Below are positions 1 through 64,000 of a stretch of DNA of 64,000 nt, one piece after another. The position numbers and the translations under genes are program-made. Position 1 is the first letter of the stretch. The number at the start of each line of letters is the position of its first letter. This stretch comes from Streptomyces globisporus (lineage in GTDB: Bacteria > Actinomycetota > Actinomycetes > Streptomycetales > Streptomycetaceae): contig BMTG01000004.1 of NCBI GenBank assembly GCA_014649555.1, positions 372,001-436,000 of the forward strand, given 5' to 3'. The notes under the pieces were generated by a model, which saw only the letters and a program-made list of their open reading frames with translations, was not told the DNA's origin and did not search any database.

Positions 1-1049
1 TCGAGCACGGTGACCTCCGCGGTGGTGCCCACCCGGACGACGCTCACCTCGGCCTTGGCTCCGGCGCCCGCGTGCTTGCGGACGTTGGTCAGGGCCTCCT
101 GGATGACCCGGTAGGCGGCGAGGTCGACGGCGGCGGGCAGCCGGTCGCGGTCGGCGCAGGCCACCTCGACGGGGAGCCCGGCGTTGCGGAAGGTGGTGAC
201 CAGTTCGCCGAGGACGGCGAGCCCGGGGGCCGGTTCGGTGGGCGCCTCGGGGTCGCCCTGCTGGCGCAGGAGGCCGACGGTGACCCGGAGTTCGTTGAGG
301 GCGGAGCGGCTGGCGTCGCGGACATGGGCGAGCGCCTCCTTGGCCTGGTCCGGGCGCTTGTCCATGACGTGGGCGGCGACCCCGGCCTGGACGTTGACCA
401 GGGCGATGTGGTGGGCGACGACGTCGTGGAGGTCCCGGGCGATCCGCAGCCGCTCCTCGGCGACCCGGCGGCGGGCCTCCTCCTCCCGGGTGCGTTCGGC
501 CCGCTCGGCCCGCTCCCGGATGGCGTCGACGAACGCGCGCCTGCTCCGTACGGCGTCCCCGGCGGCGGAGGCGAGACCGGTCCAGGCGAAGACGCCGAAG
601 TTCTCCTGGCTGTACCAGGGGGTCGAGCCGAAGACCATCGCGGCCGTGGTGAGCCCTCCCATGGTCAGCAGCCCGACCCGCCAGGTGGTGGGGCGGTCGG
701 TGCGCGAGGCGACGGTGTAGAGGGCGATGACGGTGCTCATGACCACCGGGGCGGGCGGGTCCATCAGGACGTACTCGACGGCCGCGAGCGCCGCGGTGAC
801 GGCGAGGACCTGCATCGGGCGGCGGCGCCGCAGCACGAGGGCCGCGGCGGTGAGGGTCATCAGGAGCACGCTGAACAGCTCGGGGGTACGGGTCCCGAAG
901 GCGGGCGGCCCGTGGCCGTCGCCCGGGTCGGTGAACGAGCTGCAGATCATCGCGACGAGGGTGCAGAACGCCAGGGTCGCGTCGAAAGCGAGCGGATGTT
1001 CCCGGAGCCAGCGGCGGGCGCGCGCGAAGCCGGACGAGAGGGTGGTCAC
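1..1049 (-). CDS. Two-component sensor histidine kinase (partial, C-terminus off the left edge)
   Basis: Reading the minus strand from a GTG at 1049 gives a continuous frame to the window edge. The N-terminal ~130 residues contain several hydrophobic segments (membrane sensor). They are followed by a dimerisation/phosphoacceptor region with the HisKA_3 signature R-D-L-H-D-V-V-A-H-H and then the start of an HATPase domain (N-box E-A-L-T-N-V-R-K-H-A). This is the NarL/DesK-type histidine kinase architecture; the phosphoacceptor is the His of the RDLHD motif. The G-box end of the ATPase domain and any partner response regulator lie outside the window. It follows the pspA-pspAA pair on the same strand but is separated from it by a strong terminator hairpin, so it probably has its own promoter. 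The signal sensed is unknown. Confidence 0.88.
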   Translation of the reverse strand, partial: MTTLSSGFARARRWLREHPLAFDATLAFCTLVAMICSSFTDPGDGHGPPAFGTRTPELFSVLLMTLTAAALVLRRRRPMQVLAVTAALAAVEYVLMDPPAPVVMSTVIALYTVASRTDRPTTWRVGLLTMGGLTTAAMVFGSTPWYSQENFGVFAWTGLASAAGDAVRSRRAFVDAIRERAERAERTREEEARRRVAEERLRIARDLHDVVAHHIALVNVQAGVAAHVMDKRPDQAKEALAHVRDASRSALNELRVTVGLLRQQGDPEAPTEPAPGLAVLGELVTTFRNAGLPVEVACADRDRLPAAVDLAAYRVIQEALTNVRKHAGAGAKAEVSVVRVGTTAEVTVL

Positions 1050-1118
1050 GTCCAGCAACGGTACGCGGCCGGTCCTCGGCGGCGTGAGCCTTCCCGACGG
1101 GAGAGCCGGCGGAAGCGC

Positions 1119-1156
1119 CGCTGCCCCGCGTCCGGCGGACCGGACGCGGGGCAGCG
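1119..1156 (-). terminator. Strong hairpin terminator after pspAA
   Basis: A perfect 17-bp inverted repeat (1119-1135 with 1140-1156, 4-nt loop) lies just downstream of the pspAA stop. It has no T-run, as is common in Streptomyces. It separates the pspA-pspAA transcript from the sensor kinase gene. Confidence 0.7.
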
Positions 1157-1187
1157 GGTGTGCCGGGTGCTGGTGGGCGTCCCGTGG

Positions 1188-1466
1188 TCAGTTGGGGATG
1201 AGCCCGTCGTCGCCGAGCATGGCGGTGACGTCTTCGAGGGTGGCGTCGGGCGCCGGCAGGATCAGCTCGGACGGCTCCAGGGAGTCGTCCGGCAGCGGAG
1301 TGCCGAGCTCGCGCACCTTGTCCAGGAGTGCGTGGAGGGTGGTGCGAAAGCCGGGGCCGTCGCCGCTCTCCATCTCCTTGAGCAGGACGTCGTCGAGTTC
1401 GTTCAGCTCGACGACGTGACTGTCGGCCAGCTTGACCTGGCCCTCCCCCATGATCCGTACGATCAT
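1188..1466 (-). CDS. pspAA: PspA-associated protein PspAA
   Basis: A 92-residue protein starting M-I-V-R-I-M-G-E-G-Q, with an acidic C-terminal half. The N-terminus, length and position directly after pspA match the small PspAA family that accompanies PspA in actinobacteria. It starts 10 bp after the pspA stop, so the two are co-transcribed. By family knowledge it is part of the membrane-stress (Psp) response; the molecular role is not well defined. A strong hairpin follows the gene. Confidence 0.85.
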   Translation of the reverse strand: MIVRIMGEGQVKLADSHVVELNELDDVLLKEMESGDGPGFRTTLHALLDKVRELGTPLPDDSLEPSELILPAPDATLEDVTAMLGDDGLIPN

Positions 1467-1476
1467 GACGCTGCCC

Positions 1477-2274
1477 TTACTGCTTGTCGAACTTGTGCGG
1501 GGACGACTGCTGCGACTGCTGGGAACCGTCCTGGGCGCCGCCCTCGATGGCCTGCTGCGAGGACGAGGAGCCGCCGGCCAGCTCGGCCTTCATGCGCTGC
1601 AGCTCCAGCTCCACGTCGCTGCCGCCGGAGATCCGGTCCAGCTCGGCGGCGATGTCGTCCTTCGCCGTGCCGGTCGGGTCGTCCAGGGCGCCGGAGGCGA
1701 GCAGTTCGTCGATGGCGCCGGCCCGCGCCTGGAGCTGCTGCGTCTTGTCCTCGGCCCGCTGGATCGCGAGGCCGACGTCGCCCATCTCCTCGGAGATGCC
1801 GGAGAAGGCCTCGCCGATCCGGGTCTGGGCCTGGGCCGCCGTGTAGGTGGCCTTGATGGTCTCCTTCTTCGTGCGGAAGGCGTCGACCTTGGCCTGCAGC
1901 CGCTGCGCCGCGAGGGTGAGCTTCTCCTCCTCGCCCTGCAGCGTGGTGTGCTGCGTCTCCAGGTCGGTGACCTGCTGCTGGAGGGCGGCGCGCCGTGAGA
2001 GCGCCTCGCGGGCCAGGTCCTCGCGGCCCAGCGCCAGCGCCTTGCGGCCCTGGTCCTCCAGCTTGGACGACTGGCCCTGCAGCTGGTTCAGCTGCAGCTC
2101 CAGGCGCTTGCGGGACGTCGCCACGTCGGCGACGCCGCGACGCACCTTCTGAAGCAGCTCCAGCTGCTTCTGGTACGAGTAGTCGAGGGTCTCGCGCGGA
2201 TCCTCGGCCCGGTCAAGGGCCTTGTTTGCCTTCGCGCGGAACAGCATCCCCATACGCTTCATGACACCGCTCAT
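1477..2274 (-). CDS. pspA: PspA/IM30 family envelope-stress protein
   Basis: A 265-residue protein from the ATG at 2274. That start gives the family N-terminus M-S-G-V-M-K-R-M-G-M-L-F-R-A-K; the open frame continues upstream but with no PspA-like sequence. The protein is almost entirely predicted coiled coil with heptad-rich Glu/Gln/Leu/Lys segments, and ends in a Gln/Ser-rich tail (residues ~235-265). PspA/IM30 proteins bind stressed inner membranes and form ESCRT-III-like assemblies. It heads the pspA-pspAA transcript and is divergent from the DUF3043 gene across a ~307-bp intergenic region. Confidence 0.93.
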   Translation of the reverse strand: MSGVMKRMGMLFRAKANKALDRAEDPRETLDYSYQKQLELLQKVRRGVADVATSRKRLELQLNQLQGQSSKLEDQGRKALALGREDLAREALSRRAALQQQVTDLETQHTTLQGEEEKLTLAAQRLQAKVDAFRTKKETIKATYTAAQAQTRIGEAFSGISEEMGDVGLAIQRAEDKTQQLQARAGAIDELLASGALDDPTGTAKDDIAAELDRISGGSDVELELQRMKAELAGGSSSSQQAIEGGAQDGSQQSQQSSPHKFDKQ

Positions 2275-2581
2275 GGGCTTCGCGCGCCCCCTTCTGACGG
2301 ACTGAGCTCCAGCACTCCCGATAGAACCCACAGTACGGGCCCTGTCTCTATTACCGCACTGTTCGAGTCCTGATGTGCTCCTCCCCAAGGACGACTGCAC
2401 CCGGCCGGTGCTCCCGCCCAAGGTGTAGGTGAGGCCCCGGGACCGTCCCGTGACGGACTCCGGAACTGCCGGTAAACGCCCGTATCGGCCGGTCGGGGCC
2501 CTTGTGGGTACCCCGTCCGTTGCCGGATCGTGCCCGCCCGGGTCGCCGGGTCCGCGCGCCGACCCCGTACCCTTGGGTTTT
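2275..2581. other. Intergenic promoter region, pspA / DUF3043
   Basis: 307 bp between divergent genes. It must carry promoters for both directions. I see no RNA gene and no convincing long repeat. Confidence 0.5.
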
Positions 2582-3181
2582 GTGTTCCGTAGCCGTGCCA
2601 AGACAGAGAAGGCCCCCACCGACAAGGTGACGGCGGACCTCTCCCAGCAGCCCCGCGACCCGCAGGCTCCCAAGGGTCGCCCCACCCCCAAGCGCAGCGA
2701 GGCCCAGACGCAGCGGCGTCGTGCCGCGTCCGCGGCGCCCGCCGACCGCAAGGCGGCCATGAAGCGCCAGCGCGAAGCGCGCCGCGTCGACCTGGCCCGC
2801 CAGCGTGAGGCGCTCGCGTCGGGCGACGAGCGGTTCCTCCCGGTCCGCGACAAGGGCCCGGTCCGGCGCTTCGTCCGCGACTACGTGGACTCGCGCTTCT
2901 GCATCGCCGAGTGGTTCCTGCCGCTCGCCGTGATCATCCTGATCCTCAGCGTGATCCAGGTGCAGAACATCCAGAGCATCTCGCTGCTGCTGTGGCTCGG
3001 CGTGATCATCCTGATCGTGATCGACTCGATCGGTCTGTCGATCCGCCTGAAGAAGCAGCTCAGCGAGCGCTTCCCGGACACCCCGAAGCGCGGAGCCGTG
3101 GCGTACGGCCTGATGCGCACGCTCCAGATGCGCCGACTGCGGCTGCCGAAGCCGCAGGTCAAGCGCGGAGAGCGGCCCTGA
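2582..3181 (+). CDS. DUF3043 membrane protein
   Basis: 199 residues from the GTG at 2582. This was chosen because the family-like sequence V-F-R-S-R-A-K begins there; upstream in-frame codons are a low-information extension. Residues ~1-85 are very basic and Lys/Arg/Gln rich. Two hydrophobic segments follow (about 113-129 and 136-154), then a basic C-terminal tail. This matches the actinobacterial DUF3043 family, of unknown function. Its stop overlaps the CTG proposed as start of the methyltransferase gene, so the two are probably translationally coupled. Confidence 0.88.
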   Translation: MFRSRAKTEKAPTDKVTADLSQQPRDPQAPKGRPTPKRSEAQTQRRRAASAAPADRKAAMKRQREARRVDLARQREALASGDERFLPVRDKGPVRRFVRDYVDSRFCIAEWFLPLAVIILILSVIQVQNIQSISLLLWLGVIILIVIDSIGLSIRLKKQLSERFPDTPKRGAVAYGLMRTLQMRRLRLPKPQVKRGERP

Positions 3182-3972
3182 GCACGGAGGCCTCCGGCTT
3201 CACCGGGGTCTCCTCGGCGTGGCTGGCGGGTCTCGGCGGCGTACGCAACACGGTCCGCCAGGAGCTGGTCGCCCGGCAGCTGGACGAGCAGATAGCCGGA
3301 CGGTTCCCGGTGGGCCGCCGGCTGCGCGTCCTGGACGTCGGCATGGGCCAGGGCACCCAGGCACTGCGCCTCGCGCGGGCCGGTCACTCGGTGACCGGCC
3401 TGGAGTCGGACGCGGAGATGCTGGCCTCGGCCCGGGCGGCCCTGGCGAGCGAGCCGGAGGGTATCCGGGAGCGGGTCAGGCTCATCGAGGGCGACGGCCG
3501 GGACACCGGCGTGCACTTCCTGCCCGGCAGCTTCGACGTGGTGCTGTGCCACGGCGTTCTGATGTACGTGGAGGAGCCGGACCCGATGCTGGCCGGGCTC
3601 GCCCGGATGCTGGCACCGGGCGGTCTGCTCTCCCTGCTCGTACGGAACGCGGACGCGCTCGCGATGCGCCCGGGGCTCGCCGGTGACTTCGGCGCGGCCC
3701 TGGCCGCCTTCGACACCGCCGCGTACACCAACCGCCTCGGCCTCACCGTGCGCGCCGACCGGCTCGACGCCCTGCGGGCCACGCTCGCCGGGATCGCCGC
3801 GCCGCTGCACGCTTGGTACGGGGTGCGGGTCTTCACGGACAACGTCGGCAACGACGTGGAGCTGCCGGCCGAGGAGCTGGAGCGGGTCCTGGCCCTGGAG
3901 AACCGGGCCGGGCGGACCGACCCGTACCGGGGTGTGGCGGCGCTGCTGCATCTGTGCGGGGTGCGCGGCTAG
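3178..3972 (+). CDS. Class I SAM-dependent methyltransferase
   Basis: A Rossmann methyltransferase: motif I V-L-D-V-G-M-G-Q-G-T-Q near residue 46, the acidic post-I strand T-G-L-E-S-D, the motif D-G-R-D-T-G, and motif IV F-D-V-V-L-C-H-G-V-L. There is no ATG or GTG between the upstream stop and residue ~44, but a CTG at 3178 overlaps the TGA of the previous gene as CTGA and has GGAG seven bases upstream. I therefore call a CTG start (264 aa). The family and layout resemble the tRNA 5-carboxymethoxyuridine (CmoA/SmtA-like) methyltransferases, but the substrate cannot be read from sequence. Confidence 0.8.
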   Translation: MSTEASGFTGVSSAWLAGLGGVRNTVRQELVARQLDEQIAGRFPVGRRLRVLDVGMGQGTQALRLARAGHSVTGLESDAEMLASARAALASEPEGIRERVRLIEGDGRDTGVHFLPGSFDVVLCHGVLMYVEEPDPMLAGLARMLAPGGLLSLLVRNADALAMRPGLAGDFGAALAAFDTAAYTNRLGLTVRADRLDALRATLAGIAAPLHAWYGVRVFTDNVGNDVELPAEELERVLALENRAGRTDPYRGVAALLHLCGVRG

Positions 3973-3984
3973 CCGGAGGGCGGC

Positions 3985-4025
3985 GGGCCCGTTCGGCCCA
4001 TCAGTACGGGCACCCGAACGGGCCC
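3985..4025 (+). terminator. Hairpin after methyltransferase gene
   Basis: A perfect 12-bp inverted repeat (3985-3996 with 4014-4025) with a 17-nt loop sits between the methyltransferase stop and the protease start codon. It has no T-run. Confidence 0.55.
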
Positions 4026-4043
4026 GGCACGAGACTTTCGGAT

Positions 4044-5132
4044 ATGGACTCATCCCCCTCCCGCGGCCGGGCGCGCAGGCTGCTGCTCCCCCTGTCCGCG
4101 GCCGTCTGTGCCATCGCCCTGGCGGGCGGCTGCTCCGGTACGAGTCCGGCGGCCCCGGCCCCCGAGGCCAGTGCGTCGGGTACGGCGCAGGGTGCGGCGA
4201 AGCGCGCCCCCGACGATCTGGAGAACGCCTACCAGGAGGTCATCAACGACGTACTGCCGTCGGTGGTGCAGATCGACGCCTCGGAGGGGCTCGGCTCCGG
4301 GATCGTGTACGACGACAAGGGGCACATCGTCACCAATGCCCATGTGGTCGGTGACGAGAAGACGTTCAAGGTCAGCGTCGCCACCGGGGAGGCGGTGCTG
4401 AGCGCCTCGCTGGTCTCCTCCTACCCGGAGCAGGACCTGGCGGTGATCAAGCTCGACGAGGTGCCGGACGGGCTGCGGGCCGCGAAGTTCGGCGACGCGG
4501 AGAAGGTCGAGGTCGGGCAGATCGTCCTGGCGATGGGCTCACCGCTGGGCCTGTCCAGCAGTGTCACCCAGGGCATCGTCTCCGCGCTCGGCCGGACGGT
4601 GAGCGAGAGCCGGTCGGGCGGTGGCACGGGGGCGACGATCGCCAACATGGTGCAGACGTCCGCGGCGATCAACCCGGGCAACAGCGGCGGTGCGCTGGTG
4701 AACCTCGACAGTCAGGTGATCGGCATTCCCACCCTGGCCGCGACCGACCCGCAGATGGGCGACAGCGCGGCGCCGGGCATCGGCTTCGCGATCCCCGTCT
4801 CGATGGTGCGGACGGTCGCCGACCAGATCATCAAGGACGGCAAGGTCACCGACTCGGGCCGGGCCGCGCTGAACATCACCGGCCGCACGGTCGTCGACGA
4901 CAACTACCGCCCCGCCGGGGTGGCGCTGGTCAGTGTGGAGCGGGGCGGCGCGGCGGCCGACGCGGGGCTGCGGCCCGGGGACACCATCACGAAGATCGGG
5001 GACACCGAGGTCACCACGATCACCTCGCTCTCCGAGGCGCTGGCGGGCGAGAAGCCGGGCGGGAAGGTGACCGTGACGTACACACGGGACGGCGACAGCC
5101 GGACGGCGGAGGTCACGCTCGGGGAGATCTGA
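4044..5132 (+). CDS. HtrA/DegP-type S1C serine protease, lipoprotein-like, with PDZ domain
   Basis: 362 residues from the ATG at 4044. The N-terminus has a twin-basic stretch, a hydrophobic core and L-A-G-G-C30, a slightly non-canonical lipobox, so the protein is probably exported and lipid-anchored. A low-complexity Ala/Pro/Ser linker follows. The trypsin-like domain carries the full triad: H100 (T-N-A-H-V-V), D131 (Q-D-L-A-V-I) and S214 (G-N-S-G-G-A). The last ~90 residues form one PDZ domain (G-V-A-L-V-S-V, G-L-R-P-G-D-T-I). Such proteases degrade misfolded envelope proteins. The gene appears monocistronic, with hairpins on both sides. Confidence 0.93.
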   Translation: MDSSPSRGRARRLLLPLSAAVCAIALAGGCSGTSPAAPAPEASASGTAQGAAKRAPDDLENAYQEVINDVLPSVVQIDASEGLGSGIVYDDKGHIVTNAHVVGDEKTFKVSVATGEAVLSASLVSSYPEQDLAVIKLDEVPDGLRAAKFGDAEKVEVGQIVLAMGSPLGLSSSVTQGIVSALGRTVSESRSGGGTGATIANMVQTSAAINPGNSGGALVNLDSQVIGIPTLAATDPQMGDSAAPGIGFAIPVSMVRTVADQIIKDGKVTDSGRAALNITGRTVVDDNYRPAGVALVSVERGGAAADAGLRPGDTITKIGDTEVTTITSLSEALAGEKPGGKVTVTYTRDGDSRTAEVTLGEI

Positions 5133-5162
5133 TCCCCGGGCAGTCGGGCCGGAGTCGGAAAA

Positions 5163-5190
5163 GGGCGGTACGGGAGACCCCGTACCGCCC
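5163..5190. terminator. Bidirectional terminator between convergent genes
   Basis: A perfect 12-bp stem (5163-5174 with 5179-5190) with a 4-nt loop lies between the protease gene and the convergent small gene. An A-run precedes it on the + strand, giving a U-run for minus-strand transcripts. Confidence 0.75.
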
Positions 5191-5208
5191 CTCCCTGTGT
5201 GCCGGGCG

Positions 5209-5418
5209 TCAGGCGCTGTCGGCCTGCAGGCTCATCGGGCCGTAGATCTTGGTGGTGTCCTCGAAGAGCGTCACCTGTGCGGCACCGCCCTCCAGGAGCT
5301 CTTTCCAGTACTCACCGATCCAGGACTCCGCGTCGCCCTGGGTGGTGAACTCCTCCGGCTGCAGCGCCGGCTCCGTCTCCGTACCGTCGGACTTCTCGAA
5401 CCGCCACGTCCACGCCAT
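5209..5418 (-). CDS. Conserved small hypothetical protein
   Basis: 69 residues from the ATG at 5418, giving M-A-W-T-W-R-F-E-K; a second in-frame start lies six codons upstream. It is an acidic soluble protein rich in Trp and aromatic residues with no recognisable catalytic motif. The codon pattern and position between the protease and cobU genes resemble a small conserved Streptomyces protein, but I cannot name a function. The gene points away from cobU. Confidence 0.65.
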   Translation of the reverse strand: MAWTWRFEKSDGTETEPALQPEEFTTQGDAESWIGEYWKELLEGGAAQVTLFEDTTKIYGPMSLQADSA

Positions 5419-5496
5419 GTCCGCCTCCTGGGTCACGTTGCTGCCCGAAGCCTAGCCGGACGCGCACCTCGTGAGGGGACACGGGAGGATCAAGGT

Positions 5497-6699
5497 GTGG
5501 AACTGACACTGCTCGGCACCGGAGCCCCCGACGGGCTGCCTCGTCCCTCCTGCCCCTGTGCGGTCTGCGCCTCGGCCCGCGGCCCGTGGGCTCGGGCCGC
5601 GACGGCGTTGCTGGTCGACGACGCACTGCTGCTGGACCTCACCCCCGGTGCGATGTTCGCGGCCGCCCGGGCGGGGCGTTCGCTGGGCGCGGTCCGCCAG
5701 GTGCTGCTGACCCATCCGCACGACGGGCCCGCCGTCGAACTGCCCGCCCTGCTGCCGCCCGCCGGGCGGGTCCCGGACGGTCAGGTCCTGACGCTGATCA
5801 GCGGGCACCGGGTGCGGGCGGTGGCGATGGACGCCCCGGGGACCGGCTACGAGGTGACCGCCCCGGACGGCGAGCGGCTGCTGTACCTGCCGCCGGGGGC
5901 CGCCCCCTCCGGGCTGCCCGAGCGGGTGGAGCGGCCGTACGAGATGGTCGTCCTCGATGTGATCGGGCGCCCCGACGGGGTGGCCCGGCTGCGGGCGGTG
6001 GGCGCGGTGGGCCCGACGACCGAGGTGATCGCGGTCCACCTGGACCACGACGCCCCGCCGGGCCCGGCGCTGGAGCGGCGGCTCGCGGCGGCCGGGGCGC
6101 GGGCGGTGCCGGACGGGACGACGCTGGTGGTGGGCGAGTACCACGCGGTGCCGGACGTGCCGCGCCGGGTGCTGGTGACGGGGGGCGCGCGGTCGGGGAA
6201 GTCGCTGGAGGCGGAGCAGCGTCTGGAGACGTTCCCGGAGGTGGTGTACGTGGCGACCGGCGGCCGCCGCGACGGCGACCCGGAGTGGGCGGCCCGGATC
6301 GGACTGCACCGGGAGCGCAGGCCGGGCGCCTGGCGGACCGAGGAGACCTGCGAGCTCACGGAGCTGCTGGGGGCGGACGGGCCGCCGCTGCTGATCGACT
6401 GCCTCTCGCTGTGGCTGACCGACGCGATGGACCGGGTGGGGGCCTGGGAGGACGAGCGGTGGCACGACGGTGGCGAGGCGGCGTTGCGGGAGCGGGTCGC
6501 GGAGCTGGTCGCCGCGGTGCGCGCGACCCTGCGGCCGGTGGTGCTGGTGACCAACGAGGTGGGGTCGGGGGTGGTCCCGGCGACGGCGGCTGGGCGGCGG
6601 TTCCGGGACGAGCTGGGGCGGCTGAACGCGGCGGTGGCGGCCGAGTGCGAGCAGGTGCTGCTGGTGGTGGCGGGGCAGGTGCTGGTACTGCGGGGGTGA
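5497..6699 (+). CDS. cobU: Adenosylcobinamide kinase/guanylyltransferase (CobU) with N-terminal metallo-hydrolase-like domain
   Basis: 400 residues from the GTG at 5497, which has GGGAGG 8 bp upstream. Residues ~1-220 resemble a PhnP-like metallo-beta-lactamase fold (E-L-T-L-L-G-T-G-A-P, then P-C-A-V-C-A-S-A-R). The metal motif is degenerate: L-L-T-H-P-H-D-G instead of T-H-x-H-x-D-H. Residues ~222-400 are CobU: P-loop G-G-A-R-S-G-K-S at ~229-236, V-A-T-G-G, H-R-E-R-R-P, L-I-D-C-L-S-L-W and N-E-V-G-S-G-V-V-P. CobU phosphorylates adenosylcobinamide and transfers GMP to it. cobT and cobS lie downstream, so the pathway end is clustered here. Confidence 0.88.
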   Translation: MELTLLGTGAPDGLPRPSCPCAVCASARGPWARAATALLVDDALLLDLTPGAMFAAARAGRSLGAVRQVLLTHPHDGPAVELPALLPPAGRVPDGQVLTLISGHRVRAVAMDAPGTGYEVTAPDGERLLYLPPGAAPSGLPERVERPYEMVVLDVIGRPDGVARLRAVGAVGPTTEVIAVHLDHDAPPGPALERRLAAAGARAVPDGTTLVVGEYHAVPDVPRRVLVTGGARSGKSLEAEQRLETFPEVVYVATGGRRDGDPEWAARIGLHRERRPGAWRTEETCELTELLGADGPPLLIDCLSLWLTDAMDRVGAWEDERWHDGGEAALRERVAELVAAVRATLRPVVLVTNEVGSGVVPATAAGRRFRDELGRLNAAVAAECEQVLLVVAGQVLVLRG

Positions 6700-6828
6700 G
6701 GGGGGTGTGCTGGTTCCGCCGCTCGCGGCCCGTCCCCTCTCCGGGGCCGACCGGTACTGTTCCCGCTGGGGCCCGCCGCCGGGTTCCCTGACCCGGATCC
6801 GACCTGACGACCCGCGAGGCAGACCTCC

Positions 6829-7956
6829 GTGAACCTGGACGACTTCTCCGACCTGATCCAACGCCCCGACGGGGGTGTGCGGCGCGATGCCGAGGAGCGG
6901 CGCGAGCGGCTGACCGTCCCCCCGGGAGCGCTCGGCCGCCTGGACGAGCTGGGCGAGTGGCTCAGCGCCGCGCAGCAGTCCGTGCCGGTCAGGGCCGTCG
7001 AGCAGCCGCGTCTGGTGCTCTTCGCCGGTGACCACGGGGTGGCGGAACTGGGTGTCTCGGGCCGGCCGGCGGGCGGTGCGTACGAGCTGGTGCGGGCGGT
7101 CCTGGACGGGTCGAGCCCGGTCGCGGTGCTGGCCCGGCGGTTCTCGGTGCCGACGCGGATCGTGGACGTCTCCCTGGACTGCGATCCGGAGCTGCTGCCC
7201 GAGTCCGTGGTGCGGCACCGGGTGCGGCGGGGTTCGGGGCGGATCGACGTCGAGGACGCGATGACCGCCGAGGAGGCCGAGCGGGCCATCCGCCTCGGTA
7301 TGGCGATCGCCGACGAGGAGGCGGACTCCGGTACCGATCTGGTGGTGCTCGGCGACCTCAGCGTGGGCGGCACGACGGCCGCGGCCACCCTGGTCGCCGC
7401 GCTCTGCGGAACGGACGCCTCCGTGGTGACCGGGCGCGGCGGTGCGGGCATCGACGACCTGGCGTGGATGCGCAAGTGCGCGGCGATCCGGGACGCGTTG
7501 CGCCGGGCCCGGCCGGTGCTGGGCGATCAGGTGGAGCTGCTGGCCACGTCGGGCGGGGCGGACCTGGCGGCGATGACGGGGTTCCTGCTGCAGAGCGCGG
7601 CGCGCCGGATGCCGGTGATCCTGGACGGGGTCGTCTCGGCGGCCTGCGCGCTGGTGGCGCAGCGGGCGGCGTTCCGGGCGCCGGACTGGTGGCTGGCCGG
7701 TCAGGTCAGCGGGGAGCCCGCGCAGTCGAAGGCGCTGGACCGGATGGCGCTGACTCCGCTGCTGGACCACGGGGTGACGGTGGGCGAGGGCAGCGGTGCG
7801 CTGCTGGCCCTGCCGCTGGTGCAGGCCGCGGCGGCGCTGGCCGCCGAACTCCCGGAGCGTGAGCCGGAGAAGTCCGAGGACGCGGACGAGGACGAGGTGG
7901 CCGAGGCCGAGGAGGCGTCGGAGTCCGAGGACGCGGCGGCCGTCGACCGGGCCTGA
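6829..7956 (+). CDS. cobT: Nicotinate-nucleotide-dimethylbenzimidazole phosphoribosyltransferase (CobT)
   Basis: 375 residues from a GTG. CobT makes alpha-ribazole phosphate, the lower-ligand precursor of cobalamin. Visible family motifs: P-P-G-A-L-G-R-L near residue 30, F-A-G-D-H-G-V-A near 65, L-G-D-L-S-V-G-G-T-T-A-A-A-T and R-G-G-A-G-I in the middle, and V-G-E-G-S-G-A-L-L-A-L-P, which holds the catalytic-type Glu, near 325. The C-terminal ~35 residues are a strongly acidic Glu/Asp/Ala tail not needed for the fold. The ~130-bp gap after cobU shows no cobalamin riboswitch that I can recognise. Confidence 0.93.
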   Translation: MNLDDFSDLIQRPDGGVRRDAEERRERLTVPPGALGRLDELGEWLSAAQQSVPVRAVEQPRLVLFAGDHGVAELGVSGRPAGGAYELVRAVLDGSSPVAVLARRFSVPTRIVDVSLDCDPELLPESVVRHRVRRGSGRIDVEDAMTAEEAERAIRLGMAIADEEADSGTDLVVLGDLSVGGTTAAATLVAALCGTDASVVTGRGGAGIDDLAWMRKCAAIRDALRRARPVLGDQVELLATSGGADLAAMTGFLLQSAARRMPVILDGVVSAACALVAQRAAFRAPDWWLAGQVSGEPAQSKALDRMALTPLLDHGVTVGEGSGALLALPLVQAAAALAAELPEREPEKSEDADEDEVAEAEEASESEDAAAVDRA

Positions 7957-8115
7957 GCGCCGCTCCCCCACCGCGCGGACGAGATCGGCGTCACTCCGGC
8001 GCCGCTCAACTTCGCGCTGCCCCGGTCCGTCTTCGACAGGGATCCGACCTCAGGGGGGATCCGACCGACCGACTGACCGACCGGGGGCCCGTTCCATGCT
8101 GTTCGTGAAGAGGGG

Positions 8116-8853
8116 ATGAGCCTTTCCCCGGCGCTGCGCCGGGCGGCGGTACAGGAGTGGGGACCGCTGTTCACGGCCGTACGACAGCGGCTCGCCGGAC
8201 ACGGGGTGCGGGCGCTCGCGCTGACGCTGAGCGCGGTGGCGCTGACGGCCGCGATCCAGGTGACGCAGAACCAGGCGTGGGGCTACGGGCCGGTGCGGAG
8301 CCTCGGAGCCGTACGGGCCGAGGACCCGCTCCCGCTCGCCCTCCTGCGTACCCCGCTGTCGCTGTTCGTGCCCGCGCTCGATCTGCCGGTGTGGGGTGCG
8401 CTGGCCCAGATCCTGCTGGTGTTCGGGGTGGCGGAGGTGTGCCTGGGGCGGTGGCGCACACTCGCGGTGGCGTACGGGGCGACGCTGGCCGGGACGCTGT
8501 ACGCGCGGATCGGCGTCGCCCTCGGGCCGGGGACGTTCCTGGGGCTGCCCGCCTCGGACGCGCAGGTGGTGGACACCGGCCCGTCGGCGGCGGTCGTCGG
8601 GCTCGCGGTGTACGTCTGCCACCAGCGGCGCGCCTGGTTCACCGGGGCGCTGGTGGTCCTCGCGATGGTGGTGGAGGTCCTGGTCAAGGACAACCTGGCG
8701 GGCCGTGAGCATCTGGCCGCGATCGCCGCCGTCCTGGTCGTGTGCGGCGTACGGGAGTGGCGCGGGCGGCGGCGCGGATCACGGGACTCCGGCGCGGCGG
8801 TCAGGACTTGCCGGCGGGCGGCAGCGGGACCTGGTCCGGGGCGCCGCCGATGA
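8116..8853 (+). CDS. Rhomboid-like conserved membrane protein
   Basis: 245 residues from the ATG at 8116. It has a hydrophilic N-terminus and then about six hydrophobic segments between residues ~30 and ~215. The C-terminal ~30 residues are basic and low in complexity. The arrangement, with I-Q-V-T-Q-N-Q-A-W-G-Y-G-P after the first membrane segment and a conserved K-D-N-L-A-G-R-E-H-L near the last, resembles rhomboid-like actinobacterial proteins. I do not see a confident G-x-S-x-G protease motif. The 3' end overlaps the convergent gene by 53 bp. It is embedded in the cob region, but nothing ties it to cobalamin. Confidence 0.65.
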   Translation: MSLSPALRRAAVQEWGPLFTAVRQRLAGHGVRALALTLSAVALTAAIQVTQNQAWGYGPVRSLGAVRAEDPLPLALLRTPLSLFVPALDLPVWGALAQILLVFGVAEVCLGRWRTLAVAYGATLAGTLYARIGVALGPGTFLGLPASDAQVVDTGPSAAVVGLAVYVCHQRRAWFTGALVVLAMVVEVLVKDNLAGREHLAAIAAVLVVCGVREWRGRRRGSRDSGAAVRTCRRAAAGPGPGRRR

Positions 8854-9565
8854 GGTCCTGGAACTTCCGGCGCGGCCCGGCCCAGCGCACGTCGTGGTGG
8901 TAGGCCCGCAGCATCGCCCGGGAGCGGGCCCGGTGGCGGTGGCGGTAGAAGCGCCTGGCGTACGGCGAAGTGGGGCGGGCCAGCCGGATCGCGCCGACCA
9001 GCGCGACGAACGGGACGAGGGTGCCGAGCACCGCCATCCGCAGCTTCCCCTTGAACAGGCAGATCAGGACGAAGCAGAAGTTGACCACGTACGTCGCGAT
9101 GAGGCCGAGCCTGCCCTGCTGCTCCTCGTCGGTGACGTCGTCGACGCCGAGCGGGGAGAAGCCGGCCAGGACCAGCAGCACCAGCGAGGCGGTCAGCACC
9201 ACCACCTCCACGCTCTGGCGACCCTCCTCGGTCCAGTACACGTCGTCCAGATGCAGGATCAGGGCGAACTCGTCGAGCACCAGACCGGCCCCCACCCCGA
9301 AGATCACCGCGAACACCCCGGCGGCCACCCCGTGCCGCCCGCTGGCCACCGCGCCGAACCCGCCGACGACGGAGAGGACGACCCCGGGCACCACGTGGTG
9401 GATGTGCACGCCGCCGGGCGTGATGTTGCGGAACGGACCCTTCCCGGCGCGGATCATGCGCGTGATGGTGCGGGTGATCGCGAAGGTCAGGACGAAGGCG
9501 GCCAGCGCGAGGAGCAGCGGCAGCTTGCCCGGCTCCGCGATGTTCTCGTGCCACCAGTGACCCAT
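8801..9565 (-). CDS. Conserved integral membrane protein, unknown function
   Basis: 254 residues from the ATG at 9565; a GTG three codons upstream is possible. About five or six transmembrane segments are visible, with conserved-looking polar stretches: G-V-H-I-H-H-V-V-P-G after the first helix, and L-V-L-D-E-F-A-L-I-L-H-L-D-D-V-Y-W in the middle. The C-terminal ~60 residues are basic and cytoplasmic (Y-R-H-R-H-R-A-R). The His/Asp/Glu residues next to membrane segments could bind metal or form an active site, but I do not know the family's activity. Convergent with the rhomboid-like gene, overlapping by 53 bp. Confidence 0.75.
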   Translation of the reverse strand: MGHWWHENIAEPGKLPLLLALAAFVLTFAITRTITRMIRAGKGPFRNITPGGVHIHHVVPGVVLSVVGGFGAVASGRHGVAAGVFAVIFGVGAGLVLDEFALILHLDDVYWTEEGRQSVEVVVLTASLVLLVLAGFSPLGVDDVTDEEQQGRLGLIATYVVNFCFVLICLFKGKLRMAVLGTLVPFVALVGAIRLARPTSPYARRFYRHRHRARSRAMLRAYHHDVRWAGPRRKFQDLIGGAPDQVPLPPAGKS

Positions 9566-9653
9566 GCCACCCACTCCCGGTATGTCAGGTTTCGTAGCTT
9601 CAGGCGCGTTTCGCCCAATCTATCGGTGCGGCCCAGCGGCTAGCCTGCGCGCG

Positions 9654-10436
9654 GTGACCTCCCTGAACAGCCACGGCATACGTTTCGCCTTCGGCACCCT
9701 GACCGTGCTGCCGGTCCGGGTGACCCGCTGGGACCGCGCGACCGCCCGCTCCGGCATGCTCTGCGCCCCGCTCGCCGGGCTGGTCGTGGGGCTGCTCGCC
9801 GCCGCCCTCGGCTCGCTGTCGCTGCTGGCCGGCTCGGGGCCGCTGCTCGCGGCGGTGGCCTCCGTCGCGGTGCCGGCCGCCCTCACCCGGGGACTGCATC
9901 TGGACGGTCTCGCGGACACGGCGGACGGCCTCGGCAGCGGGAAACCGGCCGAGGACGCACTGCGGATCATGAAGCAGTCCGACATTGGGCCGTTCGGTGT
10001 CATCACGCTGCTCCTGGTGCTGCTGGCGCAGGTCGCGGTCCTCTTCGAGCTGTACGGGGAGGGCTGGGCGCACGGGGCCCTCGGGACCGTCGTCGCGGCC
10101 GTCACCGCCCGCCTGGCACTGACCCTGGCGTCCCGTCAGGGCGTCCCGGCGGCCCGGCCGGAGGGCCTTGGGGCGACGGTGGCGGGCACGGTTCCGGCCG
10201 GGCGGGCGCTGCTCGCGGCGGTGGCGACGGTGGCGCTGTGCGCGGCGGCGGGCACCCTGTCCGGACCGCTGGGGGCGCTGCACCACGGGCTCGCGGTGCT
10301 CGGCGCTCTCGCCGCCGCCGAACTGCTGCTGCGGCACTGCGTACGGCGGTTCGGCGGGGTCACCGGGGATGTCTTCGGCGGCGTCGAGGAGACCGCGGCG
10401 ACGGCGGCCCTGGTGGTACTGGCGCTCGGGGCCTGA
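9654..10436 (+). CDS. cobS: Adenosylcobinamide-GDP ribazoletransferase (CobS)
   Basis: 260 residues from the GTG at 9654. An integral membrane cobalamin synthase with ~6 hydrophobic segments. The signature H-L-D-G-L-A-D-T-A-D-G-L lies near residue 83, followed by A-L-R-I-M-K-Q-S-D-I-G-P-F-G. The late motif G-V-T-G-D-V-F-G-G lies near residue 240. It joins adenosylcobinamide-GDP (made by CobU) to alpha-ribazole derived from the CobT product, completing the nucleotide loop. Confidence 0.95.
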   Translation: MTSLNSHGIRFAFGTLTVLPVRVTRWDRATARSGMLCAPLAGLVVGLLAAALGSLSLLAGSGPLLAAVASVAVPAALTRGLHLDGLADTADGLGSGKPAEDALRIMKQSDIGPFGVITLLLVLLAQVAVLFELYGEGWAHGALGTVVAAVTARLALTLASRQGVPAARPEGLGATVAGTVPAGRALLAAVATVALCAAAGTLSGPLGALHHGLAVLGALAAAELLLRHCVRRFGGVTGDVFGGVEETAATAALVVLALGA

Positions 10437-10649
10437 CGGAGCGGCAGACCCGTGGGGCCGTTTCCCGACCGCCTTACCAGCCGGAAAGGCCGTCGGGAAG
10501 GCGTCGGGAAGGCCCGCCGCCGTCACGGAGCAGGAACTGCGCGCGTAGGCTCATTCCCGGCACATCGTCGGGGCGTCTACGATGCGCCGGGCACGGCCGG
10601 CCCACCCCTCGGCCGCACACGAACTCAACGGAAGCGAGATTTCACCACC

Positions 10650-12191
10650 GTGACTGCTCTCACTCTCAGCACTGCCGGTGCGGCGACGCTGCGCGCCGAC
10701 GCACTCGTCGTCGGCGTCGCCAAGGGCGTCAAGGGACCGGTCCTGGCACCCGGCTCCGAGGCCGTGGACAAGGCGTTCGACGGCAAGCTCGCCGCCGTCC
10801 TCGCGACCCTGGGTGCCACCGGTGCCGAGGGCGAACTGACCAAGCTGCCCGCCGCGTCCGGCCTCAAGGCCCCGGTCGTCGTCGCGGTCGGCCTCGGTCC
10901 GGTCCCGGACAAGGAGGACGCCTACGACGCCGAGGCGCTGCGCCGCGCGGCGGGCACGGCGGCCCGTGCGCTGTCCGGCTCGAAGAAGGCGGGCTTCGCG
11001 CTGCCCGCCGGCTCCGTCGAGGACGCCGCCGCCGTCGCCGAGGGCGCGCTCCTCGGCTCGTACGCCTTCACCGCCTACCAGGGCGGCGAGAACAAGCTGG
11101 CCCCCAAGGACGCCAAGGACAGCGGCCCGAAGCAGCCGCTCGCCGAGGTGGCCCTGCTCGGCGGCAAGCCGCGCGACAAGGCCTACAAGGCGGCCGTCGA
11201 GCGCGCCCTGGCCCTGGTCGAGGAGATCAACCGGGCCCGCGACCTCATCAACACCCCGCCGAACGACCTGTACCCCGAGTCCTTCGCCGCCGTGGCCACC
11301 GCCGCGGGCAAGGAGCACGGCGTCAAGGTCCAGGTCCTGGACGAGAAGGCCCTCGTCAAGGGCGGCTTCGGCGGCATCCTCGGCGTCGGCCAGGGCTCGG
11401 CGAACGGCCCGCGCCTGGTGAAGCTCGCCTACACCCACCCGAAGGCGGAGAAGACCCTGGCCTTCGTCGGCAAGGGCATCACCTACGACTCGGGCGGCAT
11501 CTCGCTCAAGCCGGCCGGTCACAACGAGACGATGAAGTGCGACATGAGCGGCGCGGCCGCCGTGTTCGCCGCCGTCGTGACGGCCGCCCGCCTCGGCCTG
11601 AAGGTCAACGTCACCGGCTGGCTGGCGCTGGCCGAGAACATGCCCTCCGGCAACGCCACCCGCCCCGGTGACGTGCTGCGCATGTACAGCGGCAAGACCG
11701 TCGAGGTCCTCAACACCGACGCCGAGGGCCGGCTCGTCCTGGGCGACGCGCTCACCCGCGCCTCGGAGGAGAAGCCCGACGCGATCGTCGACGTGGCGAC
11801 CCTGACCGGCGCGATGGTGCTGGCGCTCGGCAACCGCACCTTCGGCATCATGGCCAACGACGACGCCTTCCGTACGTCGATCCACGAGATCGCCGAGGAG
11901 GTCGGCGAGGCCTCGTGGCCGATGCCGCTCCCCGCCGACCTGCGCAAGGGCATGGACTCCCCCACCGCCGACATCGCCAACATGGGCGAGCGGATGGGCG
12001 GCGGCCTGGTGGCCGGTCTGTTCCTGAAGGAGTTCGTGGGCGAGGGCATCGCCTGGGCACACCTGGACATCGCGGGTCCGGCCTTCCACGAGGGCGCCCC
12101 GTACGGCTACACGCCCAAGGGCGGCACCGGCTCCGCGGTCCGCACCCTGGTGCGGCTCGCCGAGCGCACCGCCGACGGCGACCTGGGCTGA
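10650..12191 (+). CDS. pepA: Leucyl aminopeptidase, M17 family
   Basis: 513 residues from the GTG at 10650. The N-terminal ~180 residues form the variable macro-like domain. The C-terminal half is the M17 catalytic domain with the two-zinc motifs K-G-I-T-Y-D-S-G-G-I-S-L-K-P and the family signature N-T-D-A-E-G-R-L-V-L-G-D-A-L. The end carries the family-typical H-L-D-I-A-G-P-A-F. It is a cytosolic hexameric exopeptidase for peptide turnover. It appears monocistronic, with a strong hairpin just after the stop. Confidence 0.95.
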   Translation: MTALTLSTAGAATLRADALVVGVAKGVKGPVLAPGSEAVDKAFDGKLAAVLATLGATGAEGELTKLPAASGLKAPVVVAVGLGPVPDKEDAYDAEALRRAAGTAARALSGSKKAGFALPAGSVEDAAAVAEGALLGSYAFTAYQGGENKLAPKDAKDSGPKQPLAEVALLGGKPRDKAYKAAVERALALVEEINRARDLINTPPNDLYPESFAAVATAAGKEHGVKVQVLDEKALVKGGFGGILGVGQGSANGPRLVKLAYTHPKAEKTLAFVGKGITYDSGGISLKPAGHNETMKCDMSGAAAVFAAVVTAARLGLKVNVTGWLALAENMPSGNATRPGDVLRMYSGKTVEVLNTDAEGRLVLGDALTRASEEKPDAIVDVATLTGAMVLALGNRTFGIMANDDAFRTSIHEIAEEVGEASWPMPLPADLRKGMDSPTADIANMGERMGGGLVAGLFLKEFVGEGIAWAHLDIAGPAFHEGAPYGYTPKGGTGSAVRTLVRLAERTADGDLG

Positions 12192-12524
12192 GCGATCAGC
12201 CGTGTACGGCCCCGGGCACAGGTCCGGGGCCGTACGTGTTGTCCGGGCGGCACCGGTAAGGAGAGGGCGGGGTTTCGCTCTCGACGAACACCGACCGAAT
12301 CCGTAGGTATCTACGCAGCAGTAACCCTCCGGGACGGACGACCATCCGTCCCGGACCCGGGCCCCGCGTCCCGCCCGCCGTCGACAAGTGCGAAGATGGG
12401 TTCTCGGCAGGACAGGGCCCCCACCACAGGGCCGAAGACAAAAGCGGCCGCACACCAGCCGACCGGCCGGTCACACCCCAGCGACGGGGCCCGGCGTACG
12501 GCGCACATGCATGGAGGACGTGAC
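12192..12524 (+). other. Intergenic region with pepA terminator and lpd promoter
   Basis: 333 bp. It begins with the pepA hairpin; the remainder should carry the promoter for the lpd-sucB genes. Apart from GGAGG ahead of the lpd start I see no clear operator or RNA gene. Confidence 0.5.
12204..12235 (+). terminator. Terminator hairpin after pepA
   Basis: A perfect 12-bp inverted repeat (12204-12215 with 12224-12235), 8-nt loop, 13 bp after the pepA stop. A short T-rich stretch follows. Confidence 0.75.
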
Positions 12525-13913
12525 GTGGCGAACGACGCCAGCACCGTTTTCGACCTAGTGATCCTCGGCGGTGGCAGTGGCGGTTACGCCGCGGCCCTGC
12601 GCGGAGCGCAGCTGGGCCTGGACGTCGCCCTGATCGAGAAGGGCAAGGTCGGCGGTACCTGCCTGCACAACGGCTGCATCCCCACGAAGGCCCTGCTGCA
12701 CGCGGGCGAGATCGCGGACCAGGCCCGTGAGTCGGCCCAGTTCGGCGTGAAGGCCACCTTCGAGGGCATCGACATGGAGGCCGTCAACAAGTACAAGGAC
12801 GATGTGATCTCGGGCCTGTACAAGGGTCTGCAGGGTCTCATCGCCTCGCGCAAGGTCCACTACATCGAGGGTGAGGGCAAGCTCTCCTCGCCCACCTCGG
12901 TGGACGTGAACGGCCAGCGCGTCCAGGGCCGCCACGTGCTGCTGGCGACCGGCTCCGTGCCGAAGTCGCTGCCCGGCCTGGAGATCGACGGCAACCGGAT
13001 CATCTCCTCGGACCACGCGCTGAAGATGGACCGCGTCCCGAATTCGGCCATCGTGCTGGGCGGCGGCGTCATCGGCGTCGAGTTCGCCTCGGCGTGGAAG
13101 TCCTTCGGCACCGAGGTCACGATCGTCGAGGGCCTCAAGCACCTCGTCCCGGTCGAGGACGAGAACAGCTCCAAGCTTCTTGAGCGCGCGTTCCGCAAGC
13201 GCGGCATCAAGTTCAACCTCGGCACCTTCTTCGACAAGGCCGAGTACACGCAGGACGGCGTCCGTGTGACGCTCGCCGACGGCAAGACCTTCGAGGCGGA
13301 GATCCTCCTCGTCGCGATCGGCCGCGGCCCGGTCTCGCAGGGCCTCGGCTACGAGGAGCAGGGCGTCGCGATGGACCGCGGCTATGTCCTGGTCGACGAG
13401 TACATGCAGACCAACGTCCCGACGATCTCGGCCGTGGGCGACCTCGTCCCCACCCTCCAGCTCGCCCACGTCGGCTTCGCCGAGGGCATCCTGGTGGCGG
13501 AGCGTCTGGCCGGTCTCAAGACCGTCCCGGTCGACTACGACGGCGTGCCCAAGGTGACGTACTGCCACCCCGAGGTCGCCTCCGTCGGCATCACCGAGGC
13601 GAAGGCCAAGGAGATCTACGGCGCGGACAAGGTCGTCGCCCTCAAGTACAACCTCGCGGGCAACGGCAAGAGCAAGATCCTGAAGACCGCGGGCGAGATC
13701 AAGCTCGTCCAGGTCAAGGACGGTGCCGTGGTCGGCGTCCACATGGTGGGCGACCGCATGGGCGAGCAGGTCGGCGAAGCCCAGCTGATCTACAACTGGG
13801 AGGCGCTGCCCGCCGAGGTCGCCCAGCTCATCCACGCACACCCGACGCAGAACGAGGCGATGGGCGAGGCTCACCTGGCGCTGGCCGGCAAGCCCCTCCA
13901 CGCCCACGACTGA
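12525..13913 (+). CDS. lpdA: Dihydrolipoyl dehydrogenase (E3)
   Basis: 462 residues from the GTG at 12525, which has GGAGG upstream. FAD-binding motif V-I-L-G-G-G-S-G-G-Y-A-A-A near residue 12. Redox-active disulfide G-G-T-C-L-H-N-G-C-I-P-T-K near residue 42. NAD-binding G-G-G-V-I-G-V-E-F near 180, A-V-G-D-L near 305, and the C-terminal catalytic H-A-H-P-T-Q-N-E-A. It reoxidises dihydrolipoamide for the 2-oxoacid dehydrogenase complexes. The E2 gene follows in the same direction after 62 bp and aceE lies 3 kb downstream, so E1, E2 and E3 components are clustered. Confidence 0.96.
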   Translation: MANDASTVFDLVILGGGSGGYAAALRGAQLGLDVALIEKGKVGGTCLHNGCIPTKALLHAGEIADQARESAQFGVKATFEGIDMEAVNKYKDDVISGLYKGLQGLIASRKVHYIEGEGKLSSPTSVDVNGQRVQGRHVLLATGSVPKSLPGLEIDGNRIISSDHALKMDRVPNSAIVLGGGVIGVEFASAWKSFGTEVTIVEGLKHLVPVEDENSSKLLERAFRKRGIKFNLGTFFDKAEYTQDGVRVTLADGKTFEAEILLVAIGRGPVSQGLGYEEQGVAMDRGYVLVDEYMQTNVPTISAVGDLVPTLQLAHVGFAEGILVAERLAGLKTVPVDYDGVPKVTYCHPEVASVGITEAKAKEIYGADKVVALKYNLAGNGKSKILKTAGEIKLVQVKDGAVVGVHMVGDRMGEQVGEAQLIYNWEALPAEVAQLIHAHPTQNEAMGEAHLALAGKPLHAHD

Positions 13914-13975
13914 TCCCCCGGTCCCGGGCGCGACGACCGACCACTTCCGCATTTTCGTAAGGAGCAACTGAAACC

Positions 13976-15775
13976 ATGTCGGTTTCCGTAACCCTTCCGG
14001 CGCTCGGCGAGAGCGTCACCGAGGGCACTGTCACCCGTTGGCTGAAGGCCGAGGGCGAGCGCGTCGAGGCCGACGAGCCGTTGCTCGAGGTCTCGACCGA
14101 CAAGGTCGACACCGAGATCCCGGCCCCCGCGTCCGGCGTTCTGTCGTCCATCAAGGTCGCTGAGGACGAGACCGTCGAGGTCGGCGCCGAGCTGGCCGTC
14201 ATCGACGACGGCTCCGGCGCTCCGGCCGAGGCCGCGGCTCCGGCCGCCGAGGAGGCCCCGGCCGAGGAGGCTCCGGCCCCCGCCGCCGAGCAGCCCGCCG
14301 CTCCGGCCCAGGAGACCCCCCAGGCCGAGGCCCCGGCCGCCTCCGGCGGTTCCGCCGAGGGCACCGACGTCACCCTCCCCGCACTCGGCGAGAGCGTCAC
14401 CGAGGGCACCGTCACCCGCTGGCTCAAGGAGGTCGGCGAGGAGGTGGCCGAGGACGAGCCGCTGCTCGAGGTCTCCACGGACAAGGTCGACACCGAGATC
14501 CCCGCCCCGGTCGCCGGTGTGCTGCTGGAGATCGTGGTCGGCGAGGACGAGACCGCCGAGGTCGGCGCCAAGCTCGCCGTCATCGGCGCCCCGGGCGCGG
14601 CTCCGGCCGCCGCTCCGGCGCAGCCCGCCGCCCCGGCCCAGGAGGCCCCGAAGGCCGAGGCGCCCAAGGCCGAGGCGCCCAAGGCCGAGGCGCCGAAGCA
14701 GGAGGCCCCCGCGGCTCCCGCCCCGGCTCCGGCCGCTCCGGCTCCCGCCCAGGCCCCGGCGGCCCCCGCCGCTCCGGCCCCCGCGCCGGCGCAGCCCGCC
14801 CCCGCCGCCCCGGCACCGGCCGCCCAGGCCGCGCCCTCCGGTGACGACGGCGCGTACGTCACGCCGCTGGTCCGCAAGCTCGCGTCCGAGAACAACGTGG
14901 ACCTGAGCTCGGTCAAGGGCACCGGCGTCGGTGGCCGGATCCGCAAGCAGGACGTCGTCGCCGCCGCGGAGGCCGCCAAGGCCGCCGCCGCTGCTCCGGC
15001 CCCGTCCGCCGCTCCGGCCGCCGCCAAGGCGCCGAAGCTGGAGGCGTCCCCGCTGCGCGGTCAGACGGTCAAGATGACCCGCATGCGCAAGGTCATCGGC
15101 GACAACATGATGAAGGCCCTGCACTCGCAGGCCCAGCTGACCTCGGTCCTCGAGGTCGACATCACCAAGCTGATGAAGCTGCGCAACCAGGCGAAGGCCG
15201 CGTTCGCCGCCCGTGAGGGCGTCAAGCTGTCCCCGATGCCGTTCTTCGTGAAGGCGGCGGCCCAGGCGCTGAAGGCCCACCCGGTCATCAACGCCCGGAT
15301 CAACGAGGACGAGGGCACCATCACGTACTTCGACTCGGAGAACATCGGCATCGCCGTGGACGCCGAGAAGGGTCTGATGACCCCGGTCATCAAGGGTGCG
15401 GGCGACCTGAACATCGCCGGCATCTCCAAGAAGACCGCGGAGCTCGCGGGCAAGGCGCGCGGTGGCGGCCTGACGCCGGACGACATGTCCGGCGCGACCT
15501 TCACCATCAGCAACACCGGTTCGCGCGGCGCCCTGTTCGACACCGTCATCGTCCCGCCGAACCAGGCCGCCATCCTGGGCATCGGTGCGACGGTCCGCCG
15601 TCCCGTGGTCATCGACCACCCGGACCTCGGCGAGACCATCGCGGTGCGCGACATGACGTACCTCTCGCTCTCCTACGACCACCGTCTGGTGGACGGCGCG
15701 GACGCCGCCCGCTACCTGACGTCGGTCAAGGCGATCCTGGAGGCGGGTGAGTTCGAGGTCGAGCTCGGCCTCTGA
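13976..15775 (+). CDS. sucB: Dihydrolipoamide acyltransferase (E2), two lipoyl domains
   Basis: 599 residues from an ATG with AAGGAG upstream. Two near-identical lipoyl domains (about residues 1-78 and 123-200), each with the S-T-D-K-V-D-T-E lipoylation motif. They are joined and followed by Ala/Pro/Lys/Glu-rich flexible linkers; the second linker has repeated K-A-E-A-P units. A peripheral subunit-binding domain ([10 protein letters not shown]-x-G-V-G-G-R-I) is near residue 300. The C-terminal catalytic domain ends with the active site [12 protein letters not shown]. It is usually annotated as succinyltransferase. In actinobacteria such an E2 can be shared by pyruvate and oxoglutarate complexes, and aceE downstream supports a pyruvate role here. 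Confidence 0.93.
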
Positions 15776-15804
15776 ACGCCCCGGCTGTAACCAGCCTCAC
15801 CAGC

Positions 15805-15841
15805 GGCGCCCCCGCCCGGAACCCTTCCGGGCGGGGGCGCC
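15805..15841 (+). terminator. Very strong terminator hairpin after sucB
   Basis: A perfect 17-bp G/C-rich stem (15805-15821 with 15825-15841) with a 3-nt loop, 30 bp after the sucB stop. Confidence 0.85.
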
Positions 15842-15923
15842 GCCGTATTGTCTAAACACCACGGGCGACCTGCCGCGCCCGTGATGATGTAGGCAGCACC
15901 GGTCTGCCCTGAAGGAGCCCTCC

Positions 15924-16547
15924 ATGACCCCGCCCGTCGTCCACTCGCTGCGCGAACAGATCCGCGAGCACATCGTGGAGGGGATCGTCAGCGGGCGCTG
16001 GAAGCCGGGTGAGCGCATCGTGGAGCGCCGCATCGCCACCGAGCTGGAGGTCAGCCAGACGCCGGTGCGCGAGGCGCTGCGGGAGCTGGAGACGCTCCGG
16101 CTGATCGAGTCGGCCCCCAACAAGGGCGTCCGGGTCCGCAATCTGACCGCCGCCGACCTGGAGGAGAGCTACCCGGTCCGGGCCGGCCTGGAGCAGATCG
16201 CGGCCGAACTGGCGGCCCCCCGGCTCGGCCAGGACTGCTCGGCGCTGGAGCCGCACGTGGCCGCGCTGTACGAGGCGGACCGGCTGGCCGACGGCGAGGC
16301 CCAGGTGCGGCACACGGTCGGCTTCCACCGGGAGATGGTGCGGGCCGCGGGGAACGCGGTGCTGCTGCACACCTGGGAGGGCCTGGGCATCGAGGTGTTC
16401 ACGGCCCTGTCCATCCGCTGGCTGGGCACGGTGCAGAAGTCGTACGCGGAGGAGCACCAGGCGCTCATCGACGCGTTCCTCGCCGAGGACCCGCAGATCG
16501 GGGCCCTGGTGAAGGCACACGTCCTGGGCTGCGCGCCCCGCGCCTGA
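15924..16547 (+). CDS. GntR-family (FCD-type) transcriptional regulator next to aceE
   Basis: 207 residues from the ATG at 15924. N-terminal winged helix (residues ~8-70) with L-R-E-Q-I-R-E-H-I-V and S-Q-T-P-V-R-E-A-L-R-E-L-E, the GntR recognition helix. The C-terminal ~130 residues are an all-helical FCD-like ligand domain with R-x-x-L-E near residue 88 and His residues in F-H-R-E-M and H-T-W-E that could bind metal. It lies between the E2 and E1 genes in the same orientation. A 17-bp palindrome just downstream in the aceE promoter is a natural candidate operator. By analogy with PdhR it may sense a central metabolite; this is inference. Confidence 0.85.
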   Translation: MTPPVVHSLREQIREHIVEGIVSGRWKPGERIVERRIATELEVSQTPVREALRELETLRLIESAPNKGVRVRNLTAADLEESYPVRAGLEQIAAELAAPRLGQDCSALEPHVAALYEADRLADGEAQVRHTVGFHREMVRAAGNAVLLHTWEGLGIEVFTALSIRWLGTVQKSYAEEHQALIDAFLAEDPQIGALVKAHVLGCAPRA

Positions 16548-16690
16548 ACCACGGGATCATTTGGCGTGCGGCCTGCTCTTCCGTGCAGGTCAGCGCCCTT
16601 TTTGCGCGCTATTTCGCGTCACTCCGTGCCCTGTTTCGAGGCACCCCATGCCACTTTTCTTCGTATCGAGAAGTTTTGCCTTCAATCCTT

Positions 16691-16707
16691 TGATCGATCA
16701 TCGATCA
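16691..16707. promoter_or_regulatory. Perfect palindrome in the aceE promoter, candidate GntR operator
   Basis: TGATCGAT-C-ATCGATCA, a 17-bp perfect palindrome about 95 bp upstream of the aceE start and 145 bp after the GntR gene. A+T-rich palindromes of this size are typical GntR-family sites and stand out in this high-GC context. Assignment to the adjacent GntR protein is inference. Confidence 0.6.
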
Positions 16708-16803
16708 GCGACTTACAGTTCATTCGCGGGCCCACCGGCCCCATCGCTCTGTCCTGCCAGATAGAGCCTTCTCCACCCCCCTCCTCTCCGGAAGGCGGCG
16801 ATC

Positions 16804-19476
16804 ATGACCGACCCCGTAGGAAAGCTTCCGAGCGAGCTCGACCAGCTCCCGGACCGTGACCCCGAGGAGACCGCCGAATGGGCGGCCTCCCTGGACGCCG
16901 TCACCAAGGCTGCCGGCCCGCACCGCGCCGCGTACCTGATGCGCCGCTCGCTGCAGCACGCCGAGGGCGCCGGTCTCGCGCTGCCCAAGCTGCTGGAGAC
17001 CGATTACGTCAACACCATCCCGACCGCCGCCGAGCCCGCGTTCGACGGCGACCTGGAGATGGAGTCGAAGATCACCGCGTGGAACCGCTGGAACGCGGCC
17101 GCGATGGTGACCCGGGGCGCCCGGTACGGGGTGGGCGGCCACATCGCCACCTTCGCCTCGGCGGCCTGGCTCTACGAGACCGGCTTCAACCACTTCTTCC
17201 GCGGCAAGGAGGGGGACGGCTCCGGCGACCAGCTCTACATCCAGGGCCACGCCTCCCCCGGCATCTACGCCCGCGCCTTCCTCGACGGCCGACTGAGCGA
17301 GCAGCAGCTCGACAAGTTCCGCCAGGAGTCCGGTGGCGAGGGCCTGCCCTCCTACCCGCACCCGCGGCGGCTGCCCTGGCTGTGGGAGTTCCCCACCGTG
17401 TCGATGGGCCTCGGCCCGCTCTCGGCCATCTACCAGGCGCGCTTCAACCGCTATCTGGCCAACCGCTCCATCAAGGACACCGCCAACTCGCACGTCTGGG
17501 CGTTCCTCGGCGACGGCGAGATGGACGAGCCCGAGTCGACCGCCGCCCTGGCCCTCGCGGCCCGTGAGCAGCTCGACAACCTGACCTTCGTCATCAACTG
17601 CAACCTGCAGCGCCTCGACGGCCCGGTCCGCGCCAACTTCCGCGTGGTCCAGGAGCTGGAGGCGCAGTTCCGCGGGGCCGGCTGGAACGTCGTCAAGACG
17701 CTCTGGGGCAACGCCTGGGACGAGCTGTTCCAGCTGGACACCCAGGGTGCGCTGCTGCGCCGCCTGCGCGAGGTCCCGGACGCGCAGTTCCAGACGTACG
17801 CCACCCGCGACGTCGCCTACATCCGCGAGCACTTCTTCGGCACCGAGCCCGCCCTCGTCGAGCTGGCGAAACTGCTCACCGACGCGAAGATCGCCGAGTG
17901 CTTCTACACCTCGCGCGGCGGCCACGAGGCCCGCAAGGTCTACGCGGCGTACAAGGCGGCGGTGGAGCACAAGGGCGCGCCGACCGTGATCCTGGCCCAG
18001 ACGGTCAAGGGCTACACGCTCGGGAAGGGCTTCGAGTCCAAGAACGCCAACCACCAGATGAAGAAGCTGTCGATCGACGAGTTCAAGGGCATGCGCGAGC
18101 TGCTCGGCCTCCCGATCCCCGACAGCGCCTTCCAGGACGGTCTGGTCCCCTACGGCCACCCGGGCGCCGACTCGCCCGAGGTCCGCTACCTCCAGGAGCG
18201 CCGTGCCGCGCTCGGCGGTCCGGCTCCGGCCCGCCGGATGCACGCCTCCGCGCCGCTGCCGCAGCCCGAGGAGCGCGCGTTCAAGGCCCTGTACAAGGGG
18301 TCCGGCAAGCAGGAGATGGCCACCACCATGGCGTTCGTCCGCCTGGTGAAGGACCTGATGCGGGACAAGGAGACCGGCAAGCGCTGGGTGCCGATCGTCC
18401 CGGACGAGGCCCGTACCTTCGGTATGGAGTCGCTGTTCCCGTCGGCCGGTATCTACTCGCCGCTGGGCCAGACGTACGACCCGGTCGACCGCGACCAGCT
18501 GATGTACTACAAGGAGGCCAAGGACGGCCAGATCCTCAACGAGGGGATCACCGAGGCCGGCGCCATGGCCGACTTCATCGCCGCCGCCACGTCGTACGCG
18601 ACGCACGGCGAGACGATGATCCCGTTCTACATCTTCTACTCGATGTTCGGCTGGCAGCGGACCGGCGACCAGATGTGGCAGCTCGCCGACCAGCTCGGCA
18701 AGGGCTTCATCGTCGGCGCCACGGCGGGCCGGACGACCCTGACGGGTGAGGGCCTCCAGCACGCGGACGGCCACTCGCACCTGATCGCGGCCACCAACCC
18801 GGCCTCGCTCAACTACGACCCGGCGTTCGCGTACGAGGTGGCGGTGATCGTCAAGGACGGTCTGCGCCGGATGTACGGCCCCGACGCCGAGGACCTCTTC
18901 TACTACCTGACGGTCTACAACGAGCCGAAGCCCCAGCCCGCGATGCCCGAGGGCGTCGAGGAGGGCATCGTCAAGGGCCTGTACCGCTTCAAGGAGGGCA
19001 CGCCCGCGACGGCGGACGCGCCGCGCCTCCAGCTGCTGGCCTCCGGTACGGCGATCCACTGGGCCCTGGAGGCCCAGGAGTTGCTGGCCGCCGACTGGGG
19101 TGTCACGGCCGACGTCTGGTCCGCCACCTCGTGGGGTGAGCTGCGCCGCGACGCGCTGGCGGCCGACGAGGCGCTGCTCCGCGGTGAGGTGCAGGTCCCG
19201 TACGTGACGCAGGCGCTCTCCGGCGCCCCGGGCCCGGTGCTCGCGGTCAGCGACTGGATGCGCCAGGTCCCGGACCAGATCAGCCAGTGGGTGGAGCAGG
19301 ACTGGTCCTCGCTCGGCACGGACGGCTTCGGCCTCTCCGACACCCGCGACGCGGCCCGCCGCCACTTCGGCGTCGACGCTCAGTCGATCGTGGTGGCCTC
19401 GCTGGCCCAGCTCGCCAAGCGCGGCGAGGTCCCGGCCTCGGCGGTCAAGGAGGCCCGGGAGCGCTACGGGATCTGA
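16804..19476 (+). CDS. aceE: Pyruvate dehydrogenase E1 component, homodimeric type
   Basis: 890 residues, the full length of homodimeric E1. The N-terminal region carries P-x-N-T-I-P-like T-I-P-T-A-A-E-P. Thiamine diphosphate-binding residues lie in G-D-G-E-M-D-E-P-E-S followed by N-C-N-L-Q-R-L-D-G-P-V-R-A-N; the histidines of H-A-S-P-G-I-Y-A-R and the motif G-Y-T-L-G are also present. The C-terminal third contains the transketolase C domain. It decarboxylates pyruvate and acylates the E2 lipoyl groups, with the nearby sucB E2 and lpd E3 as partners. The upstream 256-bp region has a palindromic candidate operator. Confidence 0.95.
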   Translation: MTDPVGKLPSELDQLPDRDPEETAEWAASLDAVTKAAGPHRAAYLMRRSLQHAEGAGLALPKLLETDYVNTIPTAAEPAFDGDLEMESKITAWNRWNAAAMVTRGARYGVGGHIATFASAAWLYETGFNHFFRGKEGDGSGDQLYIQGHASPGIYARAFLDGRLSEQQLDKFRQESGGEGLPSYPHPRRLPWLWEFPTVSMGLGPLSAIYQARFNRYLANRSIKDTANSHVWAFLGDGEMDEPESTAALALAAREQLDNLTFVINCNLQRLDGPVRANFRVVQELEAQFRGAGWNVVKTLWGNAWDELFQLDTQGALLRRLREVPDAQFQTYATRDVAYIREHFFGTEPALVELAKLLTDAKIAECFYTSRGGHEARKVYAAYKAAVEHKGAPTVILAQTVKGYTLGKGFESKNANHQMKKLSIDEFKGMRELLGLPIPDSAFQDGLVPYGHPGADSPEVRYLQERRAALGGPAPARRMHASAPLPQPEERAFKALYKGSGKQEMATTMAFVRLVKDLMRDKETGKRWVPIVPDEARTFGMESLFPSAGIYSPLGQTYDPVDRDQLMYYKEAKDGQILNEGITEAGAMADFIAAATSYATHGETMIPFYIFYSMFGWQRTGDQMWQLADQLGKGFIVGATAGRTTLTGEGLQHADGHSHLIAATNPASLNYDPAFAYEVAVIVKDGLRRMYGPDAEDLFYYLTVYNEPKPQPAMPEGVEEGIVKGLYRFKEGTPATADAPRLQLLASGTAIHWALEAQELLAADWGVTADVWSATSWGELRRDALAADEALLRGEVQVPYVTQALSGAPGPVLAVSDWMRQVPDQISQWVEQDWSSLGTDGFGLSDTRDAARRHFGVDAQSIVVASLAQLAKRGEVPASAVKEARERYGI

Positions 19477-19502
19477 TCCCCCGCTCCCGCAGGAACCAGC
19501 CG

Positions 19503-19560
19503 AACCCCCGGTCACCGGGCGGGCGCGTCCGACAGCGCGCCCGCCCGGCGGCCGGGGGTT
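19503..19560 (+). terminator. Nested terminator hairpin after aceE
   Basis: An inner 13-bp perfect stem (19515-19527 with 19536-19548) is nested in an outer 9-bp stem (19503-19511 with 19552-19560), followed by TTTC. It sits 27 bp after the aceE stop. Confidence 0.85.
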
Positions 19561-19600
19561 TCGCCGTGGGGCGGGCCCGCCCTGCCGCCACAATGGGCCC

Positions 19601-20584
19601 ATGCGTGCTGCCCGGCTGATCAAGATGGTGCTGCTCCTGCAGGCCCGCCCCGCGATGACCGCCGCCGAGCTGGCGGCCGAGCTGGAGGTGTCGGAGCGTA
19701 CGGTCACCCGGGACGCGCAGGCCCTGTCCGACGCGGGCGTCCCGGTGTACGCGGAGCGCGGCCGGGCCGGCGGCTACCGGCTCGTCGGCGGCTACCGCAC
19801 CCGGCTGACCGGTCTCGCCCGGGACGAGGCGGAGGCGCTGTTCCTCTCCGGGCTGCCCGCCGCGCTGCGCGAGATGGGCCTGGAGGACGCGGCGTCGGCG
19901 GCCCGCCTCAAGGTGTCGGCGGCGCTCATGCCCTCCCTGCGCGACGCCTCGTCCTCCGCCGCCCGCCGCTTCCACCTGGACGCGCCCTCCTGGTACCACG
20001 AGCCGGAGACCCCCGAGCTGCTGCCCGCGATCGCCGACGCGGTCTGGGACGACCGGCTGCTGCGGGCCCGCTACCGCCGGGGCGGGGGCCGCGACCACGC
20101 CGGTACGGAGGTGGCGCGGGAGCTCGCGCCGTACGGTCTCGTCCTCAAGGCAGGGGTCTGGTACCTCTGCGCCCGGGCGGGCGAGGACTTCCGGGTCTAC
20201 CGGATCGACCGCTTCACCGCCGTGGAGGCGGCCGACGAGCGCTTCGACCGGGACGAGGCGTTCGACCTGCCCGGGTTCTGGGCGGAGCGGGCCGCCGGGT
20301 TCGCCCGGTCCCTGCTGCGTATCGAGGTGACCGTACGGGTGTCCGAGCGCGGTGGGCGGATGCTCGCGTACGCCGGTGACCGGGCGGCGGCCGCAGCGGC
20401 GCTCGCGGAGGCCTCGGAGCCGGGCCCGGACGGGTGGCGGACGCTCACACTGCCGGTGGAATCCCTGGATGTGGCGTACGGCCAGCTGCTGGCGCTGGGA
20501 CCCGAGTTGGAGGTGGTGGCGCCCGAGGAGCTGCGGGCACGGTTCACCGAAGCGGCCGAACGCCTGCGCGAGTTGTATCGCTGA
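19601..20584 (+). CDS. YafY-type transcriptional regulator (HTH_11 + WYL domain)
   Basis: 327 residues. N-terminal HTH (residues ~2-60) with L-A-A-E-L-E-V-S-E-R-T-V-T-R-D-A-Q-A-L and the G-R-x-G-G-Y-R-L wing. The central WYL domain (~140-210) has L-A-P-Y-G-L-V-L-K-A-G-V-W-Y-L-C-A-R followed by F-R-V-Y-R-I-D-R-F. The C-terminus is the WCX-like extension. Such proteins are ligand-responsive transcription factors; the effector is unknown here. The start is an ATG with no obvious Shine-Dalgarno, so it may be leaderless. Confidence 0.9.
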   Translation: MRAARLIKMVLLLQARPAMTAAELAAELEVSERTVTRDAQALSDAGVPVYAERGRAGGYRLVGGYRTRLTGLARDEAEALFLSGLPAALREMGLEDAASAARLKVSAALMPSLRDASSSAARRFHLDAPSWYHEPETPELLPAIADAVWDDRLLRARYRRGGGRDHAGTEVARELAPYGLVLKAGVWYLCARAGEDFRVYRIDRFTAVEAADERFDRDEAFDLPGFWAERAAGFARSLLRIEVTVRVSERGGRMLAYAGDRAAAAAALAEASEPGPDGWRTLTLPVESLDVAYGQLLALGPELEVVAPEELRARFTEAAERLRELYR

Positions 20585-20646
20585 AAGGCTTCAATTCGGT
20601 GTCTGCGCGTGCGGGAGCCCCCGGCAGGCTGGATGCTGGACCCGTG

Positions 20647-21168
20647 ATGGACGAAACGGAATTCTGGGAGATCATCGACAGCACCCGCGAGGCCGCCGAC
20701 GGCGACCCCGAGGACCACGCCGATCTGCTGGTGGAACGGCTGACACAGCTCGATCCCGATTCCGTGCTGGACTTCGCCCGGCACTTCGAGGCCCGCTACA
20801 ACCGCGCCTACGCCTGGGACCTGTGGGGGGCCGCGGCCGTGCTGCTGGGCGGGGCGAGCGACGACGCCTTCGACTGGTTCCGCTGCTGGCTGATCGGCCA
20901 GGGCCGGGAGGTCTTCGAGGGGGCGCTGCACGATCCGGACGCCCTGGCGGAGCTGCTGGACGACTTCGACGAGGAGATCGACGGGGACGGCGAGGAGCTG
21001 GGCTACGCGGCCGATGAGGCGTACGAGCAGCTCACCGGGGTGGTGGCGCCGGACCTGGGGCTGCCGCCGCAGCCCGCCGAGCCGCTGGGCTCGCCCGTCG
21101 ACTTCGAGGACGACGAGGCGCTCGCCGCCCGCTTCCCCGAGCTGTGGGACCGCTTCGGGCCGCGGTGA
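20647..21168 (+). CDS. DUF4240 domain protein
   Basis: 173 residues from the ATG at 20647 (a GTG sits directly before it). Acidic soluble protein beginning M-D-E-T-E-F-W-E-I-I-D, with F-E-A-R-Y-N-R-A-Y-A-W-D-L-W-G-A-A-A-V and C-W-L-I-G-Q-G-R-E-V-F. This is the Trp-rich DUF4240 pattern, whose function is unknown. The upstream frame is open as part of the WYL gene region but lacks family-like sequence. Confidence 0.85.
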   Translation: MDETEFWEIIDSTREAADGDPEDHADLLVERLTQLDPDSVLDFARHFEARYNRAYAWDLWGAAAVLLGGASDDAFDWFRCWLIGQGREVFEGALHDPDALAELLDDFDEEIDGDGEELGYAADEAYEQLTGVVAPDLGLPPQPAEPLGSPVDFEDDEALAARFPELWDRFGPR

Positions 21169-21178
21169 TGACCGGCGC

Positions 21179-21700
21179 TCAGGCGGGGCCGAGCGAGCGG
21201 CCCATGCAGACGTCGTCGACGTAAGCCCCGTTCAGGAAGAACTCCCCGGGCAGCACCCCTTCGACGGCGAAGCCCTCGGCGGCGTAGAGCGCGCGGGCGG
21301 GGGTGTTGTGCCCGAGCACCCGGAGTGTGATCCGGTTGGCGCCCTGGCGGCGGGCCTCGGCGCACGCGGCCCGCACCAGGGTCCGCCCCACCCCGGCCCC
21401 GCGCGCCCAGGTCGCCACGGCGAGCCCCCGTATCTGGCGGACGTGGGCGTTGGAGGCGAGCGGAGTGGGCGGGACGAGCCGGATGTACCCGGCGATGCCC
21501 ACCTGACCGTCCGCCTTCTCCGCCTCCACCACGAGGAAGTCCTCCGGCCCGTGCCCCGCGTCGAAGAAGGGCTCGTACGGAGGCACCGGCCTCGGCAGGA
21601 CCGCGTGCAGCGTCGACCAGGTGGACCGGTCGAGCTCGCCGAGTGCGTCGTCGTCGGCGAGTACGGCGGGGCGGACGGAGCGGATTGCGAGTGCGGCCAT
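21179..21700 (-). CDS. GNAT-family N-acetyltransferase
   Basis: 173 residues from the ATG at 21700; an in-frame GTG three codons earlier is an alternative. The acetyl-CoA motif A is I-R-G-L-A-V-A-T-W-A-R-G-A-G-V-G-R-T-L-V (residues ~95-115), followed by L-R-V-L-G-H-N-T-P-A-R-A-L-Y-A-A-E-G-F. The C-terminus F-F-L-N-G-A-Y-V-D-D-V-C-M-G-R-S-L resembles RimI/phosphinothricin-type GNATs. The substrate is unknown. It is divergent from the TIGR01777 gene (64-bp gap). Confidence 0.88.
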   Translation of the reverse strand: MAALAIRSVRPAVLADDDALGELDRSTWSTLHAVLPRPVPPYEPFFDAGHGPEDFLVVEAEKADGQVGIAGYIRLVPPTPLASNAHVRQIRGLAVATWARGAGVGRTLVRAACAEARRQGANRITLRVLGHNTPARALYAAEGFAVEGVLPGEFFLNGAYVDDVCMGRSLGPA

Positions 21701-21763
21701 GGGGGTCACTGTGTCATGGGGTGTTCCCGGTGTTCGAGGCGTTTCATGGGGCAGGATGGGCCC

Positions 21764-22663
21764 ATGCCGAGCTCCCGTATCGCCGTCAGCGGATCGTCCG
21801 GACTCATCGGAGCGGCGCTGGTGCGCTCGCTGCGCGCCGACGGGCACGAGGTGGCCCGCCTGGTGCGCCGGCCCGCCAGAACCGGCGACGAGGTCGAGTG
21901 GGACCCCAAGCGGAGTTACGTGGACGTGGCCGGCCTCGTCGGCTGCGACGCGATCGTGCATCTGGCCGGAGCCGGCGTCGGCGACCACCGCTGGACCGAG
22001 GAGTACAAGCGGGAGATCCGGGACAGCCGGGTCCTGGGGACCGCCGCCGTCGCCGAGGCCGTCGCCTCGCTCGACACCCCGCCCCGGGTCCTGCTCTCCG
22101 GGTCCGCCATCGGCTTCTACGGCGACACCGGTAGCTCCCCCGTCGACGAGAGCGCACCGCCCGGCGACGGGTTCCTGCCGTCGGTCTGCGAGGAGTGGGA
22201 GGCGGCCACCGCCGCCGCCGAGGAGGCGGGGGTGCGCACCGCGCACGCCCGGACCGGACTGGTCGTCGGTCGCGAGGGCGGCGCCTGGGGGCGGCTCTTC
22301 CCCCTGTTCAAGGCGGGGCTCGGCGGGAAGCTGGGCAACGGCCGCCAGTACTGGAGCTTCATCGCCCTGCACGACCATGTCGCGGCGCTGCGCCACATCC
22401 TGGACACGGAGTCGCTGGCCGGTCCGGTGAACCTGACCGGGCCGAGGCCGGTCACCAACGCCGAGGTGACCGCCGCCATGGGCCGGGTACTGCGCCGTCC
22501 CACGCTGTTCCCCGCGCCGGCGTCCGCGCTGAAGCTGGTGCTCGGGGAGTTCGCGGAGGACGTGCTGGGCAGTCAGCGGGTGATCCCGGCGAAACTGCTG
22601 GACTCCGGCTTCTCGTTCGCCTTCCCCGACATCGACGGGGCGATCCGCGCCGCGCTGCGCTGA
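21764..22663 (+). CDS. TIGR01777-family NAD-dependent epimerase-like protein
   Basis: 299 residues. N-terminal Rossmann motif I-A-V-S-G-S-S-G-L-I-G-A-A-L, then the family sequences V-H-L-A-G-A-G-V-G-D-H-R-W-T and S-G-S-A-I-G-F-Y-G-D-T-G, where the Y of the SDR catalytic pair is retained. The C-terminal DUF1731-like segment L-F-P-A-P-A-S-A-L-K-L-V-L-G-E-F-A is present. It belongs to the extended SDR family often annotated as a cell-division inhibitor SulA homologue; the reaction is not established. A tandem-repeat tract follows the stop. Confidence 0.9.
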   Translation: MPSSRIAVSGSSGLIGAALVRSLRADGHEVARLVRRPARTGDEVEWDPKRSYVDVAGLVGCDAIVHLAGAGVGDHRWTEEYKREIRDSRVLGTAAVAEAVASLDTPPRVLLSGSAIGFYGDTGSSPVDESAPPGDGFLPSVCEEWEAATAAAEEAGVRTAHARTGLVVGREGGAWGRLFPLFKAGLGGKLGNGRQYWSFIALHDHVAALRHILDTESLAGPVNLTGPRPVTNAEVTAAMGRVLRRPTLFPAPASALKLVLGEFAEDVLGSQRVIPAKLLDSGFSFAFPDIDGAIRAALR

Positions 22664-22681
22664 GCCGGGCGCGCCTCCGGG

Positions 22682-22775
22682 GCCGGGCGGGGCGTGTAGC
22701 CGTCCGAGCCGGGCGGGGCGTGTAGCCGTCCGAGCCGGGCGGGGCGTGTAGCCGTCCGAGCCGGGCGGGGCGTGT
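22682..22775. repeat. 26-bp tandem repeat, 3.6 copies
   Basis: Three perfect copies of a 26-bp unit (22682-22707, 22708-22733, 22734-22759) plus 16 bp of a fourth. The unit contains GGGCGGGGCGTGTAGCCG. It lies between the TIGR01777 gene and the FAD oxidoreductase gene. There are no spacers, so this is not a CRISPR. Confidence 0.95.
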
Positions 22776-22959
22776 GCGAGCGCCCAGGAACGTTTTGCGT
22801 GCGCCCGGACCGCGTGTGCGACCCCGTGCCCCGGTGCTCCCCGGCGCGCGTCTGACCCAGTATCAGCCATCCTCCTAGCCTCGATGCGAACTCCGGCTTT
22901 CCGGGGACCTGTTGGGGGCAAGAAACCCCCACCAGTCGCACCGACTCGGGGAGGGGCAC

Positions 22960-24402
22960 GTGCGCAGCACGGCACATCACGCAGACGTGATCATCATCGG
23001 GGCCGGAATAGCCGGCCTGTCAGCGGCCCATCTGCTGACCGGGGCGGGGCTCGGCGTCAATGTTCTGGAGGCCGCGCCCCGGGTGGGCGGCCGGCTCGCC
23101 ACCGACGCGGTGGACGGGTTCCGGCTCGACCGCCTCGGCCCGCTGCTCTGCACCTCCTGGCCCGAGCTGACCGGTACCCCGGGGCTCGGCACCGCGGAGC
23201 TGCGGGAGTTCGCGCCGGGGGTCCTGGTCCACAGCGAGGGCCGCCACCATCTCACCGGCGACATACGGAGCGCGAGGGGCGCACTCAAGGCGGCACGCAC
23301 CCGATCGAGCGCCCCCTGGACCCACCGCGCCCCGCGCACGCCCCGCGTTCTCCGGGCTTCCGGGGCTCACGGGAATTCTGCGGCCTCCGGCGCCGCCGGT
23401 TCGGCGCAGGGCGTGTACGGGCACGAGCTCGGCGCTCCGGCGCGCGGCGGCGGCCGGGGCGGCGTGGTGACCGGCGCGATCGACCGGGCCCGGCTGGGCG
23501 CGGCGCTGCACCGGCTGGCTCTCACCCCGGAGGCCCGGCTGCTGGCGCGGCCGGAGCGGTCGGCCGCCGAGGCCCTGGCGGGGGTGGGGCTGCCCGGCCG
23601 TACGGTGGACGGCATCCTGCGCCCGCTGCTGGCCGCGCTGCTCAGCGACCCCGCCCTCACCACGTCGAGCCGGTCCGCCGATCTGGCGCTGCGGGACTAC
23701 GCGCGCGGCGGCCTGTGTGTTCCGGCGGGCGGATCGGCCGCGCTGCCGGAGCTGCTGGCGGCCGCGCTGCCACCGGGCACGGTCCGGACCGGGGTGCATG
23801 TGACGGCCGCCGACATCACCTCCGTACGCACCAAGGAGCACGGCGAACTGGGGTGCCGCTCCCTGCTGCTGGCGACCGGGGCGGGGGCCGCGGCCGAGCT
23901 GCTGCCCGGGCTGCGGGTGCCGGCCTTCCGCCCGGTGACGGTCCTTCACCACACCGCGCCCGCCCCGCCGCCCACGGGCAGGTCGCTGGTGCTCGACGGC
24001 GACCGGTCGGGCCCGGTGGCGTACACCGCGGTGATGAGCGAGGTCGACCCCTCGCGCGCGCCGGAGGGCCGGGCGCTGATCACCTCGACGGTGCTCGGGA
24101 CCCCGCCGCCGGACCTGGACCGGTCGGTGCGGGCGCATCTAGCGGCGCTGTACGGCGTACCGACGGACGACTGGGAGCTGCTGGCGGCCCACCACGACCC
24201 GGAGGCGGTGCCCGCGATGGAGACCCCGCACGATCCGCGCCGCCCGGTGCGGGTGCTGGCCGGGCTGTACGTCTGCGGAGACCACCGGGACACGAGCACG
24301 GTCCAGGGCGCGCTGCACTCGGGCCGCCGGGCGGCCGGGGCGATCCTCACCGACCTGGGCGTCCGGGGCGCGCACGAGGGGAGCCTGCCCAGGGCCGCGT
24401 GA
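22960..24402 (+). CDS. FAD-dependent amine-oxidase-like oxidoreductase
   Basis: 480 residues from the GTG at 22960, which has GGGGAGGGG upstream. N-terminal dinucleotide fold V-I-I-I-G-A-G-I-A-G-L-S-A-A followed by the R-V-G-G-R-L motif of the amine oxidase/phytoene-desaturase group. The C-terminal FAD motif is Y-V-C-G-D-H-R-D-T-S-T-V-Q-G-A-L-H-S-G-R-R-A-A. Residues ~105-170 are low-complexity Arg/Ala/Ser/Gly and probably disordered. The substrate is unknown; no pathway genes adjoin. Confidence 0.88.
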   Translation: MRSTAHHADVIIIGAGIAGLSAAHLLTGAGLGVNVLEAAPRVGGRLATDAVDGFRLDRLGPLLCTSWPELTGTPGLGTAELREFAPGVLVHSEGRHHLTGDIRSARGALKAARTRSSAPWTHRAPRTPRVLRASGAHGNSAASGAAGSAQGVYGHELGAPARGGGRGGVVTGAIDRARLGAALHRLALTPEARLLARPERSAAEALAGVGLPGRTVDGILRPLLAALLSDPALTTSSRSADLALRDYARGGLCVPAGGSAALPELLAAALPPGTVRTGVHVTAADITSVRTKEHGELGCRSLLLATGAGAAAELLPGLRVPAFRPVTVLHHTAPAPPPTGRSLVLDGDRSGPVAYTAVMSEVDPSRAPEGRALITSTVLGTPPPDLDRSVRAHLAALYGVPTDDWELLAAHHDPEAVPAMETPHDPRRPVRVLAGLYVCGDHRDTSTVQGALHSGRRAAGAILTDLGVRGAHEGSLPRAA

Positions 24403-24492
24403 GGCCGGGCCGGCCGGAGGCGCGGGACGCGGTGCGGAGGCCGTCCGGGCCCCGGGCCCGCGTCGCGCTCGTCCCGCCCGGCCTCTGCGGGC

Positions 24493-26109
24493 TCAGCCGA
24501 GGGCCGCGACCCGGTCGCGGTAGCCGCGTACGGCGACCGCGTCCCGGTAGGGCTCCAGGCTGCGCTCGAAGGCACGGACGTACTCCGTGGCGCGCACCGA
24601 GCGCATCTCGGCGGCCTGCTGGGCCGCCTCCGCACCGAGCTGGCATGCCTGGTCCAGCTCGCCGAGGCCCAGGCGGGCCGAGGCGAGGACCACCCGGCAG
24701 AACAGCCTGCTGCGGGCGTACGCCGGGGCGCGCAGCTGGAGCGAGCGCTCGGCGTGCTGGGCGGCGGCCCGGTACTGCTGGAGGTCGCGGTGGCAGTGGC
24801 CCAGCTCGTCGGCGAGCTGCGCCTCGTCGAAGGTGCGGGCCCAGTGCGGCACCTCGTCGCCGGGGCGCGCGGTCTCCAGGGCGTGTTCGGCGCGGGTCAG
24901 CGCGGCGGTGCAGGAGCGGGTTTCGCCGAGCACCGCGTGGCCGCGCGCCTCGACGGCGTGCAGCAGCGCCTGGACGAGGGGCGGGGCGGCCGAGCCGATG
25001 CCCTGCTGGGCGACGCGGGCGAGCTGGACGGCTTCCCTGCCGTGGCCCAGATAGACCGCCTGCCGGCTCATCGTGAGCAGCACGTAGGCGCCGTATCCGC
25101 GGTCGCCGGCGGCCTGGGCGAGCCGGAGCGCCTGGACGAAGTACCGCTGGGCGAGGCCGTGGGCGGCGATGTCGTACGAGGTCCAGCCGGCCAGCCGGGT
25201 CAGGTCGGCGACCGCGGCGAACAGCCGCCGCCCGGTGGTCTCGCCGTACGTGCCCCGGAGCATCGGCTCGGCCTCGTGCTCCAGATACCGCACGAGGGCC
25301 TGCCGGGCATGCCCGCCGCCGTAGGCGTGATCCAGGGTGCGGAAGAGCTCGCCGACCGAGCGCAGCGCGGCGACGTCCCCCGTACCGACCCGCTGGCCGG
25401 GGCCGCGGTCCGTCTGGCGCTGGCGCGGGACCACGGGCAGCGCCCCGGCCCCGGGGTGCGCCCCTGCGGCGGGCGGGTGCGTCGCGGGCGGGTGCGTGGC
25501 GGTGGGCCCCGACGGGGTGGGCCGGTGCGGTCCGGCGGGCGGGCGCGCCAGGGTGCGGGCCTCGGTGCGCGGCGCCCCGTCCGTACGCCCCGGGTCCGTG
25601 CGCCCTGCAGCGGCGCCCCCGGCCTCTCCCCCGGCGCGGCGGGTGGCCCCGCCGTCCCGGGCCACCCATTCGTCGGCCCGGCCGATCAGCCAGTCGCGGC
25701 TGGGGACGACGAGTCCGGCGGGCGTGAAGGCGATCTTGCGCAGCTCCGTGTGCGTACCGGAGTCCTTGCGCCACAGGCCGCTGACGATGTCGACCGCCTC
25801 GGCGGGGGTGGCCGCGAACTCCAGTCCCGCGTAGACGGGGGCGCACGCGTCGAGCCCGAGGTCCTGCGCGGAGAGCCGTCGGCCGAGCCGCCGGGTGAAC
25901 ACTTCGGCGATGAGCGCGGGGGTGGTGCCGCGCGGCTGCTGTCCCCGCAGCCAGCGGGTGACCGAGGTCTTGTCGTACCGCAGGTCGAGGCCGTGTTCGA
26001 GGCCGAGCTGATCGACCCGGCGGGCGAGGCCCGCGTGGGAGAACCCGGCTTCCGCGATGAGTGAGGCGAGTCGGCGGTTGGGCGTGCGCTGCGAGGGTCG
26101 TTCCGACAT
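24493..26109 (-). CDS. NsdA-like regulator (N-terminal HTH, C-terminal TPR-like helices)
   Basis: 538 residues. Residues ~8-80 look like a helix-turn-helix: L-A-S-L-I-A-E-A-G-F-S-H-A-G-L-A-R-R-V and V-T-R-W-L-R-G-Q-Q-P. A Pro/Ala/Thr-rich linker (~160-240) follows, then a long helical C-terminal region resembling tetratricopeptide repeats ([21 protein letters not shown]). This organisation resembles the Streptomyces NsdA family of developmental/antibiotic regulators. Whether it is NsdA or a paralogue cannot be decided from sequence alone. Divergent from lipB. Confidence 0.75.
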   Translation of the reverse strand: MSERPSQRTPNRRLASLIAEAGFSHAGLARRVDQLGLEHGLDLRYDKTSVTRWLRGQQPRGTTPALIAEVFTRRLGRRLSAQDLGLDACAPVYAGLEFAATPAEAVDIVSGLWRKDSGTHTELRKIAFTPAGLVVPSRDWLIGRADEWVARDGGATRRAGGEAGGAAAGRTDPGRTDGAPRTEARTLARPPAGPHRPTPSGPTATHPPATHPPAAGAHPGAGALPVVPRQRQTDRGPGQRVGTGDVAALRSVGELFRTLDHAYGGGHARQALVRYLEHEAEPMLRGTYGETTGRRLFAAVADLTRLAGWTSYDIAAHGLAQRYFVQALRLAQAAGDRGYGAYVLLTMSRQAVYLGHGREAVQLARVAQQGIGSAAPPLVQALLHAVEARGHAVLGETRSCTAALTRAEHALETARPGDEVPHWARTFDEAQLADELGHCHRDLQQYRAAAQHAERSLQLRAPAYARSRLFCRVVLASARLGLGELDQACQLGAEAAQQAAEMRSVRATEYVRAFERSLEPYRDAVAVRGYRDRVAALG

Positions 26110-26422
26110 CAGCTGTACGGTCTCCTGCCTTCGGGGCCGGACGGGCAGCCCTCATGGGAACGGCGCGAATTTAGCGGCCACCGGGGCGGTCACTGCCACC
26201 CTTTGCTCCACGTTCATCCGATCGTGTGAGGATTCCGGACAGAGCTGACGGAAACGCCCGACACATGAGTGCGCGGCCCGCGCGACCGTGAGACGGCCGT
26301 TCCACCTGCCGGGGGGCCATTCGGGCGACGGTCGTACAGTGGATGGGGGCGCGATCAGTGCAGGGCACCGTCATCCCGGGGACACCCCTCCGGGCCTGCG
26401 GCGTCCACAGAGGGAGGCATCG
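26110..26422. other. Intergenic promoter region, nsdA-like gene / lipB
   Basis: 313 bp between divergent genes. A TACAGT -10-like hexamer near 26335 could serve lipB; GAGGGAGG precedes the lipB GTG. I see no RNA gene or large repeat. Confidence 0.45.
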
Positions 26423-27247
26423 GTGAGCGAGCTGCGGTTCGTCCGTCTGGGCTTCGGCGAACAGGCCGTCGAATACACGGAGGCCTGGCAGAAGCAGCGC
26501 GAGGTGCACGCGGACCGGTTCGAGGACCGGGTGCCGGACACCTGTCTGCTCCTGGAACACCCGCCCGTCTACACGGCAGGACGCCGCACGGCGGACAACG
26601 AGCGTCCACTCGACGGCACCCCCGTCATCGACGTGGACCGCGGCGGGAAGATCACCTGGCACGGCCCGGGCCAGCTCGTCGGCTACCCGATCCAGAAGCT
26701 GCCGCGTCCGGTCGACGTCGTCGCACACGTGCGGCGGCTGGAGGACGCGCTCATCCGCACGGCCGCCGACTTCAGCGTGGAGACCTCCCGGGTCGAGGGC
26801 CGCAGCGGGGTCTGGGTGCTCGGCGACCCGGTCGAGCAGCGCCAGGCGCTGGGCGGGCTCTCGCTGGACTTCGACCCGAGGCTCCAGGACGAGGAGTTCG
26901 ACCCCCGGCTGAACGGCCCGGAGTACGCCCCGTCCAACGCGGGCCAGCGCCGCGAGGACCGCAAGCTGGCCGCGATCGGGATCCGGGTCGCCAAGGGCGT
27001 CACGATGCACGGCTTCGCGCTCAACGTGAACCCGGACAACACCTGGTTCGACCGGATCGTCCCGTGCGGCATCCGGGACGCCGGGGTCACGTCCCTCTCG
27101 GGCGAGCTGGGCCGGGAGATCACGATCGAGGAGGTGCTGCCGGTCGTCGAGAAGCATCTGCGGGACATCCTGGAGAACGCGGACCTCGCACCGCGCGAGG
27201 TCGAGCGGCCCGAGGCTTCGGTGCCGCAGGCTTCGGTCCCGGCGTGA
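26423..27247 (+). CDS. lipB: Octanoyltransferase LipB
   Basis: 274 residues from a GTG with GAGGGAGG upstream. LipB moves octanoate from acyl-carrier protein to lipoyl domains such as those of SucB. Visible motifs: [13 protein letters not shown] near residue 50, [17 protein letters not shown] near 75, K-L-A-A-I-G-I-R-V with the catalytic-type Lys near 185, and V-P-C-G-I with the acyl-thioester Cys near 214. The last ~20 residues ([12 protein letters not shown]) are a non-conserved tail. lipA follows 226 bp downstream. Confidence 0.96.
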
Positions 27248-27473
27248 GGAGCCGCGACCGTGCCGACCGGGGAACCACGGGCCCTACCGACCAGTAGGCC
27301 GTCCGGGGAATAGGCCCCGTCGGCCGCAGGTTGGCCGGACGTAAGGCCGTTCGATGTAGGGGCGTACCCTGGTGTTCGCCGAAGAATCCAAAGTGAATCC
27401 CTCGCGCATCGCTCGCGCATCCCACGCGAACCCGACGCGAATCCAACGCAGCAGAGAGCAAAGGGGAGCCGGA

Positions 27474-28451
27474 GTGTCCGCTGTCGCACCCGACGGGCGC
27501 AAGATGCTGCGCCTGGAGGTCCGGAACAGCCAGACCCCCATCGAGCGCAAGCCCGAGTGGATCAAAACGCGGGCGAAGATGGGCCCCGAGTACAAGCAGC
27601 TGCAGCAGCTGGTGAAGGGTGAGGGCCTGCACACGGTCTGCCAGGAGGCGGGCTGTCCCAACATCTTCGAGTGCTGGGAGGACCGCGAGGCCACCTTCCT
27701 CATCGGCGGCGACCAGTGCACCCGGCGCTGCGACTTCTGCCAGATCGACACCGGCAAGCCGCAGGCGCTGGACCGTGACGAGCCCCGCCGCGTCGGCGAG
27801 TCCGTCGTCACGATGGACCTGAACTACGCCACCATCACCGGCGTCGCCCGCGACGACCTGGAGGACGGCGGCGCCTGGCTGTACGCGGAGACCGTCCGCC
27901 AGATCCACACGCTGACCGCGGAGCGGGAGGCCGGCGCGACCAAGGTCGAGCTGCTGATCCCCGACTTCAACGCGGAGCCCGAGCAGCTCGCCGAGGTCTT
28001 CTCCTCGCGCCCCGAGGTGCTCGCGCACAACGTGGAGACGGTGCCGCGGATCTTCAAGCGGATCCGCCCCGGCTTCCGTTACGAGCGTTCCCTGGAGGTC
28101 ATCACGCGCGCCCGCGAGGCCGGTCTGGTGACCAAGTCGAACCTGATCCTCGGCATGGGCGAGACCCGCGAGGAAGTCAGCGAGGCGCTCCAGGACCTGT
28201 ACGACGCGGGTTGCGAGCTCATCACGATCACGCAGTACCTGCGCCCCTCCGTACGGCACCACCCGGTCGAGCGCTGGGTGAAGCCGATGGAGTTCGTCGA
28301 GCTGAAGGACGAGGCCGACGCGATCGGCTACTCCGGCGTGATGTCGGGTCCGCTGGTGCGGTCCTCGTACCGCGCGGGGCGGCTCTTCCAGCAGGCGATG
28401 GACGCGCGCGGTGCCGCAGCCGGGACCGTCCAGGCCGCCCAGGCCGTGTGA
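27474..28451 (+). CDS. lipA: Lipoyl synthase LipA (radical SAM)
   Basis: 325 residues from a GTG with AGGGGAG upstream. Two Fe-S cluster motifs: the auxiliary cluster [12 protein letters not shown] near residue 58, and the radical-SAM C-T-R-R-C-D-F-C near residue 83. The C-terminal R-S-S-Y-R-A supplies the serine ligand of the auxiliary cluster. It inserts two sulfurs into octanoyl groups, acting after LipB, to make the lipoyl cofactors used by the sucB product. Confidence 0.97.
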
Positions 28452-28489
28452 ATCCGCTCACGAGCGGCCACCACGGCCCCGCCGCATGA

Positions 28490-28543
28490 CCGAAGCGGTC
28501 CGGACGCTCCTCGCAGGTGAGGGACGCGTACGGACCGCTTCGG
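28490..28543 (+). terminator. Terminator-like hairpin after lipA
   Basis: A perfect 13-bp inverted repeat (28490-28502 with 28531-28543) with a 28-nt loop, about 40 bp after the lipA stop. Confidence 0.6.
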
Positions 28544-28720
28544 CGTGCGCGGCGCCGGAATCAAGGCTTCATTGGTGTTTGACCGCCCGGTCACGCGCTG
28601 GTAACACCGAGCAGTGACCCTAGGTACACGTGCGGCAGCGACTCCAGCAGCCGCCGCCGTCACTGCTTCCCGCACTCATCCGCGCCACCGGGCGCATCCA
28701 TTCCGAGGGGGAACACCACG

Positions 28721-28921
28721 ATGCAGGCCGCACCGGTCCGCGCCCACGCCCTTCCGTCCGTCACCACCGCCCTGCGCGCCGTCGAGTCGCTGCTGCTGAG
28801 CAGCGGCCAGCGCACCGCCCGCCGCAACGCCTGGACGGCCGTCCTGGAGGACCGCCGCCGCGCCAAGGACCGGGTGGAGGCCCAGCACGTGCTGGACGCG
28901 GTGGCCGGCCACCGCTCCTAG
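28721..28921 (+). CDS. Small conserved Streptomyces protein (SCO2195-like)
   Basis: 66 residues from an ATG with GAGGGGGAA upstream. Ala/Arg-rich, probably helical: T-A-L-R-A-V-E-S-L-L-L-S and R-R-A-K-D-R-V-E-A-Q-H-V-L-D-A. Its position between lipA and the DUF4191 gene matches a small conserved gene of the Streptomyces core. Function unknown. Confidence 0.7.
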   Translation: MQAAPVRAHALPSVTTALRAVESLLLSSGQRTARRNAWTAVLEDRRRAKDRVEAQHVLDAVAGHRS

Positions 28922-29009
28922 GCCGCTCCCCGCGTCCCGGGGTCGCTCGCGCGTACCCGGACCGCTCCCACGTTCCTGGGGCGCTCACTCGCCGCGTAAA
29001 CTTCAGTAC

Positions 29010-29717
29010 ATGGCGAGGAAGGCAAAAACTGAAGGCGCGGACAGCGCCGAGAACGCGGGGCGACTCAAGCAGATCGCCCTGACCTACAAGATGACCAGGC
29101 GGACCGACAGCAAGATCGGTCTTGTCGTCGCAGGTGTCGGAATCGTCACGTTCGGTGTCCTCCTCGGCATCGGCTTCGCGATCGGCCACCCGGTCTATCT
29201 GGGCATCCTGGGCTTCGTCCTGGCCGTCCTCGCGATGGCGATCATCTTCGGCCGACGCGCAGAGCGGGCGGCCTTCGGTCAGATGGAGGGCCAGCCCGGA
29301 GCGGCGGCCGCCGTCCTGGACCGGATCGGACGCGGCTGGACGACCACCCCCGCGGTGGCGATGAACCGCAGCCAGGACGTCGTCCACCGCGCGGTCGGCA
29401 AGGCCGGCATCGTCCTGGTCGCCGAGGGCAACCCGAACCGGGTGAAGGGGCTGCTGGCGGCCGAGAAGAAGAAGATGGCCCGCATCGTGCTGGACGTGCC
29501 GGTGCACGACATCATCGTCGGCAACGGCGAGGGCCAGGTGCCCCTGAAGAAGGTCCGCACCAAGATGCTGAAGCTCCCCCGCGTCCTGACCGGCCCGCAG
29601 GTGACCTCCACCAACGACCGGCTGCGCGCGATGGGCGACCTGATGAGCAACATGCCGCTGCCGAAGGGCCCGATGCCGAAGGGCATGCGGATGCCGCGCG
29701 GCGGAAAGATGCGCTGA
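29010..29717 (+). CDS. DUF4191 membrane protein
   Basis: 235 residues. Lys-rich N-terminus, then two hydrophobic segments (about residues 36-55 and 58-76). A soluble C-terminal ~150 residues includes V-L-D-V-P-V-H-D-I-I-V-G-N-G-E-G-Q-V-P-L and ends in a Met/Pro/Lys-rich basic tail (M-P-L-P-K-G-P-M-P-K-G-M-R-M-P). Matches the actinobacterial DUF4191 family next to glnA; function unknown. Confidence 0.9.
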   Translation: MARKAKTEGADSAENAGRLKQIALTYKMTRRTDSKIGLVVAGVGIVTFGVLLGIGFAIGHPVYLGILGFVLAVLAMAIIFGRRAERAAFGQMEGQPGAAAAVLDRIGRGWTTTPAVAMNRSQDVVHRAVGKAGIVLVAEGNPNRVKGLLAAEKKKMARIVLDVPVHDIIVGNGEGQVPLKKVRTKMLKLPRVLTGPQVTSTNDRLRAMGDLMSNMPLPKGPMPKGMRMPRGGKMR

Positions 29718-29730
29718 CCGCGACCTACGG

Positions 29731-29777
29731 AAACGGGGCGGCCCCAGGACCTTCGCGGGTCCGGGGCCGCCCCGTTT
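29731..29777. terminator. Long terminator hairpin between DUF4191 and RDD genes
   Basis: A 20-bp stem with one bulged A (29731-29751 with 29758-29777), 6-nt loop, A-rich before and T-rich after. It sits between convergent genes and can serve both. Confidence 0.85.
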
Positions 29778-29811
29778 CGCATGGGCGCACGTCTCAGGGA
29801 TGCGCGGGAGG

Positions 29812-29880
29812 ATTCACATCCCGATCCGGACTCACATCCCGATCCGGACTCACATCCGGATCTGGAGTCACAAACGGATC
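29812..29880. repeat. Degenerate ~18-bp direct repeats at the 3' end of the RDD gene
   Basis: Three or four head-to-tail units related to CTCACATCCCGATCCGGA, progressively diverged. They cross the stop codon region of the minus-strand RDD gene (29868). Likely replication-slippage repeats. Confidence 0.85.
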
Positions 29881-30335
29881 TGGACGGAGCGCGACAGCCG
29901 GTCGTGCAGACCGCGCCCGTCGCGGTCCCAGACGAGCGCGGGGATGACGAGCAGGAGCAGTACGGTCCGCACGGCCACGCGCACGAACCCGAGCCGCCCG
30001 CCGTCGTCAGCGACCACGCGCACGCCCAGCAGCCGCTTCCCGGGCGTGCAGCCGACGGTGCCCACGGTCAGCAGGCTCATCACGAGGAAGATCCCGAGCG
30101 CCCAGTTCCCCGCCGCCTGCTGGTCACCGCGAGCGAACAGCCCGTATGCGATCAGCATGCAGAGGGTCCAGTCGATGAAGATGGCTCCGAAGCGCCGGCC
30201 GAGCGGCGCGATCGAGCCGGGCCCTTCCTCGGGCAGCCCGAGGCCCTTGCCCCGGTAGCCGAAGTCGGCGCCCATCTCCTCGGCGGCCGCGCGGGGCCCC
30301 GAGAGCCACGATCCGATTGCTTGCCTGTTGTCCAC
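29868..30335 (-). CDS. RDD-family membrane protein
   Basis: 155 residues from the GTG at 30335. RDD features: R-R-F-G-A-I-F-I-D-W-T-L at the start of the first membrane helix (~48-65), G-C-T-P-G-K-R-L-L-G-V-R-V-V in the middle, and the final R-D-G-R-G-L-H-D-R-L-S-R. Three hydrophobic helices. RDD proteins are small transport-related membrane proteins of unclear substrate. Divergent from glnA. Confidence 0.9.
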   Translation of the reverse strand: MDNRQAIGSWLSGPRAAAEEMGADFGYRGKGLGLPEEGPGSIAPLGRRFGAIFIDWTLCMLIAYGLFARGDQQAAGNWALGIFLVMSLLTVGTVGCTPGKRLLGVRVVADDGGRLGFVRVAVRTVLLLLVIPALVWDRDGRGLHDRLSRSVQIRL

Positions 30336-30434
30336 CCGTCCACGGTACTGCGCCCGGGTTTGGGCCCGGCCGGGCGGGGCACGGAAACAGCCGCACGGAG
30401 ACCGCCGCTGAGATGCCGCCCACCACCGCCCCGG

Positions 30435-30472
30435 TTAACTTGGGCGAAACAAATGGGTCACGCTTGAGAAAT
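30435..30472 (+). promoter_or_regulatory. GlnR binding array upstream of glnA
   Basis: Four half-sites exactly 11 bp apart: TTAAC (30435), GAAAC (30446), GTCAC (30457), GAAAT (30468), each separated by 6 bp. This matches the published actinobacterial GlnR pattern gTnAC-n6-GaAAc repeated twice. It lies about 100 bp upstream of the glnA start. GlnR, the nitrogen regulator, is encoded elsewhere. Confidence 0.85.
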
Positions 30473-30572
30473 CGAGCCTGCCTATGGTCGGGTCCAGCGT
30501 GCGCCACCGCACTGGCCGCACCACGAGCTACACAACCCCCGTCCCTCCCGGGTCGGGAGGAGGAGGAGTTGG

Positions 30573-31982
30573 ATGTTCCAGAACGCCGACGAAGTGCAGA
30601 AGTACGTCGCGGACAACGACGTCAAGTTCATCGATGTCCGGTTCTGCGACCTGCCCGGGGTGATGCAGCACTTCACGATCCCGGCAGCGACCTTCGACCC
30701 GGCCGAGGAACTGGCCTTCGACGGTTCGTCGATCCGCGGCTTCCAGGCCATCCACGAGTCGGACATGGCGCTGCGCGCGGACCTGTCGACGGCTCGGGTG
30801 GACCCCTTCCGCCGCGACAAGACGATCAACATCAACTTCTTCATCCACGACCCGATCACGGGCGAGCAGTACAGCCGTGACCCGCGCAACATCGCCAAGA
30901 AGGCCGAGGCCTACCTCGCCTCGACCGGCATCGCGGACACCGCGTACTTCGGCCCGGAGGCCGAGTTCTACGTCTTCGACAACGTCCGCTTCCAGACGTC
31001 GGCGAACGAGAGCTTCTACCACATCGACTCCGAGGCCGGCGCCTGGAACACCGGTGCGGTCGAGAACAACCGCGGTTACAAGGTCCGCTACAAGGGCGGC
31101 TACTTCCCGGCCCCGCCGGTGGACCACTTCGCCGACCTGCGGGCCGAGATCTCCCTGGAGCTGGACAAGAACGGCCTCCAGGTCGAGCGCCAGCACCACG
31201 AGGTCGGCACGGCCGGCCAGGCGGAGATCAACTACAAGTTCAACACGCTGCTGGCCGCGGCCGACGACCTGATGCTCTTCAAGTACATCGTGAAGAACGT
31301 CGCCTGGCGCAACGGCAAGACCGCGACCTTCATGCCGAAGCCGATCTTCGGCGACAACGGCTCGGGCATGCACGTGCACCAGTCGCTGTGGCAGGGCGGC
31401 TCGCCGCTCTTCTACGACGAGCAGGGTTACGCCGGCCTCTCGGACACCGCCCGCTACTACATCGGCGGCATCCTGAAGCACGCCCCGTCGCTGCTGGCCT
31501 TCACCAACCCGACGGTGAACTCCTACCACCGCCTGGTCCCCGGCTTCGAGGCCCCGGTCAACATGGTGTACTCGCAGCGGAACCGTTCCGCCGCGATGCG
31601 CATCCCGATCACCGGCTCGAACCCGAAGGCCAAGCGCGTCGAGTTCCGCGCCCCGGACCCGTCGTCCAACCCGTACCTCGCGTTCTCCGCGCTGCTGATG
31701 GCGGGCCTGGACGGCGTGAAGAACAAGATCGAGCCGGCCGAGCCGATCGACAAGGACCTCTACGAGCTGGCTCCCGAGGAGCACGCCAACGTCCAGCAGG
31801 TCCCGACGTCCCTCCCGGCCGTGCTCGACGCCCTGGAGGCGGACAACGAGTACCTCCAGGCGGGCGGCGTCTTCACGTCCGACCTGATCGAGACCTGGAT
31901 CGACTACAAGCGCACGAACGAGATCGCCCCGATCCAGCTGCGGCCGCACCCGCACGAGTTTGAGCTTTACTTCGACATCTAG
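30573..31982 (+). CDS. glnA: Glutamine synthetase type I
   Basis: 469 residues from an ATG with GGAGGAGGAGG upstream. Full-length GSI-beta with [47 protein letters not shown] and [10 protein letters not shown]. The adenylylation tyrosine is in [10 protein letters not shown] near residue 396. Transcription is probably controlled by GlnR. The last four codons (F-D-I-stop) are part of a 15-bp att core: a mobile element is integrated here, and the stop region and everything downstream come from the element. Confidence 0.97.
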
Positions 31983-31984
31983 GA
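31970..31984. mobile_element. attL: 15-bp att core at the 3' end of glnA
   Basis: CTTCGACATCTAGGA, identical to 52282-52296 on the same strand. It covers the last glnA codons and the stop, so integration preserves GlnA. The integrase gene ends 100 bp away, the usual int-att arrangement. Confidence 0.88.
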
Positions 31985-32013
31985 CCGCCGCAGGTCAGAG
32001 GGGTTCCCCTCTC

Positions 32014-32036
32014 ACCTGGGCCGTCTGTGGGCCGTC
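32014..32036 (+). promoter_or_regulatory. Candidate arm-type integrase site, attL side
   Basis: ACCTGGGCCGTC followed 3 bp later by GGGCCGTC. It matches 52152-52174 at 21 of 23 positions and contains two direct GGGCCGTC units 11 bp apart. It lies 30 bp inside the left att core. In the excised circle both copies would flank the core. Confidence 0.55.
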
Positions 32037-32073
32037 GGCCGTATCCCTCCGGGGGTACGGCCGACGGCCTTTT
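32030..32073. terminator. Terminator between glnA and int, element-encoded
   Basis: A perfect 14-bp stem (32030-32043 with 32056-32069), 12-nt loop, followed by TTTT. It lies inside the element between the convergent glnA and int genes and replaces the chromosomal terminator displaced beyond attR. Confidence 0.85.
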
Positions 32074-32083
32074 CTGCTGCCCG

Positions 32084-33352
32084 TCACACCGCGACGGGCA
32101 CCGCACCGTCGTCGCCGTCGTCCTCGGCGGCCGGGCCGAACGCCGCGTCGATGGCCTTGCGCGCTCGGTCCTGGCTGTTGGGCATGAGGTGGGTGTACGT
32201 CCGGAGCGTGAAGCCTGGGTCCGAGTGTCCGAGGTACTCGGAGAGAGCCCGGATGTTCTCCCCTGCGTCGAGGAGAACCGACGCGTAGTAGTGCCGAAGC
32301 GCGTGCATACCGTGCTCTCGCGACTGCTTGAACCTCTCCCCCGGCAGACGATCCGGGATGACGCCGGCGGAGACGAGGGCAGGCTTCCAGAGGTACATGT
32401 TGGAGTAGTTCCGGTTCAGCGCCTTGCGTTCGCGAGAGTAGAACAGCAGCGTCGCCGTGACGGGCGGCCCATCGGGCGTCTTCCACGGGAGTGTGACCTC
32501 GATGGGCGGGCGCTGAGTGATGTGCCGGGCCAAGGCGTGGGCGACTACTTCCGGCAAGGGCACCTCCCTCAGCTTTCCGCCCTTGGGTGGGGCGAATACG
32601 AGGTGAGATCCCACCATCTTGACCTGTCGGACGACGTGAACGGTTCCTCCGAGGAAGTCGACTTCGTCGACGGCCAACCCGAAGACCTCCCCTTGCCTCA
32701 AGCCGCATCCGGCACCGACATCGACGATCGCCTTGTATTGCTGCGGAAGCCCTTCCCTGACGGCGAGGACCCGCTCACGGGTCCAGGGCTTGAGCTTCCT
32801 GGCGTCGAGCTTCGGGGCACGAACTGACCCAGCCCGGCAGGGGTTCCGGGCGATGATCCCGTCGTCCACGGCCGCGGCGAAGACAGCGGAGACATTCGCG
32901 AAGATGACGCGCTGGTAAGAGGACGCAAGGCCCGCTTCTTGGAGGCCCCGGGCCCACGTGCGGATGTGCCCAGGCTGAAAGGCGGACATGGAGCGGGAAC
33001 CGATGTACGGGTTGGCATGGAGCCGGAACCTCAGCTCCATTGCCGCGATGGTGGACACGTCGGTCGTCTGCGACGCGAGCCACGTCGTGGCGAACTGCTG
33101 GAAGGTGACCCTGCCTTCGCTCGGATCGACGTACTGGCCGCGTGCCATGTCGGCGGCAAGCTGCGTCAACCATGTCTCCGCGAGCCGCTTTTGCTTGTCG
33201 GGGAAGCTCTTGGACTTCTCGGTGCCGTCGGGGCCGATGTACCGGGCGCGGTAGCGGAGTCCGGAGCCGTATCGGTCACTCTTGACCCGGCGGGGCTTCC
33301 CGGCGGGCCCGGTTTCGGTTTTGTACCAGCGGTCTTGGATGTGGCCGGCCAA
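32084..33352 (-). CDS. int: Tyrosine recombinase (site-specific integrase)
   Basis: 422 residues from a TTG at 33352 with AGGAG six bases upstream. That start gives the N-terminus (M)-A-G-H-I-Q-D-R-W-Y typical of AICE integrases; longer frames run into the xis gene. N-terminal arm-binding AP2-like region (~1-70), SAM-like core-binding domain (~75-165), then the catalytic domain with R219 (C-G-L-R-Q-G-E), H350-x-x-R353 (H-A-L-R-H-Y) and Y386 (L-R-T-Y-T-H). All catalytic residues are present, so it should be active. It lies next to attL and follows xis. Confidence 0.93.
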   Translation of the reverse strand: MAGHIQDRWYKTETGPAGKPRRVKSDRYGSGLRYRARYIGPDGTEKSKSFPDKQKRLAETWLTQLAADMARGQYVDPSEGRVTFQQFATTWLASQTTDVSTIAAMELRFRLHANPYIGSRSMSAFQPGHIRTWARGLQEAGLASSYQRVIFANVSAVFAAAVDDGIIARNPCRAGSVRAPKLDARKLKPWTRERVLAVREGLPQQYKAIVDVGAGCGLRQGEVFGLAVDEVDFLGGTVHVVRQVKMVGSHLVFAPPKGGKLREVPLPEVVAHALARHITQRPPIEVTLPWKTPDGPPVTATLLFYSRERKALNRNYSNMYLWKPALVSAGVIPDRLPGERFKQSREHGMHALRHYYASVLLDAGENIRALSEYLGHSDPGFTLRTYTHLMPNSQDRARKAIDAAFGPAAEDDGDDGAVPVAV

Positions 33353-33376
33353 GGGGTGCTCCTGTTGGGTACGCGG

Positions 33377-33409
33377 CAGGGGCACGACCTGGTGGTGGTC
33401 GTGCCCCTG
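33377..33409. terminator. Hairpin between xis and int
   Basis: A perfect 13-bp stem (33377-33389 with 33397-33409), 7-nt loop, in the xis-int gap and just ahead of the int Shine-Dalgarno. It could terminate or attenuate read-through from xis into int, or block int translation. Confidence 0.65.
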
Positions 33410-33428
33410 CGGGTGGTCGTGATGTAGG

Positions 33429-33662
33429 TCAGGCCGCTTCGCGCTCGGACAGGCTGCTGATCCATGCGTGCACGGCGGCGGGGTCGTAGCGGAGGTGCTT
33501 GCCGACGCGGAAGCCGGGCGGGCCAGTGCGCTTCTTGCGCCAGGCGTAGACGGTTTCGAGCGGGACGGAGAGCAGGGTGGTGAGGTCTTCGGGAGTGAGG
33601 TAGCGGTCGGGAAGCCCGCGCCGGAGCGTGGACCGGGGGTCTCTGGTAGCCGTCGCAGCCAC
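33429..33662 (-). CDS. xis: Excisionase / AlpA-like DNA-binding protein
   Basis: 77 residues from the GTG at 33662, with GGAG five bases upstream. A MerR/HTH_17-type winged helix: Y-L-T-P-E-D-L-T-T-L-L-S-V-P-L-E-T-V-Y-A-W-R-K, then G-P-P-G-F-R-V-G-K-H-L-R-Y-D-P-A-A-V-H-A-W-I. This is the standard Xis of AICEs, directing integrase toward excision. The region upstream is filled with TGCGTCA/TGACGCA repeats that may include its promoter. Confidence 0.9.
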   Translation of the reverse strand: MAATATRDPRSTLRRGLPDRYLTPEDLTTLLSVPLETVYAWRKKRTGPPGFRVGKHLRYDPAAVHAWISSLSEREAA

Positions 33663-33754
33663 TGCATCTCCTTGGATGTGGGAGGGGGCCCGGCGCTCTG
33701 TGGCCTTCGTCGTTGTCTGGCGAGGTGGCCGCGCCTGTCCTAGGTGTGGATTTC

Positions 33755-33960
33755 TGCGTCATTGCGTCATCAGCGTCATTCGGGCCTCTGACCTGCTGAT
33801 CTGTGTGACGCAGAGGCTCAGGGCTGCGTCATCGGTGCGTCACGGGCCGCGTCATGCCATGACGCAGATGACGCAGGATGACGCAGAGACTGCCGTCTGC
33901 GTCATGTATGAAGCCGCAGTTCAGGTGCCGTTTTCCGGCCTGCATGACGCAGATGACGCA
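33755..33960. repeat. Iteron-like array of TGCGTCA/TGACGCA heptamers (candidate ori or Xis/Int control region)
   Basis: Eleven exact heptamers, on either strand, start at 33755, 33763, 33806, 33825, 33836, 33860, 33869, 33879, 33898, 33945 and 33954. Degenerate GCGTCAT copies lie at 33773 and 33849. Several form runs 8-11 bp apart, about one helical turn. Chance would give far fewer than one copy in this length. The array lies between the replication genes and xis. Confidence 0.85.
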
Positions 33961-34073
33961 GCGTCTTCCCTCTTAGGACAAAAGAGGGGGTGCCTGTAGT
34001 AATGCGGCGCGCCTCACAGCGTGAAAGAGGAGCCGCGGCGCGGCACGACCTTGGGGCGGCGCTGCCGCCGAAC

Positions 34074-34111
34074 AGCAAGAAGAGCACGCGCCGCCGGGTG
34101 CTCTTCTTGCT
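34074..34111. terminator. Terminator hairpin at the 3' end of the rep operon
   Basis: A perfect 14-bp stem (34074-34087 with 34098-34111), 10-nt loop, 26 bp after the stop of the leftward ATPase gene. Confidence 0.8.
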
Positions 34112-34136
34112 TGTCCGGGTGAGCGCAGGCCGCGGG

Positions 34137-35612
34137 TCAGAATGCTCCCGTCTCCTGGTGCGGGTTCGGGGCGCTCTTGCGGACCATTTCGAGGTATCGG
34201 CCCTCGCTGGTACGGCCGCTGTCGATGAGCACCCCCCGGGCCGCCAGGGTGGGCTGGAGGCGCTTGAGGCGGTCGGAGAGGACTTTGCCCGTAGTAGGCC
34301 ACCCCTTAGGCAAGGGACGCAGTTCATCGCCGCTGTAGAGGCGGCTGAGGCAGTGCAGCCACTCCGTTGACGTCATGCGCTGCTCGCCGCCGGGGGCCAT
34401 GGTGTCGGCCTGCTGAAGGACCGTCTGCGCCAACAGGTCGCCTTCAATGACATCGTCGTTCAGGTCGTCCAGGCTCGCGCGGTACGCGGGCAGCGCCCCG
34501 AGACCGGTCGCCGCGTCAAGCTGTGCACACAGGTGGGCGAAATCCGCCATCCGCAGATCGGTGGGCGTCTCCGCTTGGGCCGCGCGCACCTTGACGGTGA
34601 GGTCCAGGAGCGAGCCGAGGACGACGGGCAGCACTTCCGCGTACTCCGCCCAGAGTTCTGCTTCGGTGCGCCGAACGGTGGGCCGTTCCAGCCGCAGGGG
34701 CAGGAGGCGTTCCGCAAAGTCGGGGCGGATGATCCCCACGTCGATGCCGGTGAGAAGGAGAGGACGGCGGTAGCCGACGCGGAAGACGTCTCCGTCGGTG
34801 AACAGGGCCCGCTTCACGGATTCGGCTCCGGTGACGATGCAGCACATGGCGTCGGACAGCTCCGGGCTCATGTGGGACAGGTTGTCCAGCGCGGTGACCC
34901 ATCCTGCGGCCACGGCCGCGATCAGGTTCTCCTCATCCTTCGGCGCCCTGCGCAGGTCCCCGCTCATCCCCTCGATGATCCGCACCAGCATCCGCCCACC
35001 CGTGGACTTCCCCGCGCCCTGCGGGCCGGTGAGGAACGGGGCGGGGACGGGGACGGAGGGGCCCAGGCAGCCGATCAGCCAGGCGATGGCCAGGCACTCG
35101 GTTTCCGCGTTGGCGAAGTTGCACAGCCGCATCAGCAGGTCGATGCCCTTGCCCTCGGTGTCCTTGGCCGGCAGGGGCAGTTCCCCAGTGAGCTGGGTGC
35201 GCCGCCAGCACACCTCCCGCGGGTCGGGGACGGCGATGTCCCAGCCGGTGGGGTGGATGCGGACGGACTGCCCGTCGTCGCGGCCCAGGTCCAGCCACGT
35301 GGCCCCGTCGAATCCGGGGGCGACGCGGATGTTCACGGCCTGGGTGTCCTCGGTCAGCGCCAGCGCCTCGATCAGGTCCAGCGCCTCCTTCAGCGCGGTC
35401 CCGTTGAAGACGCCGACCCCGTCCTTGAACATGCCGACCATGAGTTCCTGCCGGTGGCTGCCCGTGGTGCCCTGTGAGCGGATCGGGCGGGCCACGGGGT
35501 GGCCGTTGCGCTGGGCGTAGACGGTTCCGTCGGCGGTGCGGAAGTACCGGAAGTGGGACTGCGCGTAGTCGGTGATGATCTCGCGGGCGGGGTTCTTCTC
35601 GTCGTCAGCCAT
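34137..35612 (-). CDS. AICE replication ATPase/helicase-type protein
   Basis: 491 residues from the ATG at 35612. A GTG at 35618 overlaps the upstream stop as GTGA and is also possible. The centre has Walker A G-P-Q-G-A-G-K(202)-S-T and a likely Walker B region V-T-A-L-D-N-L-S, as in the D5/DUF927-like helicases that accompany primase-polymerases. The N-terminal ~180 residues are beta-rich (Y-F-R-T-A-D-G-T-V-Y-A); the C-terminal ~100 look like a DNA-binding winged region. Coupled to the primase-polymerase gene, it forms the replication module. Leftward operon. Confidence 0.82.
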   Translation of the reverse strand: MADDEKNPAREIITDYAQSHFRYFRTADGTVYAQRNGHPVARPIRSQGTTGSHRQELMVGMFKDGVGVFNGTALKEALDLIEALALTEDTQAVNIRVAPGFDGATWLDLGRDDGQSVRIHPTGWDIAVPDPREVCWRRTQLTGELPLPAKDTEGKGIDLLMRLCNFANAETECLAIAWLIGCLGPSVPVPAPFLTGPQGAGKSTGGRMLVRIIEGMSGDLRRAPKDEENLIAAVAAGWVTALDNLSHMSPELSDAMCCIVTGAESVKRALFTDGDVFRVGYRRPLLLTGIDVGIIRPDFAERLLPLRLERPTVRRTEAELWAEYAEVLPVVLGSLLDLTVKVRAAQAETPTDLRMADFAHLCAQLDAATGLGALPAYRASLDDLNDDVIEGDLLAQTVLQQADTMAPGGEQRMTSTEWLHCLSRLYSGDELRPLPKGWPTTGKVLSDRLKRLQPTLAARGVLIDSGRTSEGRYLEMVRKSAPNPHQETGAF

Positions 35613-35614
35613 GG

Positions 35615-36490
35615 TCACAGTCCCAACCGGGTGAGGGCATTGGCCCAGGCGTCCGTGCAGTGCCGGGGGCTTTCGCCCTTGGCCTGCGCGGCGGCGAACA
35701 GCCGCGCCATGTGGGTCTCGGTGAGGCAGCCGCACCGGCCGTGCGCGGACAGCACGGCGAGGAAGGTCCGGTAGACGGTCGCGTGCACCGCGCTGTTTGC
35801 CCCGGTGATGCGCTGCTCAGCCATGGCGATGCCGCGGTCCAGATAGGCGGGGGCCCGGTGAGGGCAGTCCCCGTCTCCGATCGGGGCGGGCACCGTGACG
35901 GTGCGCGGCGCGGACCGGACCGGCGACGGTTCCTTGACGATCAGGGCGCGTACGGCGTCGGGGAGGTCGGTCATGGTGCCGGTACCGGGACCGAGCCACC
36001 GGGCGTAGACCATCGTGGACTTGATGTCGACGCCGTCGCGGACCGCGTTTGCGGAGAGCATGGCCCCGCGGTAGATCCAGTGCTCGCCCCGTGTGGTCGG
36101 CACGGTCCGCGTGGCGGGGAGCTCCCGGCGGGCCCACGCGACCGCGTCGGCGTGGTCCAGGTCGACCACGGTCAGCCCGATCCCGCCGGGGTGGTAAGCC
36201 ACAGCCGCCGCTAGCTTCCACGCCGGCGCCCATGCGGGCCCGGTGAGGGTTCCGGAATCGGTGATAGCGGCGGCCCACGCGTGGCAGGGGCGGGGGCAGT
36301 CGCAGGGGCCAGGAGCCTTCATGTTCGGCCGCCCGCCACAGGCGTTGTCACGGCACGCGGGGCAGTTCCCGAAGGGGACCTTTCCCGCTCGCAGAGGCAG
36401 CACCGGTACACCGGCCGCGGCGAGCACCAGGGCGGTGTGGAGGTGGGTACCGCGGTCCTGATCTCGCTGGATGGTGGTGGGTTGAGTCAT
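35615..36490 (-). CDS. Bifunctional DNA primase/polymerase (Prim-Pol)
   Basis: 291 residues. N-terminal A-L-V-L-A-A-A-G-V-P-V-L-P-L-R-A-G-K, then a Cys-rich stretch (C-P-A-C, C-G-G, C-D-C, C-H) that may bind zinc, then the Prim-Pol core with V-V-D-L-D-H-A-D-A (metal-binding Asp pair) and T-T-R-G-E-H-W-I-Y-R-G. Prim-Pol is one of the known AICE replication initiator types, alongside RepSA and RepAM. Its stop overlaps the start of the ATPase gene. Confidence 0.88.
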   Translation of the reverse strand: MTQPTTIQRDQDRGTHLHTALVLAAAGVPVLPLRAGKVPFGNCPACRDNACGGRPNMKAPGPCDCPRPCHAWAAAITDSGTLTGPAWAPAWKLAAAVAYHPGGIGLTVVDLDHADAVAWARRELPATRTVPTTRGEHWIYRGAMLSANAVRDGVDIKSTMVYARWLGPGTGTMTDLPDAVRALIVKEPSPVRSAPRTVTVPAPIGDGDCPHRAPAYLDRGIAMAEQRITGANSAVHATVYRTFLAVLSAHGRCGCLTETHMARLFAAAQAKGESPRHCTDAWANALTRLGL

Positions 36491-36576
36491 GCTGGGTGTC
36501 TCCGGTTCTGTTGAGGGCTGGGAGACAAGGGCGGCCCCGGTTCTTTGGCGAGATGCGGGGGCCGCCCTTGGCGTAG

Positions 36577-37089
36577 CTACTGGTTGTTCTTGTGCCAGAT
36601 CGCGAATTCCTGGCGGGTGTAGCCGCGGGGGTTGCGGGTGCTTTCCGGGTGGTCGGGGTAGTAAGGCCCGTTCGCGTAGCCGGAGGGCCCGAGTCCGGCG
36701 GTGCTGTCGAGGCCCATGAGGTTGATGGCGGCGTCGCAGGCCGCCTCGGGGGTTGCTTCGTGGCCGGGGGCGAGGCCGAGTGCCATGCGGTCGAGGGCGG
36801 CGGCGTGGCGAAGCCAGTACTCGCGGTTGAGGTTCGGGGACAGCGGCGTGTCCGTGAGGATCTCGTGCGTCACTTCGAGTTCGTAGTCGACGCCCGGGGC
36901 GTCGGCGTAGGCCTGCTCCGGGGTGGGCCAGGGGTTGGCGGCGGGGAGGTCGGCGGTGATGTAGAGGCGCTCTCCTCCGGAGGTGTGGGAGAGGCTGCTG
37001 CGGACGTGGCCGATGTTGAACTGGGACCGCAGCCGGTTAACGACGTTCTCGCGGTCGAGGGTCTCGCAGATGATGCGGATCTCGAACAC
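36577..37089 (-). CDS. AICE-conserved hypothetical protein
   Basis: 170 residues beginning M-F-E-I-R-I-I-C-E-T-L-D-R. A beta-alpha soluble N-terminal half and a C-terminal half with Y-W-L-R-H-A-A-A-L-D-R-M-A-L. No catalytic motif recognised. It is separated by 3 bp from the upstream membrane-protein gene and is co-oriented with the primase-polymerase gene, so it belongs to the transfer/replication operon. Function unknown. Confidence 0.75.
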   Translation of the reverse strand: MFEIRIICETLDRENVVNRLRSQFNIGHVRSSLSHTSGGERLYITADLPAANPWPTPEQAYADAPGVDYELEVTHEILTDTPLSPNLNREYWLRHAAALDRMALGLAPGHEATPEAACDAAINLMGLDSTAGLGPSGYANGPYYPDHPESTRNPRGYTRQEFAIWHKNNQ

Positions 37090-37092
37090 GGG

Positions 37093-37704
37093 TCAGTGCT
37101 CCTTGGTGGTGTCGACGGCGGGGAGTTCGGGGAGCCCGGCGCGGGTGATGGCGTGGGGGTCGTAGCCGGGGAGGGTGGCGCGGGTGATGAGTGCGGTGGC
37201 GAGCTGCTCGGCGTACGCGGCCCCGGTGCGGGCGGCTTCGATCTGTGCTCCGGCGCGGAGGGCTTCGACGCGTTCGACGTGTGCGTGGTCCTCGCGCCGG
37301 ACTTCCGTCTGCCGGTGGTGGGCGAGGGTGGTGCGGCGGTCGGTGCGCCAGTAGCGGGCGGCGATCCCGTACGCCACGGCGGTGGCCACCGCCCACAGCA
37401 GGACGGGTAGGGACCATCCGTCGGCGTATCCGGCGACTCCGGCGAGGGCGAGGGCTCCGGAGGTGGCGAACGCGGTCCCGGCGAGGACCCCGTCACCGCC
37501 TCCGTGTCCGGCGGCGGCGAACGCGCCGGCCGTCGCGGCACCGGCCGCGAGGGCGACCATCAACACGGCGTTGCCCGAGCTGTGTTCGGCCCCGTTCGCG
37601 TTCCAGATCCTTCCCAGGATCAGCACCGTGGACGTGCCGACGACGGGCGCGACCTTCGGGGCCGCGAGGGCGGCCCAGTGGCGGTGGGTGAGGGGTTCGT
37701 TCAT
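37093..37704 (-). CDS. AICE membrane protein, spread-type candidate
   Basis: 203 residues from the ATG at 37704, chosen because upstream in-frame sequence overlaps the previous gene. Three or four hydrophobic Ala/Gly-rich helices in the first ~115 residues, then a charged helical segment (R-R-E-D-H-A-H-V-E-R-V-E-A-L-R-A) and a soluble C-terminus. Position and topology fit the spread (Spd) proteins that carry plasmids between mycelial compartments; no sequence motif proves it. Confidence 0.72.
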   Translation of the reverse strand: MNEPLTHRHWAALAAPKVAPVVGTSTVLILGRIWNANGAEHSSGNAVLMVALAAGAATAGAFAAAGHGGGDGVLAGTAFATSGALALAGVAGYADGWSLPVLLWAVATAVAYGIAARYWRTDRRTTLAHHRQTEVRREDHAHVERVEALRAGAQIEAARTGAAYAEQLATALITRATLPGYDPHAITRAGLPELPAVDTTKEH

Positions 37705-37715
37705 CGGGTGACCTC

Positions 37716-37904
37716 CTACAGGTTGGGGATGGCGTTGATGACGGCGGTGGTGAGTTCGTTGATGGGTGCGGAGGCGCCGGTGGAGGCGAGGAAGAACCCG
37801 AACATCACGGCGATGAACGCGGAGCCCGCGCCGAGTGACTTGGAGCGCAGGAGGAAGAACAGGACGAGTCCGAAGAGCAGGACGAGGGAGACGGTGACAG
37901 CCAC
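37716..37904 (-). CDS. Small membrane protein
   Basis: 62 residues from the GTG at 37904, with GGAG upstream. One or two hydrophobic helices (V-S-L-V-L-L-F-G-L-V-L-F-F-L-L-R, then I-A-V-M-F-G-F-F-L-A-S). It lies 11 bp from the next gene of the leftward operon. Candidate spread protein; function unknown. Confidence 0.7.
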   Translation of the reverse strand: MAVTVSLVLLFGLVLFFLLRSKSLGAGSAFIAVMFGFFLASTGASAPINELTTAVINAIPNL

Positions 37905-38066
37905 GGCGGGATCTCCTTTGAGGCTGGTTGGGGGTGGTGGGTAGGGTGCGTGGACCCCGGGTGCTCGCAAGTTCGGGGCTTGGACCGGCGGTCACGCTGG
38001 CGAGCGCCTGACATGGTCGGGATCGCCTCAGGGCGGGTGACCGCCGGTCCCCCGGTTGTGGGGTGG

Positions 38067-38318
38067 TTAGCGGGTGCCGTCGCGGTGGAGGCGGGCGGCG
38101 GTGTTGTAGAGGTGGCGGCCGATCCGGATGCGTTTACCGGTGGCCTTGCAGCGGCGGCAGTCCTTGCCGCGCTTGGCCCGGCCCTTGCGGTCGGTCTTCA
38201 TCGCGAAGCCCCAGCCGCGGCAGCGACGGCAGTTCCCGAACGGCGAGGCCGCACACAGGGACGCGTAACTGAGCGTGATGAGCATGAGGAGTGCGCTAGT
38301 GAGCAGGGCAGGGGTCAT
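38067..38318 (-). CDS. Small Cys-rich membrane-anchored protein
   Basis: 83 residues. N-terminal hydrophobic helix (T-P-A-L-L-T-S-A-L-L-M-L-I-T-L), then two C-x-x-C pairs (N-C-R-R-C-R-G-W-G and D-C-R-R-C-K-A-T-G-K) resembling a DnaJ-type zinc ribbon, then a basic C-terminus. Part of the leftward transfer operon; function unknown. Confidence 0.7.
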   Translation of the reverse strand: MTPALLTSALLMLITLSYASLCAASPFGNCRRCRGWGFAMKTDRKGRAKRGKDCRRCKATGKRIRIGRHLYNTAARLHRDGTR

Positions 38319-38360
38319 AAAGGGCCTCCTGGGCCTGTTTCCGGGGTTTGTGCAGGTGGG

Positions 38361-38452
38361 CCGCTAGCGGCTAGCGCGCTGATCAAGCGGCGTTTGGGCC
38401 GCTAGCGGGGCCTCTAGCGCTAGCGGGTGTGGCATCTAGCGCTAGAGGCCCC
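38361..38452. repeat. CTAGC-rich nested palindromes downstream of the Tra gene
   Basis: Contains CCGCTAGCGG at 38361 and 38399 and CTAGCGCTAG at 38414 and 38436. The last two lie inside a perfect 17-bp inverted repeat (38407-38423 with 38436-38452, 12-nt loop). It lies 6 bp after the stop of the FtsK-like gene. It may be a terminator, or a protein-binding site such as a Tra recognition locus. Confidence 0.7.
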
Positions 38453-38457
38453 GGGGG

Positions 38458-40710
38458 TCAGCTCGCGTCTCGCTTCCCGTCACGCTCCGCAATCTTGTTG
38501 GTGAGGTGGGCGCGGGTGAATCCGGTGCGGTTGACGGTCTTGCCGTTGATGCGGCGCCCGACCTGGCCGGTGCTGATCCCGTACGGCTTGAGCAGCGTGG
38601 TCAGGTGTGCGGCCCGTTCGGCGGGCTCCATGTCCGCCCAGGGGCCGTAGGTGTCGGGGCGGAGTTCGGCGAGGCGGTCGACGGTCACGTCGTTCCACGG
38701 CCGCGGTTCCTTCTCCGGTGTCACCGCGAGGATGTCCCTCAGCAGGTCGAAGGAGGGGGCGGTGTTGGTGTCGGGTGTCTCTCCGAGGGCGTAGCCGGTG
38801 AGCCTGCCGGCGGCTTCGCGCTGTTTGCGGGCGCGGGCGGCGATGAGGTCGGCGCCGGGGCCGTCGATGTAGGTGGCGGCGACGATCCGAGCGTCGCTGC
38901 CTTCGCCGATGAAGTAGTGGATGCCCTTGTCGCCCCAGGCGAACATGGTGGCCCGGATGCCCCGCTTGTAGGCGGAGGTCCCCAGGACCATGTCATTCTC
39001 GGTCTGGCCCATGACCTTCAGGCACCACCGGGCCGACGCGTTCGCGCTGATGCCGGTGGGCAACGACTTCGCGTCCGGGCGCTGCGTCGCGGCCAGGAAC
39101 ACGATCCCGGTGGCCGGGCCGCGCTTGACGAGGTCGGTGGCGATCTCCTCGAACTCCCCGCCGTGCTTGGGGTGCTCGAACAGCACCTGGCACTCATCGA
39201 CCGCGATCACGATCGGATGCAGGCCCAGCGACCGCTTGTCCGCCAAGGCGCTGGTCACCTTGTTCTCAGGGCAGATGTCCCGCGGCAGCGACCGGATGAC
39301 CTTCACCCTCCTGCGCAGCTCCTCGCGCAGCGCGCGCCAGTCGGCCAGGGCGTAGTCGATGCTCTCGTCGTCGTCCCCGGCCGCGTGCCGGTGGGAGACC
39401 GCGGAGCCGACGGGGTCGAGGTCGCCGGTGCCCTTCATGTCGTAGGTGTGCAGCTCCGCCCGCGGGTCCAACGCTGCGATCAGCAAGAGCAGGCGGAGCA
39501 GGAACGTCTTGCCCATGCGGGGGATGGCCCCGATGACTCCGGCGATGTACATCAGGGTGATGTCGACCCAGCGTCCGCGCTGGTCGGTGCCGTAGGCGAT
39601 GGGGTTGAACAGGTCGACCGTTCCGGACGTCAGCAGCGGCCACTTGGGCTTCTTCGCTGTGGACATGTCCTGATCCCCGACCCAGAGCACGAGGCGGCCG
39701 GTGTGTTCGTCGGGGACGGCTTCGGGCCAGACGCAGCCGAGGGGGCGGCGCAGGCCGGAGGCGAGCTTGTCCCGCTTGTCGATGACATCGGTGACGGTGA
39801 CGCCGTAGGGGAGGTCGCCCTCCGCCCGCCACCCGGGGCCGTCCCGGGTGATCGGGGCGGTGAACGTGAACCCGTCCCGCCCCTTGCTCTGCGCCTGACT
39901 GATCGCCGAGATCCCGAGCGCACCGAGCGCGCGGAGGACGATGTCGGAGGTGAGCTTAGGCGCTTTGGTCATCTCGACCGCGCGGGTGATGACGGGGGCA
40001 TCCGCCTGTGTGCCGGCCGACCCCAGAGCCATCAACAGGGCACCGATGGAGAGGGCCTGGAGCCATCCGGGGGCCAGGACGTAGATGGCGAGCGCCACAC
40101 CGATCCCGACGAACAGGGCCAGCGTCGCCACCAGCGTCCGCAGTCGGACGCGGCCGTCGCGCTGCCGGGACAGCTTGAGGTACTCGCCCGCGTCCTCGCG
40201 CCGCACGGCCGCAAGACGGACGGGTTCGCCCTCGCGGTCGGCCACCCACCGCATGCTCCCGCCGACGAACTTCGCTGCCCCGGCCGGGGCCTGGAAGGTG
40301 AGGCGGGCAGCGTAGTAGGGGGAGCGCAGGGCGTGGTACCCGACCAGGTGACCGTAGTGCCCGACCGCCCACTTCGTGGCGGTCGAGAACTCGGCGGCCG
40401 ACCGCAGCCACGCGGGGACAATCGCCCGACGCTTGGCCACCACGATCCGGCCCATGAAACCCGGCCCGGCTTCGGCCGGTCCGTCGACCATCACCCGTGC
40501 ACTTGGGTCGGCCGACTCCCCACCCGACTCACGGCCCGACCGGTCGGGCATGGAATCGGGCGACCGGTCGGGGGCCGGGTCGGCCGACTCGGCGCGGGCG
40601 GACCGGGCCTTGTCGAGGTCGACCACGTCCCCACCCGGGTCGGATTCGGTAGGGGTGTTCATGTCGGCTTCGAGTCGGTTGAAGAGTTCGCTTTCGTCGT
40701 CGTGATTCAC
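38458..40710 (-). CDS. FtsK/SpoIIIE-family conjugal DNA translocase (TraSA-like)
   Basis: 750 residues from the GTG at 40710. Residues ~1-85 are acidic and disordered. One or two membrane helices follow near ~200-245. The ATPase domain has Walker A A-I-P-R-M-G-K(401)-T-F and Walker B V-I-A-V-D505-E506-C-Q, then F-L-A-A-T-Q-R-P-D. The C-terminal ~90 residues include a winged-helix-like end (I-S-T-G-Q-V-G-R-R-I-N-G-K), as in gamma-type DNA-reading domains. One such protein is enough for AICE transfer of double-stranded DNA. Confidence 0.92.
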   Translation of the reverse strand: MNHDDESELFNRLEADMNTPTESDPGGDVVDLDKARSARAESADPAPDRSPDSMPDRSGRESGGESADPSARVMVDGPAEAGPGFMGRIVVAKRRAIVPAWLRSAAEFSTATKWAVGHYGHLVGYHALRSPYYAARLTFQAPAGAAKFVGGSMRWVADREGEPVRLAAVRREDAGEYLKLSRQRDGRVRLRTLVATLALFVGIGVALAIYVLAPGWLQALSIGALLMALGSAGTQADAPVITRAVEMTKAPKLTSDIVLRALGALGISAISQAQSKGRDGFTFTAPITRDGPGWRAEGDLPYGVTVTDVIDKRDKLASGLRRPLGCVWPEAVPDEHTGRLVLWVGDQDMSTAKKPKWPLLTSGTVDLFNPIAYGTDQRGRWVDITLMYIAGVIGAIPRMGKTFLLRLLLLIAALDPRAELHTYDMKGTGDLDPVGSAVSHRHAAGDDDESIDYALADWRALREELRRRVKVIRSLPRDICPENKVTSALADKRSLGLHPIVIAVDECQVLFEHPKHGGEFEEIATDLVKRGPATGIVFLAATQRPDAKSLPTGISANASARWCLKVMGQTENDMVLGTSAYKRGIRATMFAWGDKGIHYFIGEGSDARIVAATYIDGPGADLIAARARKQREAAGRLTGYALGETPDTNTAPSFDLLRDILAVTPEKEPRPWNDVTVDRLAELRPDTYGPWADMEPAERAAHLTTLLKPYGISTGQVGRRINGKTVNRTGFTRAHLTNKIAERDGKRDAS

Positions 40711-40874
40711 TGACGGTCCTTCCGTACTGGAGGGGTTGGCGGAGCCCGGCCGCAGCTTTGGACGGTCGTGGCCGGGCTCCGCGTGAACAGGCACCGTAGA
40801 GGCGTCAGCACGCCAGAAGGGGGACAGTTCGTCCCCCTGTCCCGGACTGTCCGCCTCTCCCCGGCGGGCGGGAT

Positions 40875-41204
40875 CTACAGATCGAACAGGCCGCCCTGCT
40901 CGGCGGCCGGTTCGGCGTGGTGGTGCACGGTGCGCTGGGCGGCGGTGAAGCAGCCGGGGCACCAGGCGCGCAGCCGGTTGGCCGGGAGGGCGGCGGCCTC
41001 GCGCTCGGTGAGGGCCGGGTCGGCGGCTGCGGCCATGAGCCGGACGGGCCCGCCGTGCTTGCCCGCGTAGGAGTCGTGCTCACGGGGGCAGCGGCCAGCG
41101 GTCTTGGCGTGGGGCTGGCCGCACTGCCCGATGCACTGGCACCGACCGCCGGCCGCCGCCATCACGGTGCGGAACAGGTCTGCCGCGACGATCGGTTCGG
41201 ACAT
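40875..41204 (-). CDS. Small Cys/His-rich protein, HNH-like
   Basis: 109 residues from the ATG at 41204. It contains C-Q-C-I-G-Q-C-G-Q-P-H, C-P-R-E-H and later W-C-P-G-C-F-T-A, two zinc-ligand clusters arranged as in short HNH or zinc-ribbon proteins. A canonical catalytic H-N-H triad is not clear. Its start overlaps the stop of the C5 methyltransferase gene by 1 nt, so the two are translationally coupled. Function unknown; see the finding on the pair. Confidence 0.7.
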   Translation of the reverse strand: MSEPIVAADLFRTVMAAAGGRCQCIGQCGQPHAKTAGRCPREHDSYAGKHGGPVRLMAAAADPALTEREAAALPANRLRAWCPGCFTAAQRTVHHHAEPAAEQGGLFDL

Positions 41205-42241
41205 CACGCCGCCCTCCCCCACCGCGCGTCCGGCTCCCGCCGGGCAACCAGGTGACGGAGGGCGGCGGCTGCCTGTTGCGGGACGACGCCGTTGCCCAGC
41301 GCTTTGAGCTGGGCGGTGCGGGAGAGGCCGGGCACGTCGGTGACGTGCCCGGCGGGCAGGCCCATGAGCCACTCGACCAGGGGCGGGTTCAGCCGTCCCA
41401 GATCGTCAACTGGCCAGGGGGCGGGGCGGCCGAGGACCGCTTCCCACCTTTCGATCGCCGGGCCGTACCGGCCCCAGGCTGGTGCACCGGGAGCAGTTCG
41501 CAGACCTCCGCCGCCAGACACAGACCATGCGTCCCCGCCTCCTGAGAGGGGGTGCGTTTGGTCTGCCGGTTCTCGTTCGCCGACGCCCGCGGTGTGGGGA
41601 GCAGCGAGACGACGTGCCGCAGGTTCATCCCACCCTGCGCCGCGTGCCCCGCCCCGGTGGCTTCCGAGGTAGAGGGTGTCGGCAGGAGCGAGCCGATCGC
41701 GGTGGGAAGCTGTCCCCGCTGTCCACCGCCGCGCCAGTCCCTGGCCGCCGGTGTCGGCAGGCCAGGCGAGGAGGAAGAGGCGGTTGCGCTGGTGGGCGGC
41801 GCCGACGTCGGACGCGCGAAGAGTGCACCAGTCCGCATCGAACCCGAGGGCGGCAAGGTCACCGAGGACGGTGTCGAATCCGAGGGAAAGGTGCCCTGCG
41901 ACGTTCTCAAAGACCGCGAGCCGTGGTCGTAGAACGCGAAGGGAATGGGCGATGTGGGGCCAGATGTGCCGGGCATCCTGTGTTCCCTTCCGGTGGCCGG
42001 CGGTGCTGAACGGCTGGCACGGATAGCCGCCGCAGTAGATGTCGACCGGCTCGGCCTGGTGCCAGTCGACCGTGGTGATGTCGCCCAGGTTCGGTACCTG
42101 GGGCAGGTGGTGGGCCAGGATGCGGGAGGCGCCCGGGTCGTTGTCCGCGACCCAAGCGGTGCTGCCGCCGAAGACGGCTTCCACCGCCAGGTCCAGGCCC
42201 CGGTATCCCGAGCACACCGACCCGACCCGCAGCCCGCTCAC
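41204..42241 (-). CDS. C5-cytosine DNA methyltransferase
   Basis: 345 residues from the GTG at 42241, overlapping the GGDEF gene's stop as GTGA. Motif I S-V-C-S-G-Y-R-G-L-D-L near residue 7; motif IV catalytic G-G-Y-P-C75-Q-P-F-S; motif VI F-E-N-V-A-G; motif VIII Q-R-N-R-L-F-L-L; motif X L-G-N-G-V-V-P-Q-Q-A. The target recognition region (~170-250) is of low complexity. It probably protects or marks element DNA. No dedicated restriction gene is evident unless the coupled Cys-rich protein serves. Confidence 0.92.
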   Translation of the reverse strand: MSGLRVGSVCSGYRGLDLAVEAVFGGSTAWVADNDPGASRILAHHLPQVPNLGDITTVDWHQAEPVDIYCGGYPCQPFSTAGHRKGTQDARHIWPHIAHSLRVLRPRLAVFENVAGHLSLGFDTVLGDLAALGFDADWCTLRASDVGAAHQRNRLFLLAWPADTGGQGLARRWTAGTASHRDRLAPADTLYLGSHRGGARGAGWDEPAARRLAAPHTAGVGEREPADQTHPLSGGGDAWSVSGGGGLRTAPGAPAWGRYGPAIERWEAVLGRPAPWPVDDLGRLNPPLVEWLMGLPAGHVTDVPGLSRTAQLKALGNGVVPQQAAAALRHLVARREPDARWGRAA

Positions 42242-42867
42242 GCCGCCACCCCCGTACCGCGTCGCCCGGCACGACGCCCGGACAAGGTGGCCAGCAGCCT
42301 GCCGAGCCCGGCCCGGCGGACCCCGTCCCGTGCCTGCTTCGCCGCGTACATCGCCTCATCCGCCCGCCGCAGCAGCCCGGAGAGGACTTCACCGGGGTGG
42401 TCGGCGGCGCCGACCCAGCCGAGCGACACCGTGGTGCGCACCGCCGGGTCCATGCCGTCGGCCGGGCGGGCGAGCACACCGTGCAGGACGGCGAGGAGGT
42501 CGCCGATGGTGCCGTGGGTGTCGATGACGACGGCGGCGAACTCATCCCCACCCAGCCGCCCGGCGACCCCGTCCCGGCCCACGTAGTGCGCGAGCCGGTC
42601 CGCGGTCGCCTTCAGCAACGCGTCCCCTGCTGCGTGGCCGTACTGGTCGTTGATCTGCTTGAAGTGGTCGACGTCCGCGAGGATCACCACCGCGCGGGGG
42701 TCCTTCAGCAGGGCGTTGGCACGGCGGGTGAAGCCGTCGCGGGTGCGGAGCCCGGTGAGCGGGTCACGGCGGGCCGTGCGCAGGGAGCGGCGCAGCCATA
42801 CCGTGTGGACCGACCATCCGGCCGAGAGCGGACCGGCGGTGGCGAGGGCAGTTAAGAGGGTGCTCAT
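42238..42867 (-). CDS. GGDEF-domain protein, predicted diguanylate cyclase
   Basis: 209 residues. A short hydrophobic N-terminus (~1-25), then a complete GGDEF domain: R-D-P-L-T-G-L-R-T-R-D-G-F, D-V-D-H-F-K-Q-I-N-D-Q-Y-G-H-A-A-G-D, and an intact active site R-L-G-G-D-E-F, ending R-R-A-D-E-A-M-Y-A-A-K. The R-x-x-D inhibitory site is not at its usual place. It should make cyclic di-GMP, which in Streptomyces controls development through BldD and other targets. It overlaps both neighbours by 4 bp, so it is an integral part of the element's operon. Confidence 0.9.
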   Translation of the reverse strand: MSTLLTALATAGPLSAGWSVHTVWLRRSLRTARRDPLTGLRTRDGFTRRANALLKDPRAVVILADVDHFKQINDQYGHAAGDALLKATADRLAHYVGRDGVAGRLGGDEFAAVVIDTHGTIGDLLAVLHGVLARPADGMDPAVRTTVSLGWVGAADHPGEVLSGLLRRADEAMYAAKQARDGVRRAGLGRLLATLSGRRAGRRGTGVAA

Positions 42868-43892
42868 GCCGCCACCGCCCCGGCCTGCTCGTCGTCAGCA
42901 GCACCGTTGTCGTCCTGCTCGGTGTCGACGCTGTGCAGCGGCTGAGCGGCGCGTTCGGCCTTGAGGGTGTCGCGCAGGGTGCGGGCGGTTGCCTGCGAGA
43001 CGCGCACCGCCGTACGGATGCCGTCAGCGGTCAGCGCCGCATCCGGCCACGCCGTGGTGACCTCCCGCGCCTCGGCAAGGATCTCCTCCGGGGACCGCTT
43101 CGGCTGCTTCGCCTTGACCGGGCGGCGCGGAGGCCGCTTAGTCCTGGGCTTCGGCTCGGTCTCCGGGGCAACGAGAGGCGCCGGGGCCGTGTCGGGCTCC
43201 GACGGGGCGGCCGGTTCCTGCTCGGCCGCCGGGTTGAGTTCCCCGAGCTTGAGCAGGACGCGTTCGCGGCGGGGGGTCTGTGAGCGCCACCGGCGGCCGT
43301 GCCGCTCGCGCAGCTCGGCGCGGGCGAGGAGGCGTTCGCGCTCGCGGTTGAGGGCGTCGGCGTAGGAGGTGACCTCCCACAACGTCATCCGGCGCCACAA
43401 GGCGAAGGTGGAGGGGAAGGCGAGCAGCCACCGAGATGCGCGGATCTTGTCCATCCGCCGACCGGTCACCGCGCCGATGCGGGAGGCGTAGATGTGCGCG
43501 CCGATCTCGGAGAACACCACCCACAGCAGCGGCATCGTCCCGTGCGCCACTTTCGCCCACAGCCCGTGCCCAGCCGAGATGTTCAGCCCGCACGTCACCA
43601 GGGTCAGGGCCCAGGGGACGAAGCGCACCCACGCCAACGGCATGTCCATGCGGATCAGGAGCAGGTTGGCCACCGAGAACACCGGGATCGCGACGTCCAT
43701 CCCGACCGGCACCATCCACGCCTCACTGAATCCCCACCCCGCCGCCGCGTCGGACACGGCGTCGAAGGAGGAGATCAGCCCGAGCGCACCGACACCGGCC
43801 GCCGCGAGCGCGCCGAATCCGGCGAGGCCCATCTCCGGGCGGGTCAGCGGCGGAACCGCCGGCCGCACGGTTTCCTGTGTCGTGGTGGTCAT
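42864..43892 (-). CDS. DUF2637 membrane protein, SpdB-like
   Basis: 342 residues. Four hydrophobic helices in the first ~150 residues ([47 protein letters not shown]). A charged Pro/Glu/Lys region follows, then a C-terminal helix-turn-helix-like segment (L-T-A-D-G-I-R-T-A-V-R-V-S-Q-A-T-A-R-T-L). DUF2637 proteins are common in Streptomyces plasmids and AICEs and are linked to spread. Confidence 0.87.
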   Translation of the reverse strand: MTTTTQETVRPAVPPLTRPEMGLAGFGALAAAGVGALGLISSFDAVSDAAAGWGFSEAWMVPVGMDVAIPVFSVANLLLIRMDMPLAWVRFVPWALTLVTCGLNISAGHGLWAKVAHGTMPLLWVVFSEIGAHIYASRIGAVTGRRMDKIRASRWLLAFPSTFALWRRMTLWEVTSYADALNRERERLLARAELRERHGRRWRSQTPRRERVLLKLGELNPAAEQEPAAPSEPDTAPAPLVAPETEPKPRTKRPPRRPVKAKQPKRSPEEILAEAREVTTAWPDAALTADGIRTAVRVSQATARTLRDTLKAERAAQPLHSVDTEQDDNGAADDEQAGAVAA

Positions 43893-44185
43893 GCCGCGAC
43901 ACCGCCCCGGTACTGCCGCCGGCCGGCCGGGCGGCGTGCGGGGAGCAGGGTGACGTTGAAGAGCTCCGGGGCGTGGGCCTCGATCGCCTGCGCGGCAACC
44001 TGGCTCACGCGGTCGGGGAGGTCAGGGTTGTCGGCGAGGATGTCGCGGGCCGCGTCCATGCGGGCGGCGCGCTCCATCTCGCTCTCGTCCTCTACACCCA
44101 GCCAGAGGTCCAGCGGGGAGCCGAGGGCCAATTCGATGAACTCGGTGGTGCTGGCCGCGATGCGACCGGCCACGATGTTCTTCAT
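43889..44185 (-). CDS. AICE hypothetical protein, first gene of the leftward operon
   Basis: 98 residues from the ATG at 44185, with AGGAGAAAA upstream; this Shine-Dalgarno decides against longer starts. Contains F-I-E-L-A-L-G-S-P-L-D-L-W-L-G and ends with a basic Arg/Pro-rich tail. Its stop overlaps the DUF2637 start by 4 bp. No function recognised. Confidence 0.7.
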   Translation of the reverse strand: MKNIVAGRIAASTTEFIELALGSPLDLWLGVEDESEMERAARMDAARDILADNPDLPDRVSQVAAQAIEAHAPELFNVTLLPARRPAGRRQYRGGVAA

Positions 44186-44222
44186 GGGTCGTTTTCTCCT
44201 GTCGGTGGAACGGCCCAAACCA

Positions 44223-44252
44223 GCGGCCCCGGTGTCCTACCACCGGGGCCGC
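44223..44252. terminator. Hairpin in the 5' leader of the leftward transfer operon
   Basis: A perfect 12-bp stem (44223-44234 with 44241-44252), 6-nt loop, about 40 bp upstream of the first gene. It could act as an attenuator or stop incoming transcription. Confidence 0.55.
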
Positions 44253-44570
44253 GTGCCGTTCAGATGAGGTGAAGCAGGAAAGGTCGTTCTCCGGCTCCCC
44301 CTCACCGCCTGTACGAGACAGGCGGATCGGGCAACCGGCCGCAGCATGAACCCGCTGCGGACAGGTACGAGGTTGCGCTGTACTTCACGCGGAAGACCGC
44401 GTGGCCGCCTACTTGGCCGAGGAGAGGCGGCGTGATCCTCATTCACTTGTCAAAGATCAGCAGCTACGAGATGAGTGCGGTAACCCCTGAGCAGGGCTCC
44501 CGTCTCCACGGGACTCACCAAGCGCTGATGGCGCAGAGCTGGGTACAGCCACCAGAACCAATCTGACCAA

Positions 44571-44638
44571 CCTGGCTAGCCCGGTTCCGATGAGCACAAC
44601 GTAGCCATCCTGGCTAGCCACGTCAATACCTGACTAGG
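44571..44638. promoter_or_regulatory. Three-copy operator candidate for the KorSA-like regulator
   Basis: CCTGGCTAGC at 44571-44580, CCTGGCTAGC at 44609-44618 (within the palindrome TGGCTAGCCA) and CCTGACTAGG at 44629-44638. They lie 43-110 bp upstream of the GntR gene, where the divergent promoters should be. GntR regulators of AICEs (KorSA type) repress themselves and transfer genes. Confidence 0.7.
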
Positions 44639-44680
44639 TTGGCTGTCCCGATGTGGCTGTGAGGTCGTAGAGTTGAGGGC

Positions 44681-45547
44681 ATGACCTTCACCCCCGGACC
44701 ACTGGACCCGGACGACGACCGGCCGCCGTACGAGCAGGTGGCGAGCAGTCTGAGTGCCGCTATCAGGACCCGAAAGTTGGGCCCCGGCGACAAGATCCCG
44801 TCTCAGAAGGAACTGACGGAGGCGTACGGATTCGCCCGCGCAACGATTCAACGCGCTCTCCGCGAGCTCGAAGACGAGGGGCTGATCGTCTCTCGTAAGG
44901 GAAGCGGCGTGTACGTGCGCAACCGCACCGAACGGCCGGCAGGCCTTCGGCCCTATGTGGAGCAAGCCTTTGCCAGCCAGAACGTATCGATTGACTTTGC
45001 AGGCTTCTCTAGCGAGACGCTCCACGGGGCCCTTCAGGAGCCGATTGACAAGATCCGTGTAGGGCGTCTGACTCCGTCCACGATCAATATCCGCATCCTG
45101 GTGCCGGACATGTCAGTAGTGCAGGCCGCCCCTGTCCGGCGCGAGGACGGTAGCGACGACCCCCGGCTTCGGGCTCGCATGCACGACATGATGGTGGGCT
45201 TCACTCGGAGCATCGCCAACACGATGCACGAACTGAGCGTGCTCGGGTTGGTGAGCGAAGCAAAAGTCAGCGTGAGGGTCCACAGCGGCACGCAATTCTT
45301 CAAGCTGTACGTGATCAACCAGGACGACGCCTTCTTTGGGTACTACCCGATCCGGCCCAACAAGGTGGTCACACAAGGAGAAGTAATAGAGATCTATGAC
45401 TTCGTCGGGGCGGACGCCGCGTTGTTCCACTACTCGATGAACGAGGGGGAGTCGTCCAGCGGTGCTCAGCAAGTAGGCCAGGCACGCATGTGGTTCGACA
45501 GCGTATGGGAGACCATTGGGAGGGATTTTGACCCGGATGGAAAGTAG
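44681..45547 (+). CDS. GntR-family regulator, KorSA-like
   Basis: 288 residues. N-terminal GntR winged helix (~15-85): P-P-Y-E-Q-V-A-S-S-L, G-D-K-I-P-S-Q-K-E-L-T-E-A-Y-G-F-A-R-A-T-I-Q-R-A-L-R-E-L and G-S-G-V-Y-V-R. The C-terminal ~190 residues are not an obvious UTRA domain and contain M-H-D-M-M-V-G-F-T-R-S-I-A-N-T-M. By position and family it is the master repressor of the element's transfer functions. The operator candidates directly upstream suggest autoregulation. The HAD gene overlaps its 3' end. Confidence 0.85.
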   Translation: MTFTPGPLDPDDDRPPYEQVASSLSAAIRTRKLGPGDKIPSQKELTEAYGFARATIQRALRELEDEGLIVSRKGSGVYVRNRTERPAGLRPYVEQAFASQNVSIDFAGFSSETLHGALQEPIDKIRVGRLTPSTINIRILVPDMSVVQAAPVRREDGSDDPRLRARMHDMMVGFTRSIANTMHELSVLGLVSEAKVSVRVHSGTQFFKLYVINQDDAFFGYYPIRPNKVVTQGEVIEIYDFVGADAALFHYSMNEGESSSGAQQVGQARMWFDSVWETIGRDFDPDGK

Positions 45548-46226
45548 CGCCATCGCGGACGTGCTCGGAGCGACCAGAGCATTCCTGTTCGACTTCGACG
45601 GGCCGATCTGCGATGTGTTCGCGGGGCAGCCAGCTCCCGACGTCGCGCGTCACCTGGCTGCGACATTGTCGAAATACGATCGCTCTCTGAGGGAAAAGGC
45701 ATGCGGCACTGACGATCCGATGGAGGTTCTTCGTCTGGCTCCGCAGGCTGGGGAGACTGCTTTGCGGCGGGTCGAGGATGAGTTGATCGAAGCCGAGGTA
45801 AGTGCCGTCCTGTCGGCGGGACTGCCTGTCTCAGGTGCTGTGGCCGCGCTCGAAGCAGCACACGCTTCGGGCCGAAAGGTCGCCGTCGTCAGCAACAACT
45901 CGGCCATGTGCGTCCGGACCTTCTTGCTGCTCCATGAGCTTCAGCATTTGGTCGACACGGTTGTGGGGCGTACGCCGTATCAGCCGGAAGCGATGAAGCC
46001 AGCCCCTAACTCGTTGATGCGCGCGTCCGAAGAGTTGGCCGTGCCGCTCCAGGACTGCACGCTCATTGGTGATTCGGTGACGGACGTCGAGGCCGCGAAG
46101 GCGAGCGGTGGCCGCTCTATCGGGTTTGCCAACAAGCCGGGAAAGAGCATCGCGCTGCGCGATGCTGGGGCCGACGCAATCGTAACCTCTATGGTCACCC
46201 TGGCCACAGCCTTGCGATGCCCATAG
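45537..46226 (+). CDS. HAD-superfamily hydrolase
   Basis: 229 residues from the ATG at 45537, overlapping the GntR gene by 11 bp. GGGAGGG lies upstream, and a TTG three codons earlier is possible. HAD motifs: I F-D-F-D-G-P-I-C-D near residue 18, II V-V-S-N-N-S-A near 115, III K-P-A-P, and IV G-D-S-V-T-D-V-E-A-A. Phosphoglycolate-phosphatase-like fold. Coupling to the KorSA-like gene recalls pSAM2, where a Nudix hydrolase gene is linked to transfer control; a similar role is inference. Confidence 0.85.
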   Translation: MESSAIADVLGATRAFLFDFDGPICDVFAGQPAPDVARHLAATLSKYDRSLREKACGTDDPMEVLRLAPQAGETALRRVEDELIEAEVSAVLSAGLPVSGAVAALEAAHASGRKVAVVSNNSAMCVRTFLLLHELQHLVDTVVGRTPYQPEAMKPAPNSLMRASEELAVPLQDCTLIGDSVTDVEAAKASGGRSIGFANKPGKSIALRDAGADAIVTSMVTLATALRCP

Positions 46227-46319
46227 GTCGACAGTATGGGTGCCCCGCAACCCTGATGACCGGGAAGCCATGGGCGGGCGAAAAGGCCCTATCTTTTTTT
46301 CCATCTATTTAGGAGAGCA

Positions 46320-47678
46320 ATGGACAAGGAGCTCCAAGCCCTGATTTCGGGAACAGTCGGATTCTTCTGGCCGGTCTCGGCAGACGGAAAGTTCGACCAG
46401 GAGCCGGAGAGGGGATACATCAGTAGGGTCAAATCTAGGAGACTCGAAATTCGCACCCTAAATGAGGACCCTAACAGCAGTCTTATTTTCGCACACCAGA
46501 GGGAAAGGCCTCACGCCATTGTGAGCACCTTTCCGGAAGGCAGTGCGGTTATCTTGAATGTCACCCGGAACGGAGGAACTACAAGCATCGGAGGGCGTCG
46601 CGCTTCTGCCTTTGAGTATGAAGCCCGGACGCTGATCACGAGGTTTCCAGTCGAGGAGCTGGCCGGAAAGAGTGTAAACGTTCGGGTCAAGGAGTTGAGT
46701 GCTCACTTCCCCGGCATTTCACAGTGGGCTGGACTCAAGGTGTCTGAGGTCAAGCGCGAGCATAAGCCAAATGGTCGAGCAAGGGCAGCTACCGTTCATT
46801 TGAGGGCTCCGGAAGAGATCGTGGCAGATCTTGGTTCCCTGACCCTCGTAATTGGAGGGCATTGGGAAGTTGACGAAAATCAGGACAGATCTCTGGTCTA
46901 TGCCCCTGTGTCGATTGGAGTTAAAGCAAAACGTGCACGCGATGTGAGCGAGATGATTACAGTACTTAATCGAGTTCAAGACCTCGTTAACGTTGCCCAC
47001 GACTCATTCATGGCCGTGGACGGTGGCCGCGCTGTCTTGGGTGCGGAACGCAGTCCAGCACAGTACCCAAGATTTTGGAACAGTTCCCTAATGGAAGGAC
47101 CACTTAGTCACGATAGAGGAAAACGCAAGACGGGGTTCCCTCTATTCACGCTGGCTGATCTTAATGGCGCCACCGGAGTCAGTAGATGGGTTCGACTTTA
47201 CGACGAATACCCCAGTGCATTCACTGCGGTCGCTTCACCCTATCGGCTGGGCGGCATGTCGTGGCACAGCTACCTTCGGGACACTGCCGTGGGGATAGAG
47301 AGGCTAATTGCCGCTACCAAGAAAAAGGGTAGGCCAGCCTGGACTAATGAACGGCCACAGAGCTTCGCTCTAGCGAAAAGGGTCGGCTCCCCCTTTGCTG
47401 AGTTCGTAGGCGATGAACGTGCATGGGCAGGCCTATTTTGGGGTGCCTACAACGGTGGGAAGCACCAAGCAAGCTACGACCCTGATGCCCGCGATCTGGC
47501 AACGCTTGCCTTGTCGGGCAATCTACTTCTCACGGCCTACTTGCTTCAGCGTTGCGGAATGCCCAAGGATGCATTGCATCGCTTCTTCAATAGGAATGTG
47601 GGATATCAACTGCGTGACAGGGTGCGCAACCTGATTCAAAACCCCCCTCAAACCATTAAGCCTGTGACGTCGTACTAG
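46320..47678 (+). CDS. ApeA-like protein with C-terminal HEPN-like domain (candidate anti-phage)
   Basis: 452 residues from an ATG with AGGAG upstream. The beta-rich N-terminal ~300 residues (G-T-V-G-F-F-W-P-V, F-P-E-G-S-A-V-I-L-N-V-T) resemble ApeA N-terminal domain 1. The helical C-terminal ~140 residues look like a HEPN domain, ending A-Y-N378-G-G-K-H382-Q and L-L-L-T-A-Y-L-L-Q-R-C-G. The standard HEPN R-x4-6-H is not clear (nearest Arg is R367), so nuclease activity is uncertain. ApeA is a known single-gene phage defence protein of the HEPN class. Base composition is clearly lower in G+C than the backbone, suggesting separate acquisition. Confidence 0.65.
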   Translation: MDKELQALISGTVGFFWPVSADGKFDQEPERGYISRVKSRRLEIRTLNEDPNSSLIFAHQRERPHAIVSTFPEGSAVILNVTRNGGTTSIGGRRASAFEYEARTLITRFPVEELAGKSVNVRVKELSAHFPGISQWAGLKVSEVKREHKPNGRARAATVHLRAPEEIVADLGSLTLVIGGHWEVDENQDRSLVYAPVSIGVKAKRARDVSEMITVLNRVQDLVNVAHDSFMAVDGGRAVLGAERSPAQYPRFWNSSLMEGPLSHDRGKRKTGFPLFTLADLNGATGVSRWVRLYDEYPSAFTAVASPYRLGGMSWHSYLRDTAVGIERLIAATKKKGRPAWTNERPQSFALAKRVGSPFAEFVGDERAWAGLFWGAYNGGKHQASYDPDARDLATLALSGNLLLTAYLLQRCGMPKDALHRFFNRNVGYQLRDRVRNLIQNPPQTIKPVTSY

Positions 47679-47894
47679 CCGCCTAAGTGCCCTCGTAAAA
47701 ATTTCCGGCCAATTCGTCGTTCAGCCGATGGCACCTCTGGCCGACTCGGGGCCGACGCTGCCCACCATGGCCGTTCCAGTACACGGCGCGAGTGCGGACC
47801 CGGGCCCTACCTACACATCAGACGTCGGCCCACCGAACCCTTGCAAACGGCCTGCGCGAGTCACCTGGCTGTAGTTTCGGACGTCTCCTCTCGA

Positions 47895-48740
47895 TTAAAT
47901 GACTTCGTTCTGGCCCTGCTGAGGTTGGTCAAGCTGCTGCTCACGCATACGCTGTTCACTGCGTATCCCCTCAACCGTAGTGGCAAACGATTCGAGATTC
48001 GCCTTGTCGTCAGCCTGATCATATGGTGAAATCCCCAGTTCGATCGCTGTTATATGCTGCTCCATGCTGTCGGCGGTTTGCTGAAGGTTGAAAGCTCGTT
48101 CACGTGGTTTAAAATAGCCGGCCGCAGCAGTAATCACCGTAACCGTGAACCCCAGAGCAATGAGAACCCCCTTTGCAGGTTGAGGAGGGTCGAACCAAGC
48201 GGTGACCGCAGAAATTGCGGCAGAGCTAACGAAGAGCACCCACTGCAAGAAGAGATGTACGCGTCGATAGTAGCGGGATTCATTGCGAAGCCGGGCTACC
48301 TCACCTGGCATGCGTTCCTTATATGAAGCCTGTCGGTCCAGAGCGGGGGGTGTAAGTTTTCTAGCTTCCAGGATTCGACGTTCCTCAGCCAGTTCAAGGT
48401 CGAGCTTAAGTTTCCTTACGGGAGTTCTAGAGTCCTTCCATGGACTATCTTCAACGAACTCCGCTGCAAATTGGGCAACGGTGGCAACTCCCAGAAAGAA
48501 GAGGAATCCCGTGAGCGCGTTATCGATCGCATTCGGTATAGCGGATTCCAGCCAAAATGAAACCTTGAGACCCGTCCATCCAAGGATTAGGAGAACCAAA
48601 GAAATTGGGGTGCCGTAGAGTCCGAAAACTTGCAGCCGACGGTTCTTAATTCGCTGCTTCAGGTCGGCAATATCGCGGCGATACCTAATTAACGCATCGG
48701 TGGTCGCCCTACTGCTAGGTGTTGTCGCCGGTTGTGGCAT
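47895..48740 (-). CDS. DUF4231/SLATT-like membrane protein (candidate effector)
   Basis: 281 residues. Four hydrophobic segments in two pairs (~38-60 and ~75-92, then ~165-183 and ~190-208). A charged helical middle (L-D-L-E-L-A-E-E-R-R-I-L-E-A-R-K) and a Gln-rich helical C-terminus complete it. The second pair with R-Y-Y-R-R-V-H before it and F-N-L-Q-Q-T-A-D-S-M-E-Q-H after it resembles SLATT/DUF4231 two-TM effectors, known from conflict systems with SMODS or SLOG partners. No such partner is adjacent. Lower G+C than the element backbone. Confidence 0.6.
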   Translation of the reverse strand: MPQPATTPSSRATTDALIRYRRDIADLKQRIKNRRLQVFGLYGTPISLVLLILGWTGLKVSFWLESAIPNAIDNALTGFLFFLGVATVAQFAAEFVEDSPWKDSRTPVRKLKLDLELAEERRILEARKLTPPALDRQASYKERMPGEVARLRNESRYYRRVHLFLQWVLFVSSAAISAVTAWFDPPQPAKGVLIALGFTVTVITAAAGYFKPRERAFNLQQTADSMEQHITAIELGISPYDQADDKANLESFATTVEGIRSEQRMREQQLDQPQQGQNEVI

Positions 48741-49387
48741 TAGTGTGTTGTCCCTTCAGGGCTGCGATTGAGAGGCACCGGGGGCCGAAGACGCCATCCA
48801 CCCCGTGCCACGCGGCAGACCGTCAGCACCCTTACCACGGTGACCAGTTGACCCTACCCAGCAGCGACGTAGGGGCGATCCTCTTTCACGCTCTCAACTG
48901 GTCTGCGGCCTTGAAGGCGAATCACTTGACGTCGAGGGCCGTCGTGGGGTCGTCTGAGAACAACCAGAAACGATCAGTACCGACAACCGACGCCAGCTGC
49001 CGAGCAGGTCATCGAGCTGGTCCTGCCGAAACCGCCGGGTCAACGGGGCCGCACGTAACTTCCTCTCCAGCTTCTTTGAGAGCCGCGTGTAGCTACCTCA
49101 GCACCATAGACGGATCCCCGACGTACGTTCTGTCTAGGCTTCGTCCGTCTCATTCGCTGCCGCTTGTTGGGGGGGCCGGCAAGTTCGACCCCTACTGCCG
49201 CACCAGTGTGCGTACGGCGAACGTCGGTGAGTAAAGGCCTGTCGTGGGCCATACGCGGGCCAAGTGGGCACCCCGTAATGGCGCCTCGGGCGTAGGCCCA
49301 GGTCAACGCTCTACAGGTTGGCTAGGCCGACCGGTCTTGAAAGCCGTTCCTGATCGCTGTCATAGACAAAGGTCTACGCTGCGGTGC
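48741..49387. other. Gene-poor stretch in the cargo arm
   Basis: 647 bp between divergent genes. Open frames here (for example 48719-49234 on +) have no recognisable domain and poor codon bias. It may hold promoters or decayed DNA; I see no RNA gene or repeat. Confidence 0.5.
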
Positions 49388-50065
49388 GTGGATGATCAGA
49401 CGTACGACGATGCCTACCGCGGTTGGCGAGCATCGCTGACGACCCTGCTGGCTGATCCTGCACTGCTTGCGCGGTGGCAGGAGCGCCGCTTCCAGTTCGC
49501 TCACCGTGTCGGAGCCCTCCTGACCCAAGCGCACGAAGACAGCCCTGCCGTCACAGGGCCCGTCCTCTACGGGGTGTTCGCCGCCGGTGCAGGCCTTTGC
49601 TACGTAGGACAGACCCAGGAGGCCGAACGCCGTCTGCGGGACCTGCCAGTGGGCGAGAGCCACCACCTGGCCAACACGGTGCCACCCGAACTCTGGGAGA
49701 GGGTGGTGGTAATCCGCTGGCCACTGCTGCTTCCCGAAGCACCCGCAAACGAACACTCGCTGGCCGAGGAAATGGGCCCAACTGTCTGCGGCCTCGCACT
49801 GGAACACACCCTACAGGTGGCAACCGCCCCGCCAATTAACAGCCGCCGGCGACGTACATCCGGCGACTGGCAACCGCGGAACCTCGCACAGAGTCGCTCT
49901 CGTGGTGCAATCCACGCGCAATCCGTGCCGGGTCTGACCCAACTGACTCTTGCTGCTTGGTCAGCCCTCTCAGAGGCGGCGATACCGCAGCACTCAGCGG
50001 TCGTCGACACCGGGACCGGCCGAGCGGTGTCCCCGACAGCACTGCATCGGCCACCTGGTGCATGA
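49388..50065 (+). CDS. GIY-YIG-like nuclease domain protein
   Basis: 225 residues from the GTG at 49388. The N-terminal ~60 residues are helical. The middle (~65-130) has V-L-Y-G-V-F-A-A-G-A-G-L-C-Y-V-G-Q-T-Q-E-A-E-R-R-L-R-D, a GIY-YIG pattern (G-V-F in place of G-I-Y, then Y-V-G) with the conserved Arg. Then W-E-R-V-V-V-I-R-W-P and E-H-S-L-A-E, which could give the catalytic Glu. The C-terminus is basic (R-R-R-R-T) and low in complexity. It lies in the cargo arm between two candidate defence genes. Activity and target are unknown. Confidence 0.62.
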   Translation: MDDQTYDDAYRGWRASLTTLLADPALLARWQERRFQFAHRVGALLTQAHEDSPAVTGPVLYGVFAAGAGLCYVGQTQEAERRLRDLPVGESHHLANTVPPELWERVVVIRWPLLLPEAPANEHSLAEEMGPTVCGLALEHTLQVATAPPINSRRRRTSGDWQPRNLAQSRSRGAIHAQSVPGLTQLTLAAWSALSEAAIPQHSAVVDTGTGRAVSPTALHRPPGA

Positions 50066-50349
50066 GGAGTGGGCGGCACGAAGTCGAGCGGATGCCCCCA
50101 CACGTGCCGCTAGAGAGGCCGCTGACGGAGAACCCGCAGACTACGGGCCCTAGATTGGAGCCCGCTGGAAAACTGCTGGCAGATACAGGCCACCGCACTC
50201 TCTGCCGCCTGATTGAGGGCTGTGGGCAGGCGTTACAAGTTCCTCTACCTCATCAAGAGCCCGCACACGGCGCGGGCTGCCTCCTCCCTGTGCCCCGGCT
50301 TGCCGCGCCCAGCGGCGCGCTCGTGGCTGGGCGCGAAGGAACAACTTCG

Positions 50350-51600
50350 TTACGGCAATACCCGGGGCACCCTTTCAATGATTTCCTCAAGTCGCTTAGA
50401 GGCGCTGGCGAGGTGGCCTGGGGACGGCATGTTTCGCCCGTGCACTACGTTGTTACGCAGCCCTCGCAGCAAATCGATATCATGACGCGTTTCCGCGTCC
50501 AGTGACGGTAGACGGTCGAGCACCCGGGAAATCGGCAGAACGATTCGACGGCTCTCTTCTTTTGGTAGGAGATTCCGCAAAAGTCCCTCCAGCTCTACCC
50601 ATCGCGTAAGGAAACGGCCGATTTCCTGATGCATTCGTGAGCTCAGAGAGTGGGGATCAAGCGCGTCTGCTTCTGCGCCATCAATCCGAACCAGATTGAA
50701 GCGCTCATACCGCGAAGGATCCTCGGCAAGGAGAGCATCGATAACCTGCTCCGACAGCGGACGTCTCTCGACATTATCGTGAAGTGATTCCAGATACGGA
50801 TCCAGTTCGGCAGGCGCCTCCTTTTTTAGCTCTCTCAAGAAGTTGAAAAGGAGGTCGACTCGACCTAGGCCCGAGTCTCCGACCGGTTCATTCAGGATCC
50901 TCTCCGCTTGGTTCAATAGATATGCGGCGAGTTCGTAGTGATTGCGGAATCGGCCGCTTCGGGCCACTCGATTTTCGCTCGCCTCTTGCAGCATCCTGAG
51001 TGACATCTCGCCAGCGATAACCAGTCCATTGAGCTGATCCAAGATCTTCTTTTCCGCATCGGACAAGTCGCCGGATAGCGGCTTGTAAGCGAGATCGTGT
51101 TCCACTTCCGACCATGCATGCATAAGCACCGAGGCGACCTGCACCTCGACACGCGCCTTGGCGTATCGCGCATCCGGGCCGATTAGCTCACGTTCCTTGA
51201 GTCTAACTCGATAGTGAGTTGCGGAATATCCGGAAAACTCCTTTTCGGTAGACCTCCTGTTCGACTCGGGGAAACTCTTTTTCTCCGCGATGTCAAATAG
51301 GCGATTTACAGCCTTTTCGACTTGGTCTTGCTCTGCTGGAAAATAGAGTGCAATGCGGACGCCTGCCAGGTCGACGATATCTTCGTAGATATCCTCTACC
51401 GTCTTGTATTTCTTTTTTGGTGCACGCTTACGGCACTTCTCTTCTAGGCGCGTGATGTCCTTCGCTCGGTAAGTGACGATGCAGCGGACGCCTGATTCAT
51501 TGAGATCCCTCTCTAGGGCTTGGGTGACTAGTTGTGCTGCCTTGCCGTAAAAGTCGTACTCCTTCGAGTAGCGTGCAATGAATTGATCAACGATTTCCAT
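50350..51600 (-). CDS. RelA/SpoT alarmone-synthetase domain fused to a C-terminal HEPN-like domain
   Basis: 416 residues from the ATG at 51600, with GAGGGAG upstream. Residues ~30-175 are a complete RelA/SpoT synthetase: R45-x-K47 with R51-L-E-E-K, D77-L-A-G-V-R-I, G124-Y-S-A-T-H129 and E152-V-Q154 followed by H161-A-W-S-E165-V-E-H168. No HD hydrolase, TGS or ACT domain is present, so it is not a housekeeping Rel. Residues ~180-290 are helical. The C-terminal ~90 residues end with R382-N-N-V-V-H387-G, the canonical HEPN RNase motif R-x4-H. It may be a stress or anti-phage effector like toxic small alarmone synthetases. Low G+C cargo gene. Confidence 0.82.
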   Translation of the reverse strand: MEIVDQFIARYSKEYDFYGKAAQLVTQALERDLNESGVRCIVTYRAKDITRLEEKCRKRAPKKKYKTVEDIYEDIVDLAGVRIALYFPAEQDQVEKAVNRLFDIAEKKSFPESNRRSTEKEFSGYSATHYRVRLKERELIGPDARYAKARVEVQVASVLMHAWSEVEHDLAYKPLSGDLSDAEKKILDQLNGLVIAGEMSLRMLQEASENRVARSGRFRNHYELAAYLLNQAERILNEPVGDSGLGRVDLLFNFLRELKKEAPAELDPYLESLHDNVERRPLSEQVIDALLAEDPSRYERFNLVRIDGAEADALDPHSLSSRMHQEIGRFLTRWVELEGLLRNLLPKEESRRIVLPISRVLDRLPSLDAETRHDIDLLRGLRNNVVHGRNMPSPGHLASASKRLEEIIERVPRVLP

Positions 51601-52281
51601 GGCTCCCTCAAGGTGCAGTGCTGGGCGCTCCGGCCCTGTGTCCACGTGTATGCGTAGGATGCCGCAAAGCGGTGCTTGCGTGGGGGGGAATCGTCCACAA
51701 GTGCTTCAGCCCGGCTACTTCGCCAGTTCCAGGCGGAGTCCACACCCAGCGGCTTCGAGGTGAAGAGGCCGCCCAGTAGGGGGTTCGGGGCAGCGCAGTC
51801 CGGCTGTGGGCCATCCACGTGCCCGGCGAAGCAGACGAGCACCGCTGACGACGCAGCTGGCTGACGTTCGTCGTCCTGTTCTTTGTTCAGTTCGCTGGTG
51901 CCCGCGCAGGTTCATCGTCGTACGCCGGACCCTGGCTGAGCTGCCGAACGACCGCACATGGACGCTCCTGAACAGCCACTCGCACAGTTGGGAAGCGTGT
52001 TGGGTGCGTAGGCGAAAGGCAGTCAGCCGACCATCAGTCATGTGCGAGCCAGGCCATACCCCCTGGGGGTGTGCTCCGGACGTAAGCGCGGGTAGCACTC
52101 AAGGATATCGGCGTGGCATAGCCGCCGTCCTTATGATCACCATGGCTGAGGACCTGGGCCGTCCCTGGGCCGTCAGGAGTCAACCAACAGCGTCCAGCGA
52201 TGACCAATGCCCACCACTCCCTCGCAGGTCATGGGCATCGCCTGGGCGAGAGGCCGAGGTGACGATGAGGCAGCATCAGTT
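51601..52281. other. Gene-poor right end of the element
   Basis: 681 bp between the RelA-HEPN gene and attR. It contains the promoter of that gene and a 23-bp candidate arm-type integrase site (52152-52174). Open frames (such as 51806-52294 on +) have no recognisable domain. Confidence 0.55.
52152..52174 (+). promoter_or_regulatory. Candidate arm-type integrase site, attR side
   Basis: ACCTGGGCCGTC, 3 bp, GGGCCGTC: 21 of 23 positions match 32014-32036 in the same orientation. It lies 107 bp inside the right att core. Likely bound by the N-terminal domain of the integrase. Confidence 0.55.
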
Positions 52282-52296
52282 CTTCGACATCTAGGA
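52282..52296. mobile_element. attR: 15-bp att core
   Basis: CTTCGACATCTAGGA, identical to the glnA 3' end at 31970-31984. To its right the sequence is chromosomal and begins with what looks like the native glnA terminator. Confidence 0.88.
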
Positions 52297-52326
52297 AGAC
52301 CTTTCGGGCCTCCGCGCTCCGAAATA

Positions 52327-52366
52327 CCGTGGGCCGTCACCTCCAGCTGGAGGTGACGGCCCACGG
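52327..52366. terminator. Perfect 40-bp palindrome, displaced native glnA terminator
   Basis: Two perfect 20-bp arms (52327-52346 with 52347-52366) with no spacer, 30 bp right of attR. In the empty site it would lie about 40 bp after the glnA stop, between glnA and the convergent cupin-like gene, the right place for a bidirectional terminator. Confidence 0.85.
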
Positions 52367-52393
52367 CCGTACGGTCTCCTCGCGGCGGCCGAG

Positions 52394-52771
52394 TTACGCC
52401 CGATCCTTCTCCGGCACGGCATAGCCCGGCACGGACGGCCATCGAACCGTCAGTACCACCGACTCCTCCTCCGCGAACCATGAGTGATCGACTCCGCGCC
52501 CCCACACGACGTAGTCGCCCTGCTCCTCCAGCAGGACGTCACGGCCCGGCAGTTCCACGCGGAATCGGCCACTGATGAGAACCAGGAGAGCCGTGCGTTC
52601 CTCGCCCCTCACCCACTGCGCTCGCCTGTCGGCACGAGGGTGAACGCCCCATTTGATCTCTACGGCTTCACTGTGGCGCGGGTCGCCGACGTCCTTGAAA
52701 TGCCCGAGGAGCCATCCTCGGTCCAGTGCCGCGTCCTTGCCCGCGTTGCCCACGTACACGCTGTCATTCAC
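52394..52771 (-). CDS. Cupin-like conserved hypothetical protein
   Basis: 125 residues from the GTG at 52771. Beta-rich single-domain protein with G-E-E-R-T-A-L-L-V-L-I-S-G-R-F-R-V-E-L-P-G-R-D-V and W-G-R-G-V-D-H-S-W-F-A-E-E-E-S-V-V-L-T-V-R-W-P, the two-motif spacing of a small cupin. Metal ligands appear reduced to a His (H-S-W). It begins 10 bp after the stop of the upstream hypothetical gene. Function unknown. Confidence 0.72.
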   Translation of the reverse strand: MNDSVYVGNAGKDAALDRGWLLGHFKDVGDPRHSEAVEIKWGVHPRADRRAQWVRGEERTALLVLISGRFRVELPGRDVLLEEQGDYVVWGRGVDHSWFAEEESVVLTVRWPSVPGYAVPEKDRA

Positions 52772-52781
52772 GTGGGGGACG

Positions 52782-53309
52782 CTAGCAGCGTCCGTCCGGC
52801 TCGACGTTCCACGCCTCCGGTAGATCACTGCCGCAGAAGACACAGACGAAGTCGTCCTCGCGCACGATGTTGTGCTCCTGGCAGCCGGGACAGCGTCGGA
52901 ACACCACTGGGTGGGTGAAGCCGGACGGGCGCACCAGCTCGATGGCGTCCAGCGCGCGGGCGACTGCCGGCCAGGAGACCACGTCCGGGCAGTATCCGGT
53001 CGACTGGTTGCTGACCTCGTCCACCACCCACCGGTCCGCCTCGCGGGTGAAGCTGATCTCTCCGGCGCTCAGGACGTGTTCTCCGCCGGCGCATGCCACG
53101 TGTTCGCTCCGGCGAGGGGCCAGCCGGAGCATGCCGTCCGTGCTGACCACGAAGGTGAACGGTTCGCGCAGTTCCGCCGCCGTCCGTTCGGCGGCCCAGT
53201 GGGCGAAGTCGGCCGCCGAGCCGATCCGGTGGCCACCGCTGCCGGGCCGGACCGTGGCTCGCAGGTCGGCCGGTCCGACGTAGGGGTAGCTCCGCTTCAG
53301 CGCGTTCAT
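52782..53309 (-). CDS. Conserved hypothetical protein with C-terminal zinc ribbon
   Basis: 175 residues from the ATG at 53309. A soluble alpha/beta N-terminal ~130 residues, then C-P-G-C-Q-E-H-N-I-V-R-E-D-D-F-V-C-V-F-C-G, two C-x-x-C pairs forming a zinc ribbon. Operon with the cupin-like gene. No function recognised. Confidence 0.75.
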   Translation of the reverse strand: MNALKRSYPYVGPADLRATVRPGSGGHRIGSAADFAHWAAERTAAELREPFTFVVSTDGMLRLAPRRSEHVACAGGEHVLSAGEISFTREADRWVVDEVSNQSTGYCPDVVSWPAVARALDAIELVRPSGFTHPVVFRRCPGCQEHNIVREDDFVCVFCGSDLPEAWNVEPDGRC

Positions 53310-53335
53310 GCGAGCCAACCTGGCACACCTCCGGT

Positions 53336-54227
53336 CTATGCCGCCCGATCGGGAGTCCTGAGCACTTCCGTCAGGGCGGAGATGCTGTGTTCGCCGTGGC
53401 CGGCGTCGACCGCTCGCCGCAGCAGGTCGTGAAACCCCTTGTGCCACTCGGCGTCGAGGTTCGCTTCCTTGCCGAGTTCCTCGTCGTGGGCGGAGCCGGC
53501 CAAGAACAGGTTCACCGAGGACGCCGGATCGCTGTAGTCGCCGCTGTCGATCTCCTGGGCGAAGACGGGCAGGATCGAGTTGACCATCTCGAACCACTTG
53601 ACGCTGAACCGCACCATGGAGGCGGCCTCCAGGCCGCGCGCCTGCAGGGCCGCCGCGCCCTGGAAGAAGCCGACGAGTGCGGGCAGCAGGGTGCCGCCCA
53701 CTGCCATCTCGTACAGGGCGGAGAGGTCAGGGTCCGCGCCGAGGTAGACGGTGTCGCCGCCCATCACCCGGAGGGTCGGGGTGAATTCGTCGAAGACCGA
53801 GCGATCCCCGCTGTAGTAGAGGAGCGTGCTCTCGGCCCCCACCGCGGACGGCACATTCTTGATCGCTCCGTCCAGGTAACGGGCTCCCTGCCCGTCCGCC
53901 CAGGCCGCCATCTCGCGGGCCCCGGCGGGGCGACCCGCTGTTCAGGGTCACCAGGGCACGGCCGTCGAGGGCGGCAGCCGCCGGTCCGAGTGCTGCGAGG
54001 GTGTCGTCGTACGTGGTCAGGCAGGTGATGACCAGCCCGCTTGCCGCGACCGCCTCGTCCGTCGAGCGGGCGTGCACGGCCCCCTTGGCCACCAGCGGTG
54101 CGGCCTTCGACGGGGTTCTGTTCCATACGGTGACCGCGTGCCCGGCGTCGACGAACGCTTCGGCCAGTGCGCTGCCCATCGAGCCCAGCCCGACGACGGT
54201 CACGGGAGTCCGGTGGTGCCCTGTCAT
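53336..54227 (-). pseudogene. NAD(P)-dependent imine-reductase-like oxidoreductase, frameshifted
   Basis: The N-terminal part (start ATG 54227) has the Rossmann motif V-V-G-L-G-S-M-G-S-A-L-A and W-N-R-T, reaching L-V-T-L-N-S-G near 53940. The C-terminal part continues in another frame from R-E-M-A-A-W-A-D to a stop at 53336, with the 6-phosphogluconate-dehydrogenase/imine-reductase-like helical domain (F-S-V-K-W-F-E-M-V, D-A-E-W-H-K-G-F-H-D-L). Removing one base from the GGGG run at 53927-53930 restores a single ~296-residue protein. Either a recent +1 frameshift or a sequencing error. Divergent from the HxlR regulator that probably controls it. Confidence 0.82.
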
Positions 54228-54404
54228 GTGGTGTTGCTCCTGTCAGCAGCCGGTGCGGCTGGCCTCTGCGACCAGGCCCATGTCCGCTTCCGCACGGGGC
54301 TGTTGCGCTCGCCGTGCGCTGTCGGTTCCATGCTGCGGGGCGCCAACTGTTCTACAAGTACCTACATTTTTGACCGGTACCCACACTCTTGTAAGGGAGC
54401 ACTC

Positions 54405-54776
54405 ATGCAGAGGCAGAGCTATACGTGCGGGCTGGATGCCGCGATCGATGTCATGGGAGGGAAGCGGAAGGGGCTGATTCTGTTCTGGCTCGGTGAAGGG
54501 CCGCTTCGCTTCGGTGAGTTGAGGCGCACGGTGACGGGCATCAGTGAGCGCATGCTGACCCTGCAGCTGCGGGAGCTGGAGGCGAGCGGCCTGGTGCACC
54601 GGGAGGTCCATCATCAGGTCCCGCCCAAGGTGGAGTACTCGCTGACGGAGTTCGGCCACTCGCTCATCGAGGTCCTCGGACCGCTCGGGCAGTGGGGCGA
54701 GGAGAACATGGAGCGTCTCGAAGCCTCGCGCGAGGCCCGGGGGCCGGCAGGTGTATCGGGGTCGGCGGCGCCATGA
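54405..54776 (+). CDS. HxlR-family transcriptional regulator
   Basis: 123 residues from the ATG at 54405, with AAGGGAG upstream. HxlR winged helix with the conserved N-terminal Cys (S-Y-T-C-G-L-D-A-A-I-D-V-M-G-G-K-R-K), F-G-E-L-R-R-T-V-T-G-I-S-E-R-M-L-T-L-Q-L-R-E-L-E and P-P-K-V-E-Y-S-L-T-E-F-G. The Cys may sense redox or electrophiles as in HypR/QorR. The intergenic region carries ACAAGTACC and GGTAC...CTTGT, an interrupted inverted repeat that could be its operator. It is divergent from the reductase gene, a common HxlR-target arrangement. Confidence 0.9.
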   Translation: MQRQSYTCGLDAAIDVMGGKRKGLILFWLGEGPLRFGELRRTVTGISERMLTLQLRELEASGLVHREVHHQVPPKVEYSLTEFGHSLIEVLGPLGQWGEENMERLEASREARGPAGVSGSAAP

Positions 54777-54827
54777 CGAAGCTCCCGTACAGCCACCCGG
54801 GACGGGCCTACTCCGTCGGTGCAACCC

Positions 54828-55394
54828 TCACCGCAGCGAAGGGCGCGCCCTCCCTGCCCAGTACTCGTCCGCCGTGATGCCCAGCAGGACCACGTCGTGG
54901 TGCGCGCCCGCGAAGAACTCGTGCTGGCGCAGGCGGCCTTCCTCCACGAAGCCGAGTTTGCGGTAGAGGGCCAGAGAGGCGTCGTTGAAGGCGTAGACCT
55001 CCACCTCGCACTTGTGGCAGCGCTGTTCGGCGAACATGTAGGTGAGGATCAGTTCGGTGGCCTCGGCGGCGTAGCCCTGGCGGCGGTGTTCGCGGGTGAC
55101 CTCGATGCCCGTACGGAAGCGGCCCGCCCGGGTGTCCGTCTCGCCCACCGACACCGCGCCGACGAAGGCGTGCTCGAAGCGGGTCTCGATGACCAGTTGG
55201 TACGAGGCCGGGTTGGGGGTACGGCCGGCGCGTTCGGCGGCCCAGGCGCGGAAGCTCTCGTCCGAGCGCGGGGGTTCGACCACATCGGCGTTGCGGGCGT
55301 CCACGGTGTGCAGGGCCAGGGCTCGAAAGCCCTCCCAGTCCTGGGGTTCGATGCCCCGCAGACGTATTCTCTCGCCGGTCCACAGGTCGGTCAT
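54828..55394 (-). CDS. GNAT-family N-acetyltransferase, RimJ/RimL-like
   Basis: 188 residues. Starts L-W-T-G-E-R-I-R-L-R-G-I-E-P-Q-D-W as in RimJ/RimL acetyltransferases. Acetyl-CoA motif G-I-E-V-T-R-E-H-R-R-Q-G-Y-A-A-E-A-T-E (~95-115), then E-V-Y-A-F-N-D-A-S-L-A-L-Y-R-K-L-G-F-V-E-E-G. The substrate is unknown. A GGTC microsatellite lies upstream, toward the CPT-like gene. Confidence 0.88.
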   Translation of the reverse strand: MTDLWTGERIRLRGIEPQDWEGFRALALHTVDARNADVVEPPRSDESFRAWAAERAGRTPNPASYQLVIETRFEHAFVGAVSVGETDTRAGRFRTGIEVTREHRRQGYAAEATELILTYMFAEQRCHKCEVEVYAFNDASLALYRKLGFVEEGRLRQHEFFAGAHHDVVLLGITADEYWAGRARPSLR

Positions 55395-55426
55395 CTCGCT
55401 CCAGCCAGGGGGGAAGGGTGGGGGCA

Positions 55427-55454
55427 GGTCGGTCGGTCGGTCGGTCGGTCGGTC
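55427..55454. repeat. (GGTC)7 microsatellite
   Basis: Seven perfect GGTC units. The last two bases fall just inside the stop region of the CPT-like gene (stop at 55453). A prime site for slippage between GNAT and CPT-like genes. Confidence 0.95.
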
Positions 55455-55986
55455 AGGATACGTAGGGCGCGATCGTCCTCGCGCAGGCCAAGGACTCCAT
55501 GTGTGTCGTGTCCACTTCCAGGTCGTACGACACGCCCTCGTGCACCTTCTCCGCCTGGGCTGCGGCCATGCCCTTCGGGCGGTCTCCCCGGGCGACCTCG
55601 CGGGCCTCGGCCACCTCGCTCGCGCACCGGACGCCCACCCACAGGACGTTCAGGCCTGTCAGCGCCTTCCGCCACGGCTCCTGGGAGGCGGGGCCGCTGA
55701 GGAACACATCGTCGATGATGACCTTCGCACCCGCCCGGACCATCGCGGCCACGCCCTCGCGCCAGGCCGCCTCCAGTCTCCGGAACTCCTCGCCGATGGC
55801 CACGCCGCCGTCCTCCGCGAACGCGATGCCCGCGTCCGTCGTGCGCAGGGACGCGGGCAGAGAGTCCACGAAGGTGTCGATCGCGGCGGCGAGCCACGGG
55901 GCCGGCAACTCCGCCTGGAGGCAGCGGACGATGCCGGACTTGCCGGAGCTGGAGCCGCCGTTCAGCACGATCACCTGGATGGTCAT
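55453..55986 (-). CDS. Chloramphenicol-phosphotransferase-like P-loop kinase
   Basis: 177 residues, close to the 178 of Streptomyces venezuelae chloramphenicol 3-O-phosphotransferase. Walker [13 protein letters not shown] near residue 8; D37 in A-I-D-T-F-V-D, the position of the catalytic Asp; V-I-I-D-D-V-F near 90; [11 protein letters not shown] with the lid arginines. Members phosphorylate chloramphenicol or related alcohols, or have unknown native substrates. No biosynthetic genes adjoin, so resistance is possible but not shown. Confidence 0.85.
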
Positions 55987-56053
55987 CCGGACACGGTAGA
56001 GGCAAGGCGCGCGGTGTTCGAGGTGTTTTCGGGGGGCGTCCGCCGTGCGCGGC

Positions 56054-56881
56054 CTACGCCGGCCTGATCGTGGCGAGCTGCGCCAGGAGCAGGATCAGGC
56101 GGTACGCCGTCCCGTAGTCCGGGGCCGTGAAGGCGACCGTCCGGGCGCCCGCCGTGCGCGAGACGCCCGGGATCAGGGTTGCCAGGTCGATGGTGTGCGG
56201 GCTCGCGAGGTCGACCTCCACGTCCACTGGGCCGGTGAGGGCCAGGGACGGTATCTCCGTGCGGCGGCTCACCGCGTCCGCCGCCGCCCGGCGCAGCCGG
56301 TCCCGGGCCTCCTCCGGGTGCAGGGTCACGGCGGCCGCCATGCCCAGGGCCTCCTTGACCGGGACGGTGACCGCCTCGGGGATCAGGGCGGCCGCCTCGG
56401 CGCAGGCCGCGTCGTCGCCGCTGAGCAGGACGACCGGTACGCCGAGGTGGCCGGCCATGGCGGCGTTGAGCCCGATCTCTCCCAGGGAGCGGCCCGCCAC
56501 CCGTACGTCCAGGATCTCGCCGTTCATCGTGTGCGCCAGCACGCCCGGGCCCTCGCCCGCGCGGACGTGGTAGCCGACGAACAGCGCCGCGTCCGTCTCC
56601 TCGTCGAGCCCGGCCAGCATGTTCAGCGCGCGCGGCTTGCCCCGGACCAGGCGGGCGCGGCGGTCGAGTTGCTCCGGCAGGAGGTTGCGGAAGGTGCCGT
56701 GCGCGTCCGCGACCAGGACGTCGGCCGTGGGCTCGGCGTCCAGGACGCCCGCGATCACCGCGTTCGCCTCGGCCGTCATCAGCTCCCTGCCGCGCTGGTA
56801 GTCGTAACGCTCGGGGTTCGTCTCGGAGGAGTGAACGATCCCCGAGATGCCTTCTATGTCGACGGAGATGAGTGCCTTCAT
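56054..56881 (-). CDS. M55-family D-aminopeptidase, DppA-like
   Basis: 275 residues. Family start [15 protein letters not shown] with the metal-binding D-x-E, then [11 protein letters not shown] near residue 58, [10 protein letters not shown] near 100 and L-S-G-D-D-A-A near 150. M55 peptidases are zinc-dependent, decameric and act on D-amino-acid-containing peptides. The metal residues appear intact. Confidence 0.9.
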
Positions 56882-56915
56882 GGGGGTGGGATCCTACCTG
56901 TCGTCGTTCTGCTGC

Positions 56916-57170
56916 TCAGGCGCCTGCGAGGCTCGCCCGTGCCGCGTTCATGAACGCCGTCTTGGCCTCCTCCAGGTGCTCGTACGTCCTCACCGGCTCG
57001 CGCAGAGCCTCGTCGCACAGCAGCGTGACATTGCCGGACGCGGTCCACAGCGCGGTCATGACCGGGGCCGTCTGCGTCATCCAGCCGTCCTCGTCGTCGC
57101 CCCACGGGTCGGGGCGGCGGTAGGCGGCCCGTTCCGCGGCCTGGGCGCAGGAGACGAACTCCTTGAGCAC
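56916..57170 (-). CDS. Small hypothetical protein
   Basis: 84 residues from the GTG at 57170. Coding-like composition; helical sequence with A-A-E-R-A-A-Y-R-R-P-D-P-W-G-D-D-E-D-G-W-M-T-Q-T and E-H-L-E-E-A-K-T-A-F-M-N-A-A. The frame is open further upstream without a good start. It is 34 bp upstream of the D-aminopeptidase gene on the same strand. No family recognised. Confidence 0.55.
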   Translation of the reverse strand: MLKEFVSCAQAAERAAYRRPDPWGDDEDGWMTQTAPVMTALWTASGNVTLLCDEALREPVRTYEHLEEAKTAFMNAARASLAGA

Positions 57171-57299
57171 GTCGATCTGTTCGGCCCGGCGGCTCTCCCT
57201 TGTGCGGTCGGGCCATGGTCCCCCACGGGCGGGGGCTGACAGTCGGGTGCCCCCGGACCCGTCGCTCGACGGGGCCGGGGGCAGTGGTGGTCGGTCCGG

Positions 57300-57605
57300 T
57301 CAGCGGCCGTAGCGGATCAGGGCGCGGACCATGCGGCAGGTGGTGTCGGACGGCGGGTGGATGCCCATGCGCTCGGCGGTGATCCGTATCCGGTGGTTGC
57401 CGGCGCTGGAGGGCTGGTAGACCCCGCTGTCGAGCAGGGCGATGGCCAGGCGCATGGCCTTGAGGCGGCGGTTGTGGGAGACGTACCACTCGCGGGGGCG
57501 GCCGGCGGGCAGACGCTTCTTCGCGGGCGGCGTGGGGAGCGGCGGGTGGAAGGGCATCGGGAGCTGTCGGTCGAGCGGCTCGGTCGTGGCGGTGGCAACG
57601 GCCAT
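57300..57605 (-). CDS. Conserved hypothetical protein
   Basis: 101 residues from the second of two ATGs (57605), which is 6 bp from AGGAGG; the first ATG directly abuts the Shine-Dalgarno. Basic protein with a Pro-rich N-terminus and R-P-R-E-W-Y-V-S-H-N-R-R-L-K-A-M-R-L-A-I-A-L-L-D-S-G-V-Y, then a possible helix-turn-helix (I-R-I-T-A-E-R-M-G-I-H-P-P-S-D-T-T-C-R). It may bind DNA; function unknown. Confidence 0.65.
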   Translation of the reverse strand: MAVATATTEPLDRQLPMPFHPPLPTPPAKKRLPAGRPREWYVSHNRRLKAMRLAIALLDSGVYQPSSAGNHRIRITAERMGIHPPSDTTCRMVRALIRYGR

Positions 57606-57724
57606 CGGCATCCTCCTGGCAGCGTGGTGGAACCCTCACGAACTCCCTCCATTTTACTGCCCCCCACTGACAATCGCCCCTGGCCAGAGGCCTTTTCGGC
57701 AGTCCCTCGCGTACCCTTGGCCCC

Positions 57725-58090
57725 ATGGAGATCTGGATCAATCCCGCTTGTTCCAAGTGCCGCAGCGCGGTGACTCTGCTGGATGCCGAAGGGGCCGACT
57801 ACACCGTCCGCCGCTACCTGGAGGACGTGCCCTCGCCCGAGGAGATCCGGGCCGTGCTGGACCGGCTCGGTCTGGAGCCGTGGGACATCACGCGGACGCA
57901 GGAGGCGGCGGCGAAGGAGCTGGGGATCAAGGAGTGGCCTCGCGACGCCGGTTCGCGGGAGCGGTGGATCGTCGCGCTGTCCGGGCATCCGAAGCTGATC
58001 CAGCGGCCGATCATCACGGCCGAGGACGGCACCGCCGTGGTGGCGCGGAGCGAGGAGGCGGTGCGGGACGCGCTGGGGCGTGGTGCCTGA
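57725..58090 (+). CDS. ArsC/Spx-family thioredoxin-fold protein
   Basis: 121 residues. N-terminal I-N-P-A-C-S-K-C-R-S-A with the ArsC-type C-x-x-C, then Y-L-E-D-V-P-S-P-E-E-I and the family-typical I-Q-R-P-I-I-T-A-E-D-G-T-A-V-V-A-R. It is annotated as arsenate reductase in many genomes, but no ars genes are nearby. A general glutaredoxin-like reductase role is equally likely. Confidence 0.9.
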   Translation: MEIWINPACSKCRSAVTLLDAEGADYTVRRYLEDVPSPEEIRAVLDRLGLEPWDITRTQEAAAKELGIKEWPRDAGSRERWIVALSGHPKLIQRPIITAEDGTAVVARSEEAVRDALGRGA

Positions 58091-58168
58091 GGCCGTGATG
58101 CCTGAGGCCGAGGGCCGTTGACCATCCGGCTCCTGTGAGTCCCCCGGGGCCGGCGCGTGCCGTCCAGC

Positions 58169-58687
58169 TCAGCGTTCGTCCGTGCCCGCGCGCTTGGCCG
58201 TGGACAGGGCGATGCGGTTCCAGGTGTTGATCGTGAAGATCAGGGCCAGCAGGTGGGCCAGCTCCTCCTCGTCGAAGTGGGCCGCCGCCCGGGCGTAGAC
58301 CTCGTCCGGCACACCCGCGTCGCCGATCCGGGTCACCGCGTCCGTCAGGGCCAGGGCGGACCGTTCCCGGTCGGAGAAGAAGTGGTCCGCCTCCTGCCAG
58401 ACCGCGACCATGTGCAGGCGGTCCTCGCTCTCGCCCGCCTTGCGCGCGTCCGTGGTGTGCATGTGCAGGCAGTACGCGCACCGGTTCAGGTGCGAGGCGC
58501 GGATCTGGACCAGTTCGACCAGGGCCGGGTCCAGGCCCTCGCGGGCCGCCGCGTCCAGGCCGATCACGGCCCGGAAGACCTTCGGGGCGGTCTTCGCGAA
58601 GTTCAGCCGGGGCGTGGCCGGGTTGGGCCGGACGGTGGTGGCCTCGGTGGTGGTGCGGTCGTTCGTCTTGATCTCCGTCGTCGTCAT
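58169..58687 (-). CDS. Carboxymuconolactone decarboxylase/AhpD-like protein
   Basis: 172 residues from the ATG at 58687. The redox motif is H-L-N-R-C-A-Y-C-L-H-M-H, as in AhpD-type alkylhydroperoxidases (C-x-x-C then H), followed by D-R-L-H-M-V-A-V-W and A-L-T-D-A-V-T-R-I. It is divergent from the MocR-type regulator, with start codons ~50 bp apart, a common regulator-target arrangement. Confidence 0.9.
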   Translation of the reverse strand: MTTTEIKTNDRTTTEATTVRPNPATPRLNFAKTAPKVFRAVIGLDAAAREGLDPALVELVQIRASHLNRCAYCLHMHTTDARKAGESEDRLHMVAVWQEADHFFSDRERSALALTDAVTRIGDAGVPDEVYARAAAHFDEEELAHLLALIFTINTWNRIALSTAKRAGTDER

Positions 58688-58737
58688 GGGTACGAATCTA
58701 GGGCGACAAGCGACTGGGTGTGGGGTGCATTTCAGTG

Positions 58738-60237
58738 ATGAATTCATGGGTCAATTCGGCGGAGATCCTGGGCAGCGATCTGCCCCTGGAACTCTCCGGC
58801 ACCGGAAACCGCCGGGCCCTGCTGATGGATGCCCTGCGTGAGGCCGTGCGCAGCGGGCGGCTCGCCCCGGGCACCCGGCTGCCGCCCTACCGTTCCCTCG
58901 CCGCCGACCTGGGCCTGGCCCGCAACACCGTCGCCGACGCGTACGCGGAGCTGGTCGCGGAAGGGTGGCTGGCCGCCCGCCAGGGGTCGGGGACCCGGGT
59001 CGCCGAGCGGGCCGCCCCCGTGACCCCGGTGCACCGGGCCCGTACCCCCGAGCGCGTCGCCCGCCCGGTTCATGACCTCGTCCAGGGGCAGCCGGACCCT
59101 TCGGTCTTCCCACGCACCGCCTGGCTCGCCTCGGCCCGGCGGGCGCTGGCCGCCGCTCCCGACGACGCGTTCGGGCCCGGCGATCCGCACGGGCGGCCCG
59201 AGCTGCGGCGGGCCCTGGCCGGCTATCTCGCCCGGGTGCGCGGGGTGCGGGCCGCGCCGGAGCGCATCGTGCTCTGCTCGGGCGCCGCGCACGGGCTGCG
59301 GCTGCTCGCGGACGTGGTCGGCGGACCGTGGGCGGCGGAGGAGTACGGGCTGCCCTTCCACCGCGAGCTGCTCGCCTCCCACGGTGTCGGCACCCGGCCG
59401 CTCGGCGTGGACGCGGACGGCGCCCGGGTCGACGGGCTCACCCGCCGCGACCGGGCCGTCCTCCTCACGCCCGCCCACCAGTTCCCCACCGGCGGGCCCC
59501 TGCACCCCGCGCGGCGGGCAGCCGTCGTCGACTGGGCCCGGGCCACCGGCGGGCTCGTCGTCGAGGACGACTACGACGGGGAGTTCCGCTACGACCGGCA
59601 GCCCGTGGGGGCCGTCCAGGGGCTCGATCCCGAGCATGTGGTGCTGGTGGGATCGGTGAGCAAGAGTCTCTCCCCTGCTCTGCGGATCGGGTGGATGGTG
59701 CTGCCCCAGCGGCTCGTCGCCCCCGTCGTCGCGGCCAAGGGCGAGCGCGAGCAGTTCTCCAGCGCCACCGAGCAGCTCACCCTCGCGGACTTCATCGACT
59801 CGGGCGCGTACGACCGGCAGGTACGCCGGATGCGGCAGCGCCACCGCCGCCGCCGGGACCAGTTGGTGGCCGCCCTGCACGCGCGGGCCCCGCACGTCCG
59901 GGTCACCGGGATCGCGGCCGGGCTGCACGCGGTGCTGGAACTGCCGCCCGGCACCGAGCGGTCGGCGGTCCGGGCGGCGGCCTGGCAGGGGCTCGCGGTG
60001 GAGGGTATTGGCGACTATCTGCACCCGGGGGCGGAGCACTCCCCGCGTGCCGGTGAGGCCGGTGCCGTACGTGCCCCCGACGCCTCCCCCGTCCCCCACC
60101 GCGACGGGCTCGTCGTCGGGTACGCGACCCCCGCCGAATCCGCCTACCCGGAGGCGCTCGACGCCCTGTGCCGCTCCCTGCCGCCGGTCAGCCCGCCGCC
60201 TGCGCCTGCTCCTCCGCAGCCGCCAGCAGCTCCGTGA
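58738..60237 (+). CDS. MocR/PdxR-type regulator (GntR HTH + aminotransferase fold)
   Basis: 499 residues from the ATG at 58738; a GTG six codons upstream is possible. GntR winged helix (~25-90) with L-A-P-G-T-R-L-P-P-Y-R-S-L-A-A-D-L-G-L-A-R-N-T-V. It is joined to a class I aminotransferase-like domain with L-T-P-A-H-Q-F-P-T-G, V-V-E-D-D-Y-D-G-E-F and V-G-S-V-S-K-S-L-S-P-A-L-R-I-G, where the Lys binds PLP. PdxR/MocR proteins use PLP as effector. Its probable target is the divergent AhpD-like gene. The 3' end overlaps the convergent oxidoreductase gene by 50 bp. Confidence 0.92.
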   Translation: MNSWVNSAEILGSDLPLELSGTGNRRALLMDALREAVRSGRLAPGTRLPPYRSLAADLGLARNTVADAYAELVAEGWLAARQGSGTRVAERAAPVTPVHRARTPERVARPVHDLVQGQPDPSVFPRTAWLASARRALAAAPDDAFGPGDPHGRPELRRALAGYLARVRGVRAAPERIVLCSGAAHGLRLLADVVGGPWAAEEYGLPFHRELLASHGVGTRPLGVDADGARVDGLTRRDRAVLLTPAHQFPTGGPLHPARRAAVVDWARATGGLVVEDDYDGEFRYDRQPVGAVQGLDPEHVVLVGSVSKSLSPALRIGWMVLPQRLVAPVVAAKGEREQFSSATEQLTLADFIDSGAYDRQVRRMRQRHRRRRDQLVAALHARAPHVRVTGIAAGLHAVLELPPGTERSAVRAAAWQGLAVEGIGDYLHPGAEHSPRAGEAGAVRAPDASPVPHRDGLVVGYATPAESAYPEALDALCRSLPPVSPPPAPAPPQPPAAP

Positions 60238-61105
60238 GGTGGAGGCCGAAGCGCGCGTCGCAGGGGTGCGGCACTCCCGTACGTACCGCTTCGGCCAGGG
60301 CGTCCACCGCGCCCCGGAACGCGGTCTCCGCGCCGGCCCAGCCCGGGATCGACGCCGTACCCCGCTCGCCCCGCAACTCGATCTCGACGCCCGCCGCGCC
60401 GGGCGGGGCGCTGAGCCCGAGGGTCACCGTGCTGGACGCGTCGGAGGTGTGGCGCAGGATCAGGTGCGTGGTGTCGGCCGGTCCGGCGGCGGCCGTCAGG
60501 TGCTCGACGTCGCCCAGGACCGGGATCAGCACGGACAGCGCGTGCGGGCCGACGTCCCACAGGCCGCCCTTCTCGCGCCGCCACGGGGAGTCCGCGTACT
60601 CGCTGTCCGAACCGGCGGCGTAGAGCGAGCCCAGCCACTGGGCGCGCGCCGTGAACCAGCCGTCCACCGCAGCCTGTTCGGCGATCCAGGCAGAGGTCTC
60701 GGGTGCGAACCGCAGCGTGCAGAAGACGACCGAGGCCACCGACGCCTTCTCCGCCGCCTCGGCCACCGCGCGGGCTCCGGCGACCGTCGTGGCGACCGGC
60801 TTGTCCATCAGCAGGTGGCAGCCCGCCTCCGCCGCCCGGACCGCGAGCGGGGCCTGGACGTCCGGCGGCAGCGCGAAGGCCACCGCGTCGCTCGCCTGAA
60901 GGAGCGCGTCGATGCCCTCCTCGCCCGTGTACGCCCGGGTCCCGTGGGCGGCGGCGAGGGTCTCCGCCGCCTCGGCCCTGCGGCCCCACACTCCGCTCAG
61001 CTCGACGCCGGGGTGGGAGGCGAGCGCGGGGGCCTGGGTGTTGCGGGCCCAGGGGCCGGTGCCGAGGAGGCCGATGCGCAGAGGGGTGGTTCCTGCAGTC
61101 GTCAT
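60188..61105 (-). CDS. Gfo/Idh/MocA-family oxidoreductase
   Basis: 305 residues from the ATG at 61105; upstream frame is non-coding in character. N-terminal Rossmann motif I-G-L-L-G-T-G-P-W-A-R-N near residue 10, then C-H-L-L-M-D-K-P-V-A-T-T with the catalytic-type Lys near 96, and G-G-L-W-D-V-G-P-H-A-L with the active-site Asp/His. It acts on an unknown sugar or cyclitol substrate. Confidence 0.92.
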   Translation of the reverse strand: MTTAGTTPLRIGLLGTGPWARNTQAPALASHPGVELSGVWGRRAEAAETLAAAHGTRAYTGEEGIDALLQASDAVAFALPPDVQAPLAVRAAEAGCHLLMDKPVATTVAGARAVAEAAEKASVASVVFCTLRFAPETSAWIAEQAAVDGWFTARAQWLGSLYAAGSDSEYADSPWRREKGGLWDVGPHALSVLIPVLGDVEHLTAAAGPADTTHLILRHTSDASSTVTLGLSAPPGAAGVEIELRGERGTASIPGWAGAETAFRGAVDALAEAVRTGVPHPCDARFGLHLTELLAAAEEQAQAAG

Positions 61106-61355
61106 GCGTGCCAGTGTGCCGGGTGCGGCGGGCGGTGGGGCAGGGGGCCGGGGCCTGGGGCCCACGTCGCGCTTGGCCGCGAGCGGCGCCGGACCTCGGC
61201 CCGAATCCGGTGGCGCGCGCCCGCCCCGCCCCGTTACGTTTCCGGAGCCGGCCGCGGGACTCCGGTGCGACTTCCGAGACGTGCCTGTGAAGCAATGATT
61301 TCGCTGTTCGCGCCCCCATTCCCCGGCCGGCACTCCAGCCACCCGGGGGACGACC

Positions 61356-62852
61356 ATGAACACGCCCGACAGCCACGCCGAGAGCCGCGCCGACAGCGCC
61401 GACCTCGTCGCCGCCGAGGACGTCCTCCTCTTCGTGAACGCGGCGATCACCGCGACCGGGCAGCGCGAGTTCCGCTCCCGCGCCGTCGACCAGCAGCTCT
61501 CCCTGGACTTCCTGCACACCTACGTACGGGTCAACTACCGCCGGGTGTACGCGGCTTCGCTGGCGCTGGACATCAACCACCACAACGCGGCGCTCATCGT
61601 GCGCCGGCTGCTGGAGACCGCGGACGAGGCATCCCCCGAGGAGCGGCGTACCGAGGGCCGGCTGATCGCGGCCCGGCTGGCGGCGCTGCCGCCGCAGCGC
61701 GCCTACCGGCTCTTCGGCGAGCTGCGCCGCGCCAAGGTCAACAACCGACGCACCCGGGCGATCATGCGGGACTGGCTGGCGGCCCGGCCGGATCTGGGCC
61801 ATGACGCGGTGAAGTACCGGGCCGGGCTGAAGACCGTCGCCCGGCACATCCACCTGCCCTGCCCCGAGGGGCGCGGAGCGCTCGCCGAGGTCGGAGCGTT
61901 CCTGTTCCGGCCGGGCCGGCTGCCCCGGTACGAGCACGGGACGCTGGACGCCTGGCGGCGCGCCCACTACGAGCAGGGGGCCGTGGCCGAGCTGCCGTTC
62001 ACCGTGGCGGAAGGGTTCGCCGCCAAGCACGGGATGAAGCGCGAGGTGTTCCTGAAGCGGGCCGCGCCCCGGATGACCCGGCTGGAGCGGCTGCGCACCC
62101 AGGAGCAGCGGGTGGTGGGCGACCGGCGGCCGGACGTGGATCTGACCGTGATGCCGCTGACCCGGCTCGCTCTGTACGTGCTGTCGCTCGGCTTCGAGGA
62201 GCGTTCCGGGCGCCGGGCCGAGCTGACCGGCGCCCTGCGGGCGGCGGCCCGGCGGGCGGCGGGCGCGCACGCGGGAAGCTGGGGGCGGGTGCACGCGGTG
62301 CTGGACGACAGCTTCTCCTCCTCCGGTTCGGGGCAGAAGCGGCGTCGGCCGCTCGCCGTGGCGCTGGCCTGCCACCACCTGCTGGAGGTGCTTGCCGCGC
62401 CGGGGGCGTACCGGGGGCTGTGGACCTCGGGGGCGCGGGACGCCCTGCTCGTCCGTCCGTCGGGGCCGACCCCGCTGGGGATGCGGATCCTGGACGCGCT
62501 GGAGCCGGGGGCCGACGGGACTGCTCCGGACCGGCTGGTGATCGTCTCGGACGGCTGGGACAACGCCCCGGCGGGTCTGGCGGGCGAGGTGCTGCGGGTG
62601 TGGCGGCGCCGACTGGATCCGAAGCGGCGGACGGCCGCGGTACACGTCAACCCCGTATACGACGCGGAGGGTTTCGACGTGCGGCGGCTGGCGGCGGGGG
62701 TGGCGACGGCCGGGATCCGGGACGCGGAGGATCTGCCCGCCCTGGTGGAGATCGCCCGGTTCGCGGAGGGACGCTCGGGCCCCGCGGAGCTGTACGCGTA
62801 TCTGGACCGGCAGGTGGCCCGGTTCATCAGCGGAGAGGGCGCGGTCTCGTGA
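61356..62852 (+). CDS. TROVE/vWA-like protein (Ro60-like candidate)
   Basis: 498 residues. The N-terminal ~300 are helical-repeat-like (L-P-P-Q-R-A-Y-R-L-F-G-E-L-R-R, R-A-A-P-R-M-T-R-L-E-R-L-R). The C-terminal ~190 resemble a von Willebrand A domain: V-L-D-D-S-F-S-S-S-G-S-G at the MIDAS position, G-P-T-P-L-G-M-R-I-L-D-A-L in place of the T motif, and V-I-V-S-D-G-W-D-N-A-P. This helical-repeat plus vWA layout matches Ro60/TROVE RNA-binding proteins. The assignment is by architecture and could be wrong. It is followed closely by the ARPP-2-like gene. Confidence 0.65.
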   Translation: MNTPDSHAESRADSADLVAAEDVLLFVNAAITATGQREFRSRAVDQQLSLDFLHTYVRVNYRRVYAASLALDINHHNAALIVRRLLETADEASPEERRTEGRLIAARLAALPPQRAYRLFGELRRAKVNNRRTRAIMRDWLAARPDLGHDAVKYRAGLKTVARHIHLPCPEGRGALAEVGAFLFRPGRLPRYEHGTLDAWRRAHYEQGAVAELPFTVAEGFAAKHGMKREVFLKRAAPRMTRLERLRTQEQRVVGDRRPDVDLTVMPLTRLALYVLSLGFEERSGRRAELTGALRAAARRAAGAHAGSWGRVHAVLDDSFSSSGSGQKRRRPLAVALACHHLLEVLAAPGAYRGLWTSGARDALLVRPSGPTPLGMRILDALEPGADGTAPDRLVIVSDGWDNAPAGLAGEVLRVWRRRLDPKRRTAAVHVNPVYDAEGFDVRRLAAGVATAGIRDAEDLPALVEIARFAEGRSGPAELYAYLDRQVARFISGEGAVS

Positions 62853-62916
62853 AGCGACTGGAGCCGGCACCGACGACCGCCCGCACCGCGCGGGCGCCGG
62901 GAGAGGACGTGACGCC

Positions 62917-64000
62917 GTGAACCGGCTGGAGCTGACCGGACTCACCGCCGGTCCCGCGCAGGTATGGGGCGGTGTCCGGCTCGTCCCGCTGATCCGCGAG
63001 GCGCCGGTGGCGGGGCTGCGGCTGCATCGCGAGGTGTACGAGGGCCTCGGCGCGGGGATCGTCGAGCTCGGGCCCCGGGAGCGCTATCTCTCGTACATTC
63101 CGCACGGGCTGGTCGCCGACTGGTCGGGCGAGGAGGACGGCGGCCGGGACCAGGGGGCCGGCCGGCAGTCGGCCGCGTACGGCACCCAGTTCGGTGGCGG
63201 CGACGCGCCCCGGGCCGTTCCCCTGCCGCCGTTGCCGCACCACCGGATGGCCAAGCGGCGGCCCGGCGACCGGCTGCGGTTCCTGCCGCTGCACCTGGCG
63301 CTGGAGGGGTATCTCGCGCTGCACTTCGGCGGTCCGTCGACCGCTTGGGAGGAGTGGTCGCGTACGGCCCTGCGCGACGGGCTCTCGCCGCGTGCCGAGG
63401 ACGCGTACCTCGGGCTGTCGGTGCGCGGGCTCGCGGACGCGCTGCGGATCTTCGAGATCCATCCGGGCCAGTGCGGGGTGATGGTGTACGTCTCCGACGC
63501 GCTCGCCGCCGCGTTCGTGGTGCCCCACTCGGACGACTACCGCCTGCTGCACGCCTCGCTGGTGGAGGATCTCTACGGGGAGCTGGTGCACCAGTACGCG
63601 CTGTACGGGGCGCCGGTGGCCGACACTCCGGTGCGGATCGAAGGCGCGGAGCACATCCGGGGCCTCGGGGAGCTGCGGTCGGCCGCGCGGGCGCAGGAGC
63701 GGGCGTGGGCCGAGGCGCACGACACCCTGTTCGCGCGGGAGCTGCTGGACACCTCGTACGCGTTCGACCGGGTGTACCGGATGAAGTCCTTCACCCTGTG
63801 GCGTTTTCTGCCACCGTTCGTCCGGGACGGGGGCGGGCAGCACATCGGGGAGACGATCACCGACCACAAGGGACAGGTCGCCTACCTCAAGACGTTCCGG
63901 CTCTCCGACGCCCAGATCCGCCGGGGCCACCTGCTGCGGACCGTGGCCGGGGCCGGCTGGCAGCTGGACCAAGCGGCCGCCGCGCTGGGGTCGAGCCGGG
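62917..64000 (+). CDS. ARPP-2-like domain protein (partial, runs off right edge)
   Basis: GTG at 62917 with GGGAGAGGA upstream; 361 residues to the window edge. Starts N-R-L-E-L-T-G-L-T-A-G-P-A-Q-V-W-G-G-V-R-L-V-P-L, which I recall as the ARPP-2 family (a domain named from associations with ADP-ribosylglycohydrolase and phosphatase families). Then H-P-G-Q-C-G-V-M-V-Y-V-S-D-A-L-A and a charged helical region. The visible C-terminus (L-R-T-V-A-G-A-G-W-Q-L-D-Q-A-A-A-A-L-G-S-S-R) looks like a Fis-type helix-turn-helix. Probably one operon with the vWA/TROVE-like gene. Confidence 0.65.
   Translation, partial: MNRLELTGLTAGPAQVWGGVRLVPLIREAPVAGLRLHREVYEGLGAGIVELGPRERYLSYIPHGLVADWSGEEDGGRDQGAGRQSAAYGTQFGGGDAPRAVPLPPLPHHRMAKRRPGDRLRFLPLHLALEGYLALHFGGPSTAWEEWSRTALRDGLSPRAEDAYLGLSVRGLADALRIFEIHPGQCGVMVYVSDALAAAFVVPHSDDYRLLHASLVEDLYGELVHQYALYGAPVADTPVRIEGAEHIRGLGELRSAARAQERAWAEAHDTLFARELLDTSYAFDRVYRMKSFTLWRFLPPFVRDGGGQHIGETITDHKGQVAYLKTFRLSDAQIRRGHLLRTVAGAGWQLDQAAAALGSSR

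Follow-up and report, generated by a model that had tools for sequence, protein, structure and literature searches.

Analysis of a 64-kb stretch of Streptomyces DNA (hereafter the window) revealed a gene whose predicted product joins an N-terminal RelA/SpoT-type alarmone synthetase domain to a HEPN-like C-terminal domain. In the reading that we prefer, to which we assign a probability of roughly 0.45, this protein is a stand-alone, active synthetase coupled in cis to an RNA-cutting HEPN domain. The gene and its parts are located as follows.

50350..51600, minus strand: RelA/SpoT synthetase-HEPN fusion gene, 416 aa (from the ORF, Pfam and homologues)
51001..51600, minus strand: synthetase domain, residues 1-200 (Pfam RelA_SpoT; 11 residues intact in 82/82 homologues)
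50701..51000, minus strand: middle region, residues 201-300 (also present in the TPR-tailed relative L066)
50353..50700, minus strand: HEPN-like C-terminal domain, residues 301-416 (Pfam HEPN families, HHalign, PDB profile search)
50587..50601, minus strand: W334-x3-E338, a strongly conserved stretch of the C-terminal domain (W334 in 43/43 and E338 in 40/43 representatives)
50440..50457, minus strand: R382-N-N-V-V-H387 motif (R382 in 42/43, N383 in 37/43 and H387 in 40/43 representatives)

The open reading frame (50350-51645, minus strand) encodes 431 aa when read from a GTG codon, and 416 aa when read from the ATG at 51600, which is where the aligned homologues start. Residues 45-173 of the 416-aa protein matched the Pfam family RelA_SpoT (E=6.6e-14, over the cut-off), as did all 74 family members scanned in full length; beyond RelA_SpoT, no Pfam family exceeded its cut-off in the single 416-aa protein, C-terminus included. 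The synthetase-site residues are R45, K47, K55, D77, R82, G124-Y125, H129, E152, Q154 and H161, and the intact synthetase domain claimed by the original prediction (R45, K47, D77, H129, E152 and H161) is indeed present at these positions. The motifs R-x-K...K, D-x2-G-x-R, G-Y-x3-H and E-x-Q, which comprise the donor and acceptor site residues, are all found in the fusion, and these residues were matched by eye to R64, K66, K74 and Y128 of FaRel2 (numbering from PMC11782079). Small alarmone synthetases are the nearest solved structures by sequence, and the residues with which they bind the ATP donor and acceptor base are kept in the N-terminal domain. RelA_SpoT was matched three times in the source genome (150, 68 and 55 bits), the 55-bit match being the fusion gene. 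Matches to NCBIfam and PHROG were confined to the synthetase part, with the exception of one PHROG match at E 0.38. The PADLOC candidate PDC-S33, a name not found in the literature searched, gave a weak match (E=2.4e-7) to residues 21-164, i.e. to the synthetase domain only, and none to the C-terminal half of the 416-aa protein.

The C-terminal domain likely belongs to the HEPN superfamily, because of its matches to Pfam families, its HHalign alignment with HepT and the HEPN toxins recovered from the PDB. A Pfam scan of 60 isolated C-termini (E up to 1) yielded matches to HepT-like in 20, DUF4145 in 20, RiboL-PSP-HEPN in 16, Cthe2314-HEPN in 13 and HepT-like_2 in 12 (best E 5.9e-5); any non-HEPN family among the 25 of 38 families listed was matched by at most five. 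When the 74 members were scanned in full length, HepT-like was matched in 30, DUF4145 in 13 and the unrelated SPEF2_D5 in 12, the last lying inside the synthetase wherever a position was given. Ten members were examined singly: HEPN matches, C-terminal and below the curated cut-offs, were observed in five (L044, L047, L062, L065 and L072) and were absent from the others (L020, L030, L036, L040 and L077). In the HMM search proposed with the original prediction, the C-termini of many homologues matched HEPN families weakly; that of the window protein did so only at E 0.21 as an isolated piece, and not at all in the full-length protein.

When the C-terminal profile was aligned by HHalign to seven HepT proteins, the score was 27.6 (P 1.6e-4, probability 49.9) across a 30-column stretch at the motif; the 34 controls, made up of 30 column shuffles plus four other pairs of profiles, scored no higher than 18.8. 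The match is favoured by the exclusion beforehand of four Paenibacillus HepT proteins with Q for the motif H. The seven were drawn from 14 extracted HEPN-family proteins (11 HepT and three DUF4145, after exclusion of three further short matches), and the three DUF4145 proteins were also excluded from the comparison set. HepT was found in nine of 30 genomes behind loci (14 matches) and in none of 60 genomes of the window's order, where DUF4145 was found in three of 60. A PDB search with the C-terminal profile returned 11 weak matches, of which the best was a designed filament (E 0.0028); the HEPN toxins 7ae9 (second, E 0.048), aligned at the R-x4-H motif, and 6m6w (E 1.2) were also recovered.

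The R-x4-H string alone was ruled out as evidence for a HEPN domain, as shuffling residues 300-416 20000 times produced RxxxxH in 53% of cases (R[NDH]xxxH in 9%). The motif gains weight because it is conserved among the homologues. R382 was retained as R in 84, N383 as N in 79 and H387 as H in 82 of 86 aligned rows. Once three rows whose frames are interrupted and the single TPR-tailed row had been removed, the 11 synthetase residues were kept in all of the remaining 82 rows, and R382 and H387 together in 78. The original prediction had proposed a search for homologues keeping both domains; both sites are kept in these 78 rows, and R382-N-N-V-V-H387, located exactly where it had been described, is a conserved HEPN-type site. 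Poor conservation of R382 and H387 had been named beforehand as speaking against the claim; the two residues were found in 42 and 40, respectively, of the 43 representatives left at <70% identity, and this check did not refute it. The exceptions among the 82 rows are L056, L080 and L098, with Y for H387, and L060, with N for R382, and the synthetase is kept in all four. The three rows with tyrosine form a small Bacillota clade, in which HEPN catalysis has likely been lost and the synthetase retained.

The C-termini of the 43 representatives display a mean identity of 22%, yet R382, N383, H387, W334 and E338 are near-constant. The residue following the motif arginine is N in 37 and D in three of these sequences; in the HEPN superfamily this position is described as polar, mostly N, D or H (PMC3710099). 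The same source describes a second, acidic motif, Ex3[KR], in many HEPN families, of which E338 is present in 40/43 representatives and R at +4 in only 18/43. In the HEPN part, dN was lower than dS in seven of eight close pairs, i.e. those with a computable dS (Nei-Gojobori; several dS values are near saturation), with dN 0.24 and dS 1.27 for the window gene and L005. In all eight pairs dN was higher in the HEPN part than in the synthetase.

Some relatives carry other C-termini. L066 has the same synthetase and middle region, followed by TPR repeats in place of the HEPN domain, and 17 of the 23 IMG/VR loci carrying the synthetase have other tails, some of them with the middle region. The pattern R[NDHRST]xxxH after residue 228 was absent from L066 and from these 17 loci, and present in all six of the 23 that match near full length. 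Because the motif is absent where the synthetase has another C-terminus, the HEPN domain is an attached module and not a generic companion of the synthetase. The IMG/VR loci L106-L110, L122 and L111-L121 are viral synthetase relatives with other C-termini; some of the contigs of L106-L122 are 150-456 kb long and may represent large phages.

With an eight-row alignment as query, 84,980 species (one genome each) were scanned, and the best 80 of the 118 relatives recovered were retained. These 80, some of which are metagenome bins, are distributed among Actinomycetota, Bacillota, Pseudomonadota, Bacteroidota, Acidobacteriota, Myxococcota and Latescibacterota. Full-length homologues were identified in seven of the 394 genomes of the window's family (source genome included), in one of 29 matching plasmid records (Azospirillum, 43%) and in none of three matching annotated phage records. 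The tree is mostly grouped by phylum, with nine label changes against a least possible six, which reflects an old family, perhaps with some transfer, although changes beyond the minimum do not prove transfer. All 13 genomes of the genus to which G453 (the genome of the Eisenbergiella tayi locus) belongs carry the fusion (75-100% identity), with one full-length copy per genome and an internal stop in one of the 13. The gene is located there, by eye, near endonuclease III-like and ABC-type ATPase-like genes. The presence of the fusion in every genome of this clostridial genus argues against a simple toxin and fits better with a regulated cellular enzyme.

The HEPN domain is probably RNA-directed. 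According to our preferred reading, it would bind and cut RNA via R382 and H387, and together with the middle region it would sit in cis at the place where other RelA/SpoT proteins have an antitoxin or a ribosome-sensing tail. Cutting or binding of RNA would be coupled to pyrophosphate transfer within one molecule, and the triggered protein would curb translation. A serious, if somewhat doubtful, alternative is that the HEPN domain does not need to cut, and acts as an RNA- or ribosome-binding sensor and dimeriser, likened to the C-terminal region of long RelA/Rel enzymes, that switches a synthetase making an ordinary alarmone product. The 13/13 presence described above is consistent with such a role, as are the synthetase residues, which are never lost (those of the HEPN site are lost in 4/82 rows), and the relatives with differing C-terminal parts (TPR or other tails). 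Moreover, the arginine and histidine are non-catalytic in one HEPN toxin, from Legionella, in which the R98A and H103A changes had a negligible effect, so that an R-x4-H site need not be catalytic (PMC11586414), and single-stranded RNA has been reported to inhibit the synthetase of RelZ (PMC7591505). However, the constancy of R-N-x3-H in 43 diverged representatives appears to exceed what RNA binding alone would require.

An integrative element of ~20 kb, whose ends are marked by copies of a 15-bp direct repeat at positions 31970 and 52282, adjoins the 3' end of glnA and contains the fusion gene. The following features were recognized.

31970..31984: putative left attachment repeat, at the 3' end of the glutamine synthetase gene (30573-31982, plus strand)
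32084..33667, minus strand: tyrosine integrase of the element (Pfam Phage_integrase, E=9.8e-17)
35615..36490, minus strand: Prim-Pol replication protein of the element (Pfam Prim-Pol, E=5.9e-6)
38458..40962, minus strand: P-loop protein, resembling TraB/FtsK by eye only (unmatched in Pfam at E 0.1)
44681..45547, plus strand: GntR-family regulator of the element (Pfam GntR, E=4.3e-19)
46320..47678, plus strand: ApeA-like cargo gene (ApeA_NTD1, E=2.5e-11; HEPN_Apea, E=5.6e-5, 24.0 bits, cut-off 24.4)
47895..48740, minus strand: DUF4231/SLATT-like membrane protein, cargo (Pfam DUF4231, E=8.2e-7)
52282..52296: putative right attachment repeat, direct repeat copy

A cytosine-methylase-like gene and a HAD protein are also carried. 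The integrase, the att repeats and Prim-Pol, features of actinomycete integrative and conjugative elements, are all present, the att ends being putative. The mobile-element location claimed earlier is thus supported, in that the 15-bp repeats bracket a tyrosine integrase and a Prim-Pol gene. The insertion is at the 3' end of a glutamine synthetase gene and not at a tRNA gene; ARAGORN detected no tRNA gene in the 64-kb window. Around the expected HEPN motif the ApeA-like gene reads, by eye, YNGGKH; the position five residues ahead of the histidine is not an arginine, and the RNase site of this gene may therefore be degenerate or shifted. An ORF at 49244-50065 (plus strand) contains a GIY-YIG-like stretch (VLYGVFAAGAGLCYVGQT) recognized by eye, with no Pfam match. 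Two overlapping ORFs at 53336-54227 (minus strand) look, by eye, as if a frame change had split a single NAD-binding dehydrogenase.

The glnA region of G398 shows 97% DNA identity, and ~245 bp after it comes the homologue of the window from 54826 onwards, so that an element-free site exists; this genome is also without the 2.5 kb to the right of the right repeat, and the exact ends of the element rest on the repeat. Beside glnA in G399 (L129), where no integrase match was seen nearby, lies a sequence resembling the outermost ~90 bp (87 bp) of the element at its left end; it is perhaps a carried or native terminator. No match spanning both joined flanks was found in 41 genomes. The Streptomyces homologues L123 and L124 (78%) share with the window the gene, ~100-140 bp upstream of it and short pieces, and encode, ~8 kb away, an integrase 57-58% identical to that of the window. 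An attachment site shared with these nearest relatives was ruled out, as neither has a glnA match. In the 50% Streptomyces group (L007-L010, L021-L023, L125 and L126) the gene is near a glutamine-synthetase-like gene 30% identical to the window's; the glnA site was ruled out here too, this neighbour being a different gene.

The gene surroundings were compared by clustering ORFs of at least 50 aa within 6 kb of 86 gene positions, some of which are near-copies. Four or more non-redundant loci shared each of 32 neighbour clusters, nearly all of which reflect Lachnospiraceae synteny, one with a Paenibacillus locus added. Three clusters, comprising 10, 5 and 4 loci, include more than one lineage; their distance from the gene varies, ranging in the largest cluster from 0.6 to 5.5 kb, and none has a fixed place. 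No partner gene recurring at a fixed place outside the clostridia was found among the 86 gene positions. The earlier claim that no antitoxin is adjacent is consistent with this analysis, which revealed no antitoxin candidate among the recurrent neighbours and is blind to ORFs of <50 aa and to partners specific for, or varying between, lineages. A PADLOC scan of 111 of 159 chosen neighbour ORFs (of ~100-950 aa) from 31 of 32 chosen loci gave scattered matches, with mad3, mad8, AbiLi, AriA, ATPase-Toprim, HEC-02A and PDC-M25A in two members each among the 25 of 151 families listed; we claim no enrichment from these counts.

Since the pairing of the two domains recurs in several phyla and is located here on a mobile element, a self-contained stress or anti-phage switch is possible. 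The Streptomyces copy is integrative-element cargo, with an anti-phage role as its likeliest use, and in the Eisenbergiella lineage the protein, encoded by a core gene, is likely a regulated stress enzyme. Of the original prediction, the joining of a synthetase to a HEPN-type domain is well supported by sequence, but this support does not extend to the two-warhead, self-control and phage-triggering roles.

Carriage by a mobile element also fits a CapRel-like fused toxin-antitoxin, which we regard as unlikely, in which the synthetase would be the sole toxin, pyrophosphorylating tRNA or nucleotides, and the C-terminus would block it until a phage protein is sensed. The gene stands alone (no partner recurs at a constant position outside the clostridia), its C-terminal region evolves faster than the synthetase, and relatives have other C-termini, all of which is consistent with such a protein. 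A mere sensor, however, has no reason for keeping an RNase-type site, and the PDB profile search with the whole family (E up to 5) yielded eight sequences whose names are all GTP pyrophosphokinase, CapRel and FaRel2 not occurring among them. YxxY anywhere after residue 190 was found in 56/82 rows, and is uninformative with respect to a CapRel-type domain.

We consider it improbable that the pyrophosphotransferase shares its RNA target with an active HEPN RNase, the two forming a one-gene translation shut-off. One domain would then cut or tag the 3' end of a tRNA and the other would make the damage irreversible, and the switch would serve as an anti-phage tool of mobile elements and as a core stress enzyme in gut clostridia. 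That both domains might act on tRNA 3' ends is a guess by analogy with toxSAS, which pyrophosphorylate tRNA CCA ends (PMC11782079), and with HEPN toxins, which have been implicated in tRNA digestion (PMC11586414). It is very unlikely that the toxin is the HEPN domain, restrained by the synthetase through modification in cis as HepT is by MNT, for although the HEPN profile resembles HepT and the RelA/SpoT domain has been placed in the same broad superfamily as the pol-beta-type nucleotidyltransferases (PMC5512222), tyrosine at H+2 was observed in 0/82 rows (one with a gap), and HEPN domains fused to MNT are typically without the catalytic residues (PMC3710099) that are kept here.

No description of a synthetase-HEPN fusion was found in the literature searched, mostly at listing level, and we do not claim that it is unpublished. 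The main text of the HEPN survey PMC3710099 contains no mention of SpoT, ppGpp or alarmone; the string "rela" is matched 44 times, always as part of ordinary words in the 12 places, of 35, that were displayed. RelA/SpoT domains are described in conflict proteins, this fusion not being among those in the relevant parts of PMC7159879 and PMC5512222. If our preferred reading of a synthetase coupled to an RNA-cutting domain is true, the family, found across several phyla, would represent a second, unrelated joining of an alarmone synthetase to a ribonuclease-type domain; it would also bring together in one polypeptide toxSAS and HEPN, two well-known translation-directed weapons of bacterial immunity. 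With a gene that stands alone and is core in one genus, the question of toxin or regulator is directly testable.

RelQ and RelP are single-domain small alarmone synthetases. Among solved structures they are nearest to the synthetase domain in sequence, and they differ from the fusion in having no HEPN part. The HepT/MntA system (HEPN/MNT, type VII) resembles it in possessing a HEPN domain with R-x4-H and a partner enzyme of the pol-beta superfamily; however, it consists of two genes, whereas here the partner is a fused RelA/SpoT synthetase. In that system MNT modifies the tyrosine two residues after the histidine of the HEPN toxin (PMC11586414), and this acceptor tyrosine of RX4HXY is missing from the fusion family, which speaks against control of the HepT/MntA type. 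CapRel, found on prophages, is likewise a single gene with an N-terminal synthetase and an extra C-terminal domain (PMC9712102, PMC11782079, PMC10440598). Its C-terminus is a pseudo-zinc-finger domain that inhibits the synthetase and senses phage (PMC9712102, PMC11782079), in contrast to the HEPN-like C-terminus with an RNase-type site described here. A further counterpart is RelZ (MS_RHII-RSD) of Mycobacterium smegmatis, in which a ribonuclease-type domain and a small alarmone synthetase are also united in one polypeptide (PMC7591505). The RNase domain of RelZ is an RNase HII, which was detected neither in the window protein nor among the 25 of 56 families listed for the 74 members, and it is placed at the N-terminus, whereas the fusion family has its HEPN-type domain at the C-terminus and extends over several phyla. 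RelZ shows that a single chain carrying both an RNase and a synthetase can act in a stress response (PMC7591505).
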